Shown in pieces: positions 1-64,000 of a stretch of 64,000 nucleotides of DNA. The DNA is from Nitrospinota bacterium (GTDB lineage: Bacteria > Nitrospinota_A > UBA7883 > JACRLM01). The translations under genes were made by a program, and so were the position numbers. The notes under the pieces are model-generated. The model did no database searches, was not told the DNA's origin, and was given only the letters and a program-made list of their open reading frames with translations. The stretch lies in the NCBI GenBank assembly GCA_016208975.1, contig JACQXA010000004.1, positions 310,001 through 374,000 of the forward strand, read 5' to 3'. Position 1 is the first letter of the stretch; each line of letters starts with the position of its first letter.

Positions 1-190
1 GAAGGTTTTCGTTTGAAACTGTTAATACGAAGAAAACATAAATTGTACACAACTGGAAAAAGGGCGCAACACAATTAACCCATACTTTTTATATACCACT
101 TTATGGTCAGACTCGCCGGACCGAAACCACAAGAAGCATGTTTGTATTGTGATGATTCGATTCAAAAAAGGATTCTACCGACAGTAGCGG

Positions 191-988
191 TTAGCGCACA
201 ACCTTTTGAATAACTTGGGAATCAAAATAATTAACGCCCATGCCCGCGTCCACCACAACTTTCTGGGCGTTCACTCCGCTGGAAGCGTCGCTGAGTAGAA
301 ACGCGGCCACCCTGCCAGCCTCGGCGGTGTCCAGCGCGCGCTTGCGGGGAATAACTTTTTCCGCGTAAAGGTAGGAGTCCACATATCCGGGGATCCCTGC
401 CGATGCGGAGGTCTTCAACAATCCCGGCGCCACGGCGTTAAACCTAACCTCGGAGAAGGCCGAGAAGCTCTTGGCCAGAAACGCCAGGGAAGAATCCAGC
501 GCGGCTTTTATGGGCGCCATGTACCCGTAGTTTTCCGAAGCCATGGTGGTGGTGGATATGGATATGGTAACCACAGAGGCTTTCTTATCCATCATATCCT
601 TGAAGGCGTTGGACACGGTGATAAGCGAGAAACAGGAGATGTCCAGCGCCTCCATGAAATCGCCTTTCCGTATCTGGTGGAACGGTTTTGCGCCATCGGA
701 ATACCGGGCGAAAGCCACCGAATGGACTATTCCGTGAATGACTGGGTGTTTTTCCCGCGCCTCCTCAGCCATGGCCTTTACGCTATCTTCGCTGGACACG
801 TCACATATATAAGCGTCGGCCCCGGGGAAAAGTTTTTCAACTGTCTCTTTCCGGGCCTGGTCCTGAACCGAGAAGACAACCTGCCCGCCCTCTTTGCTTA
901 TGATGTCGGCCACGGAATAGGCCACGCTTTTTTTATTGGCCACGCCTATGACCAGGTATGTTTTCCCCTCAAAACCCAGAAAGCTCAT
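191..988 (-). CDS. fabI: FabI-like enoyl-ACP reductase (SDR family)
   Basis: A 265-residue short-chain dehydrogenase of the FabI type, expected to reduce the double bond of trans-2-enoyl-ACP with NAD(P)H in the cytosol. The N-terminal nucleotide-binding segment carries the FabI-style G-V-A-N-K-K-S motif (residues 15-21), and Y154-x6-K161 matches the catalytic Tyr156/Lys163 pair of E. coli FabI. The second active-site tyrosine of FabI (Tyr146) falls on Ile144 here, which is unusual. It is the last gene of the minus-strand fatty-acid-like locus, 5 bp after fabZ. The linkage suggests a dedicated paralog rather than the housekeeping enzyme. The exact acyl substrate cannot be read from the sequence. 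Confidence 0.85.
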   Translation of the reverse strand: MSFLGFEGKTYLVIGVANKKSVAYSVADIISKEGGQVVFSVQDQARKETVEKLFPGADAYICDVSSEDSVKAMAEEAREKHPVIHGIVHSVAFARYSDGAKPFHQIRKGDFMEALDISCFSLITVSNAFKDMMDKKASVVTISISTTTMASENYGYMAPIKAALDSSLAFLAKSFSAFSEVRFNAVAPGLLKTSASAGIPGYVDSYLYAEKVIPRKRALDTAEAGRVAAFLLSDASSGVNAQKVVVDAGMGVNYFDSQVIQKVVR

Positions 989-993
989 TTTAA

Positions 994-1446
994 TCAGGCT
1001 CCCATCGGCTCTGGCGTTTTGGCCAGGGCGCAGGTGAACGATACGCTCACGGCCAGTTCGCCGTTCACGGTGGCTTTCCCTTTCATGAAGAACGCCATGC
1101 CCACCTTGTCCTCCAGTTCCACGGTCAACGCCACCATATCCCCCGGGCGCACAAGCCTTTTAAACCGCGCGTCGCGTATGCGGGCCAGCACCGGCACGGA
1201 TCCGCTTTCCATCATACCCCCTTGCTGGGATAGCAGTATGGCCCCCGCCTGGAAAATGCTTTCGCAGGTTAATACACCGGGCATCACCGGGAAATGGGGG
1301 TAGTGCCCCTTGAAAAAATCCAGATCCGGCGAAAGGAACTTTTCCGCCACGATATGTTTATCATCCACCTCCAATACCCTGTCCACAAAAAGAAATGGGG
1401 GACGGTGGGGTATCGCCCGGTGGATTTCTTCCGTTCCGTAAATCAT
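994..1446 (-). CDS. fabZ: FabZ-like 3-hydroxyacyl-ACP dehydratase
   Basis: Hot-dog fold dehydratase of about 150 residues, removing water from 3-hydroxyacyl-ACP. From the chosen ATG, the catalytic His48 lies in F-K-G-H-Y-P and Glu62 in P-G-V-L-T-C-E, matching the FabZ His/Glu pair. An in-frame GTG at 1476 would add ten residues. I prefer the ATG at 1446 because the family normally begins a few residues before the I-P-H-R-P-P segment (here residues 12-17), and a weak GGCGGA lies just upstream. It is followed by the FabI-like gene. It is separated from fabG by a 150-bp MITE-like repeat, so it may be expressed by read-through. Confidence 0.85.
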   Translation of the reverse strand: MIYGTEEIHRAIPHRPPFLFVDRVLEVDDKHIVAEKFLSPDLDFFKGHYPHFPVMPGVLTCESIFQAGAILLSQQGGMMESGSVPVLARIRDARFKRLVRPGDMVALTVELEDKVGMAFFMKGKATVNGELAVSVSFTCALAKTPEPMGA

Positions 1447-1509
1447 GTTCCGCCAAAAAATGGGGTATTGTACCACGGACGGGGGGTAATTGGCCGGTCA
1501 GGGAAACAG

Positions 1510-1660
1510 GGTAGTGTCTCAGTTTGGATCTCGAATAATAGACAGATCCTTCACTTCGCAGGCGCTTCGCTCAGGATGACAATGTTATCAACGGCTTTTA
1601 TATTGTCATTCTGAGCGTAAGTGAAGAATCTCCCCTGTACTTTCAAACTGAGACGTTACC
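1510..1660. repeat. MITE-like inverted-repeat element, copy A
   Basis: About 150 bp with 17-bp imperfect terminal inverted repeats: the left end reads GGTAGTGTCTCAGTTTG and the right end is its complement with two changes. Internal arms contain shared segments such as CAGGATGACAATG and CATTCTGAGCG. A second copy lies in opposite orientation at 33868-34017. It has no coding capacity. It lies between fabG and fabZ inside an otherwise tight operon. No target-site duplication is clearly visible. A non-autonomous transposon derivative is the simplest explanation. Confidence 0.75.
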
Positions 1661-1689
1661 GAAACAGGGATTTATTGAGAAACGACGGG

Positions 1690-2430
1690 CTACAGCCCGC
1701 CCGTTATTTCCATAACAGAGCCGGTTATATACGAAGACTCCCTGCTCGCCAGGAACAGCACCAGCCGGGCCACTTCTTCCGCCGTGCCGAACCTTTTCAA
1801 CGGGACCTGGTTTGTATATGCCTTTTTCATATCTTCCGGCAGGTCGCCGATAAAATCGGTGTCTATAAAGCCCGGGGATACGCAGTTGACGGTTATTTTC
1901 CTGCCAGCCACTTCTTTGGAGAGCGACCGGGTAAGCCCCACCTGGCCCGCCTTGGACGCGGCGTAGTTTGCCTGCCCCGCGAAACCGTATTCGCCGCAGG
2001 GGCTTGTGATGTTTATTATCCTGCCATACCGGTTTTTCATCATGGCCCGAACGCCGAACTTGCTCATGTTGAACGTGCCGGTAAGGTTTGTGTCCAGCAC
2101 GGCGCGCCAGTCGGCCTCGGCCATCATGCCCACCACGGCGTCGCGCCGGATGCCCGCGTTGTTCACCAAGGCCTCCAGGCTTTTGTGTTTGGACTCGAAC
2201 TGGTTGAAGAACTCTTCCACCGCCGAATGGTCGGCCACGTCCACCCGCGCTACCTCCAGCCTGTCGCCGAAAGCCGCGTTCCGCTCCCGGAACTTGTTGG
2301 CCTGCTCCTCGTTGCCGCCGTAAACGGCCACAACCTTCGCGCCCGCTGATAGGAACGCCGCCGACACGGCGCCGCCTATGCCCCGGGTGCCGCCGGTAAC
2401 TATCGCTGTCTGGCCGTCGAACTCGCCCAT
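1690..2430 (-). CDS. fabG: FabG-like 3-oxoacyl-ACP reductase
   Basis: Classical SDR of 246 residues that reduces 3-ketoacyl-ACP with NADPH. The Rossmann motif T-G-G-T-R-G-I-G is at residues 12-19, N-N-A-G at 90-93, and the catalytic Ser143, Tyr156 and Lys160 (in Y-A-A-S-K) are all present. The C-terminal G-F-I-D-T-D segment and length fit FabG. Its ATG is one base from the stop of the upstream CrtI-like gene, so the two are certainly cotranscribed. Together with the synthase, ACP, dehydratase and enoyl reductase it completes an acyl elongation cycle within one locus. Confidence 0.9.
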   Translation of the reverse strand: MGEFDGQTAIVTGGTRGIGGAVSAAFLSAGAKVVAVYGGNEEQANKFRERNAAFGDRLEVARVDVADHSAVEEFFNQFESKHKSLEALVNNAGIRRDAVVGMMAEADWRAVLDTNLTGTFNMSKFGVRAMMKNRYGRIINITSPCGEYGFAGQANYAASKAGQVGLTRSLSKEVAGRKITVNCVSPGFIDTDFIGDLPEDMKKAYTNQVPLKRFGTAEEVARLVLFLASRESSYITGSVMEITGGL

Positions 2431-2431
2431 G

Positions 2432-3853
2432 TCACACCCCCAGGTATTTATCCACTTCGTTGGCCACTATAACCCCGTAATTGGCCGCGCCCAGCCAGCC
2501 GGACATGATTATGGCCACCGAACCGGTATGAAACACGCCCGGCGCTTCCTGCGGCAGACCCTGGCTTATCTGGAGCCCTTCGAACTTGGTGCCGAAAGAA
2601 GAGCCATCCACATGCAAGGTGTACCGGTGGAAGGTGCGGGGCGTGGCCACCTCCACATGGTCAATTTTATCCCGTGCGCCGGGCAGGTATTTTTCCAGCG
2701 CGTTCAGCGTATCCTCCGCCAGCGCTTTCTTGCTGGCCGAGTATTCCTCTTCCGATAGCCCCGCCCAATCCTCATACCGGGCGTTGGAGGATGCCACTAT
2801 GGTGTAGCGCTCCTTCCCCTCTTCGGGGCGGATGTCGGGATAATACACCGAAAATGTCCGGCTGGTCACGTTGCGGGAGAGCATCAGTTCCGCGTCGAAC
2901 TTATCCGCGGTTGAAGTGAAAAGCAGGTCTCCCATGTAATCGATTTTCTCGCCGGGTTTTATGCCGAAATAAACCTGGCAGGAGCTGTTATTCACCCGCA
3001 CTTTCTCGGTTTTCTCCTTGAAATCCCGCGAGACACCGCCGTTTAACATGTGGGTTACCGTGGTTTTTATATTGGCGTTGGAGACCACCGACCGGGCGTT
3101 TATCCTCTGCCCCCGGCAGATTACGCCGGTGGCCCGCCCGTTTTCCATCATGATCTTTTCCACCAGGGCGCCCACCCGCACGTCCACCCCGTTCTTCACA
3201 AGCTCGTCTTCCAGCATCTTTATGAACAGGTCTGTGCCGCCACGGAAGGTGTAAACCCCCTGGCTCATAAAGTTGGAGAATACGATTCCGTAACTTATGG
3301 CCGGGTCTTCCAGCGTGGATCCGTTGGCGTAGGTGATGGGCTCCATCAGGAGCCTCCAGATGTCGTCCCTGTCTGGGAAAAACTCCTGGAAAAGCTGGCG
3401 GGTGGTCTTGCTCTGGTCGTCAAAGAAATTCATGTCACGGGTGACGATGAAGAAATTTTCAACCGTTTCCCGCGAAGCGCCGAACTTTTCCACGAGAAGT
3501 CGCGTAAAGTCTTCCCGTTCGTAGGTGGTCTCAAGCTGGAACTGGGGGTTGTCGAACCGGATGCCCTTTAGTTGAACTATCCTGTCGGCTATCTCGCGGC
3601 TCCAGTATTTCCGGCAGGTTTTCACCATGCCTATGGGGAACCCGTGGAGGGCCACATCAAAAATGTGCTTCTTGCGTTTGAACCATGTGGCCAACCCCCC
3701 AAGCTGGGTGTGTTGCTCTAACAGAAGAACGCTCCGGCCCGCCCGGGCCAGCCGGTTGGCGCAGGTCAATCCGCCCAGCCCGCCGCCTATTACCACGCAA
3801 TCGTAATTGCTCTTTATATTCTCCAGCCCTCGTACGGCCATTTTACTTCCCAC
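2432..3853 (-). CDS. CrtI-like FAD-dependent desaturase/isomerase, paralog 1
   Basis: Flavoprotein of 469-473 residues in the phytoene desaturase/carotenoid isomerase family. Residues 19-55 form the FAD-binding beta-alpha-beta unit with V-I-G-G-G-L-G-G-L and a downstream E-Q-H. The C-terminal FAD motif is degenerate but includes H-T-G-S near residue 444. The start is GTG at 3853, or ATG at 3841. No phytoene synthase or other carotenoid gene is nearby. It lies instead between an acyl carrier protein and FabG, so a fatty-acyl or polyenoyl-ACP substrate is more likely than a carotenoid. A second, diverged paralog lies directly upstream. Function beyond FAD-linked redox chemistry is inference. 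Confidence 0.8.
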
Positions 3854-3862
3854 CCGTATCCT

Positions 3863-5248
3863 TTAAACTTCCACAAGACGGCTGTTGGCCACCGTGATTC
3901 CAGACAACAAAGCGCCGGTCACCCCCAGGAAACCCTGGTCCGTGCCGCAAAGATAAAGCCCATCAATGGCCATCACCCCATCCCTCAGTTTCAGCGGCGA
4001 ACCGTACACAGCCCCGTTCATCCTTCCGGTGTACCGGCGGATGGTGCGGGGTGTGAAAACATCGGAAAAAATCACATTCCCGCTAAAATCCCCCGTCACG
4101 GATGACAAATTCCTCAAGGACTCACCGCTCCAATGAGCCTTCGCCTCATGGTATTCCCCTTCGTCCACGAACCGCGACCAATACCAGTGGTTAGCCAAAT
4201 TGGTTATCCTTACCATCGGCGGTTCAAACCGCTTGGCGTATGAAAAATTGCCCGGGAAGCATATCACGCCGCTGGTTATGTCCACAGGCGCTTCCGGCCT
4301 CCTGTAATTAAAGGAGGGCTTATTATTATAAAAGATTATGGAATCGTGTTCTCCCAAATCGTCCGGGCTTTTATCCAGCACCAGCGCCGTTTCCATAAAA
4401 GACATCTCCCCGGGCGCGGGAGCGGAGCCGCCCACAGCCGCCTTCGGGCAGATGGCCACCGTTTCCGGATACCCTATGGAAGAAAGGACGCGGGAACACT
4501 CTATCTGCTCGCCGCCTCCGGTTACAACCCCGGCCACCCTGCCATTGTCGACCTTTATCCCGCTTACGCCGGTCTCCAGCCTGAGCTCTCCCCCGGCCTT
4601 GGCGTAAGCGGCGGTTAGCAGGTCCAGCAGGATTTTTATGCCTCCCTCCGGCCTGGCCAGCCCCTCTAAAAAGATGCTTTTGAACATTATCACGAACTGG
4701 CCGAACTCCATGTCCTCCTCGTCGGGACAGCCGTAATACATAAGCGGAAGGAAAAGCATGTCCTCCAGCAAGTGGTCGGTGACGATGGCGCGCACGGCCT
4801 TTCTGCCGCTTCGCGGGCTCCAGCCTGGCAAGGTGGGGTCGGTGTTCCGCACAAGCCCGGCGAGCTTCTGGAAATTGTCTTTCTGGTACGGAAAAACCTG
4901 GTTTACGCTTTGGGTCAGCAGGTCAAAATCGTTGCTGAAGGCTAAAGAAGCTCCGGGGAAGGATATGCGGCTGGTCCGCTGGGGGCATAGCTTTAAATCC
5001 TCCATACGCAGACGCAACTGCCTTAGAAGTTTTTTTATTGGAGCGGACGCCGGGCCATCAGGGGCGTAATTGGTGATGGCGTGCAGGCCCGAGTCCATAT
5101 AATACCCGCCAGCCATGTACCAGGAGTTTAGCCCGCCCACGCGGCTGTGCCGCTCCAGAATGAGCGTTTTGCCGCCGTACATCGCCATACGGATGCCTGC
5201 GGCAAGCCCTGCGGGGCCGGCCCCTATGATAATGGTGTCGTAACGCAA
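3863..5248 (-). CDS. CrtI-like FAD-dependent desaturase/isomerase, paralog 2
   Basis: Flavoprotein of 461 residues, starting directly with the FAD-binding motif (residues 3-15, I-I-I-G-A-G-P-A-G-L) and an E-R-H at the end of the second beta strand. The C-terminal region contains Y-L-C-G-T-D-Q-G-F-L-G-V-T-G-A, the typical CrtI/CrtH-family FAD-contact segment. It shares the family with the following gene (9 bp away) but is clearly diverged, so the pair may carry out successive or heteromeric steps. Clustering with ACP and beta-ketoacyl synthase argues for acyl chain desaturation, isomerisation or cyclisation rather than carotenoid synthesis. The actual substrate is unknown. Confidence 0.8.
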   Translation of the reverse strand: MRYDTIIIGAGPAGLAAGIRMAMYGGKTLILERHSRVGGLNSWYMAGGYYMDSGLHAITNYAPDGPASAPIKKLLRQLRLRMEDLKLCPQRTSRISFPGASLAFSNDFDLLTQSVNQVFPYQKDNFQKLAGLVRNTDPTLPGWSPRSGRKAVRAIVTDHLLEDMLFLPLMYYGCPDEEDMEFGQFVIMFKSIFLEGLARPEGGIKILLDLLTAAYAKAGGELRLETGVSGIKVDNGRVAGVVTGGGEQIECSRVLSSIGYPETVAICPKAAVGGSAPAPGEMSFMETALVLDKSPDDLGEHDSIIFYNNKPSFNYRRPEAPVDITSGVICFPGNFSYAKRFEPPMVRITNLANHWYWSRFVDEGEYHEAKAHWSGESLRNLSSVTGDFSGNVIFSDVFTPRTIRRYTGRMNGAVYGSPLKLRDGVMAIDGLYLCGTDQGFLGVTGALLSGITVANSRLVEV

Positions 5249-5298
5249 TCTTTTTCGGTTAGGAAGACGCCAAGGCCGGGCTTAAAGGGAAAACCGGC

Positions 5299-5550
5299 CT
5301 AGATGCGCTCCATCTTGGGCAGAAGGTAGCTGACCGTGCTGTTCATCGTGGCAAGATGGGCATAATCCTGCTCGGGCACCTCAACGCTGTACCGTTTCCT
5401 CAACTCCATCACTATGTCCAGAAAATCCATGGAGTCCAGGTTTATCTGCTCGCGAAAAGCCTTGTCCGGCTCTATGGCGGACAAGTTCTCGTCCGGAAGG
5501 ATGTCCTGTATTATGTCCAAAATAGCCTGGCGGATACCGTCTGCCGTCAT
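5299..5550 (-). CDS. Acyl carrier protein
   Basis: An 83-residue acyl carrier protein. The phosphopantetheine attachment serine is Ser40 in L-D-S-M-D, in the standard position after helix 1 and before an acidic helix 2. The ATG at 5550 is preceded by AAGGA at an 8-bp spacing. An upstream in-frame start at 5583 would add a basic 11-residue extension that ACPs lack. The D-S-M rather than the usual D-S-L suggests a specialised ACP. It lies between the condensing enzyme and the CrtI-like pair and is probably the carrier on which the locus product is built. Confidence 0.85.
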   Translation of the reverse strand: MTADGIRQAILDIIQDILPDENLSAIEPDKAFREQINLDSMDFLDIVMELRKRYSVEVPEQDYAHLATMNSTVSYLLPKMERI

Positions 5551-5607
5551 TTGCCCTTTCCTTGTTTTGCCACGAAATAACAACGTTATATTATCGCTAA
5601 AAGCGCG

Positions 5608-6849
5608 TCAACTTACAAATCGTTTAACCACTACTACCGAGTTTATGCCCAACATCCCGAAAGAGTTGTTTAAGATTACGTTAACCGGTTTTTCCGCCCT
5701 ATGGGGAGAGCCTGTTACCATGCCTGGCAATGCGCATTCCGGATCCACCTCATCCAGGTTTATAGTGGGGTGGACAAGGCCGTCATCGAACGAGGGAAGG
5801 TTCCCGGCCAGTTCTAAAGCCCCGGCGGCGCCCATGGCGTGGCCGATGTAGCTCTTCGTATTGTTTATCATTGGCCCGGGGCCATCGCCGAACACCTCGC
5901 GGATAGCCTGGCACTCATGCTGGTCTCCCTGCCCCGTGCCGGTGCCGTGGGTGTTCACGATATCCACTTCCTGAGGGGAAAGCCCCGCCCGCTTTAAAGC
6001 CAGCCGGATGCATTCGGCCTGCCTTGCGGGATTGGGCAGGACAAAATCGGTGGCATCGGAATTATAAGCGTAACCGGCGATCTCCCCGTATATTTTCGCG
6101 CCGCGTTTTTGCGCGTCTTCCAGGCGCTCCAGCACATACAGGCATCCCCCCTCCGCCACAACTATCCCGTTGCGGTTCTTGTCGAACGGCCTGCTGGCCT
6201 TGGTGGGATCTTCATGGGCCGCCAGTGCGCCCTGCGCCTTGAAACTGGCGAAAATGCCGAACGTATGGATGCTTTCGGAAACGCCTCCGGCTATGGCCGC
6301 GTCCACCTCACCGAGCATAAGCATCTGGGCGCCATAGATAAGCCCCAGGTTGCCAGCGGCGCAAGCGGCCCCAAGGCAAAGGTGGGGCCCCGTAATGTTC
6401 ATGTTCAGCGTGACTTCGCCCGCCGGGTTGTTGGCCACGGTGCGGGGGTTGTGATGGTGGGTCCAGAACCGCACGTCGTTATTGTACTGGCCCAGGTTGT
6501 AAACTTCGTTTTCGGTCTCCACGTTGCCATGCTCGGTTATCCCGATGAACACGCCAACTTTGTCCCTGCCGGTGGAGTCTAGGCTCAATCCGGAGTCGGC
6601 CACGGCCTCGTTGGCGCAATATATGGAGATGGCCCCGGCCCTTGTTCCTCTCCGGGCCGCTTTCTTGTTCTGATGCTTATACTGGTCGAAATGGCAAACC
6701 CCGGCGGGCACGGGAGGCATGTATCTGGTGTTGAGCCATTCAACGCCAGAGCGTCCCTCCAGGAGAGCCTGGCGGAACTGGGCAAGGTTGTCGCCATTGG
6801 GGGCGCAAAGCCCCACCCCTGTAATCACTATGCGAGCCGTATGGGCCAT
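5608..6849 (-). CDS. fabF: Beta-ketoacyl-ACP synthase II-like condensing enzyme
   Basis: Ketosynthase of 413 residues, full FabF length. The catalytic Cys163 (A-A-C-A-A), His301 (T-H-G-T-G-T) and His337 (G-H-A-M-G-A-A-G) are present, with Lys332 before the second histidine. It is therefore an active condensing enzyme and not a chain-length factor. The segment around H-H-H-N-P-R-T (residues 131-137) is atypical of housekeeping FabF and supports a specialised paralog. It is the first gene of the minus-strand lipid locus, with no other fab gene upstream. It would extend acyl-ACP with malonyl-ACP. Confidence 0.87.
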   Translation of the reverse strand: MAHTARIVITGVGLCAPNGDNLAQFRQALLEGRSGVEWLNTRYMPPVPAGVCHFDQYKHQNKKAARRGTRAGAISIYCANEAVADSGLSLDSTGRDKVGVFIGITEHGNVETENEVYNLGQYNNDVRFWTHHHNPRTVANNPAGEVTLNMNITGPHLCLGAACAAGNLGLIYGAQMLMLGEVDAAIAGGVSESIHTFGIFASFKAQGALAAHEDPTKASRPFDKNRNGIVVAEGGCLYVLERLEDAQKRGAKIYGEIAGYAYNSDATDFVLPNPARQAECIRLALKRAGLSPQEVDIVNTHGTGTGQGDQHECQAIREVFGDGPGPMINNTKSYIGHAMGAAGALELAGNLPSFDDGLVHPTINLDEVDPECALPGMVTGSPHRAEKPVNVILNNSFGMLGINSVVVVKRFVS

Positions 6850-7001
6850 TTTTTTAAACCACTACCAAAGCGGACGAAATACGGACGGCGGAATAAAAAA
6901 CCGCCTGGACGCCCGCGCATACAGCATGCTGGCGCCAAAAACAGGTTATTTTATTTTTCCCGGCGGGGTTCCGCAAGTTTTTTCGCCATAGCCTGAATAA
7001 A

Positions 7002-7099
7002 GGCGCCGGGCTTGCTACGCACATCGAAAGCTCCACTGCCGCTGCTCCCTTCCGGGCCTGACGGGGTTCGCGGGTAACGATTGCGTAGGGCCCGGCGCC
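7002..7099 (-). ncRNA. ffs: Signal recognition particle RNA (4.5S-type)
   Basis: On the minus strand the region contains the diagnostic SRP domain IV loop, GTCAGGCCCGGAAGGGAGCA, flanked by complementary arms. The 10-bp ends GGCGCCGGGC and GCCCGGCGCC (7002-7011 and 7090-7099) close a single long hairpin of about 98 nt. This is the small bacterial SRP RNA that binds Ffh and targets nascent membrane proteins to FtsY. It lies alone in the gap between the ketosynthase and the radical SAM gene. Exact mature ends are inferred from pairing. Confidence 0.93.
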
Positions 7100-7134
7100 A
7101 AAAAATACGGGTTTCCCGCTAAAGCGAATTTTGG

Positions 7135-7163
7135 ATTATAAGGAAAAGACCCGGGGAATACAA
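7135..7163 (-). promoter_or_regulatory. ffs: Putative sigma-70 promoter of the SRP RNA
   Basis: Reading the minus strand, TATAAT (7135-7140) is preceded after 17 bp by TTGTAT (7158-7163), a half-matching -35. Transcription would begin near 7128, about 30 nt before the SRP RNA stem, which would leave a short 5' precursor to be trimmed. The perfect -10 and its position are the evidence; there is no experimental support. Confidence 0.45.
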
Positions 7164-7269
7164 CCCGGTTTATAGCGCCTAAAGCGCAAGATGGATACGG
7201 CGAACCTATGCTATTATTATTGCGAAAATACTTGCGGCATGGCCGCGCCACCGGCAAATTGAGGGATAT

Positions 7270-8583
7270 ATGGGAAATGAGTACCGCCAGGCCCCCTGGC
7301 TAATTACGGAAAAAGACCCGGCGAGGAAAGACCATTTCCTGGTCCACAATAACCTGACCGGCAGGACATTCCGCCTGCAAAAGAAGCTTGCGGGCCAACC
7401 CATAGGCAAAGGCGTGGACGGCCGGTGGCTCAATTTCCTTGTGGCCGAAAAGCTTGTGGTAAAGCAGGAAGACATAGAGCCCACCCTGGACGAATACCTG
7501 AGATACTGCATGTATGGGCACCCCACCAACGAGTCGCAGGTGGTTTTCCTGCCCACCTATTCATGCCAGTTCGCCTGCACATACTGTTATAACGACCAGG
7601 TGCGCGCCCAGAACATGGAGAAGAAAAGGCTTGCCCCGGAGAAAATAGCCAAAAAGATGGCCGACCACCTGGAGTCCTCGCCGGGACAAACCTGGAAATT
7701 GCTGGTGACCGGCGGAGGGGAGCCTTTCCTTGTGGCCGACTACCTTTACAAAATAGCCTCGCTGTTAAAAAGCGCCGCCAGAAAGAACGGGCGGGAATTC
7801 ACTTTCCAGATCATCACCAACGGGCAGGCCGCCACCAGGGATAAAGTTGAAAAGCTCATGAAGGCTGGGCTGGCGGGCCTCCAGATAACCATAGACCCGG
7901 AGCACGACAAAACCCGCCCCATGAAAGGCGGCAAACCGTCGTTGAGCCAGGTGCTGGCGAATATAAAAGCGCTACCGCCCCAAATAAGGCTGACGTTGAC
8001 CACCAACATCCACGCCGGTGAAGAGGAAGAATACCGGAAAATGTTGAAAATGCTACTTCCGTTGCGGGAGCGGTTCGCCAGTACTTCAGTGACTCCGATA
8101 ATGGACAGGGTTCCAACGTTGAGTCCAGAGGAAGAGGGAAAAATCAGCCGTCTGAACACGAAAAAGACCTTGGCCACTTTAGTGAAATGTTTCGACGCCA
8201 TTGATGAGCTCGGTTACATGCGGAAGCTTGCGTTCCCACGCATCGTTTGTGAGGCTTTCATCATGTGCGAAGAGCTTATGATGAACTTCGCCGGAGAAAC
8301 CACATTTTGCGCCGCGCTCGACAGCCTGCCTCAATACCGGTGTGACGCGAAATCAGAAGAGGCTAAAGATAAATTCGAGCTTAGGATAGCCAACCAGGGG
8401 TGGAAACAGCATTGTTTCAAGGAGGGCGAGCCTTGCGCCTTCGCGCCCTCCTGCTGGGGCGGTTGCAGGATGATAAGCGTAACCCAGGGGAAAAATTGGG
8501 ACACCATCAATTGCGAAAAACCGATGTTCGATGAGATGGCCCGGTATGAGCTGAGGCGTTGGGCCGAGGTTTGGTCCATGTAA
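7270..8583 (+). CDS. Radical SAM protein with SPASM-like C-terminal cysteines
   Basis: A 437-residue radical SAM enzyme. C99-x3-C103-x2-C106 (S-C-Q-F-A-C-T-Y-C) binds the SAM-cleaving [4Fe-4S] cluster and is followed by a G-G-G-E-P motif. The last 60 residues hold several cysteines (H-C-F-K, E-P-C-A-F, S-C-W-G-G-C, N-C-E-K), the layout of a SPASM or twitch auxiliary-cluster domain. The ATG follows GAGGGA with a 3-bp gap. SPASM enzymes commonly modify peptides, but some act on other substrates. Divergent placement beside an ACP/CrtI/ketosynthase locus is reminiscent of ladderane candidate clusters, which include radical SAM proteins. Its substrate cannot be assigned. Confidence 0.8.
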   Translation: MGNEYRQAPWLITEKDPARKDHFLVHNNLTGRTFRLQKKLAGQPIGKGVDGRWLNFLVAEKLVVKQEDIEPTLDEYLRYCMYGHPTNESQVVFLPTYSCQFACTYCYNDQVRAQNMEKKRLAPEKIAKKMADHLESSPGQTWKLLVTGGGEPFLVADYLYKIASLLKSAARKNGREFTFQIITNGQAATRDKVEKLMKAGLAGLQITIDPEHDKTRPMKGGKPSLSQVLANIKALPPQIRLTLTTNIHAGEEEEYRKMLKMLLPLRERFASTSVTPIMDRVPTLSPEEEGKISRLNTKKTLATLVKCFDAIDELGYMRKLAFPRIVCEAFIMCEELMMNFAGETTFCAALDSLPQYRCDAKSEEAKDKFELRIANQGWKQHCFKEGEPCAFAPSCWGGCRMISVTQGKNWDTINCEKPMFDEMARYELRRWAEVWSM

Positions 8584-8762
8584 CGCGCCCGGCCGTAACA
8601 TGCCTGTTTTTCTTTAAGGCTCTGGTACAACACGTCATTACCTGTTGGTTTTTAATACATTACCGGGCATCCGCCTTATTTAAGCCCTGTCATCTTTGTG
8701 ACATTCCGTGATATAAAAGTAGCCTACACAAGAAATTATTTTCATCCAGTGAGGGGATGGTT

Positions 8763-10607
8763 ATGAAAAAGATTTTTTTCGCCATTGTTGTGTCCGCCAT
8801 TTGCTCAGCTACTTCAGCGCCCGCCCAGGAGGCGCAACCTGAACAAGCCGTTTCCATCGAGCCTGTGGTGATAAGCGCCAGCCGGTGGGAAGAGCGTTTA
8901 AGCAACCAGCCCGACCGGGTGACTATTGTGGTACAAGAAGAGATCCAGTCGCTCCCGGCCAGGGACGCGGCGGAGTCTTTGGTGACCATGCCCGGCGTGA
9001 CGGTGGATTCCAACATCGGCGCCAACTCTTTCGCCTATCCCCTGGTTCAGGGCACGAGGGATTACGAGACCCCGGTGTTCATAAACGGCATTCCGCTGAC
9101 CGACCTGGAGAATGGCATCGGCAACATAGGCATGATCCCCGCCGAGCAGATAGACAGGATAGAAGTGGTGCACGGCCCGGCCGGGTCTGAATGGGGTTCG
9201 GCCATGGGCGGCATTGTGAACGTTATCACCCACAAGTCCGACCGGAAACGTAACGGCTATGTGAAGGCTGGCGGTGGCGACCATGGAACCGGTTTCGCCG
9301 CGGCCAACCTTGATTATTTCAACGACGCCATAGCCCTCTCGGTAGGAGGCGGCACGCGCAACCAGACCGGGCTGGAGGGGGACAAACGGGTCATCCACAA
9401 CAATAACGGCGTGGCCAGTTTTGAGGCGGACCTCGGCGGGCTAGCCACCATTTTCGCCCAGGCTTACACTTTCCAGGTTGAAGCTGGCAGTGGCGAGTAC
9501 AGGGATTTCCTTGCCGGATACTACGATAACTACAAGCAGAGGACCTCCGGCGGCGGCGCCACCCTTACGGCCAACGCCGGGCCCGGCGCGTTCAAGATTA
9601 CGGCTTACGGCCAGAACTCGGCCAAAAACGTTGACCAATACCTGGTGGACTTTGGCCAGTATGGTTCGCTTTCATCCAAAGAAAACGTATATGGAGGCTC
9701 CGGCATCTGGCGCGGAGTGTTCGACGCCACAACAGTTACGGTGGGCGCCGAGGCCAAGAACGGCGCCCTTAACGATGAAGTCGCCAACAAAGAGTACAAC
9801 ATAGACACCAGCGGCGTGTTCGGCTCCGTCCAGCAGAATCTTGACAATATTATTTTGCAGGCCGGAGCGCGGTACAGTAACGAGGAGACGTTTGGCACGT
9901 TCACGGGCCTTAACGCCGGTGTCCTTTACAGGTTCAATACTGCTCCAGTCACCTTGCGCGCCACCATCTCTAATGGATATACCGTTCCCCCTCTTGGTTA
10001 CCGGTACAATGAAGCGGGCGGGCTCATTAAACCCAATCCGGACCTTGGGGTGGAAAAGGTGTTATCTTACCAGGCCGGGGTGAACGCAGGGCTTGGCGGC
10101 GGACTGACATTGGACGCCAGCGCGTTCTTCTCCACGATTAAAGACGCTATCAACTTCGTGGCCAACGAAGACGGCACGGTTATGTATGACAACTTCGAGG
10201 AGTACGACCGCAAAGGGCTTGAGGCCCAGCTGAAATGGGTTTCCGGCGACTTCAACCTGCTGGCCAACACCCTCCAGCAGGAGATAAAGGACGTCACCAC
10301 AGGCCAGGTGGTTAAAGACAAGGCCCGGGCCACCTACACCCTGGGCGGCGGCTACGATAACGGCCGGGTGATGGGCAACATTACGGCCACTTACTACGAC
10401 ATGAACATGTCCGAAGATTTTGGCGGTAAAGACAAGACCTGGACGCTCAACGCCAAGACAGGTTATACCTATCCATTGGGCGGGGGTAAAGTTATCCGCC
10501 TCTCGGTGGGCGCGTACAACCTTACGGACGCGGAAACTTTCGCGCACAAGGCGTTGCCCCTGAGCGCCCAGCGCCAGATAGAAGGGTCGCTGGAATACCT
10601 GTTCTAG
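8763..10607 (+). CDS. TonB-dependent outer membrane receptor (BtuB/FepA type)
   Basis: A 614-residue outer-membrane receptor. The ATG at 8763 is 6 bp after GAGGGG; the ATG at 8757 abuts that site and is less likely. A signal peptide (about residues 1-22) precedes the TonB-box/plug region, which includes V-V-I-S-A-S-R and the plug signature R-I-E-V-V-H-G-P-A-G-S. The remainder is a beta-barrel ending in a C-terminal Phe (E-Y-L-F), as needed for BAM recognition. Such receptors import siderophores, cobalamin or other scarce solutes. No riboswitch or Fur box is recognisable upstream, so the ligand is open. A terminator follows directly. Confidence 0.88.
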   Translation: MKKIFFAIVVSAICSATSAPAQEAQPEQAVSIEPVVISASRWEERLSNQPDRVTIVVQEEIQSLPARDAAESLVTMPGVTVDSNIGANSFAYPLVQGTRDYETPVFINGIPLTDLENGIGNIGMIPAEQIDRIEVVHGPAGSEWGSAMGGIVNVITHKSDRKRNGYVKAGGGDHGTGFAAANLDYFNDAIALSVGGGTRNQTGLEGDKRVIHNNNGVASFEADLGGLATIFAQAYTFQVEAGSGEYRDFLAGYYDNYKQRTSGGGATLTANAGPGAFKITAYGQNSAKNVDQYLVDFGQYGSLSSKENVYGGSGIWRGVFDATTVTVGAEAKNGALNDEVANKEYNIDTSGVFGSVQQNLDNIILQAGARYSNEETFGTFTGLNAGVLYRFNTAPVTLRATISNGYTVPPLGYRYNEAGGLIKPNPDLGVEKVLSYQAGVNAGLGGGLTLDASAFFSTIKDAINFVANEDGTVMYDNFEEYDRKGLEAQLKWVSGDFNLLANTLQQEIKDVTTGQVVKDKARATYTLGGGYDNGRVMGNITATYYDMNMSEDFGGKDKTWTLNAKTGYTYPLGGGKVIRLSVGAYNLTDAETFAHKALPLSAQRQIEGSLEYLF

Positions 10608-10623
10608 ACATTCACGGCTGTTG

Positions 10624-10654
10624 GCCCCGTCTTGAAAAAGACGGGGCTTTTTTT
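10624..10654 (+). terminator. Rho-independent terminator
   Basis: A 10-bp stem (GCCCCGTCTT / AAGACGGGGC) with a 4-nt loop is followed by seven T residues. It lies 17 bp after the TonB receptor stop codon and ends that transcription unit before lptG. Confidence 0.92.
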
Positions 10655-10724
10655 ATGGCGCGACAGACCGGGCTGGGCTCATAATTTAACCCCATGAAGA
10701 CAATCGCGCAAATAACGGCGGACG

Positions 10725-11816
10725 ATGAAAGTTATTGACCGCTATATACTAAAGGAATTCCTGCGGATATTCCTCATGTCCATGATCACCCTTCTCATGT
10801 TTTACGAGATGGTGGTGTTCCTGGACATGGTGGGGTATTTCGTGAAGTTCGGAGCCACCACCGACATGGTGGCGCGATACATGATATTCAGGATACCCAT
10901 GGGTGTTTTCCACGTCACCCCCATATGCGTGCTGTTGGCGGCCCTTCTTTCCATCGGAAGCATGTCCCGCCACAGCGAGCTTACGGCGTTAAAAGCGGCG
11001 GGCTTGAGCCTGCTTCGCATATCGGCCCCGGTACTGCTGGCCAGCCTGGCCATATGCGCCCTATCATTTCTTGATAGCGAGTACCTTTTCCACATCTCCG
11101 CCCGGGAGTCTAACCGCATCTATTACGACGAAATAAAAAAACAGCCCCGCAAAGGGTTATTCGCCAACGACCGTATCTGGTACAAGGCCGACGACGGATC
11201 CATCTGGAACATAGGCCATTTCGACCCGAATGAAAAAGAGCTTAAAGACATCTCCATATTCGTGTTCAACGACAAAGGCGACAAGCTGGCGGCCCGGATA
11301 TTCGCGTCGAGAGGGAAAATGACAAACGGCGCATGGGAGCTTGAAAGCTATGTGGAGACCCGGTTCGGCGAGAAGGGGGCGTTCGAGGAAAAATTCGAGG
11401 AACGCCACATCATCCCCGCCGGGGCCATATCCTACGAGGAGCTTTCCCAGGCCCAGCTGGACCCGGAGGAGATGAACCTTGCCCAGATCAAGGAATACAT
11501 TAAAGATGTCCGCCAGAACGGATATGACGACACCAAATACACCGCGGACATGCACGCCAAAGTGGCTTTCCCCCTCATTAGCCTGGTTATGCCTCTTTTG
11601 GCCACGCCGCTGGCGGTGCGTTCCAGCCGGGCCGGGGGCGCGCTGGTGGGAATAGGCGTGGCGGTGGTCACCGGGGCGCTGTTCTGGTTCACATTCTCCA
11701 TGGGGGTGGCATTCGGCCAGGCGGGCAAACTGCCGCCTTTAGTCTCCGTTTACGGAGCGCATATAGTGTTTGCCCTTGCGGGGGTGTGGATGTTTTTGAA
11801 GCAGGAGAGGGTGTAG
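10725..11816 (+). CDS. lptG: LptG/LptF-family lipopolysaccharide export permease
   Basis: A 363-residue inner-membrane protein of the YjgP/YjgQ family. It opens with V-I-D-R-Y-I-L-K-E-F, typical of LptG, has membrane segments near residues 12-35, 60-82, 98-118 and three near the C-terminus, and a large periplasmic beta-jellyroll between (about 120-270). Together with LptF and LptB2 it extracts LPS from the inner membrane. The S-R-H-S-E-L-T-A-L-K-A-A-G loop is the conserved coupling-helix contact with LptB. No lptF lies next to it. LptE is far away at 60.5 kb. Confidence 0.88.
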   Translation: MKVIDRYILKEFLRIFLMSMITLLMFYEMVVFLDMVGYFVKFGATTDMVARYMIFRIPMGVFHVTPICVLLAALLSIGSMSRHSELTALKAAGLSLLRISAPVLLASLAICALSFLDSEYLFHISARESNRIYYDEIKKQPRKGLFANDRIWYKADDGSIWNIGHFDPNEKELKDISIFVFNDKGDKLAARIFASRGKMTNGAWELESYVETRFGEKGAFEEKFEERHIIPAGAISYEELSQAQLDPEEMNLAQIKEYIKDVRQNGYDDTKYTADMHAKVAFPLISLVMPLLATPLAVRSSRAGGALVGIGVAVVTGALFWFTFSMGVAFGQAGKLPPLVSVYGAHIVFALAGVWMFLKQERV

Positions 11817-11913
11817 GCTAGAATCCATCTTATGGTAACGGTGGCGCCAGCGCCGTGAAAAATGCGCGGCCCGGATTATCCTGCGATTAAGGACATTCCG
11901 GATACCTTAAACC

Positions 11914-11942
11914 TTACCTCCCGTTATAACATATGTTATAAT
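11914..11942 (+). promoter_or_regulatory. Promoter overlapping a perfect palindromic operator (AbrB-Doc locus)
   Basis: TATAAT at 11937-11942 forms a consensus -10, with a weak -35 (TTACCT, 11914-11919) 17 bp upstream. An 18-bp perfect palindrome, TTATAACATATGTTATAA (11924-11941), covers most of the -10. This is the arrangement expected for autorepression by the antitoxin encoded 20 bp downstream. Confidence 0.7.
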
Positions 11943-11961
11943 CTAATTGAGAGGTACATCT

Positions 11962-12186
11962 ATGATTAAACTAAAAGTTACTACAATTGGCAATTCGACC
12001 GGAGTGGTTATACCTCGCGAGGCGTTGGCCAGGCTGAAAGTCGCCAAAGGCGACACGCTATATATGACCGAAACCGCTTCCGGTTTCGAGATCACCCCGT
12101 TTGATCCCGGGTTCGAGGAAGAAATGGCCGCCGCAAGCCATATTTCCCGCAAGTACCGGAACGCTTTGCGCAAGCTGGGCAAGTGA
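11962..12186 (+). CDS. AbrB/MazE-type antitoxin
   Basis: A 74-residue swapped-hairpin AbrB protein. The ATG at 11962 is 7 bp after GAGAGG; a TTG at 11947 is in frame but lies upstream of that ribosome-binding site. Residues 6-35 contain the motif T-T-I-G-N-S-T-G-V-V-I-P-R-E, typical of MazE/VapB DNA-binding domains. The C-terminal basic tail would contact the toxin. It overlaps the Doc gene by 4 bp and probably binds the palindrome in the promoter. AbrB-type antitoxins with Doc partners are a known variant of the classical Phd-Doc pair. Confidence 0.88.
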   Translation: MIKLKVTTIGNSTGVVIPREALARLKVAKGDTLYMTETASGFEITPFDPGFEEEMAAASHISRKYRNALRKLGK

Positions 12187-12572
12187 AAATCCGCTGGGTT
12201 GGCAAGCGCGCTGTGCTGGCTATCCACACACAAATGATAGCGGAATATGGTGGAAGCGAGGGCGTCCGGGAGGATGGTCTGCTAGAATCAGCGTTAGCCC
12301 GCCCCCTTAATCTTCATGGATATGATAACCCTCCCGTGTTCGATCTGGCGGCCGCATATGCATTCGGCATTGTCCGCAACCATCCATTCATTGACGGCAA
12401 CAAGCGGACAGGACTTGTGGTGGCAGGCGTCTTCCTATTTCTAAATGGATGGGATTTAGCCGCCTCCGAAGCGGACGCGGTCACAATGTTTTTCAGACTG
12501 GCGGAAGGTAAAATTACCGAAAAAGAACTGGCCGCATGGTTCAAAGGAAATTGCGTGAGGATTAAAAAATAA
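12183..12572 (+). CDS. doc: Doc/Fic-family toxin
   Basis: A 129-residue Fic-fold protein with H-P-F-I-D-G-N-K-R-T at residues 67-76, the Fic/Doc active-site motif. Doc toxins classically phosphorylate EF-Tu with an H-x-F-x-D-A-N-K-R motif, and here Ala is replaced by Gly as in Fic AMP-transferases. The transferred group therefore cannot be decided from sequence. Its GTG start lies within the antitoxin stop (4-bp overlap), which couples translation and keeps antitoxin synthesis first. The length and domain match Doc. The locus looks intact. Confidence 0.88.
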   Translation: MKIRWVGKRAVLAIHTQMIAEYGGSEGVREDGLLESALARPLNLHGYDNPPVFDLAAAYAFGIVRNHPFIDGNKRTGLVVAGVFLFLNGWDLAASEADAVTMFFRLAEGKITEKELAAWFKGNCVRIKK

Positions 12573-12635
12573 GGTTTCCAAACCCTCGTTACATCGCCAT
12601 TAAAATCACTCCCGGTAACAAGGGATATAAACACC

Positions 12636-13805
12636 TCACCCCAGCGCTTTCTTGTAAATTTCCTCTATGTCTTCTTTTGTCAGGGTCACGAAATTCCCTA
12701 TGGAGCGGAACTTCATGGCGGATGGGGCCATAACGCTTATCTTCGAGCCGTCCATGCCGTAATCTTTCATGGTCACGCCGATACGCAGGTTGTTTCTATA
12801 AAAGCCCTTCATGGCCTCTATGCCAGCGATGGCGGCCTGCTCGCCGGTCATCCCGCCAGTGTCCACATCCCAGACTTTCTCCGCGAACCGCCGGAACCGG
12901 GCGGGATTCGCTTTATAAACATGGGTCATCCACGCAGGGAAGACTATGGCCAGTCCAGCGCCATGGGCTATGCCGTAATGGGCGGAAAGCTCGTGCTCAA
13001 TCATGTGCGAGGCCCAGTCCCCTTTCGCCCCGGCGCCAAGCAGGTTGTTCAGCGCCAGCGTGGAGGCCCACATAAGGTTGGCGCGGGCGTTGTAATCGGC
13101 TGGATTTTCTATGGCCAGGGGCGCGTTGGCTATCACCGCCCGCATGATGGTCTCGCAAAACCCGTCCTGGATGGGCGAGCTTTCCACATGATGGAAATAC
13201 TGCTCGTAAACGTGGCTTAACGTGTCCACAGCGCCGTAAGCCGTTTGCTCCGCTGATACTGTGTATGTCAGTTCCGGATCCAGTATCGAAAACTTTGGAT
13301 GCAACAAAGGGTGGTAAATGGGGCGTTTTTCATGGGTGGAGGGATTTGAGACCACGGCGTTTCCGTTGGCCTCGGAACCGGTGGCGGAAAGGGTCAACAC
13401 CACTCCGATGGGTATCGGATTTTTTGGAACCGCCTTCTTGTCGAAAAAATCCCACGGGTCGCCATCATAATCCACTCCGGCGGCAATGGCCTTGGCCGCG
13501 TCTATCACCGACCCGCCGCCCACCGCCAGAATAAATGAAATCCCCTCACGCCGGCATGTGGTCACACCCTGGCGGACGGAAGCTATCTCCGGGTTGGGTT
13601 TTATGCCCCCCTGCTCCACATACACCACCCCTTGTTCTTTCAGGCTGGCGGTGATGGCGCCGTAAAGCCCGGTCTTCTTTATGCTCCCTCCGCCGTAAAG
13701 AAGCAGTGCCTTTTTCGCATGGAGGGCGGTTTCTCTCCCAACGTTCTGTACCTGGCCGCGGCCGAACAGGATTTTAGTGGGGTTGAAATAAACGAAGTTT
13801 TCCAT
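12636..13805 (-). CDS. Iron-containing alcohol dehydrogenase (BdhA/YqhD type)
   Basis: A 389-residue group III dehydrogenase. The nucleotide-binding motif G-G-G-S-V-I-D-A-A-K is near residues 96-105. The metal site is complete, with D-T-L-S-H near residue 195 and the two histidines of A-H-Y-G-I-A-H-G-A-G near 267-281. The N-terminus (F-x-N-P-T-K-I-L-F-G) is that of NADPH-dependent butanol dehydrogenases and YqhD aldehyde reductases. It reduces aldehydes or oxidises primary alcohols in the cytosol. It stands alone between the toxin (convergent) and the ATP-grasp gene. The physiological substrate is unknown. Confidence 0.87.
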   Translation of the reverse strand: MENFVYFNPTKILFGRGQVQNVGRETALHAKKALLLYGGGSIKKTGLYGAITASLKEQGVVYVEQGGIKPNPEIASVRQGVTTCRREGISFILAVGGGSVIDAAKAIAAGVDYDGDPWDFFDKKAVPKNPIPIGVVLTLSATGSEANGNAVVSNPSTHEKRPIYHPLLHPKFSILDPELTYTVSAEQTAYGAVDTLSHVYEQYFHHVESSPIQDGFCETIMRAVIANAPLAIENPADYNARANLMWASTLALNNLLGAGAKGDWASHMIEHELSAHYGIAHGAGLAIVFPAWMTHVYKANPARFRRFAEKVWDVDTGGMTGEQAAIAGIEAMKGFYRNNLRIGVTMKDYGMDGSKISVMAPSAMKFRSIGNFVTLTKEDIEEIYKKALG

Positions 13806-13817
13806 GGCCCTAAAAAA

Positions 13818-14978
13818 TTAAAGCCGGAGTGATGGCGTTGCGGTGGCCGGGAGCAGGCCGTTTAAAGCCTCGTCGGCATCGGCCCGCAGTTTGTTAAGCG
13901 CGCCATTGTAACTAGAACCTTTGGCAGTAAGGGTCATCACCGGCTCCCCGGCGCTTATATAGTCCCCATCAAAAGGTAAATCCCTAGCGCCCCGGTCATA
14001 CCAAGCCTGGGAACCTGTGAATATGCACTCCGTCCTGGCGAAGATCCGGCCATGGGCGAAATAGCGCCCTGTGGGGCCGGGGTCTAAAATAAGGTTGGAC
14101 TTTTTTCCCATCACGCTGTCTATATGGAGCCCCACCAGGTCGTTCCACGTGGCGGAGTCCAGCGGGCCCAGCGCTGAAGTGGGGCGGGGATTTATCTCTA
14201 TGAGCGTGACAGATCCGGCGTAGATGAAATCGAACCCCCAGAGCCCTTTCATCTCAAACTCCAGCGTGAGCGCCTCGGCGATGGCTGTGGCCAGGGGGGT
14301 AATCTCCCGGGCGAATGGGTGCGGGAACACGTTGCCCACGAACCTGAAACCCGCGGCGTTGAAAGCTGGGTCGCCGATTATCTGGGTGGACACGCCCAGC
14401 AGGGCCGCCTCCGAGCCGTTGGACACCACCATGGCAGACGACGGCATGCCCGGAACGTATTGCTGGTAATACACCCTGCCCCGTTCCGGCGCCAGCCCTT
14501 CGTCCGCCAGCCGTATATCCACCCCTCCGGCGCTGGCGATGGGTTTTATAAGCCACCGCTCACCTTTGGGGAACTCCGTCATGTCTTTGCTGATCTTGGG
14601 ATAGCTGAAATTCCAGGCTGTGGCGGCGCGGGCTATGGTTTCCGGATCCCGGGCTTTCCGGACGGTCTCGATAGAGCAACCCATCACCAGCCCCAGGTCT
14701 GAAAGGCGCGCCAGGGCGAATATGTCGTTCTCGAAACCGGGACCGTAAACCACGCCGGAGTTGGCTATGCCGTCGGCTATGGCTGGAAGGGCGCGCAGGT
14801 CGAACACACCCGCCCCTTCGCGCTTGACAGAGCGGTTGGGGGAAAGCTTTTTGGCGTCCCAGTCCCCGTAGAAGTCCACCGTGAAAACGTCACGCCCGTG
14901 GCGTATGGCGTTTTCGGCCAGGAAGCGGACATTGGAGCCGATAAGTATCACCGGCGGCGCAGTTATCGTGTTAGACAT
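13818..14978 (-). CDS. ATP-grasp domain protein
   Basis: About 386 residues. An N-terminal pre-ATP-grasp alpha/beta domain (V-I-L-I-G-S-N-V-R-F) precedes a central ATP-grasp with K-P-I-A-S-A-G-G near residue 165 and the metal/ATP residues E-I-N-P-R-P-T-S. It resembles the predicted carboligases of COG2232. ATP-grasp enzymes join a carboxylate to an amine or thiol via an acylphosphate, but the partner here is unknown. A TTG at 15014 would lengthen it by 12 residues. I chose the ATG at 14978 because an extended -10 (TGCTATACT, minus strand around 15024) would start transcription near 15017. Confidence 0.7.
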   Translation of the reverse strand: MSNTITAPPVILIGSNVRFLAENAIRHGRDVFTVDFYGDWDAKKLSPNRSVKREGAGVFDLRALPAIADGIANSGVVYGPGFENDIFALARLSDLGLVMGCSIETVRKARDPETIARAATAWNFSYPKISKDMTEFPKGERWLIKPIASAGGVDIRLADEGLAPERGRVYYQQYVPGMPSSAMVVSNGSEAALLGVSTQIIGDPAFNAAGFRFVGNVFPHPFAREITPLATAIAEALTLEFEMKGLWGFDFIYAGSVTLIEINPRPTSALGPLDSATWNDLVGLHIDSVMGKKSNLILDPGPTGRYFAHGRIFARTECIFTGSQAWYDRGARDLPFDGDYISAGEPVMTLTAKGSSYNGALNKLRADADEALNGLLPATATPSLRL

Positions 14979-15089
14979 AGTTGTTTTTGCGCTGTATTCC
15001 ACCTGTGGTGTCAATCATCTTAAAGTATAGCATCAATCGGCCCGAACCAAAAAATTCAGCCCGCCTTGGCGTGGAATAGCCGGTTTGGG

Positions 15090-16013
15090 CTATTTGCCGT
15101 AAGCTTCTTTAAGGATTTCCCCGGCGCCGCTCTTTAGCAAATCGTCCGCCAGCGCCCTGCCCATATCTTCGTGAGCGCCCACTTTGCCCTCCGCTTTATT
15201 CCTATGGATTACAGATCCGTCCAGCGAGCCTACAAGGCCCTCCAGCGCCACTTTTTCGCCATCCACCACCGCATGGCCGGCTATGGGCACCTGGCATCCG
15301 CCTTCCAGCCGGGTGAGGAACGCCCGTTCCGTCTCCACCGCCACCCTTGTTTTGTGATGATCCAGAAACCTTATAAGGTTCAACACCCGCTCGTCGCCGA
15401 TACGCGCCTCCACCCCAACGGCGCCCTGCGCCACGGCAGGGAGAGACTCCGTCACGGACATATACGAGGTTATAAGGCCCGCCTGCTCCAGCCGGACAAG
15501 CCCCGCCGCGGCGAGGATTATCGCGTCCAGGTTGTTTTCCTCCATCCTCTTTATCCGTGTGCCCACGTTGCCGCGCAGGGGGACTATTTTCAAATCCGGC
15601 CTGCGGTGGAGTATCTGGGTCTGGCGGCGTAACGACGAGGTGCCCACCACCGCGCGTTGCGGCAGGTCAGCGAAGGATTTCACCTGCCGCGCCACGAAAG
15701 CGTCCCGCGGGTCTTCCCGTTCGCAGATGCAGGCTATAAACAGCCCCTCGGGCAGTTCGGTTGGCACATCTTTCATGGAGTGGACGGCGATGTCCACGCT
15801 GTTGTCCAGCAGGGCGCTCTCTATCTCTTTCACGAAAAGCCCCTTGCCGCCCACCTTGGCCAGCGCCACGTCAAGGATCTTGTCCCCCTGGGTCTGTATG
15901 ATCTCCAGCTCCACGGAAATGCCGGGATGCTGTTGTTCAAGCTGAGCCTTAACCCAGTTGGCCTGCCACAGCGCCAAGGGAGAGCCACGAGTGCCTATTT
16001 TTATATCAGACAA
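15090..16013 (-). CDS. hemC: Hydroxymethylbilane synthase (porphobilinogen deaminase)
   Basis: A 307-residue cytosolic enzyme that joins four porphobilinogens into hydroxymethylbilane. It starts M-S-D-I-K-I-G-T-R-G-S-P-L-A-L. It has the substrate-binding G-T-S-S-L-R-R-Q and R-G-N-V-G-T-R segments, and the cysteine in E-G-G-C-Q-V-P-I that carries the dipyrromethane cofactor. The domain-III tail is complete. It follows hemA in the same orientation, but a small antitoxin gene and about 440 bp intervene. Confidence 0.95.
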   Translation of the reverse strand: MSDIKIGTRGSPLALWQANWVKAQLEQQHPGISVELEIIQTQGDKILDVALAKVGGKGLFVKEIESALLDNSVDIAVHSMKDVPTELPEGLFIACICEREDPRDAFVARQVKSFADLPQRAVVGTSSLRRQTQILHRRPDLKIVPLRGNVGTRIKRMEENNLDAIILAAAGLVRLEQAGLITSYMSVTESLPAVAQGAVGVEARIGDERVLNLIRFLDHHKTRVAVETERAFLTRLEGGCQVPIAGHAVVDGEKVALEGLVGSLDGSVIHRNKAEGKVGAHEDMGRALADDLLKSGAGEILKEAYGK

Positions 16014-16052
16014 AATAGAACTCCATATCCAGAAAAATAATTTCTGTAAACG

Positions 16053-16154
16053 TTATTTCAACAAATTCTCCAGGTTCTTCTGGACTTTTTCACTGTCCAC
16101 TCCAGAAAGCTTCCCAAGCTTCCCGCGCGCCACACCCCACGCATCAAAGGTCAC
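16053..16154 (-). CDS. Tentative 33-residue ORF after the orphan antitoxin
   Basis: GTG at 16154 overlaps the end of the antitoxin gene by 11 bp in another frame and runs to TAA at 16053. The product would be basic and then amphipathic (G-K-L-G-K-L near residues 11-16, ending V-Q-K-N-L-E-N-L-L-K). It is in the place where a toxin gene would be expected, but it is far too short for a known toxin. It could be a toxin remnant, a small regulator or chance. I do not recognise it. Confidence 0.3.
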   Translation of the reverse strand: MTFDAWGVARGKLGKLSGVDSEKVQKNLENLLK

Positions 16155-16374
16155 GGTAAGCCTTTTCGTCCTCGGGAGCGGTCCATTCGCTCATGGTTCC
16201 CTCCAACGCCCGCAGATATTCCATGTCCGTGGGTTGCACCCTTCGGACTTCCACATGCCCATTGGCGGCGACTTCCCACGCTATCAGATCGCCAGCCTTT
16301 ACTTTCAAAGCCAACCGGATCTCTCGAGGAATCGTGGTTTGACCTTTGGCGGTGATTTTAGCAACAGTGGTCAT
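16144..16374 (-). CDS. AbrB/PrlF-type orphan antitoxin
   Basis: A 76-residue protein whose first 45 residues are an AbrB/SpoVT domain (A-K-I-T-A-K-G-Q-T-T-I-P-R-E-I-R). It is the kind of DNA-binding antitoxin found with PIN or YhaV/RelE toxins. The C-terminal acidic tail (S-E-W-T-A-P-E-D-E) resembles toxin-neutralising regions. No toxin follows: only a possible 33-residue frame separates it from hemC. AAGGAAT lies before the ATG, and two inverted repeats lie upstream. It is inserted between hemA and hemC. It may be a solitary antitoxin or a transcription factor. Confidence 0.8.
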   Translation of the reverse strand: MTTVAKITAKGQTTIPREIRLALKVKAGDLIAWEVAANGHVEVRRVQPTDMEYLRALEGTMSEWTAPEDEKAYRDL

Positions 16375-16386
16375 AAATATTCCTTT

Positions 16387-16441
16387 TGTAAGGATTGCAT
16401 TACACCCTTACAGTACTATTGCCACCTTTTGTTGGCAATAG
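16387..16441 (-). promoter_or_regulatory. Two inverted repeats upstream of the orphan antitoxin
   Basis: TGTAAGG / CCTTACA (16387-16393 and 16406-16412) is centred just upstream of the antitoxin ribosome-binding site. CTATTGCCA / TGGCAATAG (16416-16424 and 16433-16441) lies next to the hemA stop codon. The first is probably an autoregulatory operator. The second could be an operator or a weak hairpin terminator for hemA; no T tract follows it. Confidence 0.45.
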
Positions 16442-16451
16442 AGCCGCATCT

Positions 16452-17720
16452 TCACTCCCCTATCTCGAAAAGGTCCCGCAAGGCTCCCAGATGTTTGTAT
16501 CCGTCCTCGGTCTCTGCCCTCTTCTTCAGGTTCACCACGGGGGTGTGGAGCATCTTGTTCACCATGGCCTGGGTCATTTTCTCCAGCGTGTCCCGCTCCT
16601 CCGGCGTAAGCGACGGCAGGCGGTTGAGCGTCCTATCCAGCTCGTTCCTCCGTATCTTCTCCATTTTCTCCCGCAGGGCGATGATGGTTGGCGCAACCTC
16701 CAGATGGTCCAGCCATGTCATGAACTGGCCCACCTCCTTCTTCACTATATCCTCGGCCTTGCGCGCCTCTTTGGCCCGCTCGGCCAGGTTGGAGTCCACC
16801 ACGCTCTTTAAATCGTCTATGTCGTAAACATAGCAGTTGTCTATCTCGTTTACGGACGGCTCGATGTCCCTTGGCACGGCGATGTCTATGAAGAACATGG
16901 GGCGGTTGTGCCGCTCGGATATCACTTTGGTGGCCAGGTCTTTGCGCACAACGAAATGGGGCGCGCCGGTGGAGCTTATTACTATGTCGCACCGTCTAAG
17001 CTCCTCATGAAGGTCGTCGAACAGCACAGCCTCGCCGTTAAACCGTTTGGCCAACTCCACGGCCCTGTCGTATGTGCGGTTGGACACCAGCACCGTCTTC
17101 ACCCCTTGGGCTATAAGATGCTTGCAAGCCAGCTCTATCATCTCCCCGGCGCCGATGAGCAGAACTGTTTTCCCGGAGATGTCGCTGAATATCTTGCGCG
17201 CCAGCTCCACCGCCGCATATGAGATGGACACGGCGTTTTCGGCTATCGCCGTCTCCGTGCGAACCCTTTTGGCCACCGAGAAAGACCGTTCGAACAGGTT
17301 GTTGAGGATGGAGCCGGTCACCGCCAGTTCCCGCGCCTCTTTGTAAGCGTCTTTCACCTGGCCCAATATCTGCGGCTCGCCTATCACCATGGAGTCCAGC
17401 GACGATGAAACCTTGAAAAGGTGTTCTACCGCCTCTTCCAGCGCGTATATATAGGTGGATTTCTCCAGCGATTCCAGGTCTATCTCGTGGTAGTCGCAAA
17501 GGAATTTTTTAAGAGACTCCACTCCATGTTTTATATCCCCCACGAGGGCGTATATCTCCACCCGGTTGCATGTGGAGAGGATGACCTCCTCGCGCACCTC
17601 CGGCGCCCGCTCCTTTATCATCAGAAGCTGGTCTTTTAGCCCCTGGCCCGACACCGACAGTTTCTCCCGCACCTCAACCGGCGCGGTGTTGTGGTTTAAG
17701 CCCAGAACAACCAGGTTCAT
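16452..17720 (-). CDS. hemA: Glutamyl-tRNA reductase
   Basis: The first enzyme of the C5 tetrapyrrole pathway, reducing Glu-tRNA to glutamate semialdehyde with NADPH. It has 422 residues from the ATG at 17720. The frame stays open upstream, but G-L-N-H-N-T-A-P-V near residues 7-15 fixes the start. The catalytic cysteine lies in S-T-C-N-R-V-E, and the NADPH-domain motif G-A-G-E-M follows near residue 190. The C-terminal dimerisation helix is complete. The ATG overlaps the stop of the upstream CcsA/HemX-like gene by 4 bp, so translation is coupled. Confidence 0.95.
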   Translation of the reverse strand: MNLVVLGLNHNTAPVEVREKLSVSGQGLKDQLLMIKERAPEVREEVILSTCNRVEIYALVGDIKHGVESLKKFLCDYHEIDLESLEKSTYIYALEEAVEHLFKVSSSLDSMVIGEPQILGQVKDAYKEARELAVTGSILNNLFERSFSVAKRVRTETAIAENAVSISYAAVELARKIFSDISGKTVLLIGAGEMIELACKHLIAQGVKTVLVSNRTYDRAVELAKRFNGEAVLFDDLHEELRRCDIVISSTGAPHFVVRKDLATKVISERHNRPMFFIDIAVPRDIEPSVNEIDNCYVYDIDDLKSVVDSNLAERAKEARKAEDIVKKEVGQFMTWLDHLEVAPTIIALREKMEKIRRNELDRTLNRLPSLTPEERDTLEKMTQAMVNKMLHTPVVNLKKRAETEDGYKHLGALRDLFEIGE

Positions 17721-18502
17721 TTTGCCCCCAGATGAATCAGTAACGAGGATACTACAACGCAAAATCCGCAGATTCCCAAGACCGCCGCCCGCCTGCCGCG
17801 CCAACCCATGGAATAACGCCCCACCGCCAAGGCGGCGTATACGCCCCATCCCGCGATGAGCGCCACTGTTGAGGCGTTCATCACAAGGGCGCCGTAGCTT
17901 TGCGCCGCCCAGACCTGCGCCGCGATGGCGCCCACGGTTATTATGGGAAACCCGAACGTAAGCCCGATACGGTTGGCGTCGTCCAGCGTTGTCAGAGACG
18001 GAAGGCGGTGATACCAGCCGCCGAAATGTTTCAGTTTCAGCTGGCGTTCCTGGATAAGATACATCACCCCCGCCGCGAACATAAGCGAAAACGCCCCGAA
18101 GGACAGGAACGACAGCGTCCTGTGCATGGTGAGCCACCAGGCCTTCACCGGCAAAGCGGGCTCGGCGTCCGGCGAAATGGCGAACGAGATGAGCATCAGC
18201 AAGAACCCGATGGGCGCCATGAAGGCCCCCAACGGCGTCATTTTAAAATAACCCTCGGCCACCAAAAACACGGCGAACACGGCCCACGCCAGAAACAGGC
18301 AATACTCGTAAGCGTTGGTGTAAGGCCCATGCCCGGTAAGGCTGGAGCGCTGTACAAGCCCCACAGTCTCCAATACGAACCCGATCAGTATCATCACCGT
18401 GGCCAGTATGAAAAGGATCCGGTTGCGAAGCCCCAGATGGAGCAGGTACTTGACCATCCCCACGAAATACAGGAACGTTGCCAGGGCGAAAAGCGTGGTC
18501 AT
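17717..18502 (-). CDS. CcsA/HemX-family membrane protein
   Basis: A 261-residue protein with about eight membrane helices, of the CcsA/ResC/HemX group (cytochrome c assembly domain). The segment G-P-Y-T-N-A-Y-E-Y near residue 60 and a conserved His in W-L-T-M-H-R-T-L-S-F-L-S-F resemble heme-handling sites of the family. Position directly before hemA recalls hemX, whose product lowers GluTR levels in Bacillus. The alternative is a role in cytochrome c maturation. The chosen ATG at 18502 overlaps the siroheme gene stop by 4 bp, and the frame upstream of it lies inside that gene. Confidence 0.8.
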   Translation of the reverse strand: MTTLFALATFLYFVGMVKYLLHLGLRNRILFILATVMILIGFVLETVGLVQRSSLTGHGPYTNAYEYCLFLAWAVFAVFLVAEGYFKMTPLGAFMAPIGFLLMLISFAISPDAEPALPVKAWWLTMHRTLSFLSFGAFSLMFAAGVMYLIQERQLKLKHFGGWYHRLPSLTTLDDANRIGLTFGFPIITVGAIAAQVWAAQSYGALVMNASTVALIAGWGVYAALAVGRYSMGWRGRRAAVLGICGFCVVVSSLLIHLGAK

Positions 18503-19131
18503 TGGGTCAGTATCTCCTCCATCACGCGACGCGCCCCGGCAAGGTCGCCCGACTTTATTTTGTCGAGCATGGCCGAATCCGCCAGGCGGTTGAACACCTC
18601 TTCCCTTTTTCGCTGATCGGCCTCTCTGCTCAACAGGATCTCCCGCGCCTCGCCCATCATGGAAAGATATACCCCCCACTCGTCGCCGAACACCTTCTCC
18701 AGCGCCCGGCGCACCCGTTTGGCCACCGCCGGGCTTTTGCCGGAGGTGGAGGCGGCGATGGTCAAGTCCCCCCGCTTAACCACAGAAGGCACGATGAATG
18801 TGCAAAGCTCCGGCTGGTCCACCACGTTCACGGGGATCCCCCGCTCCGACGCCTCTTTATAAACGCTCCGGTTCACCATGTCGTCATCGGTGGAGGCTAT
18901 AACCAAAGCCGCGCCGTTCAAATACTCCGGCGCGAACGGGGCTTGAAGCCATTCCACCTGGCCGGTCTTTATCATTTCGGCCATAGCTTCACCAGCGGCT
19001 GGCGCCACAATCGTCACCATCGCGCCGCACTCCACAAGCGAAGCGGCCTTGCGCGCCGCCACCTGCCCGGCTCCCACTATCACGCATTTTTTTCCAAGGA
19101 TATCCAGGAATACGGGGTAATAACGGCTCAT
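18499..19131 (-). CDS. Precorrin-2 dehydrogenase / sirohydrochlorin ferrochelatase (CysG-N, Met8-like)
   Basis: A 210-residue protein lacking the methyltransferase half of CysG. The NAD-binding motif I-V-G-A-G-Q-V-A-A-R-K is at residues 17-27. The T-S-G-K-S-P-A-V-A-K-R motif near residues 128-138 is the family signature around the dehydrogenase/chelatase site. It oxidises precorrin-2 to sirohydrochlorin and may insert iron to give siroheme. Start and stop overlap the neighbouring genes by 4 bp each, placing it firmly in the nrdR-to-hemA operon. Confidence 0.88.
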   Translation of the reverse strand: MSRYYPVFLDILGKKCVIVGAGQVAARKAASLVECGAMVTIVAPAAGEAMAEMIKTGQVEWLQAPFAPEYLNGAALVIASTDDDMVNRSVYKEASERGIPVNVVDQPELCTFIVPSVVKRGDLTIAASTSGKSPAVAKRVRRALEKVFGDEWGVYLSMMGEAREILLSREADQRKREEVFNRLADSAMLDKIKSGDLAGARRVMEEILTQ

Positions 19132-19589
19132 TGCTTGCCGTTGCTTATTAGTTTGTCCAACTCGTCCTTGAACTGCCTGATGTCGCGGAACTCCCTGTAC
19201 ACCGAGGCGAAACGCACATACGCCACGTCGTCCAGTTTTTGAAGCCCGCGCATGATGGCCTCTCCCACGAACGCCACCGGCACTTCCTTTTCTCCAACGC
19301 CCATCACGGCCCGAACCACCTCTTCCACCAGTTCGTCCCGGTCCTCGGCGGACACGGGGCGCTTGTGGCAGGCCTTCTCGATACCGGAGATTAACTTTCC
19401 CCGGTCGAACGGCTGGCGCGCGCCGTTCTTCTTTATTATAAGCGGCAGGGTTTCCTCTATCCGCTCGTAGGTGGTGAACCGCCGCTGGCATTGCAAACAC
19501 TCCCGCCGCCTGCGGATCATGTCGTTCTCCTTGGTCAGGCGGGAGTCTATCACCTTGTTCTCAAGGTTTCCGCAGGCGGGGCATTTCAT
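19128..19589 (-). CDS. nrdR: Transcriptional repressor NrdR
   Basis: A 153-residue NrdR. The zinc ribbon is C-P-A-C-x-N (residues 4-9) with C-L-Q-C-Q-R near 36. The ATP-cone domain begins at I-K-K-N-G (about residue 52). It represses ribonucleotide reductase genes when dATP is bound. It follows glyA by 9 bp and overlaps the siroheme gene by 4 bp. The nrdR-glyA-rpiB grouping is seen in several proteobacteria. Confidence 0.95.
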   Translation of the reverse strand: MKCPACGNLENKVIDSRLTKENDMIRRRRECLQCQRRFTTYERIEETLPLIIKKNGARQPFDRGKLISGIEKACHKRPVSAEDRDELVEEVVRAVMGVGEKEVPVAFVGEAIMRGLQKLDDVAYVRFASVYREFRDIRQFKDELDKLISNGKQ

Positions 19590-19598
19590 CGCTTACGG

Positions 19599-20873
19599 TC
19601 AGGAAAGCGCGCCCGCCTTGCGGCGGTACAGCGGGAACCTTTCGCACAGCTCCCGCACTTTTCCGCGGATGACGCCGAGCTTCGCCTCGTCATCCAGGCT
19701 GGATAAAGCCTCGGATATCCACCCGCCGATAATATCCATCTCCGCCTCTTTCATCCCACGTGTGGTGATGGCCGGTGTGCCGATCCTTATGCCGGAGGTT
19801 ACCAGTGGCTTTTCCGGATCGAAAGGTATGGCGTTCTTGTTCACGGTTATACCGGCCTTCTCAAGCCCGGCCTCCGCCGCCTTGCCGGTTATCCCTTTGC
19901 CGCGCAGGTCCACCAGCATCAGGTGGTTGTCCGTCCCGCCGGAGGTCAGCCGCAACCCGCCGGCCATAAGCCTGTCCGCCAGGCGTTTGCAGTTTTTCAC
20001 AATCTGGCGCTGGTAATCCTTGAACTCGTCGCTCATCGCCTCTTTTAAAGCCACGGCCTTGGCGGCGATGACATGCATCAACGGCCCGCCCTGCAGGCCG
20101 GGGAACACCGCCCGGTTCAGGTCCGCCGCGTATTTCTCCTTGCACAGCACCATGCCGGACCGGGGCCCGCGCAGGGTTTTGTGGGTGGTGGTGGTTACAA
20201 AATCGGCGTACGGCACCGGCGAAGGATGAAGCCCCGCCGCCACAAGACCGGCAATGTGGGCCATGTCCACCATGAAAACCGCGCCAACCTCGTCGCAAAT
20301 CTCCCGGAACGGTTCCCATGGGATAACCCTGGGATAGGCCGAAGCGCCGGCGATGATGAGTTTTGGTTTGTTTTCGCGGGCCAGCTTGCGCATCTCGTCG
20401 AAATCTATGGTTTCCGTCTCTTTGCCCACGTTGTATGGCACAACCTTGAACCATTTGCCCGACATGCTCAACGGATGTCCATGGGTAAGATGGCCGCCAT
20501 GGGCCAGGTTCAAACCCATTATGGTGTCGCCGGGGTTTAACACCGCGAAAAACACCGCCTGGTTCGCCTGGGAGCCGGAATGGGGCTGGACGTTGGCGTG
20601 GTCCGCCCCGAAAAGGGCCTTGGCCCGGTCTATGGCCAGCTGTTCGGCCACGTCCACGTTCTTGCAACCGCCGTAATAACGCTTGCCGGGATACCCTTCC
20701 GCGTATTTATTGGTCATCACCGAGCCCTGGGCTTCCAGCACCGCTTCACTGGTGAAGTTTTCCGAGGCTATCAGCTCCAAAGTAAAATCCTCCCGCTCCT
20801 CCTCGCCGTGGATTGCGGCCCAAAGCTCGGGGTCTTGTGTTTTGAGGATGGATTGGGTTTCGGCCAGACTCAT
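19599..20873 (-). CDS. glyA: Serine hydroxymethyltransferase
   Basis: A 424-residue PLP enzyme converting serine and tetrahydrofolate to glycine and methylene-THF. The PLP lysine is in [12 protein letters not shown], and the N-terminal E-L-I-A-S-E-N-F motif is intact. The length is normal. It lies 6 bp after rpiB and 9 bp before nrdR. The glycine and C1 units link it to the nucleotide and tetrapyrrole genes of the same operon only loosely. Confidence 0.96.
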
Positions 20874-20879
20874 CTTTAT

Positions 20880-21359
20880 TTACTCCCGGTTATTTTCCAG
20901 ATCGGATATTTTTTTAAGGCGCCTGTCGTGGCGGCCCCCTTCATACTCGGTGGTAAGCCAGGTGTCCACAATGTCCAGCGCCACGCTGATTCCCGTGGTG
21001 CGCCCGCCCAGCACCAGCACGTTGGAGTCGTTATGGAGCCTGCTCATCCTGGCGGTGTAGTTGTCGTACACCAGGGTGGCCCTCACGCCGGGGAGCTTGT
21101 TGGCGGTGATGGACATGCCTATCCCCGTGCCACAAAGCAGTATGCCCCGGTCAAAGTCTCCATCGCCCACGGCCTTGGCCACTTTTACGCCATAGTCCGG
21201 GTAGTCCACCGAGATATTCTCGTAAACCCCGAAATCCTCCGGCGCAAAACCTGTTTCCTTAAGATGGGCGACTATCTGCTGTTTGAGATCGAAAGCCGCA
21301 TGGTCTGACGCTATGGCTATCCTCTTGGACGCCTGTTTTGATTCTTTGTCCCCGCTCAA
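20880..21359 (-). CDS. rpiB: Ribose-5-phosphate isomerase B
   Basis: A 159-residue RpiB interconverting ribulose 5-phosphate and ribose 5-phosphate. It has the I-A-I-A-S-D-H-A-A-F start of the fold, C-G-T-G-I-G-M-S-I containing the active-site cysteine, and G-V-R-A. The only reasonable start in frame is a TTG at 21359, giving a short basic leader; GGAAA lies very close to it, so the start is less certain than the identity. It is the first gene of the operon behind the consensus promoter at 21405-21433. Confidence 0.9.
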   Translation of the reverse strand: MSGDKESKQASKRIAIASDHAAFDLKQQIVAHLKETGFAPEDFGVYENISVDYPDYGVKVAKAVGDGDFDRGILLCGTGIGMSITANKLPGVRATLVYDNYTARMSRLHNDSNVLVLGGRTTGISVALDIVDTWLTTEYEGGRHDRRLKKISDLENNRE

Positions 21360-21404
21360 TTTCCGGCGCTACCTTTATTAAATGGTTCGTGAACGTAAAT
21401 TATT

Positions 21405-21433
21405 ATTATATAAAGCGGTGCGCCGCCTGTCAA
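21405..21433 (-). promoter_or_regulatory. Consensus sigma-70 promoter of the rpiB-glyA-nrdR-hem operon
   Basis: On the minus strand TTGACA (21428-21433), a 17-bp spacer and TATAAT (21405-21410) match the consensus exactly. The start point would be near 21398, giving a 39-nt leader to rpiB. The -35 also lies in the loop of a small hairpin (CCGCCT / AGGCGG, 21423-21440) just after the kinase stop codon. Confidence 0.85.
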
Positions 21434-21441
21434 AAGGCGGG

Positions 21442-23253
21442 TCAGAGGCGCTGGCCGGAACTATCCTTTTGCGGGAATGTGAGGTAGAAAACGGTTCCGG
21501 CCCCATCCTGGCTTTCCACGCTTATAGAGCCGTTGTGGGCCTTGATTATTTCATTGCAAAGGGGAAGCCCCAAGCCACTTCCCTTCTCCCCCGCCGTGCC
21601 TATCGTGGTGGTTTTCACCTCGGCGGAAAAGAGGTTGGGCAGGAATTCCTTCCTTATCCCCACGCCGGTGTCTTTAACGGCTATGTTCCCCTTGCCATCA
21701 TCCGGGATGAACACTGTTACCGCCCCGCCGGGGGTGGAGAACTTTATGGCGTTCACCACCAGGTTCTGTATCACCTGGTGGAATAGTATCGGGTCGGCGT
21801 ACACCAGGGTTTTTTGGGGAACATCGTTCACCATTTTCACCTCTTTTTTCGCGGAGGGCCCGGACATCTTGTAAAAGACGTTCTGAATGGAATGGTGCGC
21901 GTCCAAAACCTCGTGGTTGAGCTTGATCTTGCCGGTCTGCAACCGGCTCAGGTCCAACAGTTCCTTGATCATCTCCACCATGTGCTCGATTATCTGCTGG
22001 ATCCTGGAGAGGTTCTCATGCGCATCCTTGGGGAGGTCGTCGGTAGTCATCTTTATAAGGTCCACGCTCATCCTGATGGATGATAGTGGCGACTTAAGGT
22101 CGTGCGAAACCAGCGCAACGAACCTGTCTTTCAGCTTTGTGGCGTCCTCCGCCTTGTTTTTGGCCTCTTTTAGCTCCCGCTCGGCCTCTTTTAGCTGGGT
22201 GATGTCTTTGGCCGCGCAAACAATTCCCCTGGCCTCGGCCGAATCCCCCCGCATAATAGAGGCGGCCACCAGCGCCGGGAACCACCCGCCGTCTTTTCTG
22301 CGCAACGGCATCTCCAGGTTCCGCACACTCTCCTGCTCCAGCAATCCGGATCCGGCAAGGAACTCCTCGAAGCCTTTCCCCTCCGGGGTAACGAAGATTT
22401 CATCGGCTTTGAGCCCTTCTATGCTTTCTTCCTCGTAACCCAACAGTTCGCAAGCGGCTTTATTGGCTTTTTCAATCCGGTGATCTGGGCCCAGAACCAG
22501 CAGTATGTCGGACATGCTGGACAATATGTTGTCCAGGTAATGCTTGGACACGGTAGCCGCGCGCTCCGACTGCCACGCTTCGCTTATGCCCTTTAAAAGG
22601 TCGTCCAGCGCCTGGGCCACCCGCCGGACCTCCTCGGTCACATATCCCTCTGGCGCGGGCAGGGAGCCTAGCTCCTTAAACTCCATTTTCGACAAACTGG
22701 ACGCCAGCGCCGATAGGGGGGCCAGAAGATATACCGCGAACCTGTACGCCATGAAAGTGAACAGGGCCAGCCCGAAAAGCACATATACCAGCTTGCGCTT
22801 GGCGTCTTCGGCCAGGAGATTGTATTGATAATCGTTGTAGATTATTTCTATCTCGCCGCGAAGCTCCTGCGAAGTCTTAGAATAGATGGGGGCGCTCACA
22901 GGGAAAACCGGACTGACAAGGTCTAGATCCCGGGCCGTCACTTCCTCTCCGCCCAGAAGGCTTATTGTGACCCCCAGGAAAAGTTTTTTACCGGTCTTCG
23001 GGTCTTCCATCAGCATAAGCCGGGACACAAGATGCCCCAGCGCCTCCTCGTCGCCGGAATCCACGGCCTCTTCAGCCCCGTTCAGCGCATACAGCATAAG
23101 CACTTCGGACTTGGCCTGCTCGCTGGTCTTGATGAACGGCATAAGGTATTGCGCCCAGTAGATGGCCGCCGCAAAGGCTATGAGAAGCCCCATTATGGCC
23201 ACCGCGCCCGGCAAAAGCATCGCCAGGCTTCTTGAGAGAGATGGATTATTCAT
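21442..23253 (-). CDS. Membrane PAS sensor histidine kinase
   Basis: A 603-residue kinase. An N-terminal membrane helix (about 12-34) and a second near 160-178 flank a periplasmic domain; a HAMP-like linker follows, then a PAS domain (about 245-360). The HisKA has its phosphoacceptor in V-S-H-D-L-K-S-P and the HATPase contains N-A-I-K-F-S and G-S-G-L-G-L. It overlaps the YfiR-like gene by 8 bp and follows a TonB receptor in the same operon. A plausible reading is a receptor and periplasmic protein feeding a signal to the kinase. No response regulator is adjacent. Confidence 0.87.
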   Translation of the reverse strand: MNNPSLSRSLAMLLPGAVAIMGLLIAFAAAIYWAQYLMPFIKTSEQAKSEVLMLYALNGAEEAVDSGDEEALGHLVSRLMLMEDPKTGKKLFLGVTISLLGGEEVTARDLDLVSPVFPVSAPIYSKTSQELRGEIEIIYNDYQYNLLAEDAKRKLVYVLFGLALFTFMAYRFAVYLLAPLSALASSLSKMEFKELGSLPAPEGYVTEEVRRVAQALDDLLKGISEAWQSERAATVSKHYLDNILSSMSDILLVLGPDHRIEKANKAACELLGYEEESIEGLKADEIFVTPEGKGFEEFLAGSGLLEQESVRNLEMPLRRKDGGWFPALVAASIMRGDSAEARGIVCAAKDITQLKEAERELKEAKNKAEDATKLKDRFVALVSHDLKSPLSSIRMSVDLIKMTTDDLPKDAHENLSRIQQIIEHMVEMIKELLDLSRLQTGKIKLNHEVLDAHHSIQNVFYKMSGPSAKKEVKMVNDVPQKTLVYADPILFHQVIQNLVVNAIKFSTPGGAVTVFIPDDGKGNIAVKDTGVGIRKEFLPNLFSAEVKTTTIGTAGEKGSGLGLPLCNEIIKAHNGSISVESQDGAGTVFYLTFPQKDSSGQRL

Positions 23254-23791
23254 AAATTTGCGAGTACTTTAGCGCGGCCTTGTGTATCTGTATTTGTGAC
23301 TTGGCCAGGGTGGCCTTGTTGAAATAAGGGGCCACCTTTATTTGTATCTGAACGCTTGCCGTAACCCCTTTGCGGACATCGGCCTCGTAAGGGGAGAACA
23401 GGATTATCTTGTTCTCAATGGCGCAGGTCACGGCTTTTTTCAGCAACGCGTCGCTTATGCTCTCCACGATCATTACCGCCGAATAGCCTTCGCAATCCGC
23501 AGTGGCTCCGGATTGTAGCTCCATGGGTAAGCCGCTTATGTGAGGCGCCCTTTTCTTCAGATAGGCCATGGCCTCATCGGCCCGTTCCTTGTTGTCCTCA
23601 TACAGCATGAGCACTTTCACTGAGCCTGATGGGGTCACTTTCCTTGCTATATCCAGATCCACCGCCAGGATGCGGGGGAAAATATCCAGCGAAATCCAAA
23701 GCCTTTCCTGCTCCATGTCACCGGCTCGCGTTCCCGCGGCCAGCGCCGTGGTCATAAAGACCACCGCGGCGGCGGCTATGAATTTACGCAT
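23246..23791 (-). CDS. YfiR-family (DUF4154) periplasmic protein
   Basis: A 181-residue exported protein with a signal peptide (about residues 1-23, ending T-R-A-G-D). The body matches the YfiR/DUF4154 pattern: V-K-V-L-M-L-Y-E-D, a central C-E-G-Y-S-A-V-M-I-V segment, and a late K-A-T-L-A-K-S-Q-I. In Pseudomonas YfiR holds the diguanylate cyclase YfiN inactive from the periplasm. Here the downstream partner is a histidine kinase, so YfiR may control that kinase instead. The assignment rests on family pattern and context. Confidence 0.75.
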   Translation of the reverse strand: MRKFIAAAAVVFMTTALAAGTRAGDMEQERLWISLDIFPRILAVDLDIARKVTPSGSVKVLMLYEDNKERADEAMAYLKKRAPHISGLPMELQSGATADCEGYSAVMIVESISDALLKKAVTCAIENKIILFSPYEADVRKGVTASVQIQIKVAPYFNKATLAKSQIQIHKAALKYSQIYE

Positions 23792-23800
23792 GGGCCTTTG

Positions 23801-25918
23801 TTAAAAGTTGTACGACGCCTGTGCCCAGAACTGCCTGCCCGCGATGGACAGGTCATCACGATAGAGCGGAACAAAACTGCCATCGGGCAAATAAGCTATG
23901 GTTGAAGGGTCTTTGATGGAGTTATCCAGGGTGTTCTTCACCCCGACCCTCAAACTCAGGCCCTTCATCCCCACGTTGAAAAAGCTCCCCGTGAAATCCA
24001 GGGTGTTATATCCGGGAAGCTCGCCACGGGTGTCCCCGGCGGGCCTGGCCCGGTCCCCCACATACCGCCAAAGCGCGGACAGGGTAACGCTTTTGGCGGG
24101 CATCAGCGTCATCCCCAGTTTGGAGATAACCGGGGTGGAATCGGCCAATTCCCTGTCCGTATCCTTATCTATGGAATGGGCCAGGGAAACGTTGCCGAAA
24201 ACTTTCATGTACTGGCCTGGTTTCGCCTCAAACTCCGCCTCCGCCCCGTAAGACCTGGCGCCTTGGAAGTTTTCAAACCCGTATCCGTTATTCCTTATAA
24301 GGTCTTTGATGTCGGAATAGAAAAGGGTCAGCCGGGCCACTACATCCTCTTCGGTGTAAACGTAACCCAGTTCGTAAGTCTCGATCCGTTCCGGATTAAT
24401 GATGGTGGCAGGATCCAGCGCGTTAAAGAGCTCGGAGAATGTGGCCGGGCGGTAGGCCGTGGCGTACTGGGCTTTTAGGATGTGCGTGTCGTCAATGCTC
24501 CACACCGCGCTTAAGCGGGGGTTGAAGCTGTTACCGGCGTCGTCATAATCGTCATACCTGCCGCCTATGGTAAGAATCAGCTTTTCGCCAACCTGGGCCT
24601 GATCCTGCAACATAACGCTCTTGGCAGAGCGGGTCTTGTTCTCATTTATCCAGAAAGAGCCCCCCTGGTATCTAACCATCGAGTCCGTTTGGGTAAAAGT
24701 CTCAAGATCCACGTTAGACTCCACCCACGTGTCCAATACCCTTATCCGGCTGACCGACAGCCCAAGCAAAATCTCATGCCCGTTTATGCCTCTCCAAAGG
24801 GCATCCACCCCGCCACTGGTTTTAGACTCCTGGAAAAACATGCTGTAATACCAGCCGTCGGGATAAAACCCGCCGCCGGGGGGCATTATTAGCAGGGTGT
24901 CGTTAAATTCGGTGTTCTCGCCATACCCGGCCTTCACTTTCACCGAAAGGGAATCGGCGTGGTTATATTCATAAGCCGCTTCCACCATGCGCTGTTTACT
25001 CCAATCGGCCAGCCTGCTGGAGGGTTCCGGCAAAGAAGAAGAGATTCCGAAATGTTCGCCTAAACCGTCGTCAAGGGCTTGCGCGGTCAATGATAAACGG
25101 CCCGCGCCGATTTTCAGGACGGCGGCGTTGAACTGGCCGTTTTCGCTTGCGGGCCCGGGGGCGTTGGAAATTGAGCCCAGGTTGTAAAACGGCTCGTACA
25201 GCGCGTCTTTTCCGGCTTTGCTGTCGGCCCCGTCGGTAACGCGCCCGGCCAGGTTAAGACTTGCCTGAAGGTTTCGCCCGGGATCGTTGTATGAAAACAG
25301 GCCGCTACCGGAAAAGGTGGAAAAGCTCCCGGCGGCTCCGGTTATCCTCTGCCCCATGTCTGAGGTGATAACGTTTATCACCCCGAGGATGGCGTATTCA
25401 CCATGCACGGTGGAGCCCGGCCCGCGGATGATCTCGATACGGTCCACCTGCTCTATGGGCATGTTAAGAACCGGGTTGGCCTTGGCGGCGATGGTCATGT
25501 TCATCGGGATGTCGTTCAGCATTATTTTCACGGCCCCGGAGCTGAAAGATTCGCTGAGGCCGCGCACCATGAGCTTCCAGGAGCCAATGTTGTCCAACAG
25601 CACATCCATCCCCGGCGCCTCGGTGAGCGCCTCGGCCACCGTGCGAACGCCGTGCGCCTCCAGGTCTTGCCCCCTCAAGACCGTCACGATACCAGGCACA
25701 TGGTCCTGGTTCAGCTTGGTCTTGGTGGCTATCTCCGTTTTCTCCTCCAGGATGGAAACCAGGTTTTGCACCGCCTCGTCGTCGTAAACGGCGGCGTAAA
25801 GCGTATCGGCGGGCTTGCCATTGCCATTGCCCGATCCATTCAGCGCATGGGCGGAAGGACCGGCAAAGACTACCGGCAGGGCCGCCAAAATTATGGCCGC
25901 GGCCAGGCGGCCCAACAT
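23801..25918 (-). CDS. TonB-dependent outer membrane receptor
   Basis: About 705 residues from the ATG at 25918, which gives a normal signal peptide (M-L-G-R-L-A-A-A-I-I-L, cleavage after A-H-A). The frame is open to 26029, but those 37 extra residues do not resemble an export signal. The plug includes Q-V-D-R-I-E-I-I-R-G-P-G-S, and the barrel ends in N-F. A long stretch before the plug (V-S-I-L-E-E-K-T-E-I-A-T-K-T-K) is a Secretin/TonB-box-like signalling region. Linked to YfiR and a sensor kinase 9 bp and 547 bp downstream, it may act as a sensor as well as a transporter. Confidence 0.85.
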   Translation of the reverse strand: MLGRLAAAIILAALPVVFAGPSAHALNGSGNGNGKPADTLYAAVYDDEAVQNLVSILEEKTEIATKTKLNQDHVPGIVTVLRGQDLEAHGVRTVAEALTEAPGMDVLLDNIGSWKLMVRGLSESFSSGAVKIMLNDIPMNMTIAAKANPVLNMPIEQVDRIEIIRGPGSTVHGEYAILGVINVITSDMGQRITGAAGSFSTFSGSGLFSYNDPGRNLQASLNLAGRVTDGADSKAGKDALYEPFYNLGSISNAPGPASENGQFNAAVLKIGAGRLSLTAQALDDGLGEHFGISSSLPEPSSRLADWSKQRMVEAAYEYNHADSLSVKVKAGYGENTEFNDTLLIMPPGGGFYPDGWYYSMFFQESKTSGGVDALWRGINGHEILLGLSVSRIRVLDTWVESNVDLETFTQTDSMVRYQGGSFWINENKTRSAKSVMLQDQAQVGEKLILTIGGRYDDYDDAGNSFNPRLSAVWSIDDTHILKAQYATAYRPATFSELFNALDPATIINPERIETYELGYVYTEEDVVARLTLFYSDIKDLIRNNGYGFENFQGARSYGAEAEFEAKPGQYMKVFGNVSLAHSIDKDTDRELADSTPVISKLGMTLMPAKSVTLSALWRYVGDRARPAGDTRGELPGYNTLDFTGSFFNVGMKGLSLRVGVKNTLDNSIKDPSTIAYLPDGSFVPLYRDDLSIAGRQFWAQASYNF

Positions 25919-26143
25919 GGAATGATTCTGCGCCGTGAGATTTGAGCGGCAATACGGTTTTTGTGAAATAGATAACACGATCGGCTCCATCGTAGAAAAG
26001 TAACAGGGGTCCATCAACCCTCTACCCAAAGGGAGTTAGGCGCGCCAACCCAATTGAATCGCAAGAATTTGTGTTTGCTCAATATATCACAGGAAATACC
26101 GTATATTTTCATAAAAATCCCGGTTACGGAAAATTCAAACTGG

Positions 26144-26199
26144 TAAATAAATAAAACCGCCCGGCTCGAGGGGATTGAGGGGGGGTGAGACGGGCGGTT
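26144..26199 (-). terminator. Rho-independent terminator of the small-protein unit
   Basis: On the minus strand AACCGCCCG (26191-26199) pairs with CGGGCGGTT (26155-26163) across a 27-nt loop and is followed by TTATTTATTT. It lies about 45 bp after the second small ORF and before the TonB receptor gene, closing a transcript of roughly 350 nt. Confidence 0.7.
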
Positions 26200-26242
26200 A
26201 TTGAGGCTTAAACCCAAGGACCGGCTTCAGCCGGCCATACTG

Positions 26243-26326
26243 TCAGTAAACCAGGTTACGCAGGTATATCGCCATGTACATCAGCGAGAAAAAGCCGAAC
26301 ATCAGATCGTTTGCCCTGATAAACAT
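26243..26326 (-). CDS. 27-residue predicted membrane peptide
   Basis: ATG at 26326, with GGAGG 9 bp and AGGAG directly upstream, to TGA at 26243. The product begins M-F-I-R-A-N-D and continues with one hydrophobic stretch rich in Phe, Met and Tyr (about residues 8-22), ending R-N-L-V-Y. It would span the membrane once. It lies 33 bp after another short hydrophobic ORF and shares its sigma-54 promoter and terminator. I do not recognise a family. Small subunits of membrane complexes (as in CydX or KdpF) have this size, but nothing links it to one. Confidence 0.65.
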   Translation of the reverse strand: MFIRANDLMFGFFSLMYMAIYLRNLVY

Positions 26327-26359
26327 CTCCTAAAACCTCCAATACCTGGTTAAACGGCA

Positions 26360-26467
26360 TCAACCGAGAAAGGCCAGCTTGAAAATCATGGCGCAGGCCA
26401 CATTCACCACCAACATGGAAGCAAGCCCAAAAACCCTTACCGCCATTATCTTGCCTTCTCTCGACAT
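26360..26467 (-). CDS. 35-residue predicted membrane peptide
   Basis: ATG at 26467, 7 bp after GGGAGG, to TGA at 26360. A short basic N-terminus (M-S-R-E-G-K) is followed by a single hydrophobic helix (about residues 9-34) containing one cysteine (V-A-C-A-M-I-F). This is the profile of a one-pass inner-membrane peptide with N-in topology. It is the first gene after a near-consensus sigma-54 promoter 47 bp upstream. Function and family are unknown. Confidence 0.7.
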   Translation of the reverse strand: MSREGKIMAVRVFGLASMLVVNVACAMIFKLAFLG

Positions 26468-26513
26468 CGTCCGTCCTCCCTTTCCAATTTCAAGTTGCCT
26501 ACGCCAACTAAAA

Positions 26514-26529
26514 AGCAATAGCCGTGCCA
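26514..26529 (-). promoter_or_regulatory. Sigma-54 (RpoN) promoter
   Basis: The minus strand reads TGGCACGGCTATTGCT: TGGCACG, four bases, TTGCT. This matches the -24/-12 consensus YTGGCACGrnnnTTGCW at every position except the leading pyrimidine. Transcription would begin near 26503, about 36 nt before the first small membrane peptide. It requires an NtrC-type activator; two are encoded in this window (32371-33786 and 49242-50648). Confidence 0.85.
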
Positions 26530-26751
26530 TTTGCCATGACGCGCCTTTTCAATCGGTTAGCTAAGCCATATCTGTTTTACAGGGATGCTGTGTTTGAACC
26601 GGGACATGGTGGATGTCCTTAATCAAGACAAAAACCGGGTTATGCGTTCAATCAAACAGGGATATTGGAAGAGTTAAAGTTGCGGCTTGGGAATGGAGCG
26701 CCGGTGGAGAGCCAGGTTGGAAAAACGCCCTCCACCCGGAAAAAGCTAAGG

Positions 26752-27984
26752 TCAGATCAGCCTTTGCATGCAATCGTGGTAGAACGCCCGCACGGCTATC
26801 AAACGCGCCGGATCGGTCTCCTCGAAAGAAACCCCGACAATGGTTTTCCCCGCCACCTGGCGGGAGCTTCGCGCCACGCACTGAAGGCCGCCCAATTTCT
26901 CCCCCGCCGGAAGACTGAAACTTAATTCGCAAGACGACCCGGAGGCGCCCAGGGATTTTTCCGCGCATATTTTGGCCCCGCCTTCGCTCAGGTTCAAAAT
27001 AGCCCCTTTGAGCCGGCCCAGCGAGGCGGTTATCTCCACGGGTATGAATGTGGACAACCTGTCGCTCTTTCGCAGGCTTACCCCCTTGAGCGGGCCAGGC
27101 CAGTTTAACGCCCACAGGCATGAGGGAGTGGTGTATTGCTTGACCACTTCAGACTCATAGCCGTAAACCTTGCCTCCATGGGCGAACCTGGCGGTGATAA
27201 CAGAACCGCGAGCCAGGATCACCGGCCTTCCCTGATCCATTGGAGTGTCCGTGAGCACATGTTTGGACGAGACCCCCCGGAACATGGTGACAAGTTTCTG
27301 CGTGCCCACCTGCACAAGACACCTGCCGCCGATGGCTATTGGGGTTTGGGCGTCGGCCACGCTGGCGGAGGCCTCCTCGTCCTGCGCTTCCATGATATAG
27401 CCGTGCGCCAGTTCCATTAAAGCGGCCAGTTGCCCCCGGATAGCGGCCGAGCCGTTGAATTCAAACCGGCCGCCGTATTGGTAGCGTTTGCCCAAAGCTC
27501 CGCCCCTGCGGACATCCAGCGCCAGTTTTTCGATAGTGACGCCGCCTGGCAGATGAGCGGAAAGATAGGCTTTCTCCCCGGCGCTAAACATCATGTCGCA
27601 CAGGAACCCGCACCCTTCGGCGCTGATGTCGGTAATAGCCCCTTCCATGGAAAAGTCGTCTTTTTCCTTGCCGCGGGACACCGTGACAGGCCAGGTAAAC
27701 TCGAACCGCTCGTGTTTCCTTGCGGACGACTCCACCATGTCTTTAGGGTAGCGGATCGCCAGGAGATGGCTTTCCTGCAGGGCCGCCAGCGTTTCCGTTG
27801 TGAACCCGTAGTATGATCCATCGCTGAAAACCCTGCCAACCAGCTGGACGCCAACCTTCAGGTTCCAACTCTGCCCGGGCCGCTCCACAAGAACATACCT
27901 GCCCTCTTTCCAGCCGCGCACGTTGCCTTTTATGGGCGTCTGGCCGCCTTCCAGCGATATTTCCATCCCAGGTTTGAATATCAT
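26752..27984 (-). CDS. Tandem PilZ-domain c-di-GMP receptor
   Basis: A 410-residue cytosolic protein made of two YcgR-like units. Each has a PilZN/flagellar-brake-like domain followed by a PilZ domain. The first PilZ has R89-x3-R93 and D119-x-S-x-x-G; the second has R305-x3-R309 and N331-x-S-x-x-G. Both binding signatures are therefore intact, and one protein could bind c-di-GMP at two sites. It follows the HD-GYP gene by 16 bp. It is probably the effector of the synthesis/degradation pair encoded upstream. The output (motility, secretion, polysaccharide) is not indicated. Confidence 0.85.
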   Translation of the reverse strand: MIFKPGMEISLEGGQTPIKGNVRGWKEGRYVLVERPGQSWNLKVGVQLVGRVFSDGSYYGFTTETLAALQESHLLAIRYPKDMVESSARKHERFEFTWPVTVSRGKEKDDFSMEGAITDISAEGCGFLCDMMFSAGEKAYLSAHLPGGVTIEKLALDVRRGGALGKRYQYGGRFEFNGSAAIRGQLAALMELAHGYIMEAQDEEASASVADAQTPIAIGGRCLVQVGTQKLVTMFRGVSSKHVLTDTPMDQGRPVILARGSVITARFAHGGKVYGYESEVVKQYTTPSCLWALNWPGPLKGVSLRKSDRLSTFIPVEITASLGRLKGAILNLSEGGAKICAEKSLGASGSSCELSFSLPAGEKLGGLQCVARSSRQVAGKTIVGVSFEETDPARLIAVRAFYHDCMQRLI

Positions 27985-28000
27985 AAAACCCTGCCTTTCA

Positions 28001-29485
28001 TTACGAAGCCTGCCTGTGGATTATGCTCACCAGCAACCTGAACAGGGCGGCGTCGTAATCGTTAAGCGCTTTTGAGATTATGTTCAACGCGTCAAAAGGT
28101 TTCATGGCCTTGCGGTAACTGCGCTCCGTGGTGAGAGCGTCGTAAATGTCGATAAGCGCCACTATCCGCCCGAAGATGTGGATCTGGTCCCCCGCAAGAC
28201 CATACGGGTAGCCTCCCCCGGAGAGTTTTTCGTGATGCTGGATGAGCGGCAATAGCGCTTTTGCGCTTATCGCCTTGTTCCACCGCACCATCTCGTACCC
28301 CTTGGTGACATGGCTGGCCACCGCCGTAAACTCCTCGCTGGTCAGCGCCCCGGGTTTGTTTATCAGGTTGGGGCACACCTGGCTTTTGCCTACGTCATGC
28401 AATATGGCGCCCAGGGCCAGGTCGGCAAGGTCATGCTTGCTGGTGATCCCGGCCGCCATGCCCAAAGCTATGGACAAAGTGGACACGTTCACTGAATGGG
28501 TGAAGGTGTAGTAGTCGAAATTGTTTATCTTCATGACGGCGTAAAAGGTGGTGGGATTTTCCATCACCATGCCTATCAGGTCTTGCACCGCCTCCTTGGT
28601 CTGCCCCACCAGCTTTTCGCTTTTCGGGTCGGCCGCCAGCGATTCAACTATAATTTTAGAGTTTTCCCGGATGATGGCCGCTTTCACTTTGCCATCAGCG
28701 GATTTGCCAGCCTCCCCCAGGTATAGCTGGAACGCGCCCAGATCATCACGGCGGATTATCACTTTTTCGTCAAGACTTACCCATTGGGAGATGAACTCCG
28801 GCTCCACAACTTTGCCCCTGGACAATAGATGTTTTACATCCACCTCCGCCTTGGCCAATATGTCACATGGCGCGGCGGAGCCGGGAAGGAACGCTCTGGG
28901 ATTTATGGGGTGATAATTGAGCATGAACCGTAGCTGGTTTTCCACCGCCGCGGGATTAAGGAAATCCCCAGAATACCCCTCACCGCGCTTCTGCTCTTTG
29001 ATCTTATTGAGTTCTTCTACATACCTGCTGAAATCGGGCCGCTGGGAATTTTGTATGTAAACCGAGGAAACGCCGGTAGAAACGAAACTCGTCTCTACTT
29101 CCTTGCTATAGACCTGGCCGCTTTTCAAAAGGAGGTCCGGCGCATCACCCATAGCCCTGAATATATCCACGGGAACAGGCCGGTCCACCCAGAAATCGCT
29201 GAGATTGGCCTCGAACATGCTCAACAGCCCGGGCCCGGCTGGCATTATGAGAGCCTGGTTTTCATCTCCAACATCAATACCCTTGGAGATGTCTATGAAG
29301 ACGTGTTCGATGTCGTATTCCCTGAGAGTCCGGATGTCCCTCTCCGAAGATACCTTGAAGTTGGACATGACAAGGGGTGACGAAAGCCACGAACTGTCCA
29401 GTTTTTCGATGAACATGCCCACCCGCAAGTCCTGCGCCCTTATCCTTTTTATGGGGGTTTCTGTCCGGCGTTTTTCAAACAGCAT
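28001..29485 (-). CDS. HD-GYP cyclic-di-GMP phosphodiesterase with DUF3391
   Basis: A 494-residue protein. Residues 10-80 match DUF3391 (V-G-M-F-I-E-K-L-D-S-S-W). The C-terminal HD-GYP domain has the catalytic I-L-H-D-V-G-K, then H-H-E-K-L-S-G-G-G-Y-P with an intact G-Y-P motif, and D-I-Y-D-A-L-T-T-E-R-S-Y-R-K-A. It should hydrolyse c-di-GMP to GMP. Its ATG is 2 bp from the diguanylate cyclase stop. No transmembrane segment is present, so it is cytosolic. Confidence 0.9.
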   Translation of the reverse strand: MLFEKRRTETPIKRIRAQDLRVGMFIEKLDSSWLSSPLVMSNFKVSSERDIRTLREYDIEHVFIDISKGIDVGDENQALIMPAGPGLLSMFEANLSDFWVDRPVPVDIFRAMGDAPDLLLKSGQVYSKEVETSFVSTGVSSVYIQNSQRPDFSRYVEELNKIKEQKRGEGYSGDFLNPAAVENQLRFMLNYHPINPRAFLPGSAAPCDILAKAEVDVKHLLSRGKVVEPEFISQWVSLDEKVIIRRDDLGAFQLYLGEAGKSADGKVKAAIIRENSKIIVESLAADPKSEKLVGQTKEAVQDLIGMVMENPTTFYAVMKINNFDYYTFTHSVNVSTLSIALGMAAGITSKHDLADLALGAILHDVGKSQVCPNLINKPGALTSEEFTAVASHVTKGYEMVRWNKAISAKALLPLIQHHEKLSGGGYPYGLAGDQIHIFGRIVALIDIYDALTTERSYRKAMKPFDALNIISKALNDYDAALFRLLVSIIHRQAS

Positions 29486-29487
29486 GC

Positions 29488-31062
29488 CTATACTTCCCTT
29501 CTGGCCAGGCCCGATGAGGCCAGGGAAAGGCTCATGACATCGTTAGAGCAAATCTTGTAACTGTTCCTGCCCTCCCGTTTGGCGGCGAACATGGCGTCGT
29601 CGGCTTTTTTTATCAGGGTCTCGGCGTCGGCGCCGTTGTCCGGATAAAGGCTCAAGCCGGCGCTTACCGTAACCATTATCTGTATGCCGTCGATAACGAA
29701 AGGCTCGTTGAATTCGCTTACGATTTTCATGGCGATAGCCGCGGTGTCCTCCTCCGAATGTATGTTCGGAAAGAGCACCGTAAATTCGTCCCCGCCAAGG
29801 CGCGAGATGGTGTCTGTGTCCCTCAGAGAGGTTGTCAGCCTTTCAGCGGCCGCTATAAGCAGTTTATCGCCGGTTTCGTGCCCGTAATTGTCATTTACCT
29901 GTTTGAACCGGTCCAGGTCTATGAACATCACCGCCATCAGGCCTCTTTCCCGCCTGGCGCGGGCCAGTTCCAGGTTGAGCCGGTCGTAAAAAAGGCGGCG
30001 GTTGGGCAGGCCGGTGAGGGGATCGTGATAGGCGTAATGCCGCTCGGTTTCCTCTTTCAGTTTTCTTTCGGTGATATCGCTTATCAGGATTATGCTTCTG
30101 GAGCCGCTCCCGGTCTCAAAATCTATGGTGGAGACGGAGACCCACGCGGGGAAGACCTGGCCGCTTTTGCGTTTGATCAACGCCTCTCCCTGCCAGCGGA
30201 GGCTCTTCACCAAATGTTCGGTCAGCTCGTGATACGCGTTGCTTTCCTGCCGCTCCGGCCAGAGGATGGCGGGGCCGCGGCCTATAACCTCCCCGGCGCT
30301 GTATCCGGTAACTCCGCTGAAGGCCGGGTTGACGCAACGGATTGACCCGTCGGCGTCGGTGATTACCATGGCTTCATTGGACTTCTCGAAAACCGCCGAG
30401 GCCATGCTGAGCTCTTCGCTCAACACCTCCAGCTCACTTAAATCCTCCGACACGTCCACCGGCGCCGGAGCCGCCATCTTCCCCCAAACTGAAATCAGCC
30501 GTTCGGCCAACAAACCGTGGAGCGATTCGTTTTTCCCATCCCAGGTTTTTCCGGCGCTGGCGATGGCCATGCTTTTTGTTATCCGGCGTTTAAGTTTCGC
30601 CATCCGCTTGTATAGCCGTTTTTCGCTCCTCTTGCGCTCGGTCATGTCCAGGCCGGCCATCATCACGCACCTGGAGCCGCCGCTTTCATCCTTTATTGCG
30701 TCGCATTTCCAAAGGATAAAGCGCCGCCGGCCATCGCTATCTATGTGGCAGTTCTCCATCTCCACAGGATAGGTAAGCCCCATCCAGTTTTTTCCTTGGG
30801 ATTGCGGCGCGCCGCCGGTGATGGTATCGAACAGGTCCCAAAAATGCTTGCCCACCGCCTCCTCATCTTTCATCCCGGTGAGAACCTGGCAGGAGTGGTT
30901 GAGATGGAGGATCCTCCCGTCCATCCCCGCCACGACAAGCAAGAGACATTCGCCCTTTTGCAGGCAGTCGGCTATCAAGCAGGCGTACTGGTTGGCTCCG
31001 GTGTTCATCCCGGCCACATGGCCTGAGCCGCTGAATGCTTTAACCGCCACTGAATTCATCAC
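29488..31062 (-). CDS. PAS-GGDEF diguanylate cyclase
   Basis: A 524-residue cytosolic cyclase. Two PAS domains (about 45-145 and 225-345, separated by a helical linker) precede a GGDEF domain. The catalytic R-L-G-G-D-E-F is intact, and R-D-T-D five residues upstream is a full inhibitory I-site, so product feedback is likely. There is no EAL domain. It is the first gene of the cyclase, phosphodiesterase and PilZ operon. The N-terminal PAS could sense a ligand or redox state; no heme or flavin residue can be assigned by eye. Confidence 0.9.
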   Translation of the reverse strand: MMNSVAVKAFSGSGHVAGMNTGANQYACLIADCLQKGECLLLVVAGMDGRILHLNHSCQVLTGMKDEEAVGKHFWDLFDTITGGAPQSQGKNWMGLTYPVEMENCHIDSDGRRRFILWKCDAIKDESGGSRCVMMAGLDMTERKRSEKRLYKRMAKLKRRITKSMAIASAGKTWDGKNESLHGLLAERLISVWGKMAAPAPVDVSEDLSELEVLSEELSMASAVFEKSNEAMVITDADGSIRCVNPAFSGVTGYSAGEVIGRGPAILWPERQESNAYHELTEHLVKSLRWQGEALIKRKSGQVFPAWVSVSTIDFETGSGSRSIILISDITERKLKEETERHYAYHDPLTGLPNRRLFYDRLNLELARARRERGLMAVMFIDLDRFKQVNDNYGHETGDKLLIAAAERLTTSLRDTDTISRLGGDEFTVLFPNIHSEEDTAAIAMKIVSEFNEPFVIDGIQIMVTVSAGLSLYPDNGADAETLIKKADDAMFAAKREGRNSYKICSNDVMSLSLASSGLARREV

Positions 31063-31151
31063 TGCGCCTCCCCCGCTGTAAGGTTTCCGGGAACGGCCGG
31101 CCTTGCCATCAGGCGCCCAGCGGGCGCTTGGGCAAAGCCCGCGTCGGACCC

Positions 31152-31790
31152 TCAGGTCTCCTTGATGAAATAACGGGCGGCCTTGAACAGTATGTGGTAG
31201 GCCGAGGCGTAGCTTTTTTCATCCCCGCCGCCGGTTACAATGGCCAGGATCATCTCCCTAAAACAGGCCAGCGCCTCGGCGAGCTCGTCAACCCTTATGA
31301 CGTTCACCTCGCCATACATGCGCTGGTACTGCTTTTTATCGAACCCGAAGGTCTGCGCCAGCTTGGCTATCTTCTCGTTTTCCATGGGGGCCAGAAGCAC
31401 CGGCCCTAAAAATATGTCGCCCAGGTATTCGCCATCCAGGAAAATGGGGCTCACGGCGGTGGACAGGTCTATGTCGCACCGGCTTATCATCACCCCGGCC
31501 AACCCCCCTTCGTTGCTCAGCCCCGACACCTCTTTGCAGGTCAGGTCCGACATGGGGCATTCCTTGTGGTGATGGACACAGATACTTTTTATCCCCTCGG
31601 CCACCAGGATGTCCCCGGAACGGCGGTCTATCACATCCACCATCAATCCTGTCACCTGGCAGAAATCGTTGAGCATCCGCGACAGCCTGTTGATGTCCAC
31701 ATAATCTGAAAGCTCACGTCTGACGCAGGTCCGGGCCCCGGCCTCAAAACCTTCGTGCCGGAAAGCATGGCTTATTACCGCTGTTTTCAT
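31152..31790 (-). CDS. PocR-type sensory domain protein
   Basis: A 212-residue stand-alone protein matching the PocR ligand-sensor fold (related to PAS/GAF). It contains D-I-N-R-L-S-R-M-L-N-D-F-C-Q-V-T-G-L, then G-D-I-L-V-A and a Cys/His-rich patch (S-I-C-V-H-H-H-K-E-C-P-M-S-D-L-T-C), and G-E-Y-L-G-D-I-F-L-G. PocR domains usually sit at the N-terminus of AraC regulators or kinases; a free one is less usual. It lies 89 bp upstream of the diguanylate cyclase and may supply its input. The cysteines and histidines could bind a metal. Confidence 0.75.
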   Translation of the reverse strand: MKTAVISHAFRHEGFEAGARTCVRRELSDYVDINRLSRMLNDFCQVTGLMVDVIDRRSGDILVAEGIKSICVHHHKECPMSDLTCKEVSGLSNEGGLAGVMISRCDIDLSTAVSPIFLDGEYLGDIFLGPVLLAPMENEKIAKLAQTFGFDKKQYQRMYGEVNVIRVDELAEALACFREMILAIVTGGGDEKSYASAYHILFKAARYFIKET

Positions 31791-31854
31791 CGCATCCCCC
31801 GTTTTTTTTAAACCTCATCCAGCCCGCGCCGCCACTCCCGTCAGCGGCGAAAGC

Positions 31855-32103
31855 CTACACTGATGAGGTCATCCGTTTATCTTCGTGATATATGGAGCCG
31901 CTTCTTCTTATGGACTTGTCCAACTGGCGCGCCACACCCTCCAACTCCTCCACATCCAGGCTGGCTAACGCCGCGATCTCTCTGGAGGTAAAAGAAAAAC
32001 CCAAGTCCACGGCGGCCCTGTTCAGCGAATCCTTCGCCCTCAGCCTGAATTCCTCGTCGGTTATTATCCGCCCGAGGAAATGTTCCACCGATTCCTGGCT
32101 CAT
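31855..32103 (-). CDS. Small Franean1_4349-like protein (possible RiPP-precursor family)
   Basis: An 82-residue protein from the ATG at 32103, 11 bp after GGAG. The frame is open to a GTG at 32226, but that part is the structured leader. The sequence V-E-H-F-L-G-R-I-I-T-D-E-E-F-R, then S-R-E-I-A-A-L-A-S-L-D and L-E-G-V-A-R-Q-L-D matches the helical leader-like domain of the Franean1_4349/Os-type RiPP-precursor families. No Cys, and few residues typical of a modified core, are found at the C-terminus (H-E-D-K-R-M-T-S-S-V). It may therefore be a regulatory relative rather than a precursor. Confidence 0.55.
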   Translation of the reverse strand: MSQESVEHFLGRIITDEEFRLRAKDSLNRAAVDLGFSFTSREIAALASLDVEELEGVARQLDKSIRRSGSIYHEDKRMTSSV

Positions 32104-32143
32104 GACCGTTATCACTCCTAATTCATCCTTAACGAGTCCCTTC

Positions 32144-32213
32144 GCCCGGGTATCGCCGCCCCCTCTTTCCCGGCATGCCACCCAAGTGGCGATGCCCCGG
32201 CGATTACCCAGGC
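32144..32213 (-). ncRNA. Highly structured 5' leader, candidate cis-regulatory RNA
   Basis: On the minus strand GCCTGGGT-A-ATCGCC (32199-32213) pairs with GGCGATACCCGGGC (32144-32157) as a 14-bp stem with one bulged A. Inside lies a second long hairpin (CCGG-GGCAT-GCCAC / GTGGC-ATGCC-GG, 32170-32200) and an unpaired purine-rich strand, GGAAAGAGGGG. It ends about 40 nt before the ATG of the small protein at 32103. The fold is far stronger than expected by chance. It matches no riboswitch consensus that I can recall (not GEMM-I/II, cobalamin, glycine or guanidine). Confidence 0.5.
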
Positions 32214-32370
32214 TCCAGGCTCTCACCCTTGTCTAATTAGCAATTACTTTGCCAAAGCATATAAGCCTATTTAATCAAGTAGTTATATTAATTCATGTAC
32301 GTAAAAAGTGTGTTGTAAAAACACACGTGTGGCTTTTTACGACAAAGGTTTTGTGGGGAAATACAACAGG

Positions 32371-33786
32371 TTACGAGGTGCGGCGGTAGAAGATGCCTCT
32401 ATCCACCTTCAATAATTCGGCGGCGCGGGACTTGTTATTCCCGCATTTTGTAAGAGTTTCCAACAGTACATTGTTGATGATGGAGTCCAGCGAGATATTT
32501 TCTTTGGGGATTGACAGGTTCAGCCGGAAAACGCCATCCTCCGCGCCGGGGACATGCGATGTCCCCGGGTTGCCCATCCCCTGCGATTCATTGATGATCA
32601 GGTGTTCGGGCTGGATCAGCTCGTCATCGGTGAGTATCGCCGCCCGTTCAACGCAATTTCGAAGCTCCCGGATGTTGCCAGGCCAGGGGTAATGGACCAT
32701 AAGCTCCATGGCGTTTTCCGATATGCCAGGCAAGACTTTGCCAAACTGCGACCGGAACTGGTCCAGGAAATGATGGCACAACGCCGGGATGTCTTCCTGC
32801 CTCTCCCGCAACGGGGGCAGGTGTATGGGGAACGTGTTCACCCGGTGGAACAGGTCTTCCCGGAAATCTCCGGTCCTGCTCAACTCTTGCAGGTTGCGGT
32901 TTGTGGCCACTATCAGCCGGAACTCCGCCTTGATGGGTTTGTTGGAGCCAAGCCTTTCATAGGTGCGCTCCTGAAGGGTACGCAGGAGCTTCGCCTGCAG
33001 GTCCAGCGGCATGTCGCCTATCTCGTCCAGCAGAAGGGTTCCGTTACGCGCCGCGTCAAACTTGCCGGGCCTGTCGCGGTCGGCCCCGGTGAACGCCCCC
33101 TTGGCGTGGCCGAACAGCTCGCTTTCCAGCAGGTTGGCGGGGATACCGGCGCAGTTCACGGCCACGAAATTGTTTTCCACCGTTTCCCCCGCCGAGTGGA
33201 TGGCCCGGGCCAGCACCTCTTTGCCCACGCCGCTTTCCCCGTAAATGGCCACGGTTACCGCCGGGGTTTTGGCCACCCGTTCGGCCAGCCGCAGTGCCTC
33301 CATCATGGCCGGGGCGTTGGTGATGATGTTCTGGAAGCTGAACTTGTCCATTAACTGGCTTTTCAGCTTTTTGTTCTGCTCCGAAAGCTTGAAATGGCTC
33401 AGGGAGCGCTGGATGGTGGTAAGCACCCTTTGAGGGTCGCACGGCTTCTGGATATAGTCGTAGGCGCCGTATCTCATGCAGGCCACGGCGTTGTCCACAC
33501 TCGCGTATCCGGTGAGGATAATGAACGGCACGTCGCCGAACCGCTCCCGCACCTGCTGGAGAAGCTCGAGCCCGGTCATGTTGGGCATCATGTAGTCGGC
33601 CAGCACCACGTCTATCTTCAGCTTGCCCAGCATGTCCATGGCCTGGGCGCCTGTGGGGGCGGTGAGGCATTCCAGCCCGCTCTTTTTCATCACCTCCGAG
33701 AAGACGCTGAGGATTATCTCGTCATCGTCCACAATCAGGGCGGTGGCGCCAGCCACAAGGTCATCGCCGCCAACTCCAAACCCCAT
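32371..33786 (-). CDS. Sigma-54-dependent response regulator (NtrC family)
   Basis: A 471-residue protein. The receiver (residues 14-125) has phosphoacceptor Asp64. The AAA+ domain has Walker A G-E-S-G-V-G-K-E (183-190), G-A-F-T-G-A (230-235, sigma-54 contact) and Walker B L-L-L-D-E-I-G-D. The C-terminal Fis-type helix-turn-helix ([19 protein letters not shown]) ends the protein. It can activate RpoN promoters such as that at 26514. Its kinase is not adjacent on the same strand; an orphan kinase lies divergently at 34257, beyond a MITE. Confidence 0.92.
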
Positions 33787-33867
33787 GCCCCAAACTCCAA
33801 AAAAGTTTATCCCCAGCCGGGAGTTTATTATATAACCTCCGGCGCCGGGGCGTAATGGGTAAAACTG

Positions 33868-34017
33868 GGTAGTGTCTCAGTTTGAAAGTACAGGGGAGAT
33901 TCTTCACTTACGCTCAGAATGACAATATAAAAGCCGTTGATAACATTGTCATCCTGAGCGAAGCGCAAGCGAAGTGAAGGATCTGCCTGTTATTTGAGAT
34001 TCAAACTGGGACACCAC
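33868..34017. repeat. MITE-like inverted-repeat element, copy B
   Basis: Inverted copy of the element at 1510-1660, 150 bp long. It begins with GGTAGTGTCTCAGTTTG and ends with the imperfect complement (CAAACTGGGACACCACC). The internal part matches the reverse complement of copy A almost throughout. It lies in the intergenic space between the response regulator and the divergent kinase gene. Confidence 0.75.
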
Positions 34018-34035
34018 CGAAAACTGTTCTAACCC

Positions 34036-34055
34036 ATTATTACTACGGTAATAAT
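34036..34055. promoter_or_regulatory. Inverted repeat, possible operator
   Basis: ATTATTAC-TACG-GTAATAAT, a perfect 8-bp inverted repeat with a 4-bp spacer, lies between the MITE and the kinase gene at 34257. The remaining 200 bp before that gene contains a closing stem CCAGAC / GTCTGG (about 34136 and 34212) around GC-rich inverted segments, and a GAGGGAGAG ribosome-binding region. I see no gene in this gap. Confidence 0.4.
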
Positions 34056-34256
34056 GGCTGATAAATTTTTCCATTACAGGGCCCGGTTTTATCGGTTAAA
34101 ATTACGCGTTATTCCTGTTTTCCTGCCAGCGTCCGCCAGACCTTAAGGAGCGCGTTGCGGTTTTTGCGGCCCATGGGCTTAACCGCGTTCCCGTGGCCAG
34201 GGGTGGCGCCGTCTGGTTACAAAACGCGGTAAAGCTAACTGAGGGAGAGCTAAAAG

Positions 34257-36086
34257 GTGAAGTTCACCTGGAGCGTGGGTAGGATCGTCCTTACCCCGGA
34301 ATTCATTAAAACCTACTCCCTCATGGCCTTTGCCGTAATCTTGATAAGCCTTTTCACCCTTAGCGCCGCCGTTTACTCTTACGAAACCGAGATTACAGAC
34401 CGGGCGCAGGCGGGGCACGACGGGATGGCCCACCGTCTCACAAAGGAAATGTCGCTTTACTTCGAGGAGGCCGCGTTCCAGCTTCAACTTGTGGCCGACA
34501 ATATGGATATCCTCAGCGTCACCCCCGAAACGGCCAAGCTGGCGCTGGACGCCACCAACGCCGACGCTTTCGATTTCCTGGACATATACCTGTACGACAC
34601 TCAAAAGAACGTGATCACCTCCACCGCGGTGGAGGGCCTTATGGAAACCACGTTAACCGATGACGATAAACTCCTGTTTTTCCCCGTTGTGGAAGATGTT
34701 ACCTTTTCCAAAGTAAAGTTCACCAAAAACAAGGTGCCATACGTTTCCATAGCCGTCCCTTTTTATGACAGGGGCTTGGTGGTGGGTATGCTAATCGGCC
34801 ATTTGAACCTTAAAAGGCTTTGGTGGTGGATAGACGAGGTGAACACCGGCAGGGTTATGCGTCTCACCATTATTCAGCCGAAAACCGGCGTGATAGTGGC
34901 GGACCAGGCCAAAAAGAAGGTAAGCACCACTTACCGCCACTGGCCCCCCAGGGGCAAGTTAAGCAAGGCAAACGCATGGCCCGGAATAATAGTCCACGAC
35001 GGGAGCGGGTTGAAATACCTTACGTACAACAGGACCTTCGGGTTTCCCCTGGTTCTGGCGATAACTACCGATTTAACCGTTTATGAAGCCAACATAGCCT
35101 CCATGCGGATGAACACCGCGGGCATCTGCTTTCTGGCGCTGTTATTATGCCTGCTCGTTACGCTCCGCGTTACCTACAAGCTCATGCGCAACCAGTTGAT
35201 CATGGAAGACGCCATGAGCATGTACGAAAAACACCAGCTGGAGGCGGACGACCCGTCGCTGGAAAAAGCAGGAGGGCTGGTTAAATCTTTCGGCTCCATG
35301 ATCCAGAACGTGGACAAGGAGCGCAGGCAGGAAATTATCCAGGAAAGCCTTTCCAACGTTGGCAGGATGACCTCCATTTTGGCGCACGACCTGCGCCATG
35401 GCCTGCACGTTATACTGAACGTGGTTTACATGATGGACCAGCTGGACGATTCCCTGAAGGGGATAATAGTAAAAACCGTGCACGACCTTACCACCAAAAC
35501 CTCGGACATGATGGACTTCATCCGCGCCAACAAGGTGGATCCGCGCCCAACTTCAGTAGGCTCCGTGGCGCTCCAGGCCATGGAAACCGTGAAATACAGC
35601 GAACGCGCAAAGGACAGGGACATTTCAATTACGGAAGACGGCAACAGCAAAGTTACAATTGTGCTGGACAGGCAAAGGATGATAGCCGCCCTGGCCAACC
35701 TTATGCGCAACTCTGTGGAGGCTGGCGCCAAAAAGGTAACCCTTTCCACAAAACGGATAGGGGATAATATAGAGTTTATAGTGGTGGACGATGGGCCGGG
35801 CATACCGTTGGAGTTGCGGGAAAAGGTTTGGTTGCCGTTTTTCAGCACCAAGTCCAAAGGGTTCGGCATAGGCCTGGCGCTGGTGGAAACCGTGGCCCGC
35901 GCCCACGGCGGCGAGGCGTATATAGAAACAACCGGGGAAAAGGGTACGGACATAAGGATGTTAATGCCCCTGGTTCCGCCTAAATACCATGGCGCGCTTT
36001 ACGAGGTGGACGAGCTTGGCGGCCTTTCCGACGAGGCCAGGCTGATGGTGGAATCTGTGGACACCCGGGGAAAAAACATCCGCTGA
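34257..36086 (+). CDS. Membrane sensor histidine kinase
   Basis: A 609-residue orphan kinase. Membrane helices near residues 20-42 and 283-305 bracket a periplasmic sensor of about 240 residues with double-Cache character. A cytosolic linker leads to a DHp helix with its phosphoacceptor in I-L-A-H-D-L-R-H, and to a complete HATPase (N-L-M-R-N-S-V-E-A, D-D-G-P-G-I-P, G-F-G-I-G-L-A-L). The H-box is not the usual H-E-L-R, so it belongs to a less common HK group. It lies 33 bp before the peptide-binding lipoprotein gene, and the two may be cotranscribed, which suggests detection of a peptide or other solute. Confidence 0.85.
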   Translation: MKFTWSVGRIVLTPEFIKTYSLMAFAVILISLFTLSAAVYSYETEITDRAQAGHDGMAHRLTKEMSLYFEEAAFQLQLVADNMDILSVTPETAKLALDATNADAFDFLDIYLYDTQKNVITSTAVEGLMETTLTDDDKLLFFPVVEDVTFSKVKFTKNKVPYVSIAVPFYDRGLVVGMLIGHLNLKRLWWWIDEVNTGRVMRLTIIQPKTGVIVADQAKKKVSTTYRHWPPRGKLSKANAWPGIIVHDGSGLKYLTYNRTFGFPLVLAITTDLTVYEANIASMRMNTAGICFLALLLCLLVTLRVTYKLMRNQLIMEDAMSMYEKHQLEADDPSLEKAGGLVKSFGSMIQNVDKERRQEIIQESLSNVGRMTSILAHDLRHGLHVILNVVYMMDQLDDSLKGIIVKTVHDLTTKTSDMMDFIRANKVDPRPTSVGSVALQAMETVKYSERAKDRDISITEDGNSKVTIVLDRQRMIAALANLMRNSVEAGAKKVTLSTKRIGDNIEFIVVDDGPGIPLELREKVWLPFFSTKSKGFGIGLALVETVARAHGGEAYIETTGEKGTDIRMLMPLVPPKYHGALYEVDELGGLSDEARLMVESVDTRGKNIR

Positions 36087-36119
36087 TGAAATCTTGATTA
36101 GAGCGTTTTAGATATAGGC

Positions 36120-37733
36120 ATGGAAAAATTAAATAGCTTGTTTAACGCCATTCGGGGCCGTGTCGCCCGGCCATTTGCCGTTTCCACCGGCGCCATAAAG
36201 GCAAAGCTTGTTGCCTTGCTTATGCTTCTACCCCTGGCAACGGCAGGATGTATAGGAGAAACAGTCATCAAGTCAGTGATGAAGAACGATGAGCCGGACA
36301 CTTTCAGGGTGGGGTGGAACGTTGTTGGCCTGGAATTGACAATGCCAAATTTACTTAACCTCATGACAATGGATCAAATATTAAGCTACATGGTTAATTC
36401 TACCATTAAAGATCCTAATTATAAGTTTGATACCATTGTTGAACAATACAAAATGCTTGGTAATGGCAAAAAAATTATTATAAAGCTTAAGGATGACGCG
36501 GCTTTTCATGACCTTACGCCAGTAACCGCCTACAATGTGGCGCGCTCATTTGAATATGAGTCACAAATACAACCGACAAAACCGGAGTTCACTCTTGTTT
36601 TTAAAGCATTAAGCGACAAAGTTATTAGCGTGGAGTCAACCGATCCAATAAATTTATCTAATTTAAGGTTTCATATATTGAACCTGGATGGCTCAAAGCA
36701 AGTTGACATCAACAAATTCGACATTGTCGGCACGGGGCCGTATGAATTTTTATCTTTTGATAAAACAAAAAAAATACTAAGAATGAAAAAATTCCACCGG
36801 CAAACCCTTACTGATAGCATTGATGAGAAATACCTTGAATATTACTTATTTGATGATTATGAAAGCTCCCTGAACGCCTACCTGGAGGGTGTTGTAGATT
36901 ATTTGCTTCTATCCACATTGGAAGACTTGCCTTTTTTGCGGCAGAATCAGAACAATATTTTTGTTGATACCATGACTAATTATCCCACGCTATTGATATT
37001 CAACTCGCGCCATCCATTGTTTAAAGACCAGCGCGTGAGGAAGGCATTTAGCCATTATATTGATAGAAAGGCCCTGGCCAACAGCAAATTCGCCCTTAAT
37101 GGAGACGCCGTGCCCACTTTGGCGCCATTGCACATGTCCAGCCCTAGAACCGAGCCATTTATTGAAGATTACGACCCTGCCAGGGCGGAGCTTTTGTTAA
37201 GCCAGGCTGGCTTCACAAAAACGCCGCGTGGCTTTTGGCTGAAAAATGGCAAAATTTTGACTTTGGAAATATCATTCCCGGAACAGGATTCTTCCGGATT
37301 AAAAGCCATGCGGTTCCTTGCCAAGCATTTTGAGGCAAATGGAGTTAAGTGCAAATTACGGATGATTACCACAGGAAAATATGTCGATATCATTACCAGC
37401 AATGGTGATGATTGGCAGATAATGTATAAAATAATTATCGACAGAAACAATATATATTCTACAAACGATATTTATTCACCTAACAACGGCGAGAGTATTA
37501 TAAAATGGTTAGACGCCAAATCGCAAAACAAATTTGGAAGTCTTTATGATAATTACTTGCTAAATAGGGATGACGCCGCATTGAAGAGCGGGTTGCAAAA
37601 GTTGATTCTGGAAGAAGCCCCTTGCGCCGCCATGTTCTATACAAAAGATTTTGGGATATTAAGAAGTGATTTCCGGTATTGGGGCGAAAAGATTTCCAGG
37701 GATATTTACGGTCTATATTATCTGGACAGGTAA
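36120..37733 (+). CDS. Family 5 extracellular solute-binding lipoprotein (peptide/nickel type)
   Basis: A 537-residue protein with a long N-terminal basic segment, a hydrophobic helix and the lipobox L-A-T-A-G-C (Cys near residue 41). The body is a DppA/OppA-like fold with D-A-A-F-H-D near residue 123, then A-Y-N-V-A-R-S-F and R-V-R-K-A-F-S-H-Y-I-D-R. No permease or ATPase genes accompany it, so it is an orphan binding protein, perhaps a signalling partner of the kinase upstream. From about 36300 the gene is clearly more AT-rich than its surroundings and uses many A/T-ending codons, a sign of acquisition from elsewhere. Confidence 0.83.
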   Translation: MEKLNSLFNAIRGRVARPFAVSTGAIKAKLVALLMLLPLATAGCIGETVIKSVMKNDEPDTFRVGWNVVGLELTMPNLLNLMTMDQILSYMVNSTIKDPNYKFDTIVEQYKMLGNGKKIIIKLKDDAAFHDLTPVTAYNVARSFEYESQIQPTKPEFTLVFKALSDKVISVESTDPINLSNLRFHILNLDGSKQVDINKFDIVGTGPYEFLSFDKTKKILRMKKFHRQTLTDSIDEKYLEYYLFDDYESSLNAYLEGVVDYLLLSTLEDLPFLRQNQNNIFVDTMTNYPTLLIFNSRHPLFKDQRVRKAFSHYIDRKALANSKFALNGDAVPTLAPLHMSSPRTEPFIEDYDPARAELLLSQAGFTKTPRGFWLKNGKILTLEISFPEQDSSGLKAMRFLAKHFEANGVKCKLRMITTGKYVDIITSNGDDWQIMYKIIIDRNNIYSTNDIYSPNNGESIIKWLDAKSQNKFGSLYDNYLLNRDDAALKSGLQKLILEEAPCAAMFYTKDFGILRSDFRYWGEKISRDIYGLYYLDR

Positions 37734-37738
37734 TCTTA

Positions 37739-38312
37739 ATTGCTTCGCCAGGAACATTATATGCTTCGCCAGGGTCGCCTTATATTGCTTCGCCGGGGTC
37801 GCCTGACCCCGGTCTTCTTCAAGGAACCCGTGGTCGCCTTATAAGCGCTTCACCGGGGTCGCCTGACCCCGGTCTTCTTCAGGAACCCGTGGTCGCCTTA
37901 TAAGCGCTTCGCCGGGGTCGCCTGACCCCGGTCTTCTCCGCTCCGCTCAGGAACCCGTGGCCTGGCGACCACGGGGAAGCGGTGGAATAGGTCGCCCCCA
38001 TATGCTTCGCCGGGGTTGCCCCTATGCTTCACCGAGGTCGCCTGACCTCGGTTCCTACATCATCCGCTTTTCGCTTCACCGGGGTCGCCTGACCCCGGTC
38101 TTCTCCGCTCCGCTCAGGAAAACCCGTGGTCGGGCGACCACGGGGAAGCGATCACAAAACACCAACGGGGAAGCGCTCTAATGGTAACCACGGGGAAGCA
38201 GTGGAAAGGGGCCGCCCACATATCCGCTTCGCCGGGATCGCCCCCTATGCTTCACCGGGGTCGCCTGACCCCGGTCTTTTATCGCTTCACCGGGGTCGCC
38301 TGACCCCGGTTC
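37739..38312. repeat. REP palindrome array, left of the RAYT gene
   Basis: Seven complete REP units of the form GCTTC-[A/G]CCGNGGTC-GCCT-GACCNCGGT (the first at 37787-37813), two reverse-oriented units ending GGGGAAGC (near 37957 and 38125), and several half-units that stop after GGTCGCCT or GGTTGCCCCT. Stems differ in compensated pairs (GGGG/CCCC, GAGG/CCTC, GTGG/CCAC). Spacers such as CTTCTTCAAGGAA and CTCCGCTCCGCTCAGGAA recur between units. The last unit abuts the stop codon of the RAYT gene. Confidence 0.9.
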
Positions 38313-38834
38313 CTAGTCCCATGGTGTCCAGGGGCTCACCACCTCCACCGGTAACGGGCCGCTCTGTCCTAAATAATCCCGGGCGCTTGACCAGGCAAAG
38401 TTCTCCGGCCTGTCGCAAAGCCGCCACTTCTTCGCAAGAGGGTTATTATGTATATATTCCAGCTTTTGTTTTAAAAACTCCCACGATATTAGTTTTTTGG
38501 GAGAGTGGGTTTTTTGCCATATCTGGATTTTCCTGTCCCGCTTCTCCACCGTGAACCGGCTTAATAAAGGGTCATTGTCACGATTTAGGGTTTCGATTAT
38601 TTTCTTGGCTGTGTATTTATGGAAATCTCTTAGAAAATCCGCCAATACGTTACCTTCATTTATAGTTATTATCATGTGGATGTGGTTTGGCATGATTACA
38701 TAGCCGTTTATTTTAATTTTGCCTTGTTGCGCCCTGGTAGATAGCGATTCAAGTATTATCCCGGCCATTTCCTTGCGGTGGAAAAGATGCGCCCATTGGT
38801 TGATAGTGGAGGTGATGAAATAAGCTTGGCGCAT
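38313..38834 (-). CDS. REP-associated tyrosine transposase (RAYT, Y1-Tnp/IS200-like)
   Basis: A 173-residue HUH nuclease domain from the ATG at 38834 (M-R-Q-A-Y-F-I-T). The HUH motif is H51-I-H53 in M-P-N-H-I-H-M-I, and the candidate catalytic tyrosine is Tyr74 in F-H-K-Y-T-A-K-K. The frame is open another 47 codons upstream through REP sequence, which is not likely to be coding. Both flanks carry REP palindromes with a fixed GCTTC tag, the substrate type of RAYTs, which cut and move REPs. The gene looks intact, so the array may still be mobile. Confidence 0.88.
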   Translation of the reverse strand: MRQAYFITSTINQWAHLFHRKEMAGIILESLSTRAQQGKIKINGYVIMPNHIHMIITINEGNVLADFLRDFHKYTAKKIIETLNRDNDPLLSRFTVEKRDRKIQIWQKTHSPKKLISWEFLKQKLEYIHNNPLAKKWRLCDRPENFAWSSARDYLGQSGPLPVEVVSPWTPWD

Positions 38835-38861
38835 GAATCTATGATACGACAAATCAGGAAC

Positions 38862-39092
38862 CCGGGGTCGCCTTATATGCTTCACCGAGGTCGCCTGACC
38901 TCGGTCTTCTCCACTCCGCTCAGGAACCCGTGGTCGGGCGACCACGGGGAAGCGGGGGGAAGGGGCCGCCCCCATATGCGCTTCTATGCTTCAACCGAAG
39001 TCGCCTTAAATGCGCTTCACCGAGGTCGCCTGACCTCGGTCTTCTCCACTCCGCTCAGGAATCCGTGGTCGGGCGACCACGGGGAAGCAATC
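38862..39092. repeat. REP palindrome array, right of the RAYT gene
   Basis: Two complete CCGAGG-type units (around 38879 and 39018), each followed by CTTCTCCACTCCGCTCAGGAA and a reverse-oriented CCGTGG-type unit ending GGGGAAGC. This makes two tandem BIME-like blocks. An additional degenerate half-unit with an extra A (CTTCAACCGAAGTCGCC) lies between them. Confidence 0.88.
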
Positions 39093-39100
39093 GTAAAACA

Positions 39101-39154
39101 ACCACGGGGTAGCGATCAAACAACAAGCCACCGGGACGCCAAAGCGCCCCGGCG
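39101..39154. repeat. 54-bp 3' module, copy 1 (after peptide gene A)
   Basis: Near-identical (53 of 54 bases by eye) to 39477-39530. It contains the hairpin CCGGGACGC-CAAA-GCGCCCCGG. It lies 13 bp downstream of the stop codon of the GCC-core peptide gene at 39168-39260. On the peptide strand the hairpin is followed by TGGCTTGTTGTTTGAT, so it could act as a weak terminator or RNA end. Confidence 0.8.
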
Positions 39155-39167
39155 TACGATGAACAAA

Positions 39168-39260
39168 CTAGGCAATTCTGGCTACAGTCCCACCACAGCA
39201 ACCAGCGGGCTCAACGAAACCTCTAAGTTCCTTTTTCTTCGCGGCTTTGGTCTTTTTCAT
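39168..39260 (-). CDS. GCC-core peptide A (30 residues)
   Basis: ATG at 39260, 7 bp after AGGAG, to TAG at 39168. A very basic N-terminus (M-K-K-T-K-A-A-K-K-K) is followed by E-L-R-G-F-V-E-P-A and the 11-residue C-terminal core G-C-C-G-G-T-V-A-R-I-A. The same L-R-G-F-V-E-P segment occurs in peptide B and the same core pattern in peptides B and C, with synonymous codon differences at the Gly and Cys codons. This is selection at the protein level. It could be a ribosomally made, modified peptide precursor (leader plus core) or a metal/thiol-binding peptide. I do not recognise a family. Confidence 0.7.
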   Translation of the reverse strand: MKKTKAAKKKELRGFVEPAGCCGGTVARIA

Positions 39261-39307
39261 AATGTCTCTCCTGTATGATTGAACATTAGTCTTGGGGTTG
39301 TCCCCAT

Positions 39308-39470
39308 ATGCTTCACCGAGGTCGCCTGACCTCGGGCCTTCTTCATATGCTTCACCGGGGTGGCCCCATATTGCTTCACCGGGGTCGCCTGACCCCGGTC
39401 TTCTTCAAGGAACCCGTGGTCGGGCGACCACGGGGAAGCAATCGTAAAACACCAACGGGGAAGCGCTCTA
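39308..39470. repeat. REP palindromes between peptide genes A and C
   Basis: Two complete GCTTCACC-type units (at about 39310 and 39366), a truncated unit between them (CTTCACCGGGGTGGCCCC), and one reverse-oriented CCGTGG unit ending GGGGAAGC near 39440. The following stretch (AATCGTAAAACACCAACGGG onward) repeats sequence seen at 38150-38200. Confidence 0.85.
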
Positions 39471-39476
39471 ATGGTA

Positions 39477-39530
39477 ACCACGGGGTAGCTATCAAACAAC
39501 AAGCCACCGGGACGCCAAAGCGCCCCGGCG
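39477..39530. repeat. 54-bp 3' module, copy 2 (after peptide gene C)
   Basis: Second copy of the module at 39101-39154, differing at one visible base. It lies 10 bp downstream of the stop codon of the 53-residue GCC-core peptide gene. Its hairpin is CCGGGACGC-CAAA-GCGCCCCGG. Confidence 0.8.
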
Positions 39531-39540
39531 CTTGCAACAA

Positions 39541-39702
39541 CTAGACTACTTTCGTAACTGCGCCAGAACAACAGCCTATGGCTGAGGCCTTTGATGTGGC
39601 CCTTATTGTCTTTTTAGCGGCGGTTTTCTTTGCTGGTTTCTTGGACGCGGATTTCTTTGCGGTGGCGGATTTTTTGGACGCGGATTTCTTTTTTGTAGCC
39701 AT
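39541..39702 (-). CDS. GCC-core peptide C (53 residues)
   Basis: ATG at 39702, 6 bp after AAGGGG, to TAG at 39541. The first 31 residues are a Lys/Ala/Ser-rich, histone H1-like run made of repeats of K-K-S-A-S-K-K. Then comes a short linker (T-I-R-A-T-S-K-A-S-A-I) and the core G-C-C-S-G-A-V-T-K-V-V. The core aligns without gaps to those of peptides A and B, while the leader is unrelated in length. The opposite strand is also open here, but only because of the Lys-rich repeats. No modifying enzyme is adjacent. Confidence 0.7.
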   Translation of the reverse strand: MATKKKSASKKSATAKKSASKKPAKKTAAKKTIRATSKASAIGCCSGAVTKVV

Positions 39703-39835
39703 GAGAAGCCCCTTAAAGTTGGTATTAATAGACCAGAAGAACAGCCCACTCTTTTATATTCACTGAGGGGTTTCGCAACCCCGCAGTATTTGCCCTAACA
39801 CCAGGGTTATTAAAACCCAAGTGATTGATGGTAAT

Positions 39836-39940
39836 TTAGACCAGCTTCAAGGACGCACCACTACAGCACCCCAACGGCTCAACAAAACCCCTGAGCTGTT
39901 TCTTGTTGTTTATGCGGGCGCTGATTTTCTTGGTCTTCAT
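39836..39940 (-). CDS. GCC-core peptide B (34 residues)
   Basis: ATG at 39940, 12 bp after AAGGA, to TAA at 39836. A basic leader (M-K-T-K-K-I-S-A-R-I-N-N-K-K) is followed by Q-L-R-G-F-V-E-P-L and the core G-C-C-S-G-A-S-L-K-L-V. It is the most upstream of the three peptide genes, 133 bp before peptide C. It lacks the 54-bp 3' module. A hairpin (ACTG-GGGGTT / AACCCC-CAGT, 39762-39787) lies downstream. The spacing of its ribosome-binding site is long, so expression may be weaker. Confidence 0.68.
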   Translation of the reverse strand: MKTKKISARINNKKQLRGFVEPLGCCSGASLKLV

Positions 39941-40018
39941 GATTACATAGTTCCTTACAAAGTACGTTTACACTAATCACCGTGTTGGCCCTTGCCAGCC
40001 GGCGATATAAAAAACATT

Positions 40019-40380
40019 CACCAGTCCGTGGTCAGCGACCACGGGGAAGCAATCATAAAACGACCACGGGGAAGTGTTCAAAATGCGACCCGGTGGAAGC
40101 ATTTTAGATGCTTCGACAAGCTCAGCATGACACGTTATTGCCGCACCGCACTTTTCAGGCGGAGTCTGCCGAAGCCCTACCAAGAGCGCCGCAACCCACA
40201 TGGTTCGACAGGCTCAGCATGACACGTTAATGTCAGCCCGATCGCGCCGAGGGGCGCTTCGCCGAGATTCCCTGACCCCGCCCGGTCTTTTATCGCTTCG
40301 CCGTGGTCGCCCTTTTTGCTTCGCCGTGGTCGCCCTTTTTGCTTCGCCGTGGTCGCCTGACCTCGGTATATCCATCATTC
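40019..40380. repeat. Mixed repeats: REP units and a 26-bp direct repeat
   Basis: It contains a reverse REP (CCGTGGTCAGCGACCACGG-GGAAGC, near 40025) and a 26-bp motif, TTCGACA[A/G]GCTCAGCATGAC followed by ACGTTA, at 40112-40137 and 40204-40229. It ends with three consecutive half-REPs (GCTTCGCCGTGGTCGCC) at about 40299-40362. No gene is visible. Confidence 0.75.
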
Positions 40381-41166
40381 GCGGGCAACCTCAGGGGGTT
40401 GCCCCTACAATACGCACAGGGCTACCCGTGCAACTTTTCAACGGGGGATTTACCGCTTTGTTTTGCCCGGTTGCCTAATGGCGTTTTAAAACCCGCGCCG
40501 GGATTTAACAACACCAGCGCCAATTTAAAAACACCCGCGTAAGCTTAGGGCTTTCGCCCTTACGCCCGCCGCGCCGAAACAAAACAAAACAAACGCGATT
40601 GGATTAGGACGCAGTTAAACGGCTATGCTCCCCCAAAAACCGGCACCAGCGTGTTGCGCTGGTAACCAGCCTCTACGCCATTTATTACTTGACATTAATT
40701 TTTATCATTTTACCGGCAAGTAAATCAACAAATTTTTTATAGAAATTTTACATTATTTATACCAGTTACAATAATATATATGGCCATACCATTAATATTG
40801 TCAAAATATCCCTACAAATGGTATTCCCCAATAAAAGTGGTGGATTATATCCATCTAAACCTTGGCTAAACCAACGCCATGTTTTGTGAAACGAATATAG
40901 GCAAACGCCATAATGATGTAATGCAACATGGCAGTTATTTCCAGGAGCGGTGGTCGGGCGACCACGGGGAAGCAATCAAAAAAAACACCACGGGGAAGCA
41001 AATTTCAACTTTATCCTCCACGCCCGGCCCAGCGGGTTACCCCCTCCCGCCTCCGGCGGACTCCCCCTTGGCAAGGGGGAGAAAGTAATAGCGAGCCATC
41101 ACCCGCCACCAACACCCGCCATCAACACCGCGCCGCCATCGGGCCGTTTTGATGTAAAATGTTTTC
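40381..41166. other. Non-coding stretch before nfeD
   Basis: No convincing gene. A GC-neutral part (40381-40680) contains short inverted repeats, for example ACCAGCG/CGCTGGT near 40645. An AT-rich part (40680-40900) holds no ORF with a ribosome-binding site. A reverse REP follows at about 40949-40973. A GC-rich intergenic repeat-like segment (CTCCGGCGGACTCCCCCTTG) is near 41050. TAAAAT near 41155, just before the nfeD ATG, is a possible -10. Confidence 0.6.
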
Positions 41167-42495
41167 ATGATACGCAAAGCCTTTATTAAAACGTTGTCGG
41201 CAACCCTGTTAATGGCCGCAGTGGCGCTTTTCGCCTCCGCGCAGACCGGCGCCAAACACGCGCTGGTGATCACCGTGAACGGCGCCATAAACCCCGTGGC
41301 CGCCGAGTATATCGTTAAATCCATCGCCACCGCCGAAGCCGACCCCACAGTGGAAACGCTGGTTATCCAGCTGGACACCCCCGGCGGGCTGGACACATCC
41401 ATGCGCCAGATAGTAAAAGAACTGCAACGCACGCCCATGCCCGTTATCGTGTATGTGGCGCCCAGCGGCTCCCGCGCGGCTTCGGCGGGGGCGTTCATCA
41501 CCATGGCGGCCCATGTGGCGGCAATGGCCCCGGGCACCAATATCGGCGCGGCCTCGCCGGTGAACATGGGGGGAGAGGGGATGGACGTTACCATGAAGAA
41601 AAAAGTTACCAACGACGCGGCGGCGTACATCCGCTCATTAGCGGAAGCCCACGGCAGGAACGCCGACGCCGGGGAAGAGATGGTCCGCAGGGGCGCCTCC
41701 ATGCAGGAGACAATGGCATTGGCGGAAAACGTGGTGGACCTGGTGGCGGCGGACCTGCCAGCATTGCTGGCCATGGTGGACGGGCGGGTGGTGAAAACCG
41801 CCGCCGGGGAGCGGAAGCTTGCCACCAAAGGGCTTGCGGTAAAACGGCTGGACATGAACTGGCGCGAGAAGATATTCGACGCCCTGGCGGACCCGAACAT
41901 CGCCTACATGCTAATGATGCTGGGGTTTTACGGGCTGTTTTTCGAGCTATCCAACCCCGGCACGGTGCTTCCGGGCCTTTTGGGGGCCATATGCCTGATA
42001 CTGGCGTTTTACTCGTTGCAAACCCTGCCCATCAGTTACGCCGGGGCCTTGCTTATACTGCTGGCGCTCATCATGTTCATGCTGGAGATATGGATACCCA
42101 GTTACGGGATGCTAACGCTGGGGGGGTTGATATCGCTGATTCTTGGGTCGCTTATGCTGGTGGACTCGCCGGAAGAATATATGCGGATCAGCCTTTCGAT
42201 GGTATTGCCTGTGTCTGTGGGCACGGCGGCGTTTTTCTTTTTTCTGGTTGGTTCGGGCATCCGGGCGCAGTACCGTAAATCCATCACCGGCATGGAGGGG
42301 CTTATAGGGGAAGAGGGAATCGCCGAGACCGACATTTCCATGGACTCGCCCGGCACGGTTACGGCGCAGGGGGACATATGGAGCGCCGTTCCGCAAGACG
42401 GCCCCATCACCAAGGGAGAGCGGGTGGTGGTGGTTGGCCAGAAGGGGCTAACGCTTACGGTGAAGGCCGAAACCGTCAACCCACGTGGCGTTTGA
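41167..42495 (+). CDS. NfeD family membrane-bound serine protease (ClpP-like)
   Basis: A 442-residue NfeD1-type protein. A signal peptide (1-25) is followed by a ClpP-class protease domain with the catalytic Ser in A-S-A-G-A-F-I (near residue 104) and a lysine in M-K-K-K-V-T-N-D. Four or five membrane helices (about 245-365) and a C-terminal OB-fold NfeD domain complete it. Homologs cleave the hydrophobic C-terminus of partner stomatin/SPFH proteins. No stomatin gene is adjacent. The 3' end overlaps the convergent kinase gene by 20 bp. Confidence 0.87.
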   Translation: MIRKAFIKTLSATLLMAAVALFASAQTGAKHALVITVNGAINPVAAEYIVKSIATAEADPTVETLVIQLDTPGGLDTSMRQIVKELQRTPMPVIVYVAPSGSRAASAGAFITMAAHVAAMAPGTNIGAASPVNMGGEGMDVTMKKKVTNDAAAYIRSLAEAHGRNADAGEEMVRRGASMQETMALAENVVDLVAADLPALLAMVDGRVVKTAAGERKLATKGLAVKRLDMNWREKIFDALADPNIAYMLMMLGFYGLFFELSNPGTVLPGLLGAICLILAFYSLQTLPISYAGALLILLALIMFMLEIWIPSYGMLTLGGLISLILGSLMLVDSPEEYMRISLSMVLPVSVGTAAFFFFLVGSGIRAQYRKSITGMEGLIGEEGIAETDISMDSPGTVTAQGDIWSAVPQDGPITKGERVVVVGQKGLTLTVKAETVNPRGV

Positions 42496-45271
42496 CGCGG
42501 GGCAGGAAATCCGCCGGGTTCAGGGGTTTGGTAACGTAATCGTCGGCGCCCATGGCGAAGGCTTTGTGGCGGGTTTCAATTTCTTCTTTGTCCCCGGCTC
42601 CACCGGCGGCCGTAACCACAACCACGGGAATGTTCTTTATGGAGTGGTTGTGCTTTATACGGAATAAAAGCTCGAACCCGTCCATCTCCGGCATGTTTAT
42701 ATCGGTTATCACCAGGTCCGGTTTTTCCGGTTCTCTTATGATCCTGCGGATGGCCTCGGCGCCGTTCTCGGCTTCTTTTATCTCCAGATCGAAAGTGAAC
42801 AGCATGGATTTTATCACCTCCCGCGCCAGTTCCTGATCGTCCACCAGCAAAACGCTGGGTTTGCGGTGGGGGAGTTTTACGAAGAACACGCTCCCCTGCC
42901 CCAGCCGGGACTCCACCCAAATCTCCCCCCCATGGGCCGAAACGATATCCTTGCAATATGGCAGGCCCAGGCCCGTGCCTTTCTCCCCGCTGGTGCCGGG
43001 GGTGGAGGTTTTTATGTCCGGCCGGAAGATGTCGGATACGGCGGACGGATCTATCCCCACTCCGTTATCACGCACGGCAAAGGTCCCGCGCGCGCCGTTG
43101 GGGCTGAAGAAATCTATTTTTCCGCCCTGCAGGCTGAACTTCAAAGCGTTGGTTAGCAGGTTGCGCATAACCTCGCCCATAAGCGTAGGGTCGGCGAATA
43201 TGCGGGAGCCATCGGGAATGTCGTTCACAATCTCCACCCCTTTTCTGGCGGCGGTGTGGCTTAGGCTGTCTATCACCGAGCCGGCCAGGTCTTTTAGCTG
43301 GAAGAATTTGGAAGCGGGTTTTATCTGGCCGGTCTGCAACCTGCTCATGTCGAAAAGGTCGTCTATCAGGCGGATGAGGCCATCCATGCCAGCGGATATT
43401 TTTTTGGCCATGTCGGCCTTGCGGGCGTCGTCCAGCGCGTATTCCTCGGCGCGTTCCAGGATGTGGGTCATGCCCTTTATGTTGTGCATGGGGCTTCTTA
43501 AGTCGTGAGAGATGAGGTTGACGAAGCGGTCTTTTATCTTGTTCATCTCCTCGGCCTCTTCCTTGGCGCGGCGCAGTTTGGCTTCGGCCTCTTTCTGATC
43601 CGTGATGTCCCGCACAGCCACCACCCGGGCCTTCTGGCCCTTATACATTATTTCGCGGCTGTGGATTTCCACCGGGAACACAGAGCCGTCCTTGCGGACG
43701 GATATTGTATCGTAGCTGGCGGCGCCGCCCTGCTGGATCTTTTTGCGTATAAGCTCCTGGCTCTGCGGCGGCATGATCTCGAGCATGTTTTTCCCTATCA
43801 GCTCGGGAACGCTGAACCCGCACATTTCCGCCAGCTGGCGGTTGGCGGCCAGGGTAACCCCGTCGACGTGGATGAAGATACCCTCGTAGGCGGCCTCGGC
43901 AAGCTCTCTGAACCGGCTTTCAGATTCCCTTAACGCCTCGTTGGCGGTGGATATCTGGATAGTTTTACTGGCCACCAGTTCTTCGAGCTGGTCGTTTGAG
44001 CGGCTGAGCGTTTCTTTCAAAATCCCCTCACGCTCGAGCAGATGGCGCTGGGCGGTCTCGTTTTCCAACCGCATGAAATTGATCCTGTCGGCCAGGGCGA
44101 ACGAAAGCAGAATCACGTCCAGCCCCGCGCCCACCTGCGGCGCCCACAAAGACCAAGGGGCATATGGAAGATACCCCAGGTCTTTCAGGGAAAGTATGGC
44201 CACGCCGCCTAAAACCGCCGACCATGACAACACGTAGAACCTGGCGGGGCGGTAGCCTTTAAGCAGGCGGGACACGCCGAAGGCCAGGAAGATGGGGGCC
44301 GTTATCAGAGACGAGTAATAGAGCAAATCCAGCGAGAATTCCCAGAATCCGAGGCAGGACGTTACAAACCCCAACGCGAACACCCATTTGAGCGCGAGAA
44401 GGATTTTGTCTATCAACGGGGCCGCGCCACCCCTCGTGCCCAGGAACGATTGCGTGAACCAGGTGGCGGAAAAGAAGGCGGCAAAATAGGCTAATACCGG
44501 CCCGAAATCGGCAAGGTAAACAGAATCCCCCCACAGGTACTGATAGGCAAGGCCGTTGTAGGCGAACAGGGCCAGCGTTATTCCAGCGATATATAACACA
44601 TAGTAGAAGTAACTTTTGTCCCGCACCGAGATGAAAAGGAAAAAGTTGTAGAAAGCCATCACCACCATGGCGCCGTAATAAATGCCCAGCCAGATATACT
44701 CCACTCCATTCCGCTGGTGGAACTTGTCCGGCGTCCAAACGTTCACCTTCACTTTCAACCCGCCGTAGTTTGAATAGGCGAACCTTAAATAAACCGTTTT
44801 TTCGGACCTGGCTGGAACGGCCACCTCAAACGCAGGTTTCCTGTATTGCACGGCGCGCAGGCTGAACGGGACATGGTCGCCGGATTTACGCTCTATAAAC
44901 CCCGCGCCTTTGGCGGGCTCGTAAAAATTCACGAAATCGAACAGTGGATGGTCACTCTCCACAATTACGGATTGGGGGATATCGGAGGGGTTGGATAAAG
45001 TGAACCGCGCCCACAACGCCGCGCCGCCGAGGCCGAAATTGAGAGAGTCCGAGGTGGCCCTGATGAAACGCGCCTCGAATTCCGGGTTGGCGACCTGCTT
45101 TATGGTGAGTTTCCTGTCAGCGTCCTTCAGATAATGGAGCGAACGCCCCACGGATCCGCCGTCCACCCAAGGGCCGATGACAACGTCGGCTTTGGAAACG
45201 GTAGCCCCGGCCATTGTAAATATAAGGGCCAGCGCCGCCCCTGTTCTAAAGGTCCATAATTTTCGCGGCAA
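42476..45271 (-). CDS. 7TMR-DISM hybrid sensor histidine kinase
   Basis: A 931-residue protein. A signal peptide and extracellular 7TMR-DISMED2 jelly-roll domain (about 35-170) are followed by seven membrane helices (about 190-405), a coiled linker and a PAS domain (about 455-570). The HisKA has I-S-H-D-L-R-S-P and the HATPase N-A-L-K-F-S and G-T-G-L-G-L. A C-terminal receiver carries the phosphoacceptor in I-T-D-I-N-M-P. The DISMED2 domain is thought to bind carbohydrates. It follows the dienelactone hydrolase-like gene by 3 bp, so the two are likely coexpressed. Confidence 0.9.
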   Translation of the reverse strand: MPRKLWTFRTGAALALIFTMAGATVSKADVVIGPWVDGGSVGRSLHYLKDADRKLTIKQVANPEFEARFIRATSDSLNFGLGGAALWARFTLSNPSDIPQSVIVESDHPLFDFVNFYEPAKGAGFIERKSGDHVPFSLRAVQYRKPAFEVAVPARSEKTVYLRFAYSNYGGLKVKVNVWTPDKFHQRNGVEYIWLGIYYGAMVVMAFYNFFLFISVRDKSYFYYVLYIAGITLALFAYNGLAYQYLWGDSVYLADFGPVLAYFAAFFSATWFTQSFLGTRGGAAPLIDKILLALKWVFALGFVTSCLGFWEFSLDLLYYSSLITAPIFLAFGVSRLLKGYRPARFYVLSWSAVLGGVAILSLKDLGYLPYAPWSLWAPQVGAGLDVILLSFALADRINFMRLENETAQRHLLEREGILKETLSRSNDQLEELVASKTIQISTANEALRESESRFRELAEAAYEGIFIHVDGVTLAANRQLAEMCGFSVPELIGKNMLEIMPPQSQELIRKKIQQGGAASYDTISVRKDGSVFPVEIHSREIMYKGQKARVVAVRDITDQKEAEAKLRRAKEEAEEMNKIKDRFVNLISHDLRSPMHNIKGMTHILERAEEYALDDARKADMAKKISAGMDGLIRLIDDLFDMSRLQTGQIKPASKFFQLKDLAGSVIDSLSHTAARKGVEIVNDIPDGSRIFADPTLMGEVMRNLLTNALKFSLQGGKIDFFSPNGARGTFAVRDNGVGIDPSAVSDIFRPDIKTSTPGTSGEKGTGLGLPYCKDIVSAHGGEIWVESRLGQGSVFFVKLPHRKPSVLLVDDQELAREVIKSMLFTFDLEIKEAENGAEAIRRIIREPEKPDLVITDINMPEMDGFELLFRIKHNHSIKNIPVVVVTAAGGAGDKEEIETRHKAFAMGADDYVTKPLNPADFLPRVKRHVG

Positions 45272-45274
45272 GTT

Positions 45275-46060
45275 CTACTCCAGCATGAGGGTCCAGAAAA
45301 GGAACCTGTTTATTTCCCGCCAGGCGGACTGGGCGCTGGTTTTGTCGAAAGAGGGGTTTTCAGGCTCCATGAAGGCGTGGCCTGCGTCGAACGTGATTAT
45401 CTCCAGCTGTTTGCCCATGGCGGCCATCCTTTTTTCAAAGTTGGGCAACATTTCGGGAATGGGCTCTAAATAAGGGTCTTTGGCGCCGTAAACGCCCAGC
45501 GTCGGCCCGGCGATTTTACCCAGCACGAAGGGGTCATACTCCACATAGCCGTAAACTATCACCGTGGCGTCCACCGTGGCGCTGGTGGCTACACGCAAGG
45601 CTTGCCGCCCACCCATCGAAAAGCCCACCACGGCTATCTTTCCATGGCGCTCCCTTATTTTCTGCGCCGCCGTTCTCATTTTTATCAACGCTTCGGGGCT
45701 TTCGGCGGTATTAACGTAAAATCCCTGGGCAATCTCCGGGTCATCCGTCACCCGTCCATCGTAAAGGTCTATGGCGTAGGCGGCGTAACCGGCTTTGGCA
45801 AGCTGGTCCGTCACACTTTTCACCCAGCCGTTCAAACCCCACCATGGGTGAAGGACCAGAACCCCCGCGCGGGCGTCTTCCTTGCCGGAGAAATAAAGGT
45901 TGAAAGGGCCAGCCCCTGCGCAATCCATGGTTATCATTTTGCCGGAGAAACTGCTGGGCACGGATGAGACATATTCGGTGAATGCTGGCTGGGCCGTAAC
46001 GGATAAAGCGAATGCCAGATAAACGGCAAAACCGACAATGGCTGATGAAACTTTAACCAT
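45275..46060 (-). CDS. Exported dienelactone hydrolase-family protein
   Basis: A 261-residue alpha/beta hydrolase with a signal peptide (cleavage near residue 24, V-T-A-Q). The nucleophile elbow is G-F-S-M-G-G-R. Classical dienelactone hydrolase has Cys in this place, so this is a serine variant. The acid/His partners are in G-A-K-D-P-Y and D-A-G-H-A-F. It is probably periplasmic, hydrolysing an ester or lactone that is not known. It is operonic with the 7TMR-DISM kinase. Confidence 0.8.
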   Translation of the reverse strand: MVKVSSAIVGFAVYLAFALSVTAQPAFTEYVSSVPSSFSGKMITMDCAGAGPFNLYFSGKEDARAGVLVLHPWWGLNGWVKSVTDQLAKAGYAAYAIDLYDGRVTDDPEIAQGFYVNTAESPEALIKMRTAAQKIRERHGKIAVVGFSMGGRQALRVATSATVDATVIVYGYVEYDPFVLGKIAGPTLGVYGAKDPYLEPIPEMLPNFEKRMAAMGKQLEIITFDAGHAFMEPENPSFDKTSAQSAWREINRFLFWTLMLE

Positions 46061-46154
46061 AACCCCCTCCCCCGTTTAAGCCACGCGCCGCCCCCCAGCG
46101 GCTTTCATGCGTACAGGAGTTTCCATTATAATTCAATTTGCGGCGGGAACGGAT

Positions 46155-46817
46155 ATGCCTTATAAATGGACCATGTTTATAGGACATTACGGGGCCGCCA
46201 TGGCGGCGAAAAAACTGGCCCCTAAAGCATCCCTGGGCGCGTTGATCATGGCCGCGCAGTTCATAGACCTTATATGGCCTCCCCTGCTCTTACTGGGTAT
46301 TGAAAAAGCCCGCATAACTCCGGGAATCACTGAATTCACCCCGCTGGATTTCTATTTCTACCCATATTCCCACTCGCTTTTAATGACTTTTATATGGGCC
46401 TGCGCCTTTGGCGGAATTTATTTCGCCATAAGGAAGAACACTGTGGAAACCCTGGTCCTTTGCGCCCTTGTGATGAGCCATTGGGCTCTGGATTTTCTCG
46501 TCCATAGGCCAGACCTGCCGCTGGCCCCGGGTGTGGACATTTTTTACGGGCTGGGTTTGTGGAACAGCGTGGCTGGGACGCTGGCGGTAGAACTTTCCAT
46601 GTTCCTGGCGGGAGCGTATCTTTATTACAGTTCCGTAAAACCATTGGGCAAATCCAGAGCCATTGGTTTTTTCACGGTAATAGTTCTGTTTTTGGCCATT
46701 TACGTGGGCAATCTAGCCTCTATCCCGCCCAGCATGGAAATGGTCGGAGCGTCGGGGCTATTGCTATGGCTGTTTGTCGCGTGGGGGTTCTGGGTGGATA
46801 AAAATACCGCAAGGTAA
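46155..46817 (+). CDS. Membrane protein, YdjM/DUF457-like predicted metal-dependent hydrolase
   Basis: About 220 residues from the ATG at 46155 (7 bp after GGGAA); an upstream in-frame start at 46107 is possible. It has six or seven membrane helices. The N-terminal F-I-G-H-Y-G, then Q-F-I-D-L, Y-S-H-S-L and S-H-W-A-L-D-F segments place His and Asp residues at helix ends, as in the DUF457/YdjM family of membrane-bound metal-dependent hydrolases. The substrate is unknown. It is convergent with queA, whose end is 2 bp away. Confidence 0.7.
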   Translation: MPYKWTMFIGHYGAAMAAKKLAPKASLGALIMAAQFIDLIWPPLLLLGIEKARITPGITEFTPLDFYFYPYSHSLLMTFIWACAFGGIYFAIRKNTVETLVLCALVMSHWALDFLVHRPDLPLAPGVDIFYGLGLWNSVAGTLAVELSMFLAGAYLYYSSVKPLGKSRAIGFFTVIVLFLAIYVGNLASIPPSMEMVGASGLLLWLFVAWGFWVDKNTAR

Positions 46818-46819
46818 TG

Positions 46820-47854
46820 TCACTCAATGAACATTGCGTCTCCATAGCTGAAGAATTTGTACTCTTCCCTCACCGCTTCCTCATAAGCCTTCAACGCCAG
46901 CTCACGCCCCATGAACGCCGAGACCAGTATCAACAGGGTGGATTTGGGCAGGTGAAAGTTGGTCAGCAATGCGTCCACCGCGCGGAATTTGTAACCTGGG
47001 GTGATAAATAGCCTGGTTTCACCCCGGCCATGCCTTAAGAGCCCATTGTCACCGGCGGCGCTCTCCAATAACCTGGTCACCGTGCTACCCACAGCCACCA
47101 CGCGCCTTTTTTCCCTTTTTGCGGCGTTTATGGCCTGGGCTGAATCTTCGCTTATCTCGAAAGGCTCGGCGTCCATCACGTGATCCTCTATAACCTCCGA
47201 TTTCACAGGGCGGAACGTTCCCGGCCCAACGTGGAGAGTTACCGGAACCACCACCACACCCAGGCGCTTTATCTTCTCCATGATCGCATCGGAGAAGTGA
47301 AGCCCGGCGGTGGGCGCGGCGCAGGAGCCCTCCAAGCTGGCGAACACGGTCTGGTATCTATCCCGGTCTGCGCTATCGGCGGCCCCGCTCTCCCGTTTAA
47401 TATAAGGCGGCAAGGGAACCTGCCCGAAGGTTTCGGTGAGCCTTTTCATCTCGCTTTCCGGCTCGAACCGCACCAGCGCTTTTCCATCATCACGTTTTTT
47501 AAGAAATGTCACGGCGCCATCACCGGCCAGCAAAACCTCCCCATCTTTTACTTTCTGGGCTCCGCCCGCCAGCGCCTCCCACTCCCCGCCACCGAGGTTG
47601 CGAATTAAAAGTATCTCCACCACGGCCCCGGTCTTGCGGCGGGTGATAAGCCGCGCCGGGAAAACTTTCGTGACATTTATGGCCAGCGTATCCCCTTCCC
47701 TAAGGAGCGAAGGGAAATCGGCGAACCGCAGATGACGTGTCCGCCCATCAGCCCGGTTAACGGCCATAAGCCTGCTTTCACCGCGACCGGCGCTGGGTCT
47801 TTGGGCTATTAGCCGCTCCGGCAATTGGTAATCGAATAAGTCGATACTGGTCAT
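46820..47854 (-). CDS. queA: S-adenosylmethionine:tRNA ribosyltransferase-isomerase
   Basis: A 344-residue QueA that transfers and isomerises the ribosyl moiety of SAM onto preQ1 in tRNA to give epoxyqueuosine. It starts L-F-D-Y-Q-L-P-E-R-L-I-A-Q-R-P and carries P-P-Y-I-K-R, A-A-P-T-A-G-L-H-F and the C-terminal N-F-H-L-P-K-S-T-L-L family signatures. The length is normal. No tgt is adjacent in the window. Confidence 0.95.
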   Translation of the reverse strand: MTSIDLFDYQLPERLIAQRPSAGRGESRLMAVNRADGRTRHLRFADFPSLLREGDTLAINVTKVFPARLITRRKTGAVVEILLIRNLGGGEWEALAGGAQKVKDGEVLLAGDGAVTFLKKRDDGKALVRFEPESEMKRLTETFGQVPLPPYIKRESGAADSADRDRYQTVFASLEGSCAAPTAGLHFSDAIMEKIKRLGVVVVPVTLHVGPGTFRPVKSEVIEDHVMDAEPFEISEDSAQAINAAKREKRRVVAVGSTVTRLLESAAGDNGLLRHGRGETRLFITPGYKFRAVDALLTNFHLPKSTLLILVSAFMGRELALKAYEEAVREEYKFFSYGDAMFIE

Positions 47855-47919
47855 GAATCGTTAGGGAATGGTTTATAGCCCTTATGGGTAAACGAAATGG
47901 GCCATTTCGGGCCGTTTAA

Positions 47920-49242
47920 TTAACGAGCCTGTGATCCGGCGGATTGAGTTTCCGGCGAGGGGCTTTCCACGACCGCGATGGGCGCGGACGCCGGATCCTC
48001 CGGGACAACCGCCTCCGGCCCGGCGGCTTGCGCTGGCTCTTGCAGTTGGGCCAATTGGAGTTCTTCGTAAATCTGCGTAAGCTCCACCCCTGGGTAGAAA
48101 TGCTGGACTATCTCATCATAAGTGGCTCCATTTTCAGACATGCCCCGGGCGCTCCACTGGCTCATGCCAACTCCGTGCCCGAACCCTTCGCCAGAAAAGA
48201 CGAAAGCCCCCTTCTTGCTTCTTCTAACTTCAAACTTTGTCGAAAGTATCCTGGTTTCACCAAGGATCCGGCGCAATGTTTCACCGCTTACGATAATCTT
48301 TTTTCCGGAGCCCAAGGATATCTTTGCCCGGCGCACACGGCCCGATTCCGTGTGCGAGATGGCGTCAATGGCCGTAACTGGCCCTCCGCGAACGCCTAGC
48401 CTGCCCAGTCTGGCGGCAACCTCTTTGGCGCCTATGGCCCGTCGCCAGGACCGGTGGGGCGACCTGTCTTCGAAAAGAGCCGGCCTGCTCACAAGATAAG
48501 GACGCCGTTCTCCGCCCCACACTTCCTTTAAATCCTCTGTCCTGCCGCCTGCGGAACTGTGGTAGAACGTTCCCGCCGTTTGGCCGTCATACCTTGCGAT
48601 TATCCCACGGGTGGCGAACACCGCCTCTTTCACCGCCTGGTTCACCCCTTTTTGCCCGCCATAGACCTGGGAGTTATATGTATTGTCCAGGTCGTACGCC
48701 CGGCCACCGGAACGCTCCATCTGGTATAGCGCGAAGGTGCGCGCCGCTATGGCCTGGGCCTTAAGAGCTTCTTCCGGCCAGGAACCGCCCATTTCCCGCG
48801 CCACCACCCCGGCCACGTACTCCTCCAGATCCACATGGTTCACCACCATCATCCGGCCATGGCCGTCTTTTACAAACTGTATCTCGCCATGGAACCTTAA
48901 TGAGCCAACCCTGATGGGGCCGCTGGATGTGGCCGTTACCTCGTTGTCCCGCGCCAGCCTGCCACCGATGGAAAACCCGCCTGGCTTAACGGCCACCCGG
49001 GCCGTGCCGCCCTCGGTTTTAAGAATCACATTCTCGGAGCCGAGCATGAATTTGATGGGCCATTCGGAATGGACTGTGACCGAAGAAAGCCCCTTCTCCA
49101 CCGCCACGCGAATGGTTTTGGCGTGAGCGCCGGGGGTTGAAAAAGCGGCGAATGCGAACAGGGCGCAAAACGTCAATCGCGGCGCCAGTTTTATCCGGAC
49201 GCCGCGACAGGTCGCTCCCGCTATGGCTGTATTAAAACTCAT
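47920..49242 (-). CDS. SpoIID/LytB-domain protein
   Basis: A 440-residue exported protein with a signal peptide (about 20-42 after an arginine-rich start) and a SpoIID domain. This has Y-V-A-G-V-V-A-R-E-M-G-G-S-W-P-E-E-A-L-K-A-Q, Y-H-S-S-A-G-G-R-T-E and G-F-G-H-G-V-G-M-S-Q. In sporulators SpoIID is a lytic transglycosylase acting on denuded glycan; in non-sporulators such proteins act in wall remodelling. A Pro/Ala/Glu-rich tail follows. Its ATG shares one base with the regulator stop codon. Confidence 0.88.
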   Translation of the reverse strand: MSFNTAIAGATCRGVRIKLAPRLTFCALFAFAAFSTPGAHAKTIRVAVEKGLSSVTVHSEWPIKFMLGSENVILKTEGGTARVAVKPGGFSIGGRLARDNEVTATSSGPIRVGSLRFHGEIQFVKDGHGRMMVVNHVDLEEYVAGVVAREMGGSWPEEALKAQAIAARTFALYQMERSGGRAYDLDNTYNSQVYGGQKGVNQAVKEAVFATRGIIARYDGQTAGTFYHSSAGGRTEDLKEVWGGERRPYLVSRPALFEDRSPHRSWRRAIGAKEVAARLGRLGVRGGPVTAIDAISHTESGRVRRAKISLGSGKKIIVSGETLRRILGETRILSTKFEVRRSKKGAFVFSGEGFGHGVGMSQWSARGMSENGATYDEIVQHFYPGVELTQIYEELQLAQLQEPAQAAGPEAVVPEDPASAPIAVVESPSPETQSAGSQAR

Positions 49243-50648
49243 CAGAGCCCGTTGTCCATCCTGTATTCGTTCAGCTTGTTCCGCAATGTGCGGATGGAAA
49301 CGCCCAGCGACTCGGCCGCGCGGGTCCTGTTCCCCTGGACGCTTTCCAGCGTCTTCATTATCAGTTTCTTTTCCATTTGCGCCACCGTGACGCCCGGCGC
49401 TAATTCGTCCCCGGCCGCAGGGGTGGCGGCGGAAACATCGGGGGATTTTACTATATCCAGCATAAGATCCGCCACCTTAATAAGAGGCCCGGAGGAGAGC
49501 AGTACCGCCCTTTCCATAACGTTCTCCAGCTCCCGCACGTTGCCGCGCCAGGAGTGACGCTCCAGCGCCTGCATGGCCTCGTCATCCAAGCCTTCCAGCG
49601 CCTTGCCCATGAGCGCGTTGAATTTTTCAACGAAGTGGCCCACGAGCGCGGCTATGTCCCCGGTCCGCTCGCGCAATGGCGGCAGGTATAAGGGGATGAC
49701 GTTGAGCCGGAAATAAAGATCCTCCCGGAACTTGCCTTCCGTTACCGCCTGTTTGATGTCCCGGTTGGTGGTGGCTATCACCCGCACGTTTATCGGCACA
49801 GGATGGGCGCCCCCAACCCGGTCTATCTCGTTCTCCTGCAACACCCGCAGAAGCTTGGCCTGCAGTTGCGGATCCATCTCCGTGACCTCATCCAGAAGCA
49901 ATGTGCCCCCGTCGGCCAGTTCGAACTTGCCGGTCTTGCGGGCGATGGCCCCGGTGAACGAACCTTTCTCATGCCCGAAAAGCTCCGACTCCAGGAGGCT
50001 CTCCGGCAGGGCGGCGCAGTTTACCGCCACAAAAGGGCCGTCGGACCGGTCGGAATTTTCATGGATAAACCGGGCCACCAGTTCCTTGCCGGTGCCCGAC
50101 TCCCCATGGACAAGAACCGTGGACCTGGATGGGGCCACCCTGCGGGCGATGTCCAGCGTCTGCTGGAGCCGGTCGTTAACGCTGACGATAACGCGCCCCT
50201 GGAATTTCTTTTTTGCCGGTGAAGGCTCTACGCCAGGTTTTTTCAGCGATACCGGCCGGGCCTCATCAGCGCCGTTGAACAGGCGGCGGAAAAGTTCGTC
50301 TAGCGTGTCGGCGGAGAAGGGTTTTAATATGTAGTCGCTGGCGCCTTCTTTCATGGCCTCCACCGCGTCGTCCACCGCGCCATAGGCGGTTATAAGCACA
50401 AAGGGCGCTTCGCTCTTGCGCTCCCGGATGGCCCGAAGAAGGTCCAGCCCGTTCATGCGGGGCATGCGCATATCGGAAATGATTATCTCCGGCGACTTTT
50501 CCTCGAAGGCCTTAAGCCCCTCCTCGCCGTTGCCCGCGGTGAACACTTTGTGCCCGGCGCGGCTCAGCGCCTCTTTGAGGGCGATCCGCATTTCCTCCTC
50601 ATCGTCCACTACCAGAACGTTTTTCGGTTCGATGGCTGTCCTCATCAT
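49242..50648 (-). CDS. Sigma-54-dependent response regulator (NtrC/FlgR-like)
   Basis: A 468-residue protein from the ATG at 50648; a TTG at 50684 is in frame but less likely. The receiver has Asp59. The AAA+ domain has G-E-S-G-T-G-K-E, a G-S-F-T-G-A sigma-54 loop (Ser for Ala) and L-L-L-D-E-V. The Fis-type helix-turn-helix is G-N-R-T-R-A-A-E-S-L-G-V-S-I-R-T-L-R-N-K-L. The C-terminus resembles flagellar regulators of the FlrC/FleR kind, but no flagellar genes are in the window. It is translationally coupled to the SpoIID gene. Confidence 0.92.
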   Translation of the reverse strand: MMRTAIEPKNVLVVDDEEEMRIALKEALSRAGHKVFTAGNGEEGLKAFEEKSPEIIISDMRMPRMNGLDLLRAIRERKSEAPFVLITAYGAVDDAVEAMKEGASDYILKPFSADTLDELFRRLFNGADEARPVSLKKPGVEPSPAKKKFQGRVIVSVNDRLQQTLDIARRVAPSRSTVLVHGESGTGKELVARFIHENSDRSDGPFVAVNCAALPESLLESELFGHEKGSFTGAIARKTGKFELADGGTLLLDEVTEMDPQLQAKLLRVLQENEIDRVGGAHPVPINVRVIATTNRDIKQAVTEGKFREDLYFRLNVIPLYLPPLRERTGDIAALVGHFVEKFNALMGKALEGLDDEAMQALERHSWRGNVRELENVMERAVLLSSGPLIKVADLMLDIVKSPDVSAATPAAGDELAPGVTVAQMEKKLIMKTLESVQGNRTRAAESLGVSIRTLRNKLNEYRMDNGL

Positions 50649-50793
50649 GATAAGGAATTCTATTAAATGGCTCTCATGCCGCAAAAGAGCGCCTTGAAAA
50701 TTTTACGCTAAAACCGGCCATCTTCATAAAAGAATGTTAAACCAAGCCCGGCGTGGCGTGGCGTAAATCATGTCCACGCGATAACATATCCCG

Positions 50794-51666
50794 ATGGTCA
50801 ATAAATTATTGGCGGTCATCGCCGCGGTTGTCATTACATCCGGCTCCGTGGCGGAGAGCCGAGAAAGCGCCGTTCAAAAAGGGTTGAGGTTTTATAACGA
50901 GGGGAAATACGCCGAGGCGCTGAAAGCTTTTCATATATCCAAACCCCGGGAGCTGGACCGGAGGGCTTATCTTGCCTGGGGACTGAGCGCGTACAGGATG
51001 GGGAAATTCGAATCCGCCGCTATGAAACTGGAAAAAGCGGCTGGGATGGGCAAACCGGATGGGGACACCTGGGCGCTGACGGCGGAATGCCACTTGAAAT
51101 CCGGAAATCCCGGCAAAGCGTTGCAGGCTGTAAGGAAAACCGCTCCCTTAAAAGTCTCCAGCCGTGGCGAGGTGGACTTGTTGTGGGGCTCCATTGCTGA
51201 AGCCAGCGGAGCTTATGGCGAAGCGGCGCAAAAATACCGCTCGGCCCTCGGCGAGAATCCGGATAAGGAATTTGATATCCGCGCCGGATTAGGCAGGGTT
51301 TTGGCCGGGCTTGGCGATTACTCCGGCTCCATTGAAAACTTCACCAGGGCGGCAAAGCTGAAACCCGGCGACGCTGAGGCGTTTTCCGGTTTGGGATACG
51401 CGTATTTAAAATCGGGAATGCTGGCGCAGGCGGAGGAAAGTCTTTTAACAGCCGCCAGCCTTGCGCCAGGTTTGGCCCCGGTGTGGTACAACCTGGCCTG
51501 CGCCCAATCGAAACAGGGCAAGGTGGAGAATGCCTGCGCGTCCCTGTCGAAGGCGTTTGAGACCGGTTTTAACGACGTTAACGGCGCCCTGTCCGACGAT
51601 GATCTGGCCGGGTTGAGGGGAAAAGAATGTTTCTTGAAACTCACCCGGCGCATCCCGGTAAAATGA
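50794..51666 (+). CDS. Exported TPR protein
   Basis: A 290-residue protein with a signal peptide (about 1-20) and six or seven tetratricopeptide repeats (for example G-K-Y-A-E-A-L-K-A-F, G-D-Y-S-G-S-I-E-N-F and A-Y-L-K-S-G-M-L-A-Q-A-E-E-S-L). It would be periplasmic and act as a protein-interaction scaffold. It lies 199 bp upstream of a type IV pilin-like gene on the same strand. No specific function can be given. Confidence 0.8.
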   Translation: MVNKLLAVIAAVVITSGSVAESRESAVQKGLRFYNEGKYAEALKAFHISKPRELDRRAYLAWGLSAYRMGKFESAAMKLEKAAGMGKPDGDTWALTAECHLKSGNPGKALQAVRKTAPLKVSSRGEVDLLWGSIAEASGAYGEAAQKYRSALGENPDKEFDIRAGLGRVLAGLGDYSGSIENFTRAAKLKPGDAEAFSGLGYAYLKSGMLAQAEESLLTAASLAPGLAPVWYNLACAQSKQGKVENACASLSKAFETGFNDVNGALSDDDLAGLRGKECFLKLTRRIPVK

Positions 51667-51864
51667 TCCAACTGGGTGGAAGTTAAAAAACCGAAGCGCA
51701 ATTTTTATTGAGAAATTTTGGCTCAATTCCGGAAAAACCGTGTTATATTGTTACCGAAAAGCCCATCCAAGCCCAGGGCGCTAATCTCAAGAGAACTTTT
51801 GCCAACACGGGGGGACGTGAAGGTGGAAAGGTTCAAATGTTTTTTAAACAAGGAGTTGGCGCCG

Positions 51865-52317
51865 ATGCTACCCAATAAGCCCATGTTCGCCACAAAAAAA
51901 GGATTCACCCTTGTGGAGCTATTGGTGACTGTTTCCATCATCGCTGTCCTGATGGTGATAGTCATCCCGGAGCTTCAGAGGTACCGCCAGCGGTTTTACG
52001 ACACAACCGCGCTTTCGGACCTGAACCAGTTCACAAAGGCTGTGGCCAATACGGATACCCCTGCTTTTTTCATTAACTGGATCACCACACCGGGAACGCA
52101 TCCCAACTTTCCCGAAGTGAAGATTAGCAACGAGGTCAATATTCTAGACGTCTCAATAGACACCGGTTTAGGGTGGGTATGGTACGCGTGGGGGTGCCAT
52201 TTAAAAGGCGAAACCGGATATTTCCTTTATATCCCATATGGAACCGACCCGTGGGGCGGCTGGATGGTACCAAACCAGATTCAGGAGAGTCCGGCATATC
52301 GCTGGCTTTGCCCATGA
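51865..52317 (+). CDS. Type IV pilin-like / pseudopilin protein
   Basis: A 150-residue protein from the ATG at 51865, 9 bp after AAGGAG. The prepilin signature is K-K-G|F-T-L-V-E-L-L, with cleavage after Gly and Glu at +5, followed by the hydrophobic helix. The globular part is Trp- and Tyr-rich and ends P-A-Y-R-W-L-C-P. It resembles GspG/PilA-class proteins, but no pilus assembly or secretion genes are nearby, so it would rely on a system encoded elsewhere. Confidence 0.82.
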   Translation: MLPNKPMFATKKGFTLVELLVTVSIIAVLMVIVIPELQRYRQRFYDTTALSDLNQFTKAVANTDTPAFFINWITTPGTHPNFPEVKISNEVNILDVSIDTGLGWVWYAWGCHLKGETGYFLYIPYGTDPWGGWMVPNQIQESPAYRWLCP

Positions 52318-52359
52318 GCGTAACGCCTGATAGGCGTTTTATAAGGGAGGCAGGGGCGT

Positions 52360-52644
52360 TTACTGGCGCCGTATGGCCTCTATCTCCCGCTCCAGCGCCT
52401 CTTCCACCCGGGTTTTTTCCTGCCTGAAATTTTCCTTGGCTTCCTCCAGAGCGGCGGCATATTCAGGGCGCCCGGCTATTTTCTTCATTTTCTCGTCGAG
52501 CATGATTTTGGCCTCGGCAATCTTCGCCTCGGTTTTGCTCCGGGCTTCGGCTATGGCCGCTTTTTGGCTGGCGCTCAAAGATTTTAACTCGCCCCCCGTA
52601 AGCTTCGCCGCCTTCTCCATGGCCAGTTCCAGCGCCGATTTCAT
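52360..52644 (-). CDS. Small coiled-coil protein
   Basis: A 94-residue, Ala/Glu/Lys-rich protein that is almost entirely helical, with heptad patterning from about residue 25 to the end. It has no signal peptide. Its ATG overlaps the M48 peptidase stop by 4 bp, so translation is coupled. I do not recognise a named family. A regulatory or structural partner of the peptidase is possible. Confidence 0.7.
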   Translation of the reverse strand: MKSALELAMEKAAKLTGGELKSLSASQKAAIAEARSKTEAKIAEAKIMLDEKMKKIAGRPEYAAALEEAKENFRQEKTRVEEALEREIEAIRRQ

Positions 52645-53705
52645 TTTTTAGGCTCCTCTTCAATACGCAATATCTTGTTCGTTGTTTTTGCCTTCAGCAG
52701 GGTTTTTATCCTGGTTCCCGGGGCCAGCGCATCCCCCGGCTCCATGCCGTTCAACATGGCTGTTTCCATGGCCATCCCCTCGTCTCCACTGACCTCTTTG
52801 GCTATGGAGAGGAAAGTCTCCCCTTCTTTAACCGTGTGGATGTGCACCACCCAAGGCGGGTTGGTTTGCCCACGCCAGGCGGGTTTGCCGTACCTCAACC
52901 CCTCAATGGCGTCCAGATACCTGTCGCGGAAATCGTTTGTCTGCCCGTCGCGGGCTTTCAACAGTTCGCTTTTGCCTTCGGCTTCTATGATCCTGCTCAC
53001 GGTGTCCGGATGGGTTGCGGCGAACCCGTGATAACTGTGCCCCCCCTTCCGCTCTATGACCCTCAGCGACTCCAGGAACTTCACTATCCCTGTGGGGTCA
53101 TACCCCGCCTCGTACGCGGTGATCATCCCCACCTGGTCGCTCTCCATCTCAAACTCCCGGCCATACCCTAGAAGGACCTGTTGGGAAAGGGATGTGCTTA
53201 CGGTAAGCCACGCGCCGGCGTTCGCGCGGATTTCCTCGCTCAATGCCAGGCCGCCCAGGGTGAGCAGGGCCGAGCCTATCTGTTTTTTCATCTGCCGCAC
53301 GGCGTGGTGGCCTATCACATGGCCAACCTCGTGCCCTATCACGCCCGCCAATGCCGCCTCGGAGTTTAGCGTGGCCAGAAGCCCACGGGTCACATAAATA
53401 TATCCGCCGGGCAGAGCGAAAGCGTTTATCATCTCTTGATCAACGACTTTGAAGTGATACTCGAATTCCGGCTCGCGGATTTTGGTGAGTACCTTGTTCC
53501 CGACCCGGGTAACGTATTCCTGCAAGGCCGGGTCTTCATAATAGCCGTAGGAGCGGATGATGTCCTTGTCCGCCTCGCGGCCTATGGCCTCCTCGTCGGA
53601 TCCTTCAAACAGGGCCAGCCCATACCGGGCCGTGCCAACGACAAGCGCCATCGCCGCCAGAATGGCGATTAAAACCGGCAGACGCCAAGGCTTTTGAGCG
53701 TTCAT
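52641..53705 (-). CDS. M48-family metalloprotease with LysM-like tail (BepA/YfgC type)
   Basis: A 354-residue protein from the ATG at 53705; the frame is open to 53789. An N-terminal membrane anchor or signal (about 8-28) is followed by the peptidase domain, with zinc motif H-E-V-G-H in V-I-G-H-E-V-G-H-V-I-G-H-H and the third ligand in E-x-E-S-D. The C-terminal H-T-V-K-E-G-E-T-F-L-S-I-A-K segment is LysM-like. BepA-type enzymes degrade or repair outer-membrane proteins in the periplasm. Confidence 0.87.
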   Translation of the reverse strand: MNAQKPWRLPVLIAILAAMALVVGTARYGLALFEGSDEEAIGREADKDIIRSYGYYEDPALQEYVTRVGNKVLTKIREPEFEYHFKVVDQEMINAFALPGGYIYVTRGLLATLNSEAALAGVIGHEVGHVIGHHAVRQMKKQIGSALLTLGGLALSEEIRANAGAWLTVSTSLSQQVLLGYGREFEMESDQVGMITAYEAGYDPTGIVKFLESLRVIERKGGHSYHGFAATHPDTVSRIIEAEGKSELLKARDGQTNDFRDRYLDAIEGLRYGKPAWRGQTNPPWVVHIHTVKEGETFLSIAKEVSGDEGMAMETAMLNGMEPGDALAPGTRIKTLLKAKTTNKILRIEEEPKK

Positions 53706-53809
53706 TAAAAGTTCTGTTAAAATATAAATTTTAGCACATAACGCGAGGCCATTATCCGCCCGGGCTACACGGCGGAACCTTGGCCCCATTGCAGGATTGC
53801 GATTCGAAA

Positions 53810-54694
53810 GTGAATAAACCGTACAAGATCGGCCTTTTGCAGATGAGCATGTCCACTGATCCGGCGGAGAACATGTTGAAGGCCGTTTCTCTCATAGAGT
53901 CGGCGGCCAACGCTGGCGCCAGCGTTATTTGCCTGCCGGAGCTGTTCTTGACGCCATATTTCTGCCAGCGGGAGGACGCGGCGCTGTTCAACCACGCCGA
54001 GCCAATCCCCGGCCCGGCTACGGATACGCTGTGCAAAGCCGCGGCCAGGACCGGAGCCGTGATAGTAGCCTCGCTTTTCGAGAAACGGGCCAAGGGGCTT
54101 TACCATAACACCACGGCGGTCATCGGCCCCGATGGAAAGCTTATGGGGATTTACAGGAAAAACCACATTCCCGACGACCCGTCCTATTACGAGAAATATT
54201 ATTTCACCCCCGGCGACCTGGGTTTCAAAACCTTCGACACATCTTTCGGTAAGCTTGGCGTCCTCATCTGCTGGGACCAGTGGTATCCCGAGGCGGCGCG
54301 GCTGACGGCGCTTTTGGGGGCGGAGGTCATCTTTTACCCCACGGCCATAGGCTGGCATCCGGCGGAGCGTGAACAGTTCGGCGCGGCGCAGAAAGACGCG
54401 TGGAGAACCGTCCAGCGGGGCCACGCCATAGCCAACGGGGTGTATGTGGCGGCGGTGAACCGGGTTGGGCGCGAAATCACCAAAGAAGGGGGCGACGGCA
54501 TCCAGTTCTGGGGCGGCAGTTTTATAAGCGACCCATTCGGCGTGGTGACCGCCGAAGCCTCCGCCGACCGGGAGGAGATATTGATAACCGAGGTGGATCC
54601 GGCGAAGATCGAGGAGACCCGCCGCAACTGGCCGTTCCTGCGCGACCGCCGCATAGACCTGTACGGCGGAATAACAAGCCGCTATTCCGACTGA
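53810..54694 (+). CDS. aguB: N-carbamoylputrescine amidase
   Basis: About 294 residues from the GTG at 53810; an upstream TTG at 53780 is in frame. It is a nitrilase-superfamily enzyme with the Glu-Lys-Cys triad: C-L-P-E-L-F-L-T-P-Y-F, Y-R-K-N-H-I-P and L-I-C-W-D-Q-W-Y-P-E. The last motif is diagnostic of AguB. It converts N-carbamoylputrescine to putrescine, CO2 and ammonia. It is followed 10 bp later by agmatine deiminase, giving the complete agmatine-to-putrescine route. Confidence 0.92.
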   Translation: MNKPYKIGLLQMSMSTDPAENMLKAVSLIESAANAGASVICLPELFLTPYFCQREDAALFNHAEPIPGPATDTLCKAAARTGAVIVASLFEKRAKGLYHNTTAVIGPDGKLMGIYRKNHIPDDPSYYEKYYFTPGDLGFKTFDTSFGKLGVLICWDQWYPEAARLTALLGAEVIFYPTAIGWHPAEREQFGAAQKDAWRTVQRGHAIANGVYVAAVNRVGREITKEGGDGIQFWGGSFISDPFGVVTAEASADREEILITEVDPAKIEETRRNWPFLRDRRIDLYGGITSRYSD

Positions 54695-54704
54695 CAGCGA
54701 CACA

Positions 54705-55781
54705 GTGAAAACCTCGAAACTTACCGCCCTGCCCGCGCGGCAGGGTTACCGGATGCCCGCCGAGTGGGAAGGGCATGACGCCACATGGATATGCTGGCCC
54801 CAGAACGGGGAAGACTGGCCGGGCAAGCTGAACACCGTCCAGTGGGTGTTCGCCGAGATGGTCAAAAAACTCACCCTGGGCGAAACCGTCCGCATCATTG
54901 TTGGAAGCGTCGACAAATCCAAAAGCGTCCGGCGGATATTGGCCAAGTCCCGCGTGGACTTGACCCGGGTGGAGTTTTTCATCATACCCACCGACCGGGG
55001 CTGGACCCGCGACATGGGCCCCATATTCATTAAGAACGCCGCCGGGGAAAAGGCCATCGTAAATTTCAAATTCAACGCCTGGGCCAAGTACCCCAACTGG
55101 AGGCTGGATAACAAAGTGGCGGGCATAGTGGCGAGGAAGCTGAAAACGCCGATAGTGGAAGCGGTGGTAAATGGCGCGCCTTTCACGCTGGAAGGCGGGG
55201 CCATAGATGTGAACGGCAAAGGAACGCTAATCACCACCGTGGAATGTCTGCTGGACGATAAGGTTCAAACGCGAAACCCGGGATTGGGCAGGAAAGAGAC
55301 CGAACAGGCGCTTGCCGGTTATCTGGGCGCTAAAAATGTTATATGGCTCAACAAGGGTATTGCCGGGGATGACACCCACGGCCATGTGGACGACCTTTGC
55401 CGGTTCGTTAACGCCAATACCGTGGTCTTATGCGCCGAGGATAATCCCGCCGAAGATAATTACCGCCCGCTGAACGAAAACCGCGAGATATTGCAAGGCG
55501 CAAGGCTGGAGGACGGCTCCAAACCGGAAGTTGTGTTATTGCCCATGCCGGCGCCATTGGTTTTCGACGGGTTGCGCCTTCCGGCCTCTTACGCCAACTT
55601 TTACATCGGCGACGCGGTGGTGATAGTCCCCACCTTCAACGACGTAAAAGACCGGGTGGCGCTGGGGATATTGTCCGAACTGTTTCCGGGGCGGCAAGTT
55701 ATAGGCATCCACGCAGTGGATCTGGTGTGGGGGCTGGGCACGTTGCATTGCTTGACCCAGCAGGAGCCTAAAGGCATTTAA
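54705..55781 (+). CDS. aguA: Agmatine deiminase
   Basis: A 358-residue enzyme beginning at GTG. P-A-E-W-E-G-H-D-A-T-W-I-C-W-P is the family N-terminus. The guanidine-binding D-D-T-H-G-H-V-D-D segment is near residue 225, and the nucleophilic Cys is in G-T-L-H-C-L-T-Q-Q near the C-terminus. It hydrolyses agmatine to N-carbamoylputrescine and ammonia. It forms an operon with aguB. No arginine decarboxylase is in the window. Confidence 0.93.
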   Translation: MKTSKLTALPARQGYRMPAEWEGHDATWICWPQNGEDWPGKLNTVQWVFAEMVKKLTLGETVRIIVGSVDKSKSVRRILAKSRVDLTRVEFFIIPTDRGWTRDMGPIFIKNAAGEKAIVNFKFNAWAKYPNWRLDNKVAGIVARKLKTPIVEAVVNGAPFTLEGGAIDVNGKGTLITTVECLLDDKVQTRNPGLGRKETEQALAGYLGAKNVIWLNKGIAGDDTHGHVDDLCRFVNANTVVLCAEDNPAEDNYRPLNENREILQGARLEDGSKPEVVLLPMPAPLVFDGLRLPASYANFYIGDAVVIVPTFNDVKDRVALGILSELFPGRQVIGIHAVDLVWGLGTLHCLTQQEPKGI

Positions 55782-55812
55782 ACCACCGCATCATGCTTGA
55801 ACTTCAAGGTTA

Positions 55813-56529
55813 TCATCTGGCAAACATCATTCCGCCCATGACTATTATCAGGAAGTACATAAACCTCTTTACCGTGTCTTTATGGACATTATCGCTGGTG
55901 GCCGAGCCTGACAGGGAACCGGCCACAAGAAACGGCGCGCAGATGGCGAACCATTTTAAGGCCGCAAGCGTGGCCAGACCGGAAAGAGCGTAGAACGTGA
56001 TGACCATGATGTTGCTCACCACAAAATAGGTGACTAACACCCCTTTTTTTTGATCTATCTCCCAGGGCTGGGTCGTGACGAAAAAAACCGATATGGGGCC
56101 GTTTAACCCAAATGCGCCGCCCAGGATACCCGAGAAGAAACCGAACAAGTACGCGAGCCTGGCCCCCATTCGCAATTTGATTTCCGCCACCATCAGTGAA
56201 AATATTGCAAAGGCTATGAGAAATGAGCCAAGGCCCATTTTTATCATCGAGGGGTCCAGTGATTTAAGGAAATAGACCCCTATGGGTATGCCGAAAACGG
56301 CGCCGGTGAACAGCGGGCGGGACTTTTTAAAATCCAGCCGCTCATGCCACCGGAACATGAGGGTAAGGTTTATAAGGATACCATTCAACAGGGATAGCGG
56401 AATGGCTGTTTTCACGTCTATCAGCATGGCGAACAGCGGAATGGCGATAAGGGCGTGACCGAACCCGGCGGAACCCTGGGTGAACGCCGAGGCGAACGCT
56501 ATCAGCGGTAACAGCCAATATTCGCTCAC
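55813..56529 (-). CDS. TauE/SafE-family membrane exporter
   Basis: A 238-residue protein with about eight membrane helices. It has the two duplicated TauE/SafE repeats (G-S-A-G-F-G-H-A-L near residue 20 and G-I-L-G-G-A-F-G-L-N-G-P near 136). Members export sulfite, sulfoacetate or related organosulfur anions. No sulfur metabolism gene lies next to it, so the substrate is open. It is convergent with aguA and on the same strand as trpBA. Confidence 0.85.
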   Translation of the reverse strand: MSEYWLLPLIAFASAFTQGSAGFGHALIAIPLFAMLIDVKTAIPLSLLNGILINLTLMFRWHERLDFKKSRPLFTGAVFGIPIGVYFLKSLDPSMIKMGLGSFLIAFAIFSLMVAEIKLRMGARLAYLFGFFSGILGGAFGLNGPISVFFVTTQPWEIDQKKGVLVTYFVVSNIMVITFYALSGLATLAALKWFAICAPFLVAGSLSGSATSDNVHKDTVKRFMYFLIIVMGGMMFAR

Positions 56530-56575
56530 AGCGGCCTATCGAACGCGGGGAGAGCGCAAGACTGTCGTCTTCCCC

Positions 56576-57376
56576 CTATTTTTTATCCATGGCGCGGCGC
56601 ACGGAGGAAACGAACTTTGATAGCTCCCGAACAGCCTGCTCCGGCGACCCGGCGGAGTTGATGACCCTTACCGCCTGTGAGCCGATAATGACGCCGTCCG
56701 CAACGGCGGACATCTGGCGGGCCTGCTCCGGCCCGGTAACGCCGAATCCGGCGCATACCGGAAGGCGCGTGGTTTTCTTGAGGGCTTTTATCCCCTTGCC
56801 AGCTTCCGTGGCGGATGCCAGCTTGTTGCCGGTGACGCCCGCCACGCTTATGTAATAAACAAACCCGGAAGAACGGGCCGCTATCTGCTTTAACCTTTGC
56901 GATGGGGACGTGGGCGCGGCCAGCATTATGATGTCCAGCCCATGATCTTTGGCCGAAGGGGCGAACTCGTCTATCTCCTCCAGCGGCGCATCGGGGATTA
57001 TTATCCCATCCACGCCAGCTTCGGCGCATTGGCGCATGAACTTGTTAACCCCGTGGTTAATGATCAGCGTGGAGGCCAGCATGAACACCAGCGGAACGTC
57101 CGTTTGCTCACGGATCTTTTTAACCGCCGCCAGAACTTTCGTGAGGCTGGCTCCTCGCTTGATGGCCCGGTGGAAAGACTCCTGGATTACGGGCCCGTCC
57201 GCCAGCGGATCCGAGAATGGCACGCCAAGCTCCACGATGTCCGCCCCGGCCTTTTTAGCGGCCAGAACCAGCCTTACCGTGGTCTCGATGTCCGGATCTC
57301 CGGCGGTGAGGAATATCACCAGCGCACGGCGTTTTTCCGCCTTAAGCTTCGCGAATGTGGACTCTATCCTGCTCAT
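56576..57376 (-). CDS. trpA: Tryptophan synthase alpha subunit
   Basis: A 266-residue TIM-barrel subunit cleaving indole-3-glycerol phosphate. The catalytic Glu is in V-E-L-G-V-P-F-S-D-P and the Asp in L-A-D-G-P. The phosphate-binding G-F-G-V and I-I-G-S-Q-A-V segments are present. It follows trpB by 3 bp, so the two subunits are made together. The other trp genes are not in this window. Confidence 0.95.
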   Translation of the reverse strand: MSRIESTFAKLKAEKRRALVIFLTAGDPDIETTVRLVLAAKKAGADIVELGVPFSDPLADGPVIQESFHRAIKRGASLTKVLAAVKKIREQTDVPLVFMLASTLIINHGVNKFMRQCAEAGVDGIIIPDAPLEEIDEFAPSAKDHGLDIIMLAAPTSPSQRLKQIAARSSGFVYYISVAGVTGNKLASATEAGKGIKALKKTTRLPVCAGFGVTGPEQARQMSAVADGVIIGSQAVRVINSAGSPEQAVRELSKFVSSVRRAMDKK

Positions 57377-57379
57377 CGG

Positions 57380-58585
<1,206 letters not shown>

Positions 58586-58753
58586 ATCATCTCCAAAATC
58601 GGAACCTGTAGAGTTTACCAGCCGTTTCGGCCAAAGTAAAACATCACAGGGGTGGAATGTGAAAGTTACGAACCGGCTCCCTCAAGCGCGGTTTCCATCC
58701 TACGGAATATATGCCCGGCCTGGCGCAACCGCAAGCTGGACTAAGACTTTTCC

Positions 58754-60415
58754 TTAGAATCCATCTTCCGGCTTTTTTAACTCCGGCGCTTCGCCCGCGC
58801 CCTTGACTATCTCTTTCACCAGTTCTTCAGTAAGCCGGTTAAGCCCCCGCCGCCCGGCGGCGCTGATGGGTATGGCGTCGAACCGTTGGGTTAAATCCAT
58901 CACGGTCCCGGTATCCACCCTGTCCACCTTATTGAACACTGTTTTTCTGGGTATCTTGTCCAGCCCTATACGTTCAAGCACTTCTTCCACCGCGCGGATC
59001 TGTTTCTCAAAATCCGGGGCGGAGATGTCCACCAGATGGATAAGGATATCCGCGTCTTTCAACTCTTCAAGGGTGGAGCGGAACGCGTCCAGCAACTCGT
59101 CGGGCAGGTCGCGGATGAAGCCAACAGTGTCGGATATGACCACGTCCATATTCTTCGGGAACCGGATGCGGCGCGAGGTGGGGTCCAGCGTGGCGAACAG
59201 CTTGTCCTCCACCAGCACCGAGCTTTTTGTGAGAGCGTTGAGCAGGGTGGATTTACCGGCGTTGGTGTAGCCTATCACCGCTATCTGCGGCACGCCGGAG
59301 CGCTTTCTCAGGCTACGCCTCTGCTCCCTGCCGTGCCCGAGTTTTTTCAGAGCCGTCTCGGCCCGGTTTATCCTCTCCCTCAACCGGCGGCGGGTGATCT
59401 CCATGGATGTTTCACCGGGGCCTTTCATGCCTATGCCGCCCCGGATGCGGGAGAGGGCGTCGTCTTTCAACCCCACCCTGGGCAGGGAATATTTCAGGCG
59501 GGCCAGTTCCACCCTTAACTTGCCATCGGTGGAATGGGCCCTTCGGGCGAAGATGCGATGGATAAGCTGGGTGCGGTCCAAGGTCGGCATATCCGTGATA
59601 TTTCCTATAAACCGCGCCTGCGCGGGGGTAAGCTCCTGGTCGAAAAGTATCATGTCGGCGTTGAGCGCCATGGAGCGGATGATAACGTCTTTCACCCTGC
59701 CGGAGCCAAGGAGATTCTGGGGGTTGGGAGAACCTCGATAGATCACCCTGTCCACCGGGATAATCTGCTCCGTGCGGGCCAGTTCTGAAAGTTCGTACAG
59801 GCGCTCCTCAGCGTCGGCTTTGGGCAGGCTGGATATGTGCACCAGCAGGGCCCGCAATGAACCTTTTTCTTCTTTGCGCGTGTCCCGCCGGGCGAAATCC
59901 TCCTCCAGCGACTTTATGATGTCGGCGAACCTCACCCCGGTATCGGGATATCGCGTGGAAGGCAGGGTTATCCAGGGTTCCGGCGCGTCAGGATCCGGGT
60001 TCAGATGGGCGGAATACAGGTTTTGCGGGTCGCCGTCGGGCGCCACGGCCACGGCCATTATCAAGTCCAGCCGCAACATGGCCAGGTCCGTCAGGTCTTC
60101 CTTGGAGAGCGGCTCGTCTTTCAAATGGGTATGGATGACACGAAAACCCCTCAACCTTCCCGTGCCGGAACGCAACCTGCTCAGCGATGGGATCACTATC
60201 TGGCTTTGATCCCCGGCTATGACATATTCCACCTTGCCGCGCCGGTCCATCACCAGCCCCACCTGCCTGCCCAGTTCGCGGGATATCCTGCTTAAGGTGA
60301 GGATAAGCTCCGGCGGCGCCACCACGTCCGCCTGCGTCTTGCGCCTGTAAAGCCTTTCAAGCGCCCTTATCTGCGACGGCTTTAAACCGGTGAGGTTGCC
60401 TTCAACAGCTTTTAT
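58754..60415 (-). CDS. hflX: GTPase HflX, apparently starting at ATA
   Basis: A ribosome-splitting GTPase. The G domain has G-Y-T-N-A-G-K-S-T, D-T-V-G-F-I-R-D-L-P and a degenerate G4 (F-N-K-V-D). The first ATG/GTG/TTG in frame is at 60325, but homology continues upstream through G-N-L-T-G-L-K-P-S-Q-I-R-A-L-E-R-L-Y-R-R, the normal HflX N-terminus. The frame is closed by TAA at 60431, and the only starts available there are ATT (60430) or ATA (60415). GGAG lies exactly 8 bp before the ATA, so I place the start there, giving 553 residues. A base error turning ATG into ATA would explain it equally well. Confidence 0.85.
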   Translation of the reverse strand: MKAVEGNLTGLKPSQIRALERLYRRKTQADVVAPPELILTLSRISRELGRQVGLVMDRRGKVEYVIAGDQSQIVIPSLSRLRSGTGRLRGFRVIHTHLKDEPLSKEDLTDLAMLRLDLIMAVAVAPDGDPQNLYSAHLNPDPDAPEPWITLPSTRYPDTGVRFADIIKSLEEDFARRDTRKEEKGSLRALLVHISSLPKADAEERLYELSELARTEQIIPVDRVIYRGSPNPQNLLGSGRVKDVIIRSMALNADMILFDQELTPAQARFIGNITDMPTLDRTQLIHRIFARRAHSTDGKLRVELARLKYSLPRVGLKDDALSRIRGGIGMKGPGETSMEITRRRLRERINRAETALKKLGHGREQRRSLRKRSGVPQIAVIGYTNAGKSTLLNALTKSSVLVEDKLFATLDPTSRRIRFPKNMDVVISDTVGFIRDLPDELLDAFRSTLEELKDADILIHLVDISAPDFEKQIRAVEEVLERIGLDKIPRKTVFNKVDRVDTGTVMDLTQRFDAIPISAAGRRGLNRLTEELVKEIVKGAGEAPELKKPEDGF

Positions 60416-60538
60416 GGCAGGTTCTCCAATTTAACGCCAGTATCGAAATCACTACTATTCATGTATCTGTTATACCACCACGTTAGATCAGGTTAAACCT
60501 GCCATGGTCCGCCTCGCTTGATTGGTGACAAGTCCTGT

Positions 60539-61066
60539 TTAAAACGCCTCCACCACCACGGAGACCAGCGTCTCGGCGGCGCGTTTGGCGGCGTCTTCGG
60601 TGGCGGCAAGCCGCTGGCTCTCCGCGGCGGCGATGGCGCTTTGGGATACATACCGCCATGTGATGGCCACCCTTTGTTTGGTCAGCGTTTTTTCCCTGCG
60701 GGCGTAACGGTGGGTTATCTGGATATCCAGGCTCACGATATATTCGGTGGCCACGTTGTCCGATGAATAGGCCACGGGCTGGAGGCTGTAAGACTCTATG
60801 GAGCCTACAAGAAGGGTGTCAGCCGCGCCGGAATCATCCACTTTCAGCCTGCCGTCCCGGATGAACTCGTCTTTCACGGCGCGGGTAACGATGGAGTCCA
60901 GCTCCGGCTCGCCGGTCTTGTTTTCGAACAGGGGGATGGACACGCTTCGCACATCCTGCGGTAAGGCGCTTCCCTTACCCACCAGCGCGTATCCGCAACC
61001 GGCCACAAGCGCCAGCGCTAAAACGCACAGCGCCCCGCCCACCGTATTATATTTTGAGCGTCTCAC
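60539..61066 (-). CDS. lptE: LptE, LPS-assembly lipoprotein
   Basis: A 175-residue lipoprotein with lipobox L-V-A-G-C (Cys at about 24) followed by G-Y-A-L-V-G-K-G. The fold segment V-S-I-P-L-F-E-N-K-T-G-E-P-E-L-D is characteristic of LptE in delta-type proteobacteria. It plugs the LptD translocon in the outer membrane. It follows hflX's reading direction but is separated by 123 bp, and lies 15 bp downstream of acs. Confidence 0.85.
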   Translation of the reverse strand: MRRSKYNTVGGALCVLALALVAGCGYALVGKGSALPQDVRSVSIPLFENKTGEPELDSIVTRAVKDEFIRDGRLKVDDSGAADTLLVGSIESYSLQPVAYSSDNVATEYIVSLDIQITHRYARREKTLTKQRVAITWRYVSQSAIAAAESQRLAATEDAAKRAAETLVSVVVEAF

Positions 61067-61081
61067 AGCGTGTATTCCATT

Positions 61082-63055
61082 TCAATTCCTGGGCCGGTGA
61101 GATACAAGAACATCCACCACCGAAGGATCGGCCAAGGTAGAGGTATCCCCCAAATTCGCAAGGTCGTTCTCGGCGATCTTGCGCAAAATCCTGCGCATTA
61201 TCTTGCCGGACCGGGTTTTGGGCAAGCCGGGGGCGAACTGGATTACGTCCGGCTTGGCGATGGGGCCTATCTCTTTGGACACATGGTCGCTCAGTTTCTT
61301 CTTCAACTCCGGAGCCGCTGGGTCCACCCCCTGGTTCAAGGTGACAAAGGCGTATATCCCCTGCCCCTTGATGTCGTGCGGGTAACCCACCACCGCCGCT
61401 TCCGCCACCAGGTCGTGAGACACCAGGGCCGATTCCACCTCCGCCGTGCCAATACGATGCCCGGCCACGTTTATAACGTCGTCCACCCGGCCCATGAGCC
61501 AGTAATATCCGTCTTCATCCACCCTGGCGCCGTCGCCTGTGAAATATTTCCCGGGGTATTGGGAGAAATAGGTTTCGCGGAACCTTTCGTGATGGCCGTA
61601 CACCGTGCGCATCTGGCCGGGCCACGAGGATTTTATGACAAGATACCCGCCCTCGTTCACCGCCGCCGGGGAACCGTCTTGTTTTATCACTTCAGGCTCC
61701 ACGCCGAAAAAAGGCAAAGTGGCCGAGCCTGGCTTTGTGGCCACGGCGCCAGGCAACGGAGTGATAAGTATGCCGCCGGTCTCGGTTTGCCACCAGGTGT
61801 CAACTATGGGGCATGTCTCCCTGCCCACATGGTTGTGATACCACATCCACGCCTCGGGGTTTATGGGTTCCCCCACTGTACCCAAAAGCCGCAACGATGA
61901 AAGGTCGCACCCGGCGGGCCATTTTTCCCCTTCCCGGGCTACGGCGCGGATGGCCGTGGGGGCCGTGTAAAAAATCGTCACCTTGTACTTCTCCACCACT
62001 TTCCAGAACCGGTCCGGCTCGGGATAGGTGGGGACCCCCTCAAACATAAGGGTTGTGGCGCCGTTGGAAAGAGGCCCGTACACCACGTAACTGTGGCCGG
62101 TTATCCAGCCTATGTCTGCTGTACACCAGAATATGTCGTCCTCGTGATAGTCGAAGATATACCTGAACGTCTCGTGGGTGTACAGGAGGTATCCGCCGGT
62201 GGTGTGCAGAACCCCCTTGGGTTTGCCGGTGGAGCCGGAAGTGTAGAGGATAAAAAGCGGGTCCTCGGCGTTGTTGCTCACCGGTGGGCAATCGGCGCTG
62301 GCGTTGGCCATGGCGTCTTCCCACCATATGTCCCGCCCTTTCACCCAGTCCACCTCGTGGTTCGTGCGGCGGACGATAATCATCTGCTTCACCGAGGGGC
62401 ATTGGGCCGCGGCGGTGTCCGCCGCTTTTTTCAGCTCTATAACCTTGCCCGCCCGGTAGCTTCCATCCGCGGTGATTACCAGCTTGGACTCGCAATCGTG
62501 GATCCGGTCCCGTAGAGATTCGGCCGAGAACCCGCCGAACACCACGCTATGGATAGCGCCAATACGGGCGCAGGCCAGCATGGCCACGGCCAGCTCCGGT
62601 ATCATTCCCAGGTATATGGTCACCCGGTCGCCTTTTTCTATGCCATGTTTCTTTAGGACGTTGGCGAATTTCACCACCTCTGTGTGAAGCTGTCTATAGG
62701 TGATGGCTTTGGATTCGGTGGTATGGTCCCCCTCCCAAAGAATGGCTATCTTGTCTCCCCGGGTGGCCAGGTGACGGTCCAGACAGTTATAGGAAACGTT
62801 CAGTTCCCCGCCCTCGAACCATTTTATGCTGGCGTTTATAAAATCATACTGGCGCACACGGTTCCATTTCTTTGTCCATACCAGGCTTTGCCCGGCCCGT
62901 CCGGCCCAGAACCCATCCGGGTCTTCGATGGAGTTTTTGTATAGCTCCCGGTACTCATCCAGGCTTTTTATCCAGGCTTTTGAAGAGAATTCCGCTGAAG
63001 GAGGGAAGATCCTTCGTTCGGTGGACATGGACTGTATGGCGCCAGCTTCGGTCAT
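61082..63055 (-). CDS. acs: Acetyl-CoA synthetase
   Basis: A 657-residue AMP-forming synthetase converting acetate, ATP and CoA to acetyl-CoA. It has the P-loop [26 protein letters not shown] and the C-terminal [11 protein letters not shown] whose lysine is the usual acetylation site. The full family length is present. It precedes lptE in the same direction. Confidence 0.96.
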
Positions 63056-63235
63056 GACAAGGTTCGCTCCTGGTTAGTGGTTGAGCAACGAAACGGTCCG
63101 GCGGATATATTATCAAAATGGGAGAGAGGCAGGAAGCCAGCCCTTAAATTTAGCCGTAGAGCTTTTATCAAGCCTCTCAAGTGGCCTGGCGTTATAACCT
63201 TTAGCGCCCGGCGGGCCGCCATACTCCCGGACCGG

Positions 63236-63709
63236 TTACATAAGTTGGCCGACTATGTAATGTGTCCCGTATTTTTCCAGGTTTTCCAGTTGCGTTTCCG
63301 AAGTGCCCAGGTGTTTTTCCTCGTCACGCAAAATCCCTTCCATCAGAAGACGCGAGCCATTGTCATTCTCGGCGGCGCATAGCCGGATGCCCTCGTTGTA
63401 CATCTCTATAGCCTCGTTCTCAAGCTGTATGTTCCACCTAAGCATATCGGCGATCTCCACCATTTCCTCCCTGGGGATCTCATGCTTGGAATATTTAACG
63501 TTGCGGCCCAGATAGGTTATCCGTTCAGCCAGCATTTCGGCGTGACGCATCTCCTCCTTGGCGTCCTCCTTGCGCCCCTCGGCCAGTTTTGAAAAGCCGG
63601 CGTTGTCCAGCTTCACGTGCTGATCCATGTAAATACCGATTGCGCCTATTTCCGCGTTGTAAAGCGCGCAGAGATAATCCACCACCTTGTCACTTACGGT
63701 TCTTGGCAT
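63236..63709 (-). CDS. Ferritin-like / bacterioferritin-family protein
   Basis: A 157-residue four-helix protein. Di-iron ligand motifs are visible: E in N-A-E-I-G-A (helix A), E-E-M-R-H (helix B), E-N-E-A-I (helix C) and D-E-E-K-H (helix D). This is the bacterioferritin pattern. The heme-binding Met of classical Bfr cannot be placed with certainty. It would oxidise and store iron, or detoxify peroxide. A good GGAGG lies before the ATG. Confidence 0.85.
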   Translation of the reverse strand: MPRTVSDKVVDYLCALYNAEIGAIGIYMDQHVKLDNAGFSKLAEGRKEDAKEEMRHAEMLAERITYLGRNVKYSKHEIPREEMVEIADMLRWNIQLENEAIEMYNEGIRLCAAENDNGSRLLMEGILRDEEKHLGTSETQLENLEKYGTHYIVGQLM

Positions 63710-63841
63710 TTATACCTCCTGTCCCGGTCCTGGATTGAGTTATCCGGCGCAACCCGAGGCGCCGCCCAAATATCCACCACACCATTCTTCGCCATGACCT
63801 ATCATATATTCTAGTTGAAAAACCTCTATTGCGCCCAATCT

Positions 63842-64000
63842 TCAAACCGGGTCCAGGTACAATGGCATAGCTTTTCTTATGTTCACTACAGTTTCAAGCG
63901 AAACGTCGGCCAAGGCTACCCCCTCACCAGTTTCAAGAAGATTTAAAACGCGGCCCCAGGGATCCACAATTACGGTGTGGCCAAAACAGCGCTTGGGGCC
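63842..64000 (-). CDS. Carbon-nitrogen hydrolase (nitrilase family), C-terminal part
   Basis: An open frame enters from the right edge and ends at TGA (63842). The 52 visible residues include F-G-H-T-V-I-V-D-P-W-G-R-V and G-E-G-V-A-L-A-D-V-S-L-E, then R-K-A-M-P-L. This is the typical last third of Nit1/omega-amidase-type hydrolases. The catalytic residues lie outside the window, so the substrate class is not known. Confidence 0.75.
   Translation of the reverse strand, partial: GPKRCFGHTVIVDPWGRVLNLLETGEGVALADVSLETVVNIRKAMPLYLDPV

Follow-up and report, generated by a model that had tools for sequence, protein, structure and literature searches.

The window considered here is a stretch of 64,000 nucleotides from a Nitrospinota bacterium (contig JACQXA010000004.1 of assembly GCA_016208975.1, positions 310,001 to 374,000). 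In the region from 37,734 to 41,166 of the window the only large credible open reading frame is a gene for a RAYT (TnpA_REP), and the hairpins found there are intergenic (Table 1). REPs of either orientation flank the gene on its two sides, as an earlier note on this DNA had stated, and the same REPs are also dispersed through the genome.

The frame of the RAYT gene is open and complete, with the start codon inferred from a methionine conserved in relatives. The protein scores 88.1 bits with the NCBIfam RAYT model NF047646 (cut-off 80), its AlphaFold model has a pLDDT of 93.9, and the solved structure that best matches this model is that of the E. coli RAYT with a REP hairpin (4er8). The HUH motif (NHIH) and the Y motif (YIHNNP) are both kept in relatives. 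A search of genome-contig and viral-contig collections with the single protein found no RAYT; an alignment-based search yielded 73 loci. The distance from HuH to Y is 77 in the window RAYT and its three nearest open relatives and 78–86 in the others, among 45 loci that had both motifs. For TnpA_REP subclass 2.6 the motifs NH[LIV]H, WQ, and YIH[QN]NP and a length of about 179 amino acids are tabulated (PMC6006769, its Table 1); the median HuH-to-Y distance of the subclass is 82 amino acids. The window protein and its relatives exhibit NHIH, WQ, YIHNNP, and 173–180 amino acids, and by its motifs the window RAYT fits this subclass (Bertels group 5).

Table 1. The RAYT gene and the REP units around it, with positions in the window. 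Half units consist of the tag and the 5′ arm.
Feature	Position	Strand	Variable stem pair	Loop	Remarks
Half unit	37763..37779	+			24 nt before full REP 37787
Full REP	37787..37812	+	G/C	GCCT	
Full REP	37847..37872	+	G/C	GCCT	
Full REP	37906..37931	+	G/C	GCCT	partner of 37955-37980
Full REP	37955..37980	-	T/A	GCCA	one stem mismatch
Half unit	38004..38020	+			22 nt before 38026
Full REP	38026..38051	+	A/T	GCCT	
Full REP	38073..38098	+	G/C	GCCT	partner of 38124-38149
Full REP	38124..38149	-	T/A	GCCC	
Half unit	38158..38174	-			25 nt 5′ of REP at 38149
Half unit	38183..38199	-			50 nt 5′ of REP at 38149
Half unit	38226..38242	+			23 nt before 38249
Full REP	38249..38274	+	G/C	GCCT	
Full REP	38284..38309	+	G/C	GCCT	directly beyond RAYT stop codon
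RAYT (TnpA_REP) gene	38313..38834	complement (-)			173 aa + stop; motifs NHIH, WQ, YIHNNP
Full REP	38879..38904	+	A/T	GCCT	partner of 38928-38953; upstream of RAYT
Full REP	38928..38953	-	T/A	GCCC	
Full REP	39014..39039	+	A/T	GCCT	partner of 39063-39088
Full REP	39063..39088	-	T/A	GCCC	
Half unit	39097..39113	-			25 nt 5′ of REP at 39088
Full REP	39310..39335	+	A/T	GCCT	
Half unit	39349..39365	+			24 nt before 39373
Full REP	39373..39398	+	G/C	GCCT	partner of 39414-39439
Full REP	39414..39439	-	T/A	GCCC	
Half unit	39448..39464	-			25 nt 5′ of REP at 39439
Half unit	39473..39489	-			50 nt 5′ of REP at 39439
Full REP	40026..40050	-	T/A	GCT	
Half unit	40059..40075	-			25 nt 5′ of REP at 40050
Half unit	40256..40272	+			degenerate; outside scored chains
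Half unit	40295..40311	+			first of two (period 23) before 40341
Half unit	40318..40334	+			second of two before 40341
Full REP	40341..40366	+	T-T mismatch	GCCT	
Full REP	40948..40973	-	T/A	GCCC	one stem mismatch
Half unit	40983..40999	-			26 nt 5′ of REP at 40973

Between 37,739 and 41,005 there are 19 full hairpins and 14 half units without a 3′ arm, where the earlier note had counted about 18 palindromes. The 8-bp stem is perfect in 16 of the 19 full hairpins and has one mismatch in each of those at 37955, 40341, and 40948. The GCTTC tag, described earlier as constant, is present in all 19 and, over all loci fetched from the same genome, in 139 of 155 hairpins, so that these REPs do not carry a GT[AG]G tag. 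The GCCT loop had likewise been taken as constant, which is true for the plus strand only (12/12): the seven full units on the minus strand have GCCC (five), GCCA (one), or GCT (one). The variable stem pair is also divided by strand, G/C (7) and A/T (4) being confined to plus-strand units and T/A being found in all 7 minus-strand units, with which the plus-strand unit at 40341 with its T-T mismatch is grouped.

The 2.97-Mb genome (G000) contains 91 hairpins of the strict pattern and none of the reversed-pattern control, which is far above chance. The REPs are scattered, and a part of contig 3 is especially crowded with them. The detailed counts given below (157, 155, or 153 full hairpins, 113 half units, and 44 plus 26 neighbors) refer to the window together with 35 other stretches fetched from the genome; matches to tag plus arm numbered 210. 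The variable pair is complementary in 145 of 155 hairpins, as compared with a mean of 70.1 and a maximum of 91 after shuffling, and its forms are not each tied to a single loop sequence. The compensatory stem changes that had been reported are therefore real, but the three forms are split by orientation. Other candidates were rejected: the outer pair, formed by the base after the tag and the base after the 3′ arm, does not covary (34/155; shuffled mean 31.5), a TTTAA-like box 5′ of the tag, considered as cleavage site, is found in only 25 of 153, and the one Rfam match is sub-threshold and was taken as chance.

The half units, composed of tag and 5′ arm, are arranged in tandem with a period of 25. 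In the window and the 35 stretches all of the 42 half-unit chains adjoin a full hairpin at the side of its tag. These chains comprise 60 of the 113 half matches, and only these 60 enter the half-unit counts; the matches outside chains, mostly lone and many apparently within genes, were left out. The inner stem bases TC are kept in 145 of 153 full units but in only 24 of 60 half units. Loss of inner stem bases where there is no partner arm supports a pairing constraint, for which it is the best internal evidence. The earlier claim that the covariation itself shows selection on the folded single strand is supported only in part: the stem pair falls into two orientation-linked classes, so that a handful of changes may account for most copies, and template switching (see below) would also keep the arms matched. 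Half-REP arrays or the GCTTC tag were found reported neither in literature searches nor in passages of PMC6006769, PMC3733652, PMC8266576, PMC2817692, and PMC3116915, supplementary tables and subscription papers aside.

Inverted REPs that are neighbors at less than 100 nt never have the same variable pair (0/44, as compared with a shuffle mean of 20.0 and a minimum of 9), whereas same-strand neighbors have it in 21 of 26 cases. The 44 inverted pairs are spread over 25 distinct 3-kb bins, although they are not independent of one another, and the neighbor counts omit two self-overlapping palindromes of this genome with tags at both ends. The tags point outside in 33 of the inverted pairs and inside in 11. 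One end is mostly G/C or A/T with loop GCCT, and the other T/A with loop GCCC or GCT. By this arrangement the inverted pairs are BIME/REPIN-like heterodimers, in which the variable pair labels the orientation of the hairpin rather than drifting freely.

What the one-pair difference may do can be estimated by folding with DNA parameters, the joint-hairpin energies being obtained by direct evaluation. In 28 real heterodimers the two separate hairpins have a mean of −16.8 kcal/mol and the joint hairpin −12.4 kcal/mol. When in the same 28 the partner is made identical in silico the values are −17.1 and −19.5 kcal/mol, respectively. By these estimates the joint 20-bp hairpin thus loses about 7 kcal/mol through a single pair, while the single hairpins are hardly affected; even so, the joint hairpin is the more stable form in 7 of the 28 heterodimers as they are, and in 15 of the 28 when the partners are made identical.

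Within the phylum, strict hairpins were found in three other genomes, 18 in G018, 3 in G001, and 2 in G021, and in none of 20 further genomes; the family of the window genome is sampled by two genomes. G018 belongs to another Nitrospinota family and has two open RAYTs. One is 61% identical to the window RAYT and adjoins the same GCTTC REP, so that RAYT and REP are paired in two families. The other (57–58%) adjoins a different hairpin with loop TTCA that is found only in G018. According to the earlier note, the REPtron reading would fail if the transposase were inactive in all relatives and REPs were not associated with it, and G018 speaks against both. It should be noted, however, that the RAYT of G022 is broken, and that no close-type RAYT was found in G001 and G021, which are MAGs of 86% and 81% completeness. 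No half unit was found at 19–31 nt from any of 16 full hairpins of G018 (14 of the 18 strict places covered).

The orientation rule is near-absolute in the window genome and not universal. In G018 one inverted pair is T/T at 81 nt (L099; gap measured by hand), and two TTCA-loop REPs with identical stem pairs face each other in inverted orientation at a distance of 20 nt. At the 73 loci of related RAYTs, where the hairpins are putative REPs, stems are identical in 1 of 8 inverted and 6 of 10 tandem neighbors; this pooled test agrees with the rule and is only suggestive.

The locus is very probably a REPtron with RAYT-driven REPs, hence a system of known kind, as had been proposed: the gene is intact, its product is above the cut-off of the RAYT model and closest in predicted fold to 4er8, and G018 has a related RAYT with the same REP. 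One domesticated single-strand transposase would be encircled by its cognate hairpins. When a strand is exposed, for example in replication, the tag and the 8-bp stem-loop would fold, and a RAYT dimer would bind the hairpin, cut near its foot via the catalytic tyrosine, and possibly rejoin the ends. In this way REPs or inverted REP pairs could be moved or copied as non-autonomous elements. The fourth stem pair, which is the variable one, would mark the two ends of the heterodimer, and the one-pair difference would keep each hairpin self-paired and spoil the joint 20-bp hairpin of identical inverted partners.

Whether heterotypy has a function is another matter. There is an even chance that the orientation-linked pair reflects ancestry only, one founder heterodimer having been amplified with differences that do nothing. 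There are only three pair types, the neighbors are non-independent, flanks and spacers are common to many copies, and the BIMEs of E. coli are likewise mosaics of different REP subtypes (PMC6006769). Against a founder speak the pair forms on more than one loop background, the lack of any same-pair inverted neighbor over 25 bins, and the two closest pairs of G018, which keep G with T with a different spacer in another family. A function for heterotypy is conceivable but somewhat doubtful. Its specific form, in which the stem pair serves as an end code and blocks cross-pairing of partners, would provide separate RAYT substrates and escape from long-hairpin removal; the half arrays would be by-products or spare 5′ arms of GCT(TC)-guided cutting by a subclass 2.6 RAYT. 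We regard this form as tentative and rather less likely than not to hold.

Template switching in replication is established in bacteria as a way by which imperfect palindromes are corrected, and keeps arms matched without selection. That such quasipalindrome correction rather than RAYT selection maintains the arms is unlikely, perhaps one chance in a few. It predicts matched arms with intermediates being rare, and indeed only 10 of 155 hairpins are unmatched at the variable pair, but it leaves the orientation rule and the conserved tag unexplained, and the difference between inverted neighbors shows that there is no correction between partners. Far less probable is that the palindromes are mainly transcription terminators or mRNA-stabilizing hairpins, with the RAYT merely among them. 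Such roles have been hypothesized for REPs (PMC3733652) and would suit intergenic hairpins, but not the conserved unpaired tag, the half units, the inverted pairing, and the REP types of G018, each specific to one RAYT. That the locus is simply an IS200/IS605 insertion sequence of the usual kind, accompanied by decayed copies, can practically be dismissed despite the common HUH/Y1 fold, because the window RAYT is the only Y1_Tnp match in its genome, where multiple near-identical transposases are lacking, scores only 20 bits with the IS200 model NF033573 (cut-off 55), and has YIHNNP rather than the IS200 Y---Q.

As a REPtron, the locus resembles several known systems. Like subclass 2.6 it has the motifs, a protein of about 180 amino acids, non-GTAG hairpins round the gene, and copies elsewhere in the genome; the REPs of that subclass lack the usual GTAG tag and their structures are called weaker (PMC6006769). 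Compared with the main text of that paper, the host is from Nitrospinota rather than Bacteroidetes, the tag is GCTTC, and the 8-bp stem is GC-rich and strong (−16.8 kcal/mol for two hairpins together). Like the E. coli REPtron with its Y and Z REPs (4er8) it combines inverted pairs of two REP subtypes with a single RAYT gene; however, the stem has no bulge and the tag is not GTAG. The GCTTC tag is in keeping with an altered guide-contact region of the RAYT, where P, K, and I align with E100, H101, and R104 of the E. coli protein. In Pseudomonas, inverted REP doublets (REPINs) are the likely mobile unit and clusters adjoin RAYT genes (PMC3116915), but in the window genome one stem pair is always different between inverted partners, and half-REP arrays lie tag-side. 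The GTAG and CGTC families are also short tagged palindromes with alternative complementary stem residues and heterodimers (PMC3733652); neither tag is found here, and a RAYT is linked, as is not the case for the CGTC repeats.

Many REP families favor heterodimers, a preference that "has no obvious explanation" (PMC3733652). Here the most consistent difference between partners is one stem base pair, by a near-absolute rule in one genome, with adjoining unpaired half units as a control, so that a handful of oligonucleotides, or a single engineered pair, would suffice to test the question. With its strong hairpin and non-GTAG tag, this REPtron should also be useful for learning how RAYTs read the guide sequence, and the orientation rule helps to test why REP hairpins occur as mismatched pairs.

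The 3.4-kb intergenic stretch from 37733 to 41167 contains one gene for a REP-associated tyrosine transposase (RAYT), 19 full REP hairpins, each with a GCTTC tag and an 8-bp stem-loop, and 14 half units, which have the tag and the 5' arm only. The REPtron claimed in the earlier note, a RAYT surrounded by about 18 REP palindromes, is genuine and of a known kind.

Features in and around the REPtron (window coordinates unless a contig is given)
Feature	Position	Strand	Remark
Radical SAM protein	7270-8583	+	nearest model TIGR04280
Oligopeptide-binding protein gene	end at 37733		left border of REP stretch
RAYT gene	38313-38834	complement	173 aa
Tiny ORF	39168-39260	-	30 aa; ends in GCC[SG]G motif
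Tiny ORF	39541-39702	-	53 aa; ends in GCC[SG]G motif
Tiny ORF	39836-39940	-	34 aa; ends in GCC[SG]G motif
NfeD-type gene	start at 41167		right border of REP stretch
Fourth tiny-ORF match	G000:C4:570520-570600

The RAYT matches PF01797 (28 bits, cut-off 23) and the REP-associated tyrosine transposase model NF047646 (88.1 bits, cut-off 80); the source genome G000 (phylum Nitrospinota; 4 contigs, 2.97 Mb) has no other Y1_Tnp match. Its motifs NHIH, WQ and YIHNNP agree with those that Table 1 of PMC6006769 lists for TnpA_REP subclass 2.6 (Bertels group 5), and the tyrosine and both HUH histidines are invariant across 42 aligned RAYT sequences. The AlphaFold model (pLDDT 93.9) finds as its top match among all solved structures 4er8 (E 4.7e-8), the E. 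coli RAYT with REP hairpin, which is therefore the closest solved fold to the predicted one. E100, H101 and R104, named in PMC6006769 as touching the GTAG guide in the E. coli enzyme, are replaced by P, K and I in a weak phmmer alignment, in which W and Q are common to both proteins.

The REP consensus is GCTTC-N-CCGNGGTC-loop-GACCNCGG. The genome-wide count proposed in the earlier note gave 91 strict hairpins with loop GCCN in G000 (reversed control 0) and 210 matches to tag plus arm with at most one mismatch (control 1). Strict hairpins are present in 4 of 24 genomes of the phylum (91, 18, 3 and 2 copies). Close-type RAYTs were found in G000 (one) and in two genomes of the same order, G018 (two) and G022 (one, disrupted by a stop codon and a frameshift), and weaker matches, 28-30% identical, in G001, G002 and G004. 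Both genomes with at least 10 REP copies have a close-type RAYT; none was found in the two with 2-3 copies, both of which are incomplete. One G018 RAYT adjoins the same REP type as in G000 and the other a different hairpin (apex GGTC-TTCA-GACC; three places, G018 only), a pattern that cognate RAYT-REP pairs predict.

REPs are unusually dense at about 1-74 kb of G000 contig C3 (loci L044-L047; 29 of the 91 strict hairpins), many with half arrays, and the contig starts within a REP hairpin. Another dispersed palindromic repeat (GCCGGATCAAGTCCGGCATGACAAY...) directly precedes several G000 REPs (e.g., C1:109800, C3:221, C4:1114903), an arrangement that would fit preferred insertion of one repeat next to the other. 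At L033 in G001, a distant RAYT (29% identical, one internal TAG) has on both sides the palindrome GCGGGCA-loop-TGCCCGC, probably a separate REP family.

Among the hairpins flanking the 34 subclass-2.6-like RAYT loci examined, those of Chloroflexi and Trueperaceae have the apex GGTC-TCCY-GACC, which resembles that of the G000 REPs, freely changing lower stems and mostly a YGAT foot; those of Gracilibacteria and G022 have the common apex GGTG-TTCTT-CACC and a GCT foot. The sequences suggest that recognition in this group may be of the apex, the lower stem being free to vary. At L125, L126, L131, L140, L108 and L110, all from other phyla, the loop apex of the RAYT-flanking hairpins is kept and the lower stem varies freely with matched arms.

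The three tiny ORFs among the window REPs resemble RiPP precursors; they have no match in Pfam or NCBIfam and no convincing one in the other 23 genomes. The radical SAM gene adjoins a TonB-receptor-like gene, and its product reaches 135.6 bits with the geopeptide maturase model, below the cut-off of 400.

The compensatory stem changes that the earlier note described are real, with matched bases in 145 of 155 hairpins from the window and 35 other G000 stretches, but they are not random drift, since the variable pair, the fourth of the stem, follows REP orientation. It is T-A in 88 hairpins, G-C in 43, A-T in 14 and unmatched in 10 (one T-G included); the remaining seven pairs are almost constant. 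None of 44 inverted neighbours less than 100 nt apart, spread over 25 separate 3-kb bins, shares the variable pair (shuffling: 20.0 expected, minimum 9 in 20,000), and 21 of 26 same-strand neighbours do. Two of the 44 combine an A partner with a G partner, both from the G/A class. The inverted neighbours are therefore BIME/REPIN-like heterodimers, of a kind that Enterobacteria also have. At the places examined in G018, two of three such neighbours combine G with T and one, at 81 nt, T with T, and the TTCA REPs make an identical inverted pair; the rule is therefore strong in G000 but not universal.

Two identical inverted REPs could pair into a single hairpin of 20 bp, looped out at the spacer. 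Evaluated directly with DNA parameters, 28 real heterodimers came to −16.8 kcal/mol as separate hairpins and −12.4 kcal/mol in the joint form; with the partner's variable pair made identical in silico, the values were −17.1 and −19.5 kcal/mol. A single pair thus moves the balance by about 7 kcal/mol; the joint form is still favoured in 7 of the 28 real heterodimers. PMC3733652 terms the heterodimer preference unexplained and suggests that heterodimers may evade SbcCD. The variable pair may serve to hinder joint folding of inverted partners.

Half units (GCTTC-N-CCGNGGYC-GCC plus about 8 nt; period mostly 25) form 42 chains of 1-3, 60 units in total, in the window and 35 other G000 stretches. 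All 42 chains end in a full hairpin of the same orientation and lie on its tag side: 42 of 157 full units have a half unit directly 5' and 5 have one 3'. Adjacent units of a chain have the variable base in common in 54 of 60 cases (shuffle mean 35). Linkers of the same chain resemble one another more (0.62) than do linkers of different chains (0.41), and local duplication therefore contributes; some linkers reappear at distant loci. Full units retain the inner stem TC in 145 of 153 cases and half units in 24 of 60 (Fisher p 2.6e-17), the same stem sequence drifting where the partner arm is missing, with the caveat that the 21 of 36 changed half units of the form CC may represent a single lineage. 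In G018, 16 full hairpins were examined and all lack a half unit, and half arrays are thus, as far as seen, a trait of G000. With its tag, its orientation rule for a single stem pair and its arrays of half REPs, this REPtron is a variant that deserves a bench test.

Follow-up and report, generated by a model that had tools for sequence, protein, structure and literature searches.

The closest described relatives of the locus presented here are the radical SAM (rSAM) maturases of TIGR04280 and the peptides of TIGR04229, the 'geopeptide' family. The term 'geopeptide' was not found in the literature searched, and we know of no geopeptide product. The rSAM-SPASM enzyme SbtM is reported to make a thio(seleno)oxazole from Cys/Sec (PMC11002830), and peptides bearing 5-thiooxazoles bind copper (PMC12668002, PMC12538549). 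Cu-methanobactin enters the cell via the TonB receptor MbnT and binds the OppA/AppA-like periplasmic protein MbnE (PMC7558416).

We analysed a 64,000-nucleotide stretch of the genome of a marine Nitrospinota bacterium (the window; contig JACQXA010000004.1 of assembly GCA_016208975.1, positions 310,001 to 374,000), which contains three short genes for Cys-Cys peptides, together with genes for an rSAM/SPASM enzyme, a TonB receptor, a solute-binding protein (SBP), and a sensor kinase (Table 1). Judged by sequence, the best reading of the window peptides is a divergent branch of the geopeptide kind, already named and matched here below the cut-offs of both families. By its description, the SbtM system is similar in that an rSAM-SPASM enzyme acts on a Cys/Sec peptide; however, SbtM precursors contain Sec (PMC11002830), whereas no convincing Sec version (Cys-TGA) of the peptides was found near the maturases studied here. 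Methanobactin uptake (MbnA, MbnT, and MbnE) likewise combines a Cys peptide, a TonB receptor, and an OppA/AppA-type binding protein (PMC3621798, PMC7558416), but methanobactin is made by MbnB/MbnC instead of an rSAM enzyme, and its core and leader differ. Captophorins, bufferins, and bulbicupramide are Cys-derived metal-binding RiPPs (PMC12668002, PMC12538549), a property that is predicted in the present case; those peptides utilize MNIO chemistry, and bulbicupramide has repeated Cys cores.

Table 1. Positions of the peptide genes, partner genes, and hairpins in the window.
Feature	Position	Strand	Basis
Candidate radical SAM/SPASM maturase, 437 aa, CX3CX2C and SPASM-type cysteines	7270..8583	+	Best NCBIfam match TIGR04280, 135.6 bits against a cut-off of 400
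TonB-dependent outer-membrane receptor, BtuB-like plug	8757..10607	+	43% identity to the receptor of the G003 cluster
Sensor histidine kinase, dCache-like sensor, directly 5' of the SBP gene	34257..36086	+	Domain scan and G003 homology
Extracellular solute-binding protein family 5 (SBP_bac_5)	36120..37733	+	PF00496, E = 3.5e-37; homologues adjoin Cys-Cys peptides in G003, G008, and G004
Terminator-like hairpin, 13 nt past the stop of the 30-aa gene, identical to that at 39505..39530	39129..39154	-	Consensus match only
Putative Cys-Cys precursor peptide, leader type A, 30 aa, MKKTKAAKKKELRGFVEPAGCCGGTVARIA	39168..39260	-	Translation and homology search
Terminator-like hairpin, 10 nt past the stop of the 53-aa gene	39505..39530	-	Consensus match only
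Putative Cys-Cys precursor peptide, long K/A/S/T leader, provisionally type B, 53 aa, core GCCSGAVTKVV	39541..39702	-	Single-query search weak; core alone in common
Putative Cys-Cys precursor peptide, leader type A, 34 aa, MKTKKISARINNKKQLRGFVEPLGCCSGASLKLV	39836..39940	-	Translation and homology search

The Cys-Cys peptides and their partner genes

The three peptide ORFs all start with ATG on the minus strand, and each closes with a core of G-C-C-x-G plus six residues followed by the stop codon; the aligned GCC[GS]G endings given in the initial annotation are exactly as it described them. A genome-wide search with the 34-residue peptide returned the 30-residue peptide (E = 1.2e-5) and a fourth copy that had not been noticed before, MKGKKKIVTKKLLRGFLPEPMGCCGGAQARFV (G000:C4:570508-570606, E = 2.4e-4), so that chance does not account for the family. 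This fourth copy is situated 221 kb from the window trio, where it adjoins dinB, the gene for DinB, without a maturase. The 53-residue peptide matched the same query weakly (E = 0.89), with the core as the sole shared part. Among 38 GCCxG-type DNA matches in the same genome, 30 were inspected, and the only Lys-rich short genes of this type were the four known members. Codons differ at 4/9 to 6/8 of the identical residues between these copies (6/8 between the 34- and 53-residue peptides, and likewise 6/8 between the 34-residue peptide and the distant copy), which bears out the earlier claim that the core is conserved at the protein level. Ribosome-binding sites had been assigned to all three genes; the Shine-Dalgarno-like sites of the 30-residue (AGGAG) and 53-residue (AAGGGG) peptides are strong, but that of the 34-residue peptide is weaker and more distant. 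Searches of the peptides against Pfam, PHROGs, and NCBIfam gave nothing useful except a weak geopeptide match.

The peptide genes sit within a 3-kb intergenic stretch rich in REP-like palindromes, which are dense at 37757-40980 (13-14 copies of GCTTCRCCGGGGTCGCCTGACCCCG and relatives) and surround an IS200/Y1-transposase (RAYT-like) gene at 38313-38975 (-). The 11-bp stem of the hairpins is the same in both and belongs to a downstream block repeated behind the genes of the 53- and 30-residue peptides. The REP/RAYT array may have caused the splitting of the cluster and the duplication of the peptides. We rejected the idea that the peptides are mere translated REP repeats: the palindromes flank the peptides with none inside, and the peptides of relatives occupy a syntenic place.

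In the window the gene set is interrupted by a 24-kb gap (10.6 to 34.3 kb): the rSAM and TonB receptor genes lie on one side, at 7.3-10.6 kb, and the kinase, SBP, and peptide genes on the other, at 34-40 kb. A co-occurring maturase, protease, or exporter had been proposed as a check on the peptides; the maturase is present in the same window, ~31 kb from the peptides, but no exporter or leader protease linked to the peptides or the maturase was found there. The enzyme has the CX3CX2C motif and the SPASM-type auxiliary cysteines of a SPASM-domain rSAM protein. In five aligned enzymes, C99/C103/C106 and the series C327-X14-GX4-C347, C382, C389, C399, and C415 are invariant, and the auxiliary spacing is C382-X6-C389 compared with the usual CX2C. 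The AlphaFold2 model of the maturase is poor (pLDDT 52), with values <50 across most of the N-terminus, where a PqqD-like RRE region was sought; that of the SBP is also poor (pLDDT 39). No close relative of the maturase was found among viral contigs and plasmids. A bacterial small SRP RNA lies just upstream of the maturase gene, at 7001-7097 (-).

Synteny and co-occurrence in Nitrospinota

The genome that carries the window (G000) was compared within a sample of 24 Nitrospinota genomes, 12 of which belong to its own order. A scan of named contigs gave only two Nitrospinota relatives with the same maturase, Nitrospinaceae OFTM379 (G003) and 8_1_May_SF_Bin17 (G011), although its exact patterns would miss diverged ones. 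A profile of our four peptides matched G003 weakly (E = 0.004). The matched peptide belongs to a Lys-rich Cys-Cys pair that directly follows an SBP_bac_5 gene, and the nearer member of this pair starts 290 nt from a divergent rSAM/SPASM gene. An extended profile, built from the G000, G003, and G008 copies and re-finding these, gave independent matches in G007 (E = 0.0017) and at a pair in G004 (E = 0.011 and 0.12) that synteny confirmed; weak matches in G010, G012, G014, G016, G018, G020, and G021 were taken as noise. In total, 11 precursors with a Lys-rich leader and a Cys-Cys core are present in five genomes, so the homologues that had been sought in relatives exist in four other Nitrospinota genomes. 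The G007 peptide (L117:6511-6630, MSARKKEKKKIIKRKRLFAVNSKDPDPTEGCCDFGPLRF) is isolated, with no maturase nearby, like our own fourth copy (L003).

A peptide pair is located between the SBP_bac_5 and rSAM/SPASM genes in three genomes (G003, G008, and G004), and this SBP-peptides-rSAM arrangement is shared by three families within the taxonomic order. The full arrangement in G008 and G004 is TonB(-), kinase(+) SBP(+), peptides(-), rSAM(+); G003 shows the same order with an extra SBP gene between the TonB receptor and the kinase. Two clusters are broken in the draft genomes; in G004 the contig end cuts the rSAM gene, with an rSAM beginning at the end of C317 and an rSAM fragment opening C32. The maturase is adjacent to a precursor in all three genomes, contig-cut in G004, and 31 kb from it in the window. 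In the window, G003, G008, and G004, the SBP gene has a kinase gene as its partner, with a dCache-like sensor where scanned. Between the window and the G003 cluster, the identities are 44% for the rSAM enzyme, 43% for the TonB receptor, 32% for the kinase, and 26% for the SBP. The leader/core layout of a RiPP, one of two readings that the initial annotation had proposed from the peptides by themselves, is well supported: in other Nitrospinota families, genes for such peptides stand in synteny with those for an rSAM/SPASM maturase, a TonB receptor, an SBP, and a kinase. Directly 3' of the G003 maturase lies an ABC-2 permease gene (PF06182, L050:12124-12927), a candidate exporter that is not conserved in G008.

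The maturase occurs in 6/24 Nitrospinota genomes, and the TonB-receptor subfamily in the same six plus G007, with none in the other 17. The hypergeometric probability of this co-occurrence (6/6 within 7/24) is 5e-5, and it is 0.008 when only the 12 genomes of the order are considered, with genomes counted as independent. At a strict cut-off, the SBP subfamily was restricted to G000, G003, G007, and G008 among the 24. No rSAM gene was found in the draft genome G007, though the Cys-Cys peptide, SBP, and receptor are present. In G001, from the family of the window genome, the TonB receptor gene is immediately followed by the gene of a maturase that has diverged strongly (29% identity; L063:438-3706), and the profile search found no Cys-Cys peptide in this genome; its maturase possibly acts on a different core.

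The precursors bear two types of leaders on one core, a point that, like the maturase in the window, the initial annotation had missed. Type A leaders possess an RG motif, then a hydrophobic residue, and a Pro ahead of the core, and type B leaders, in G003, G004, G007, and G008, have a basic stretch with L-F; the 53-residue peptide of the window has the features of neither and is labelled 'B' purely by exclusion from A. After the Cys-Cys, the cores of A and B peptides agree at 62% of positions within a genome and at ~16% between genomes (label shuffle, p = 4e-4), and the leader-type statistic gives p = 0.0065, which is partly circular, the labels having been set after the sequences were seen. 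The match between A and B cores, accompanied by synonymous change in G003, G004, and the window, makes selection on the protein likely, while in G008 the DNA of the cores hardly differs, and recent gene conversion is likely there. Two leaders with near-identical cores within one genome are unusual, the reverse of the constant leader and variable core of most RiPPs.

Relation to geopeptide loci

TIGR04280 is the best-scoring family for the Nitrospinota maturases (E down to 2.7e-44, the next family no better than 6e-31), with scores of 135.6, 151.8, and 135.7 bits that fall short of its cut-off of 400 bits. On the peptide side, one G003 peptide matches TIGR04229 across the Cys-Cys (E = 0.0057) with 16.5 bits, the best score obtained and below the cut-off of 30 bits. 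Peptides beside over-cut-off maturases in G287, G331, and G308 also score below the TIGR04229 cut-off, and genome searches with this model are uninformative, giving sub-cut-off matches in 11/14 control genomes as well.

Maturases above the TIGR04280 cut-off are present in 101 of 141 genomes searched in the order of G331. Thirty such loci were fetched: a Cys-Cys peptide, for example MEIEVLNQGVEECQIVAGCCTGGANSARK, lies upstream on the same strand in 27 (opposite-strand control, 4/30), and a TonB receptor lies within the 1.5-kb flank, also in 27/30. We infer from these loci that the hallmark of the kind is a Cys-Cys peptide beside an rSAM enzyme and a TonB receptor, and the Nitrospinota loci show the same association. 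In both, the gene of a short peptide whose Cys-Cys lies near the C-terminus is found beside an rSAM/SPASM gene, usually with a TonB receptor. The two branches differ in several respects. The Nitrospinota enzymes are only ~25% identical to geopeptide maturases; the Nitrospinota leaders are Lys-rich with LRGF..P or KK.LF, whereas geopeptides typically have LEEG/LDEG; and the Nitrospinota precursors are paired and scattered. A periplasmic binding protein accompanies both branches in the loci examined, but the families differ: SBP_bac_5 with a dCache kinase in Nitrospinota, and ABC_sub_bind in the wider loci of G287 and G331, with a kinase also in G287. The initial annotation regarded the peptides as an apparently undescribed family. 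This is only half right: the Nitrospinota branch scores far below both cut-offs, with leaders and a gene set of its own, but TIGR04280 and TIGR04229 had names before, and the Cys-Cys tag is found in bona fide loci as well.

Four loci (L067-L070, in G151, G038, G185, and G201) contain TIGR04280-like enzymes of 239-282 bits, and no Cys-Cys peptide is evident within their 1.5-kb flanks; these enzymes perhaps serve other peptide classes.

Proposed maturation and function

The occurrence of the same peptides beside an rSAM enzyme and an uptake receptor in relatives makes them most likely the raw material of a modified peptide that is re-imported or sensed, perhaps with a metal bound. In the proposed mechanism, the Lys-rich N-terminal part would be the leader and the last ~11 residues, with the Cys-Cys, the core, both in the three ORFs and in the fourth copy. 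The maturase would bind the leader and oxidatively modify the Cys-Cys core, possibly into a thiooxazole, as SbtM does with Cys/Sec, or into a thioether. The modified product would then be exported to capture a small extracellular ligand, a soft metal or some other, and re-enter in its loaded form through the TonB receptor, after which the periplasmic family-5 SBP would bind it and the adjacent dCache kinase would report it to the cell.

Judging from gene content and order, the peptides are very probably RiPP precursors of the window maturase. Their product is likely a re-uptake or sensing ligand for the TonB receptor and SBP, and the reading as a whole, geopeptide-type precursors that are matured by the rSAM enzyme, re-imported, and sensed, seems on balance the right one. 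That the product is a metallophore in particular is close to an even call, leaning slightly against. The receptor and SBP_bac_5 resemble methanobactin uptake, which makes a thiol metallophore the likeliest function and a sensed pheromone its main rival. MbnE (5ICQ) was absent from the best 60 of 69 PDB matches and from the 15 for the window SBP alone, and no DUF692/MNIO protein of the MbnB/MbnC type was matched among the neighbour genes scanned. The nearest families of the SBP are nickel, peptide, and opine binders, with sub-cut-off scores, and its nearest solved relatives among the matches listed are generic peptide/nickel/opine binders. The cargo of these TonB-receptor and SBP families also includes cobalamin, nickel, or peptides; hence, metal binding is here proposed by analogy.

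The pairing of kinase with SBP in the window and three relatives would also suit exported pheromones, by which the TonB receptor, SBP, and kinase would sense self-density or kin with the core as the address, and cores alike within a genome and unlike between genomes are expected of a self-recognised ligand. We consider this unlikely: a TonB receptor would be unusual for a pheromone, the Cys-Cys, being invariant, suggests thiol chemistry, and a metallophore with a cognate receptor, or plain gene conversion, gives the same pattern of cores. Less probable still is that the peptides remain unmodified and serve in cytoplasmic metal binding or redox buffering, the rSAM/receptor neighbourhood being incidental; short basic Cys-Cys peptides could act unaided, the maturase of the window lies away from the peptides, and there is none with the fourth copy beside DinB, but the SBP-peptides-rSAM order in three families and the pairing of Cys-Cys peptide and maturase in 27/30 geopeptide loci are hard to call incidental. 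A bacteriocin-like weapon or siderophore mimic, entering competitors via their TonB receptor as antibacterial peptides commonly do, would fit the species-specific cores but is highly improbable, since the producer's own cluster keeps the cognate receptor and SBP, and the G003 and G008 clusters hold no conserved immunity gene or dedicated exporter.

The favoured reading, that of a re-imported modified peptide, extends the geopeptide kind to Nitrospinota, known for nitrite oxidation in the ocean and, to our knowledge, with no peptide metallophore described. The pairing of Cys-Cys peptide and TonB receptor offers this orphan kind a testable function, that of a re-imported thiol ligand with a metallophore as its likeliest form. 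A single kind of TonB-linked rSAM Cys-Cys metallophore, re-imported and spanning Nitrospinota and the geopeptide-bearing order, is a more tentative and rather doubtful extension; if true, geopeptides and the Lys-leader branch would be one kind of re-imported thiol metallophore, and two leaders would deliver one species-specific core in Nitrospinota.

In addition, the window encodes a short protein at 31855-32226 (-), flanked by a PocR-domain protein (31152-31790) and a sigma-54 response regulator (32371-33786). Read from a start at 32103, it matches NF038399 (Os1348 family NHLP clan) with 61.8 bits against a cut-off of 40, and Nif11-like leaders matched weakly; it is possibly a second RiPP-type or regulatory element.
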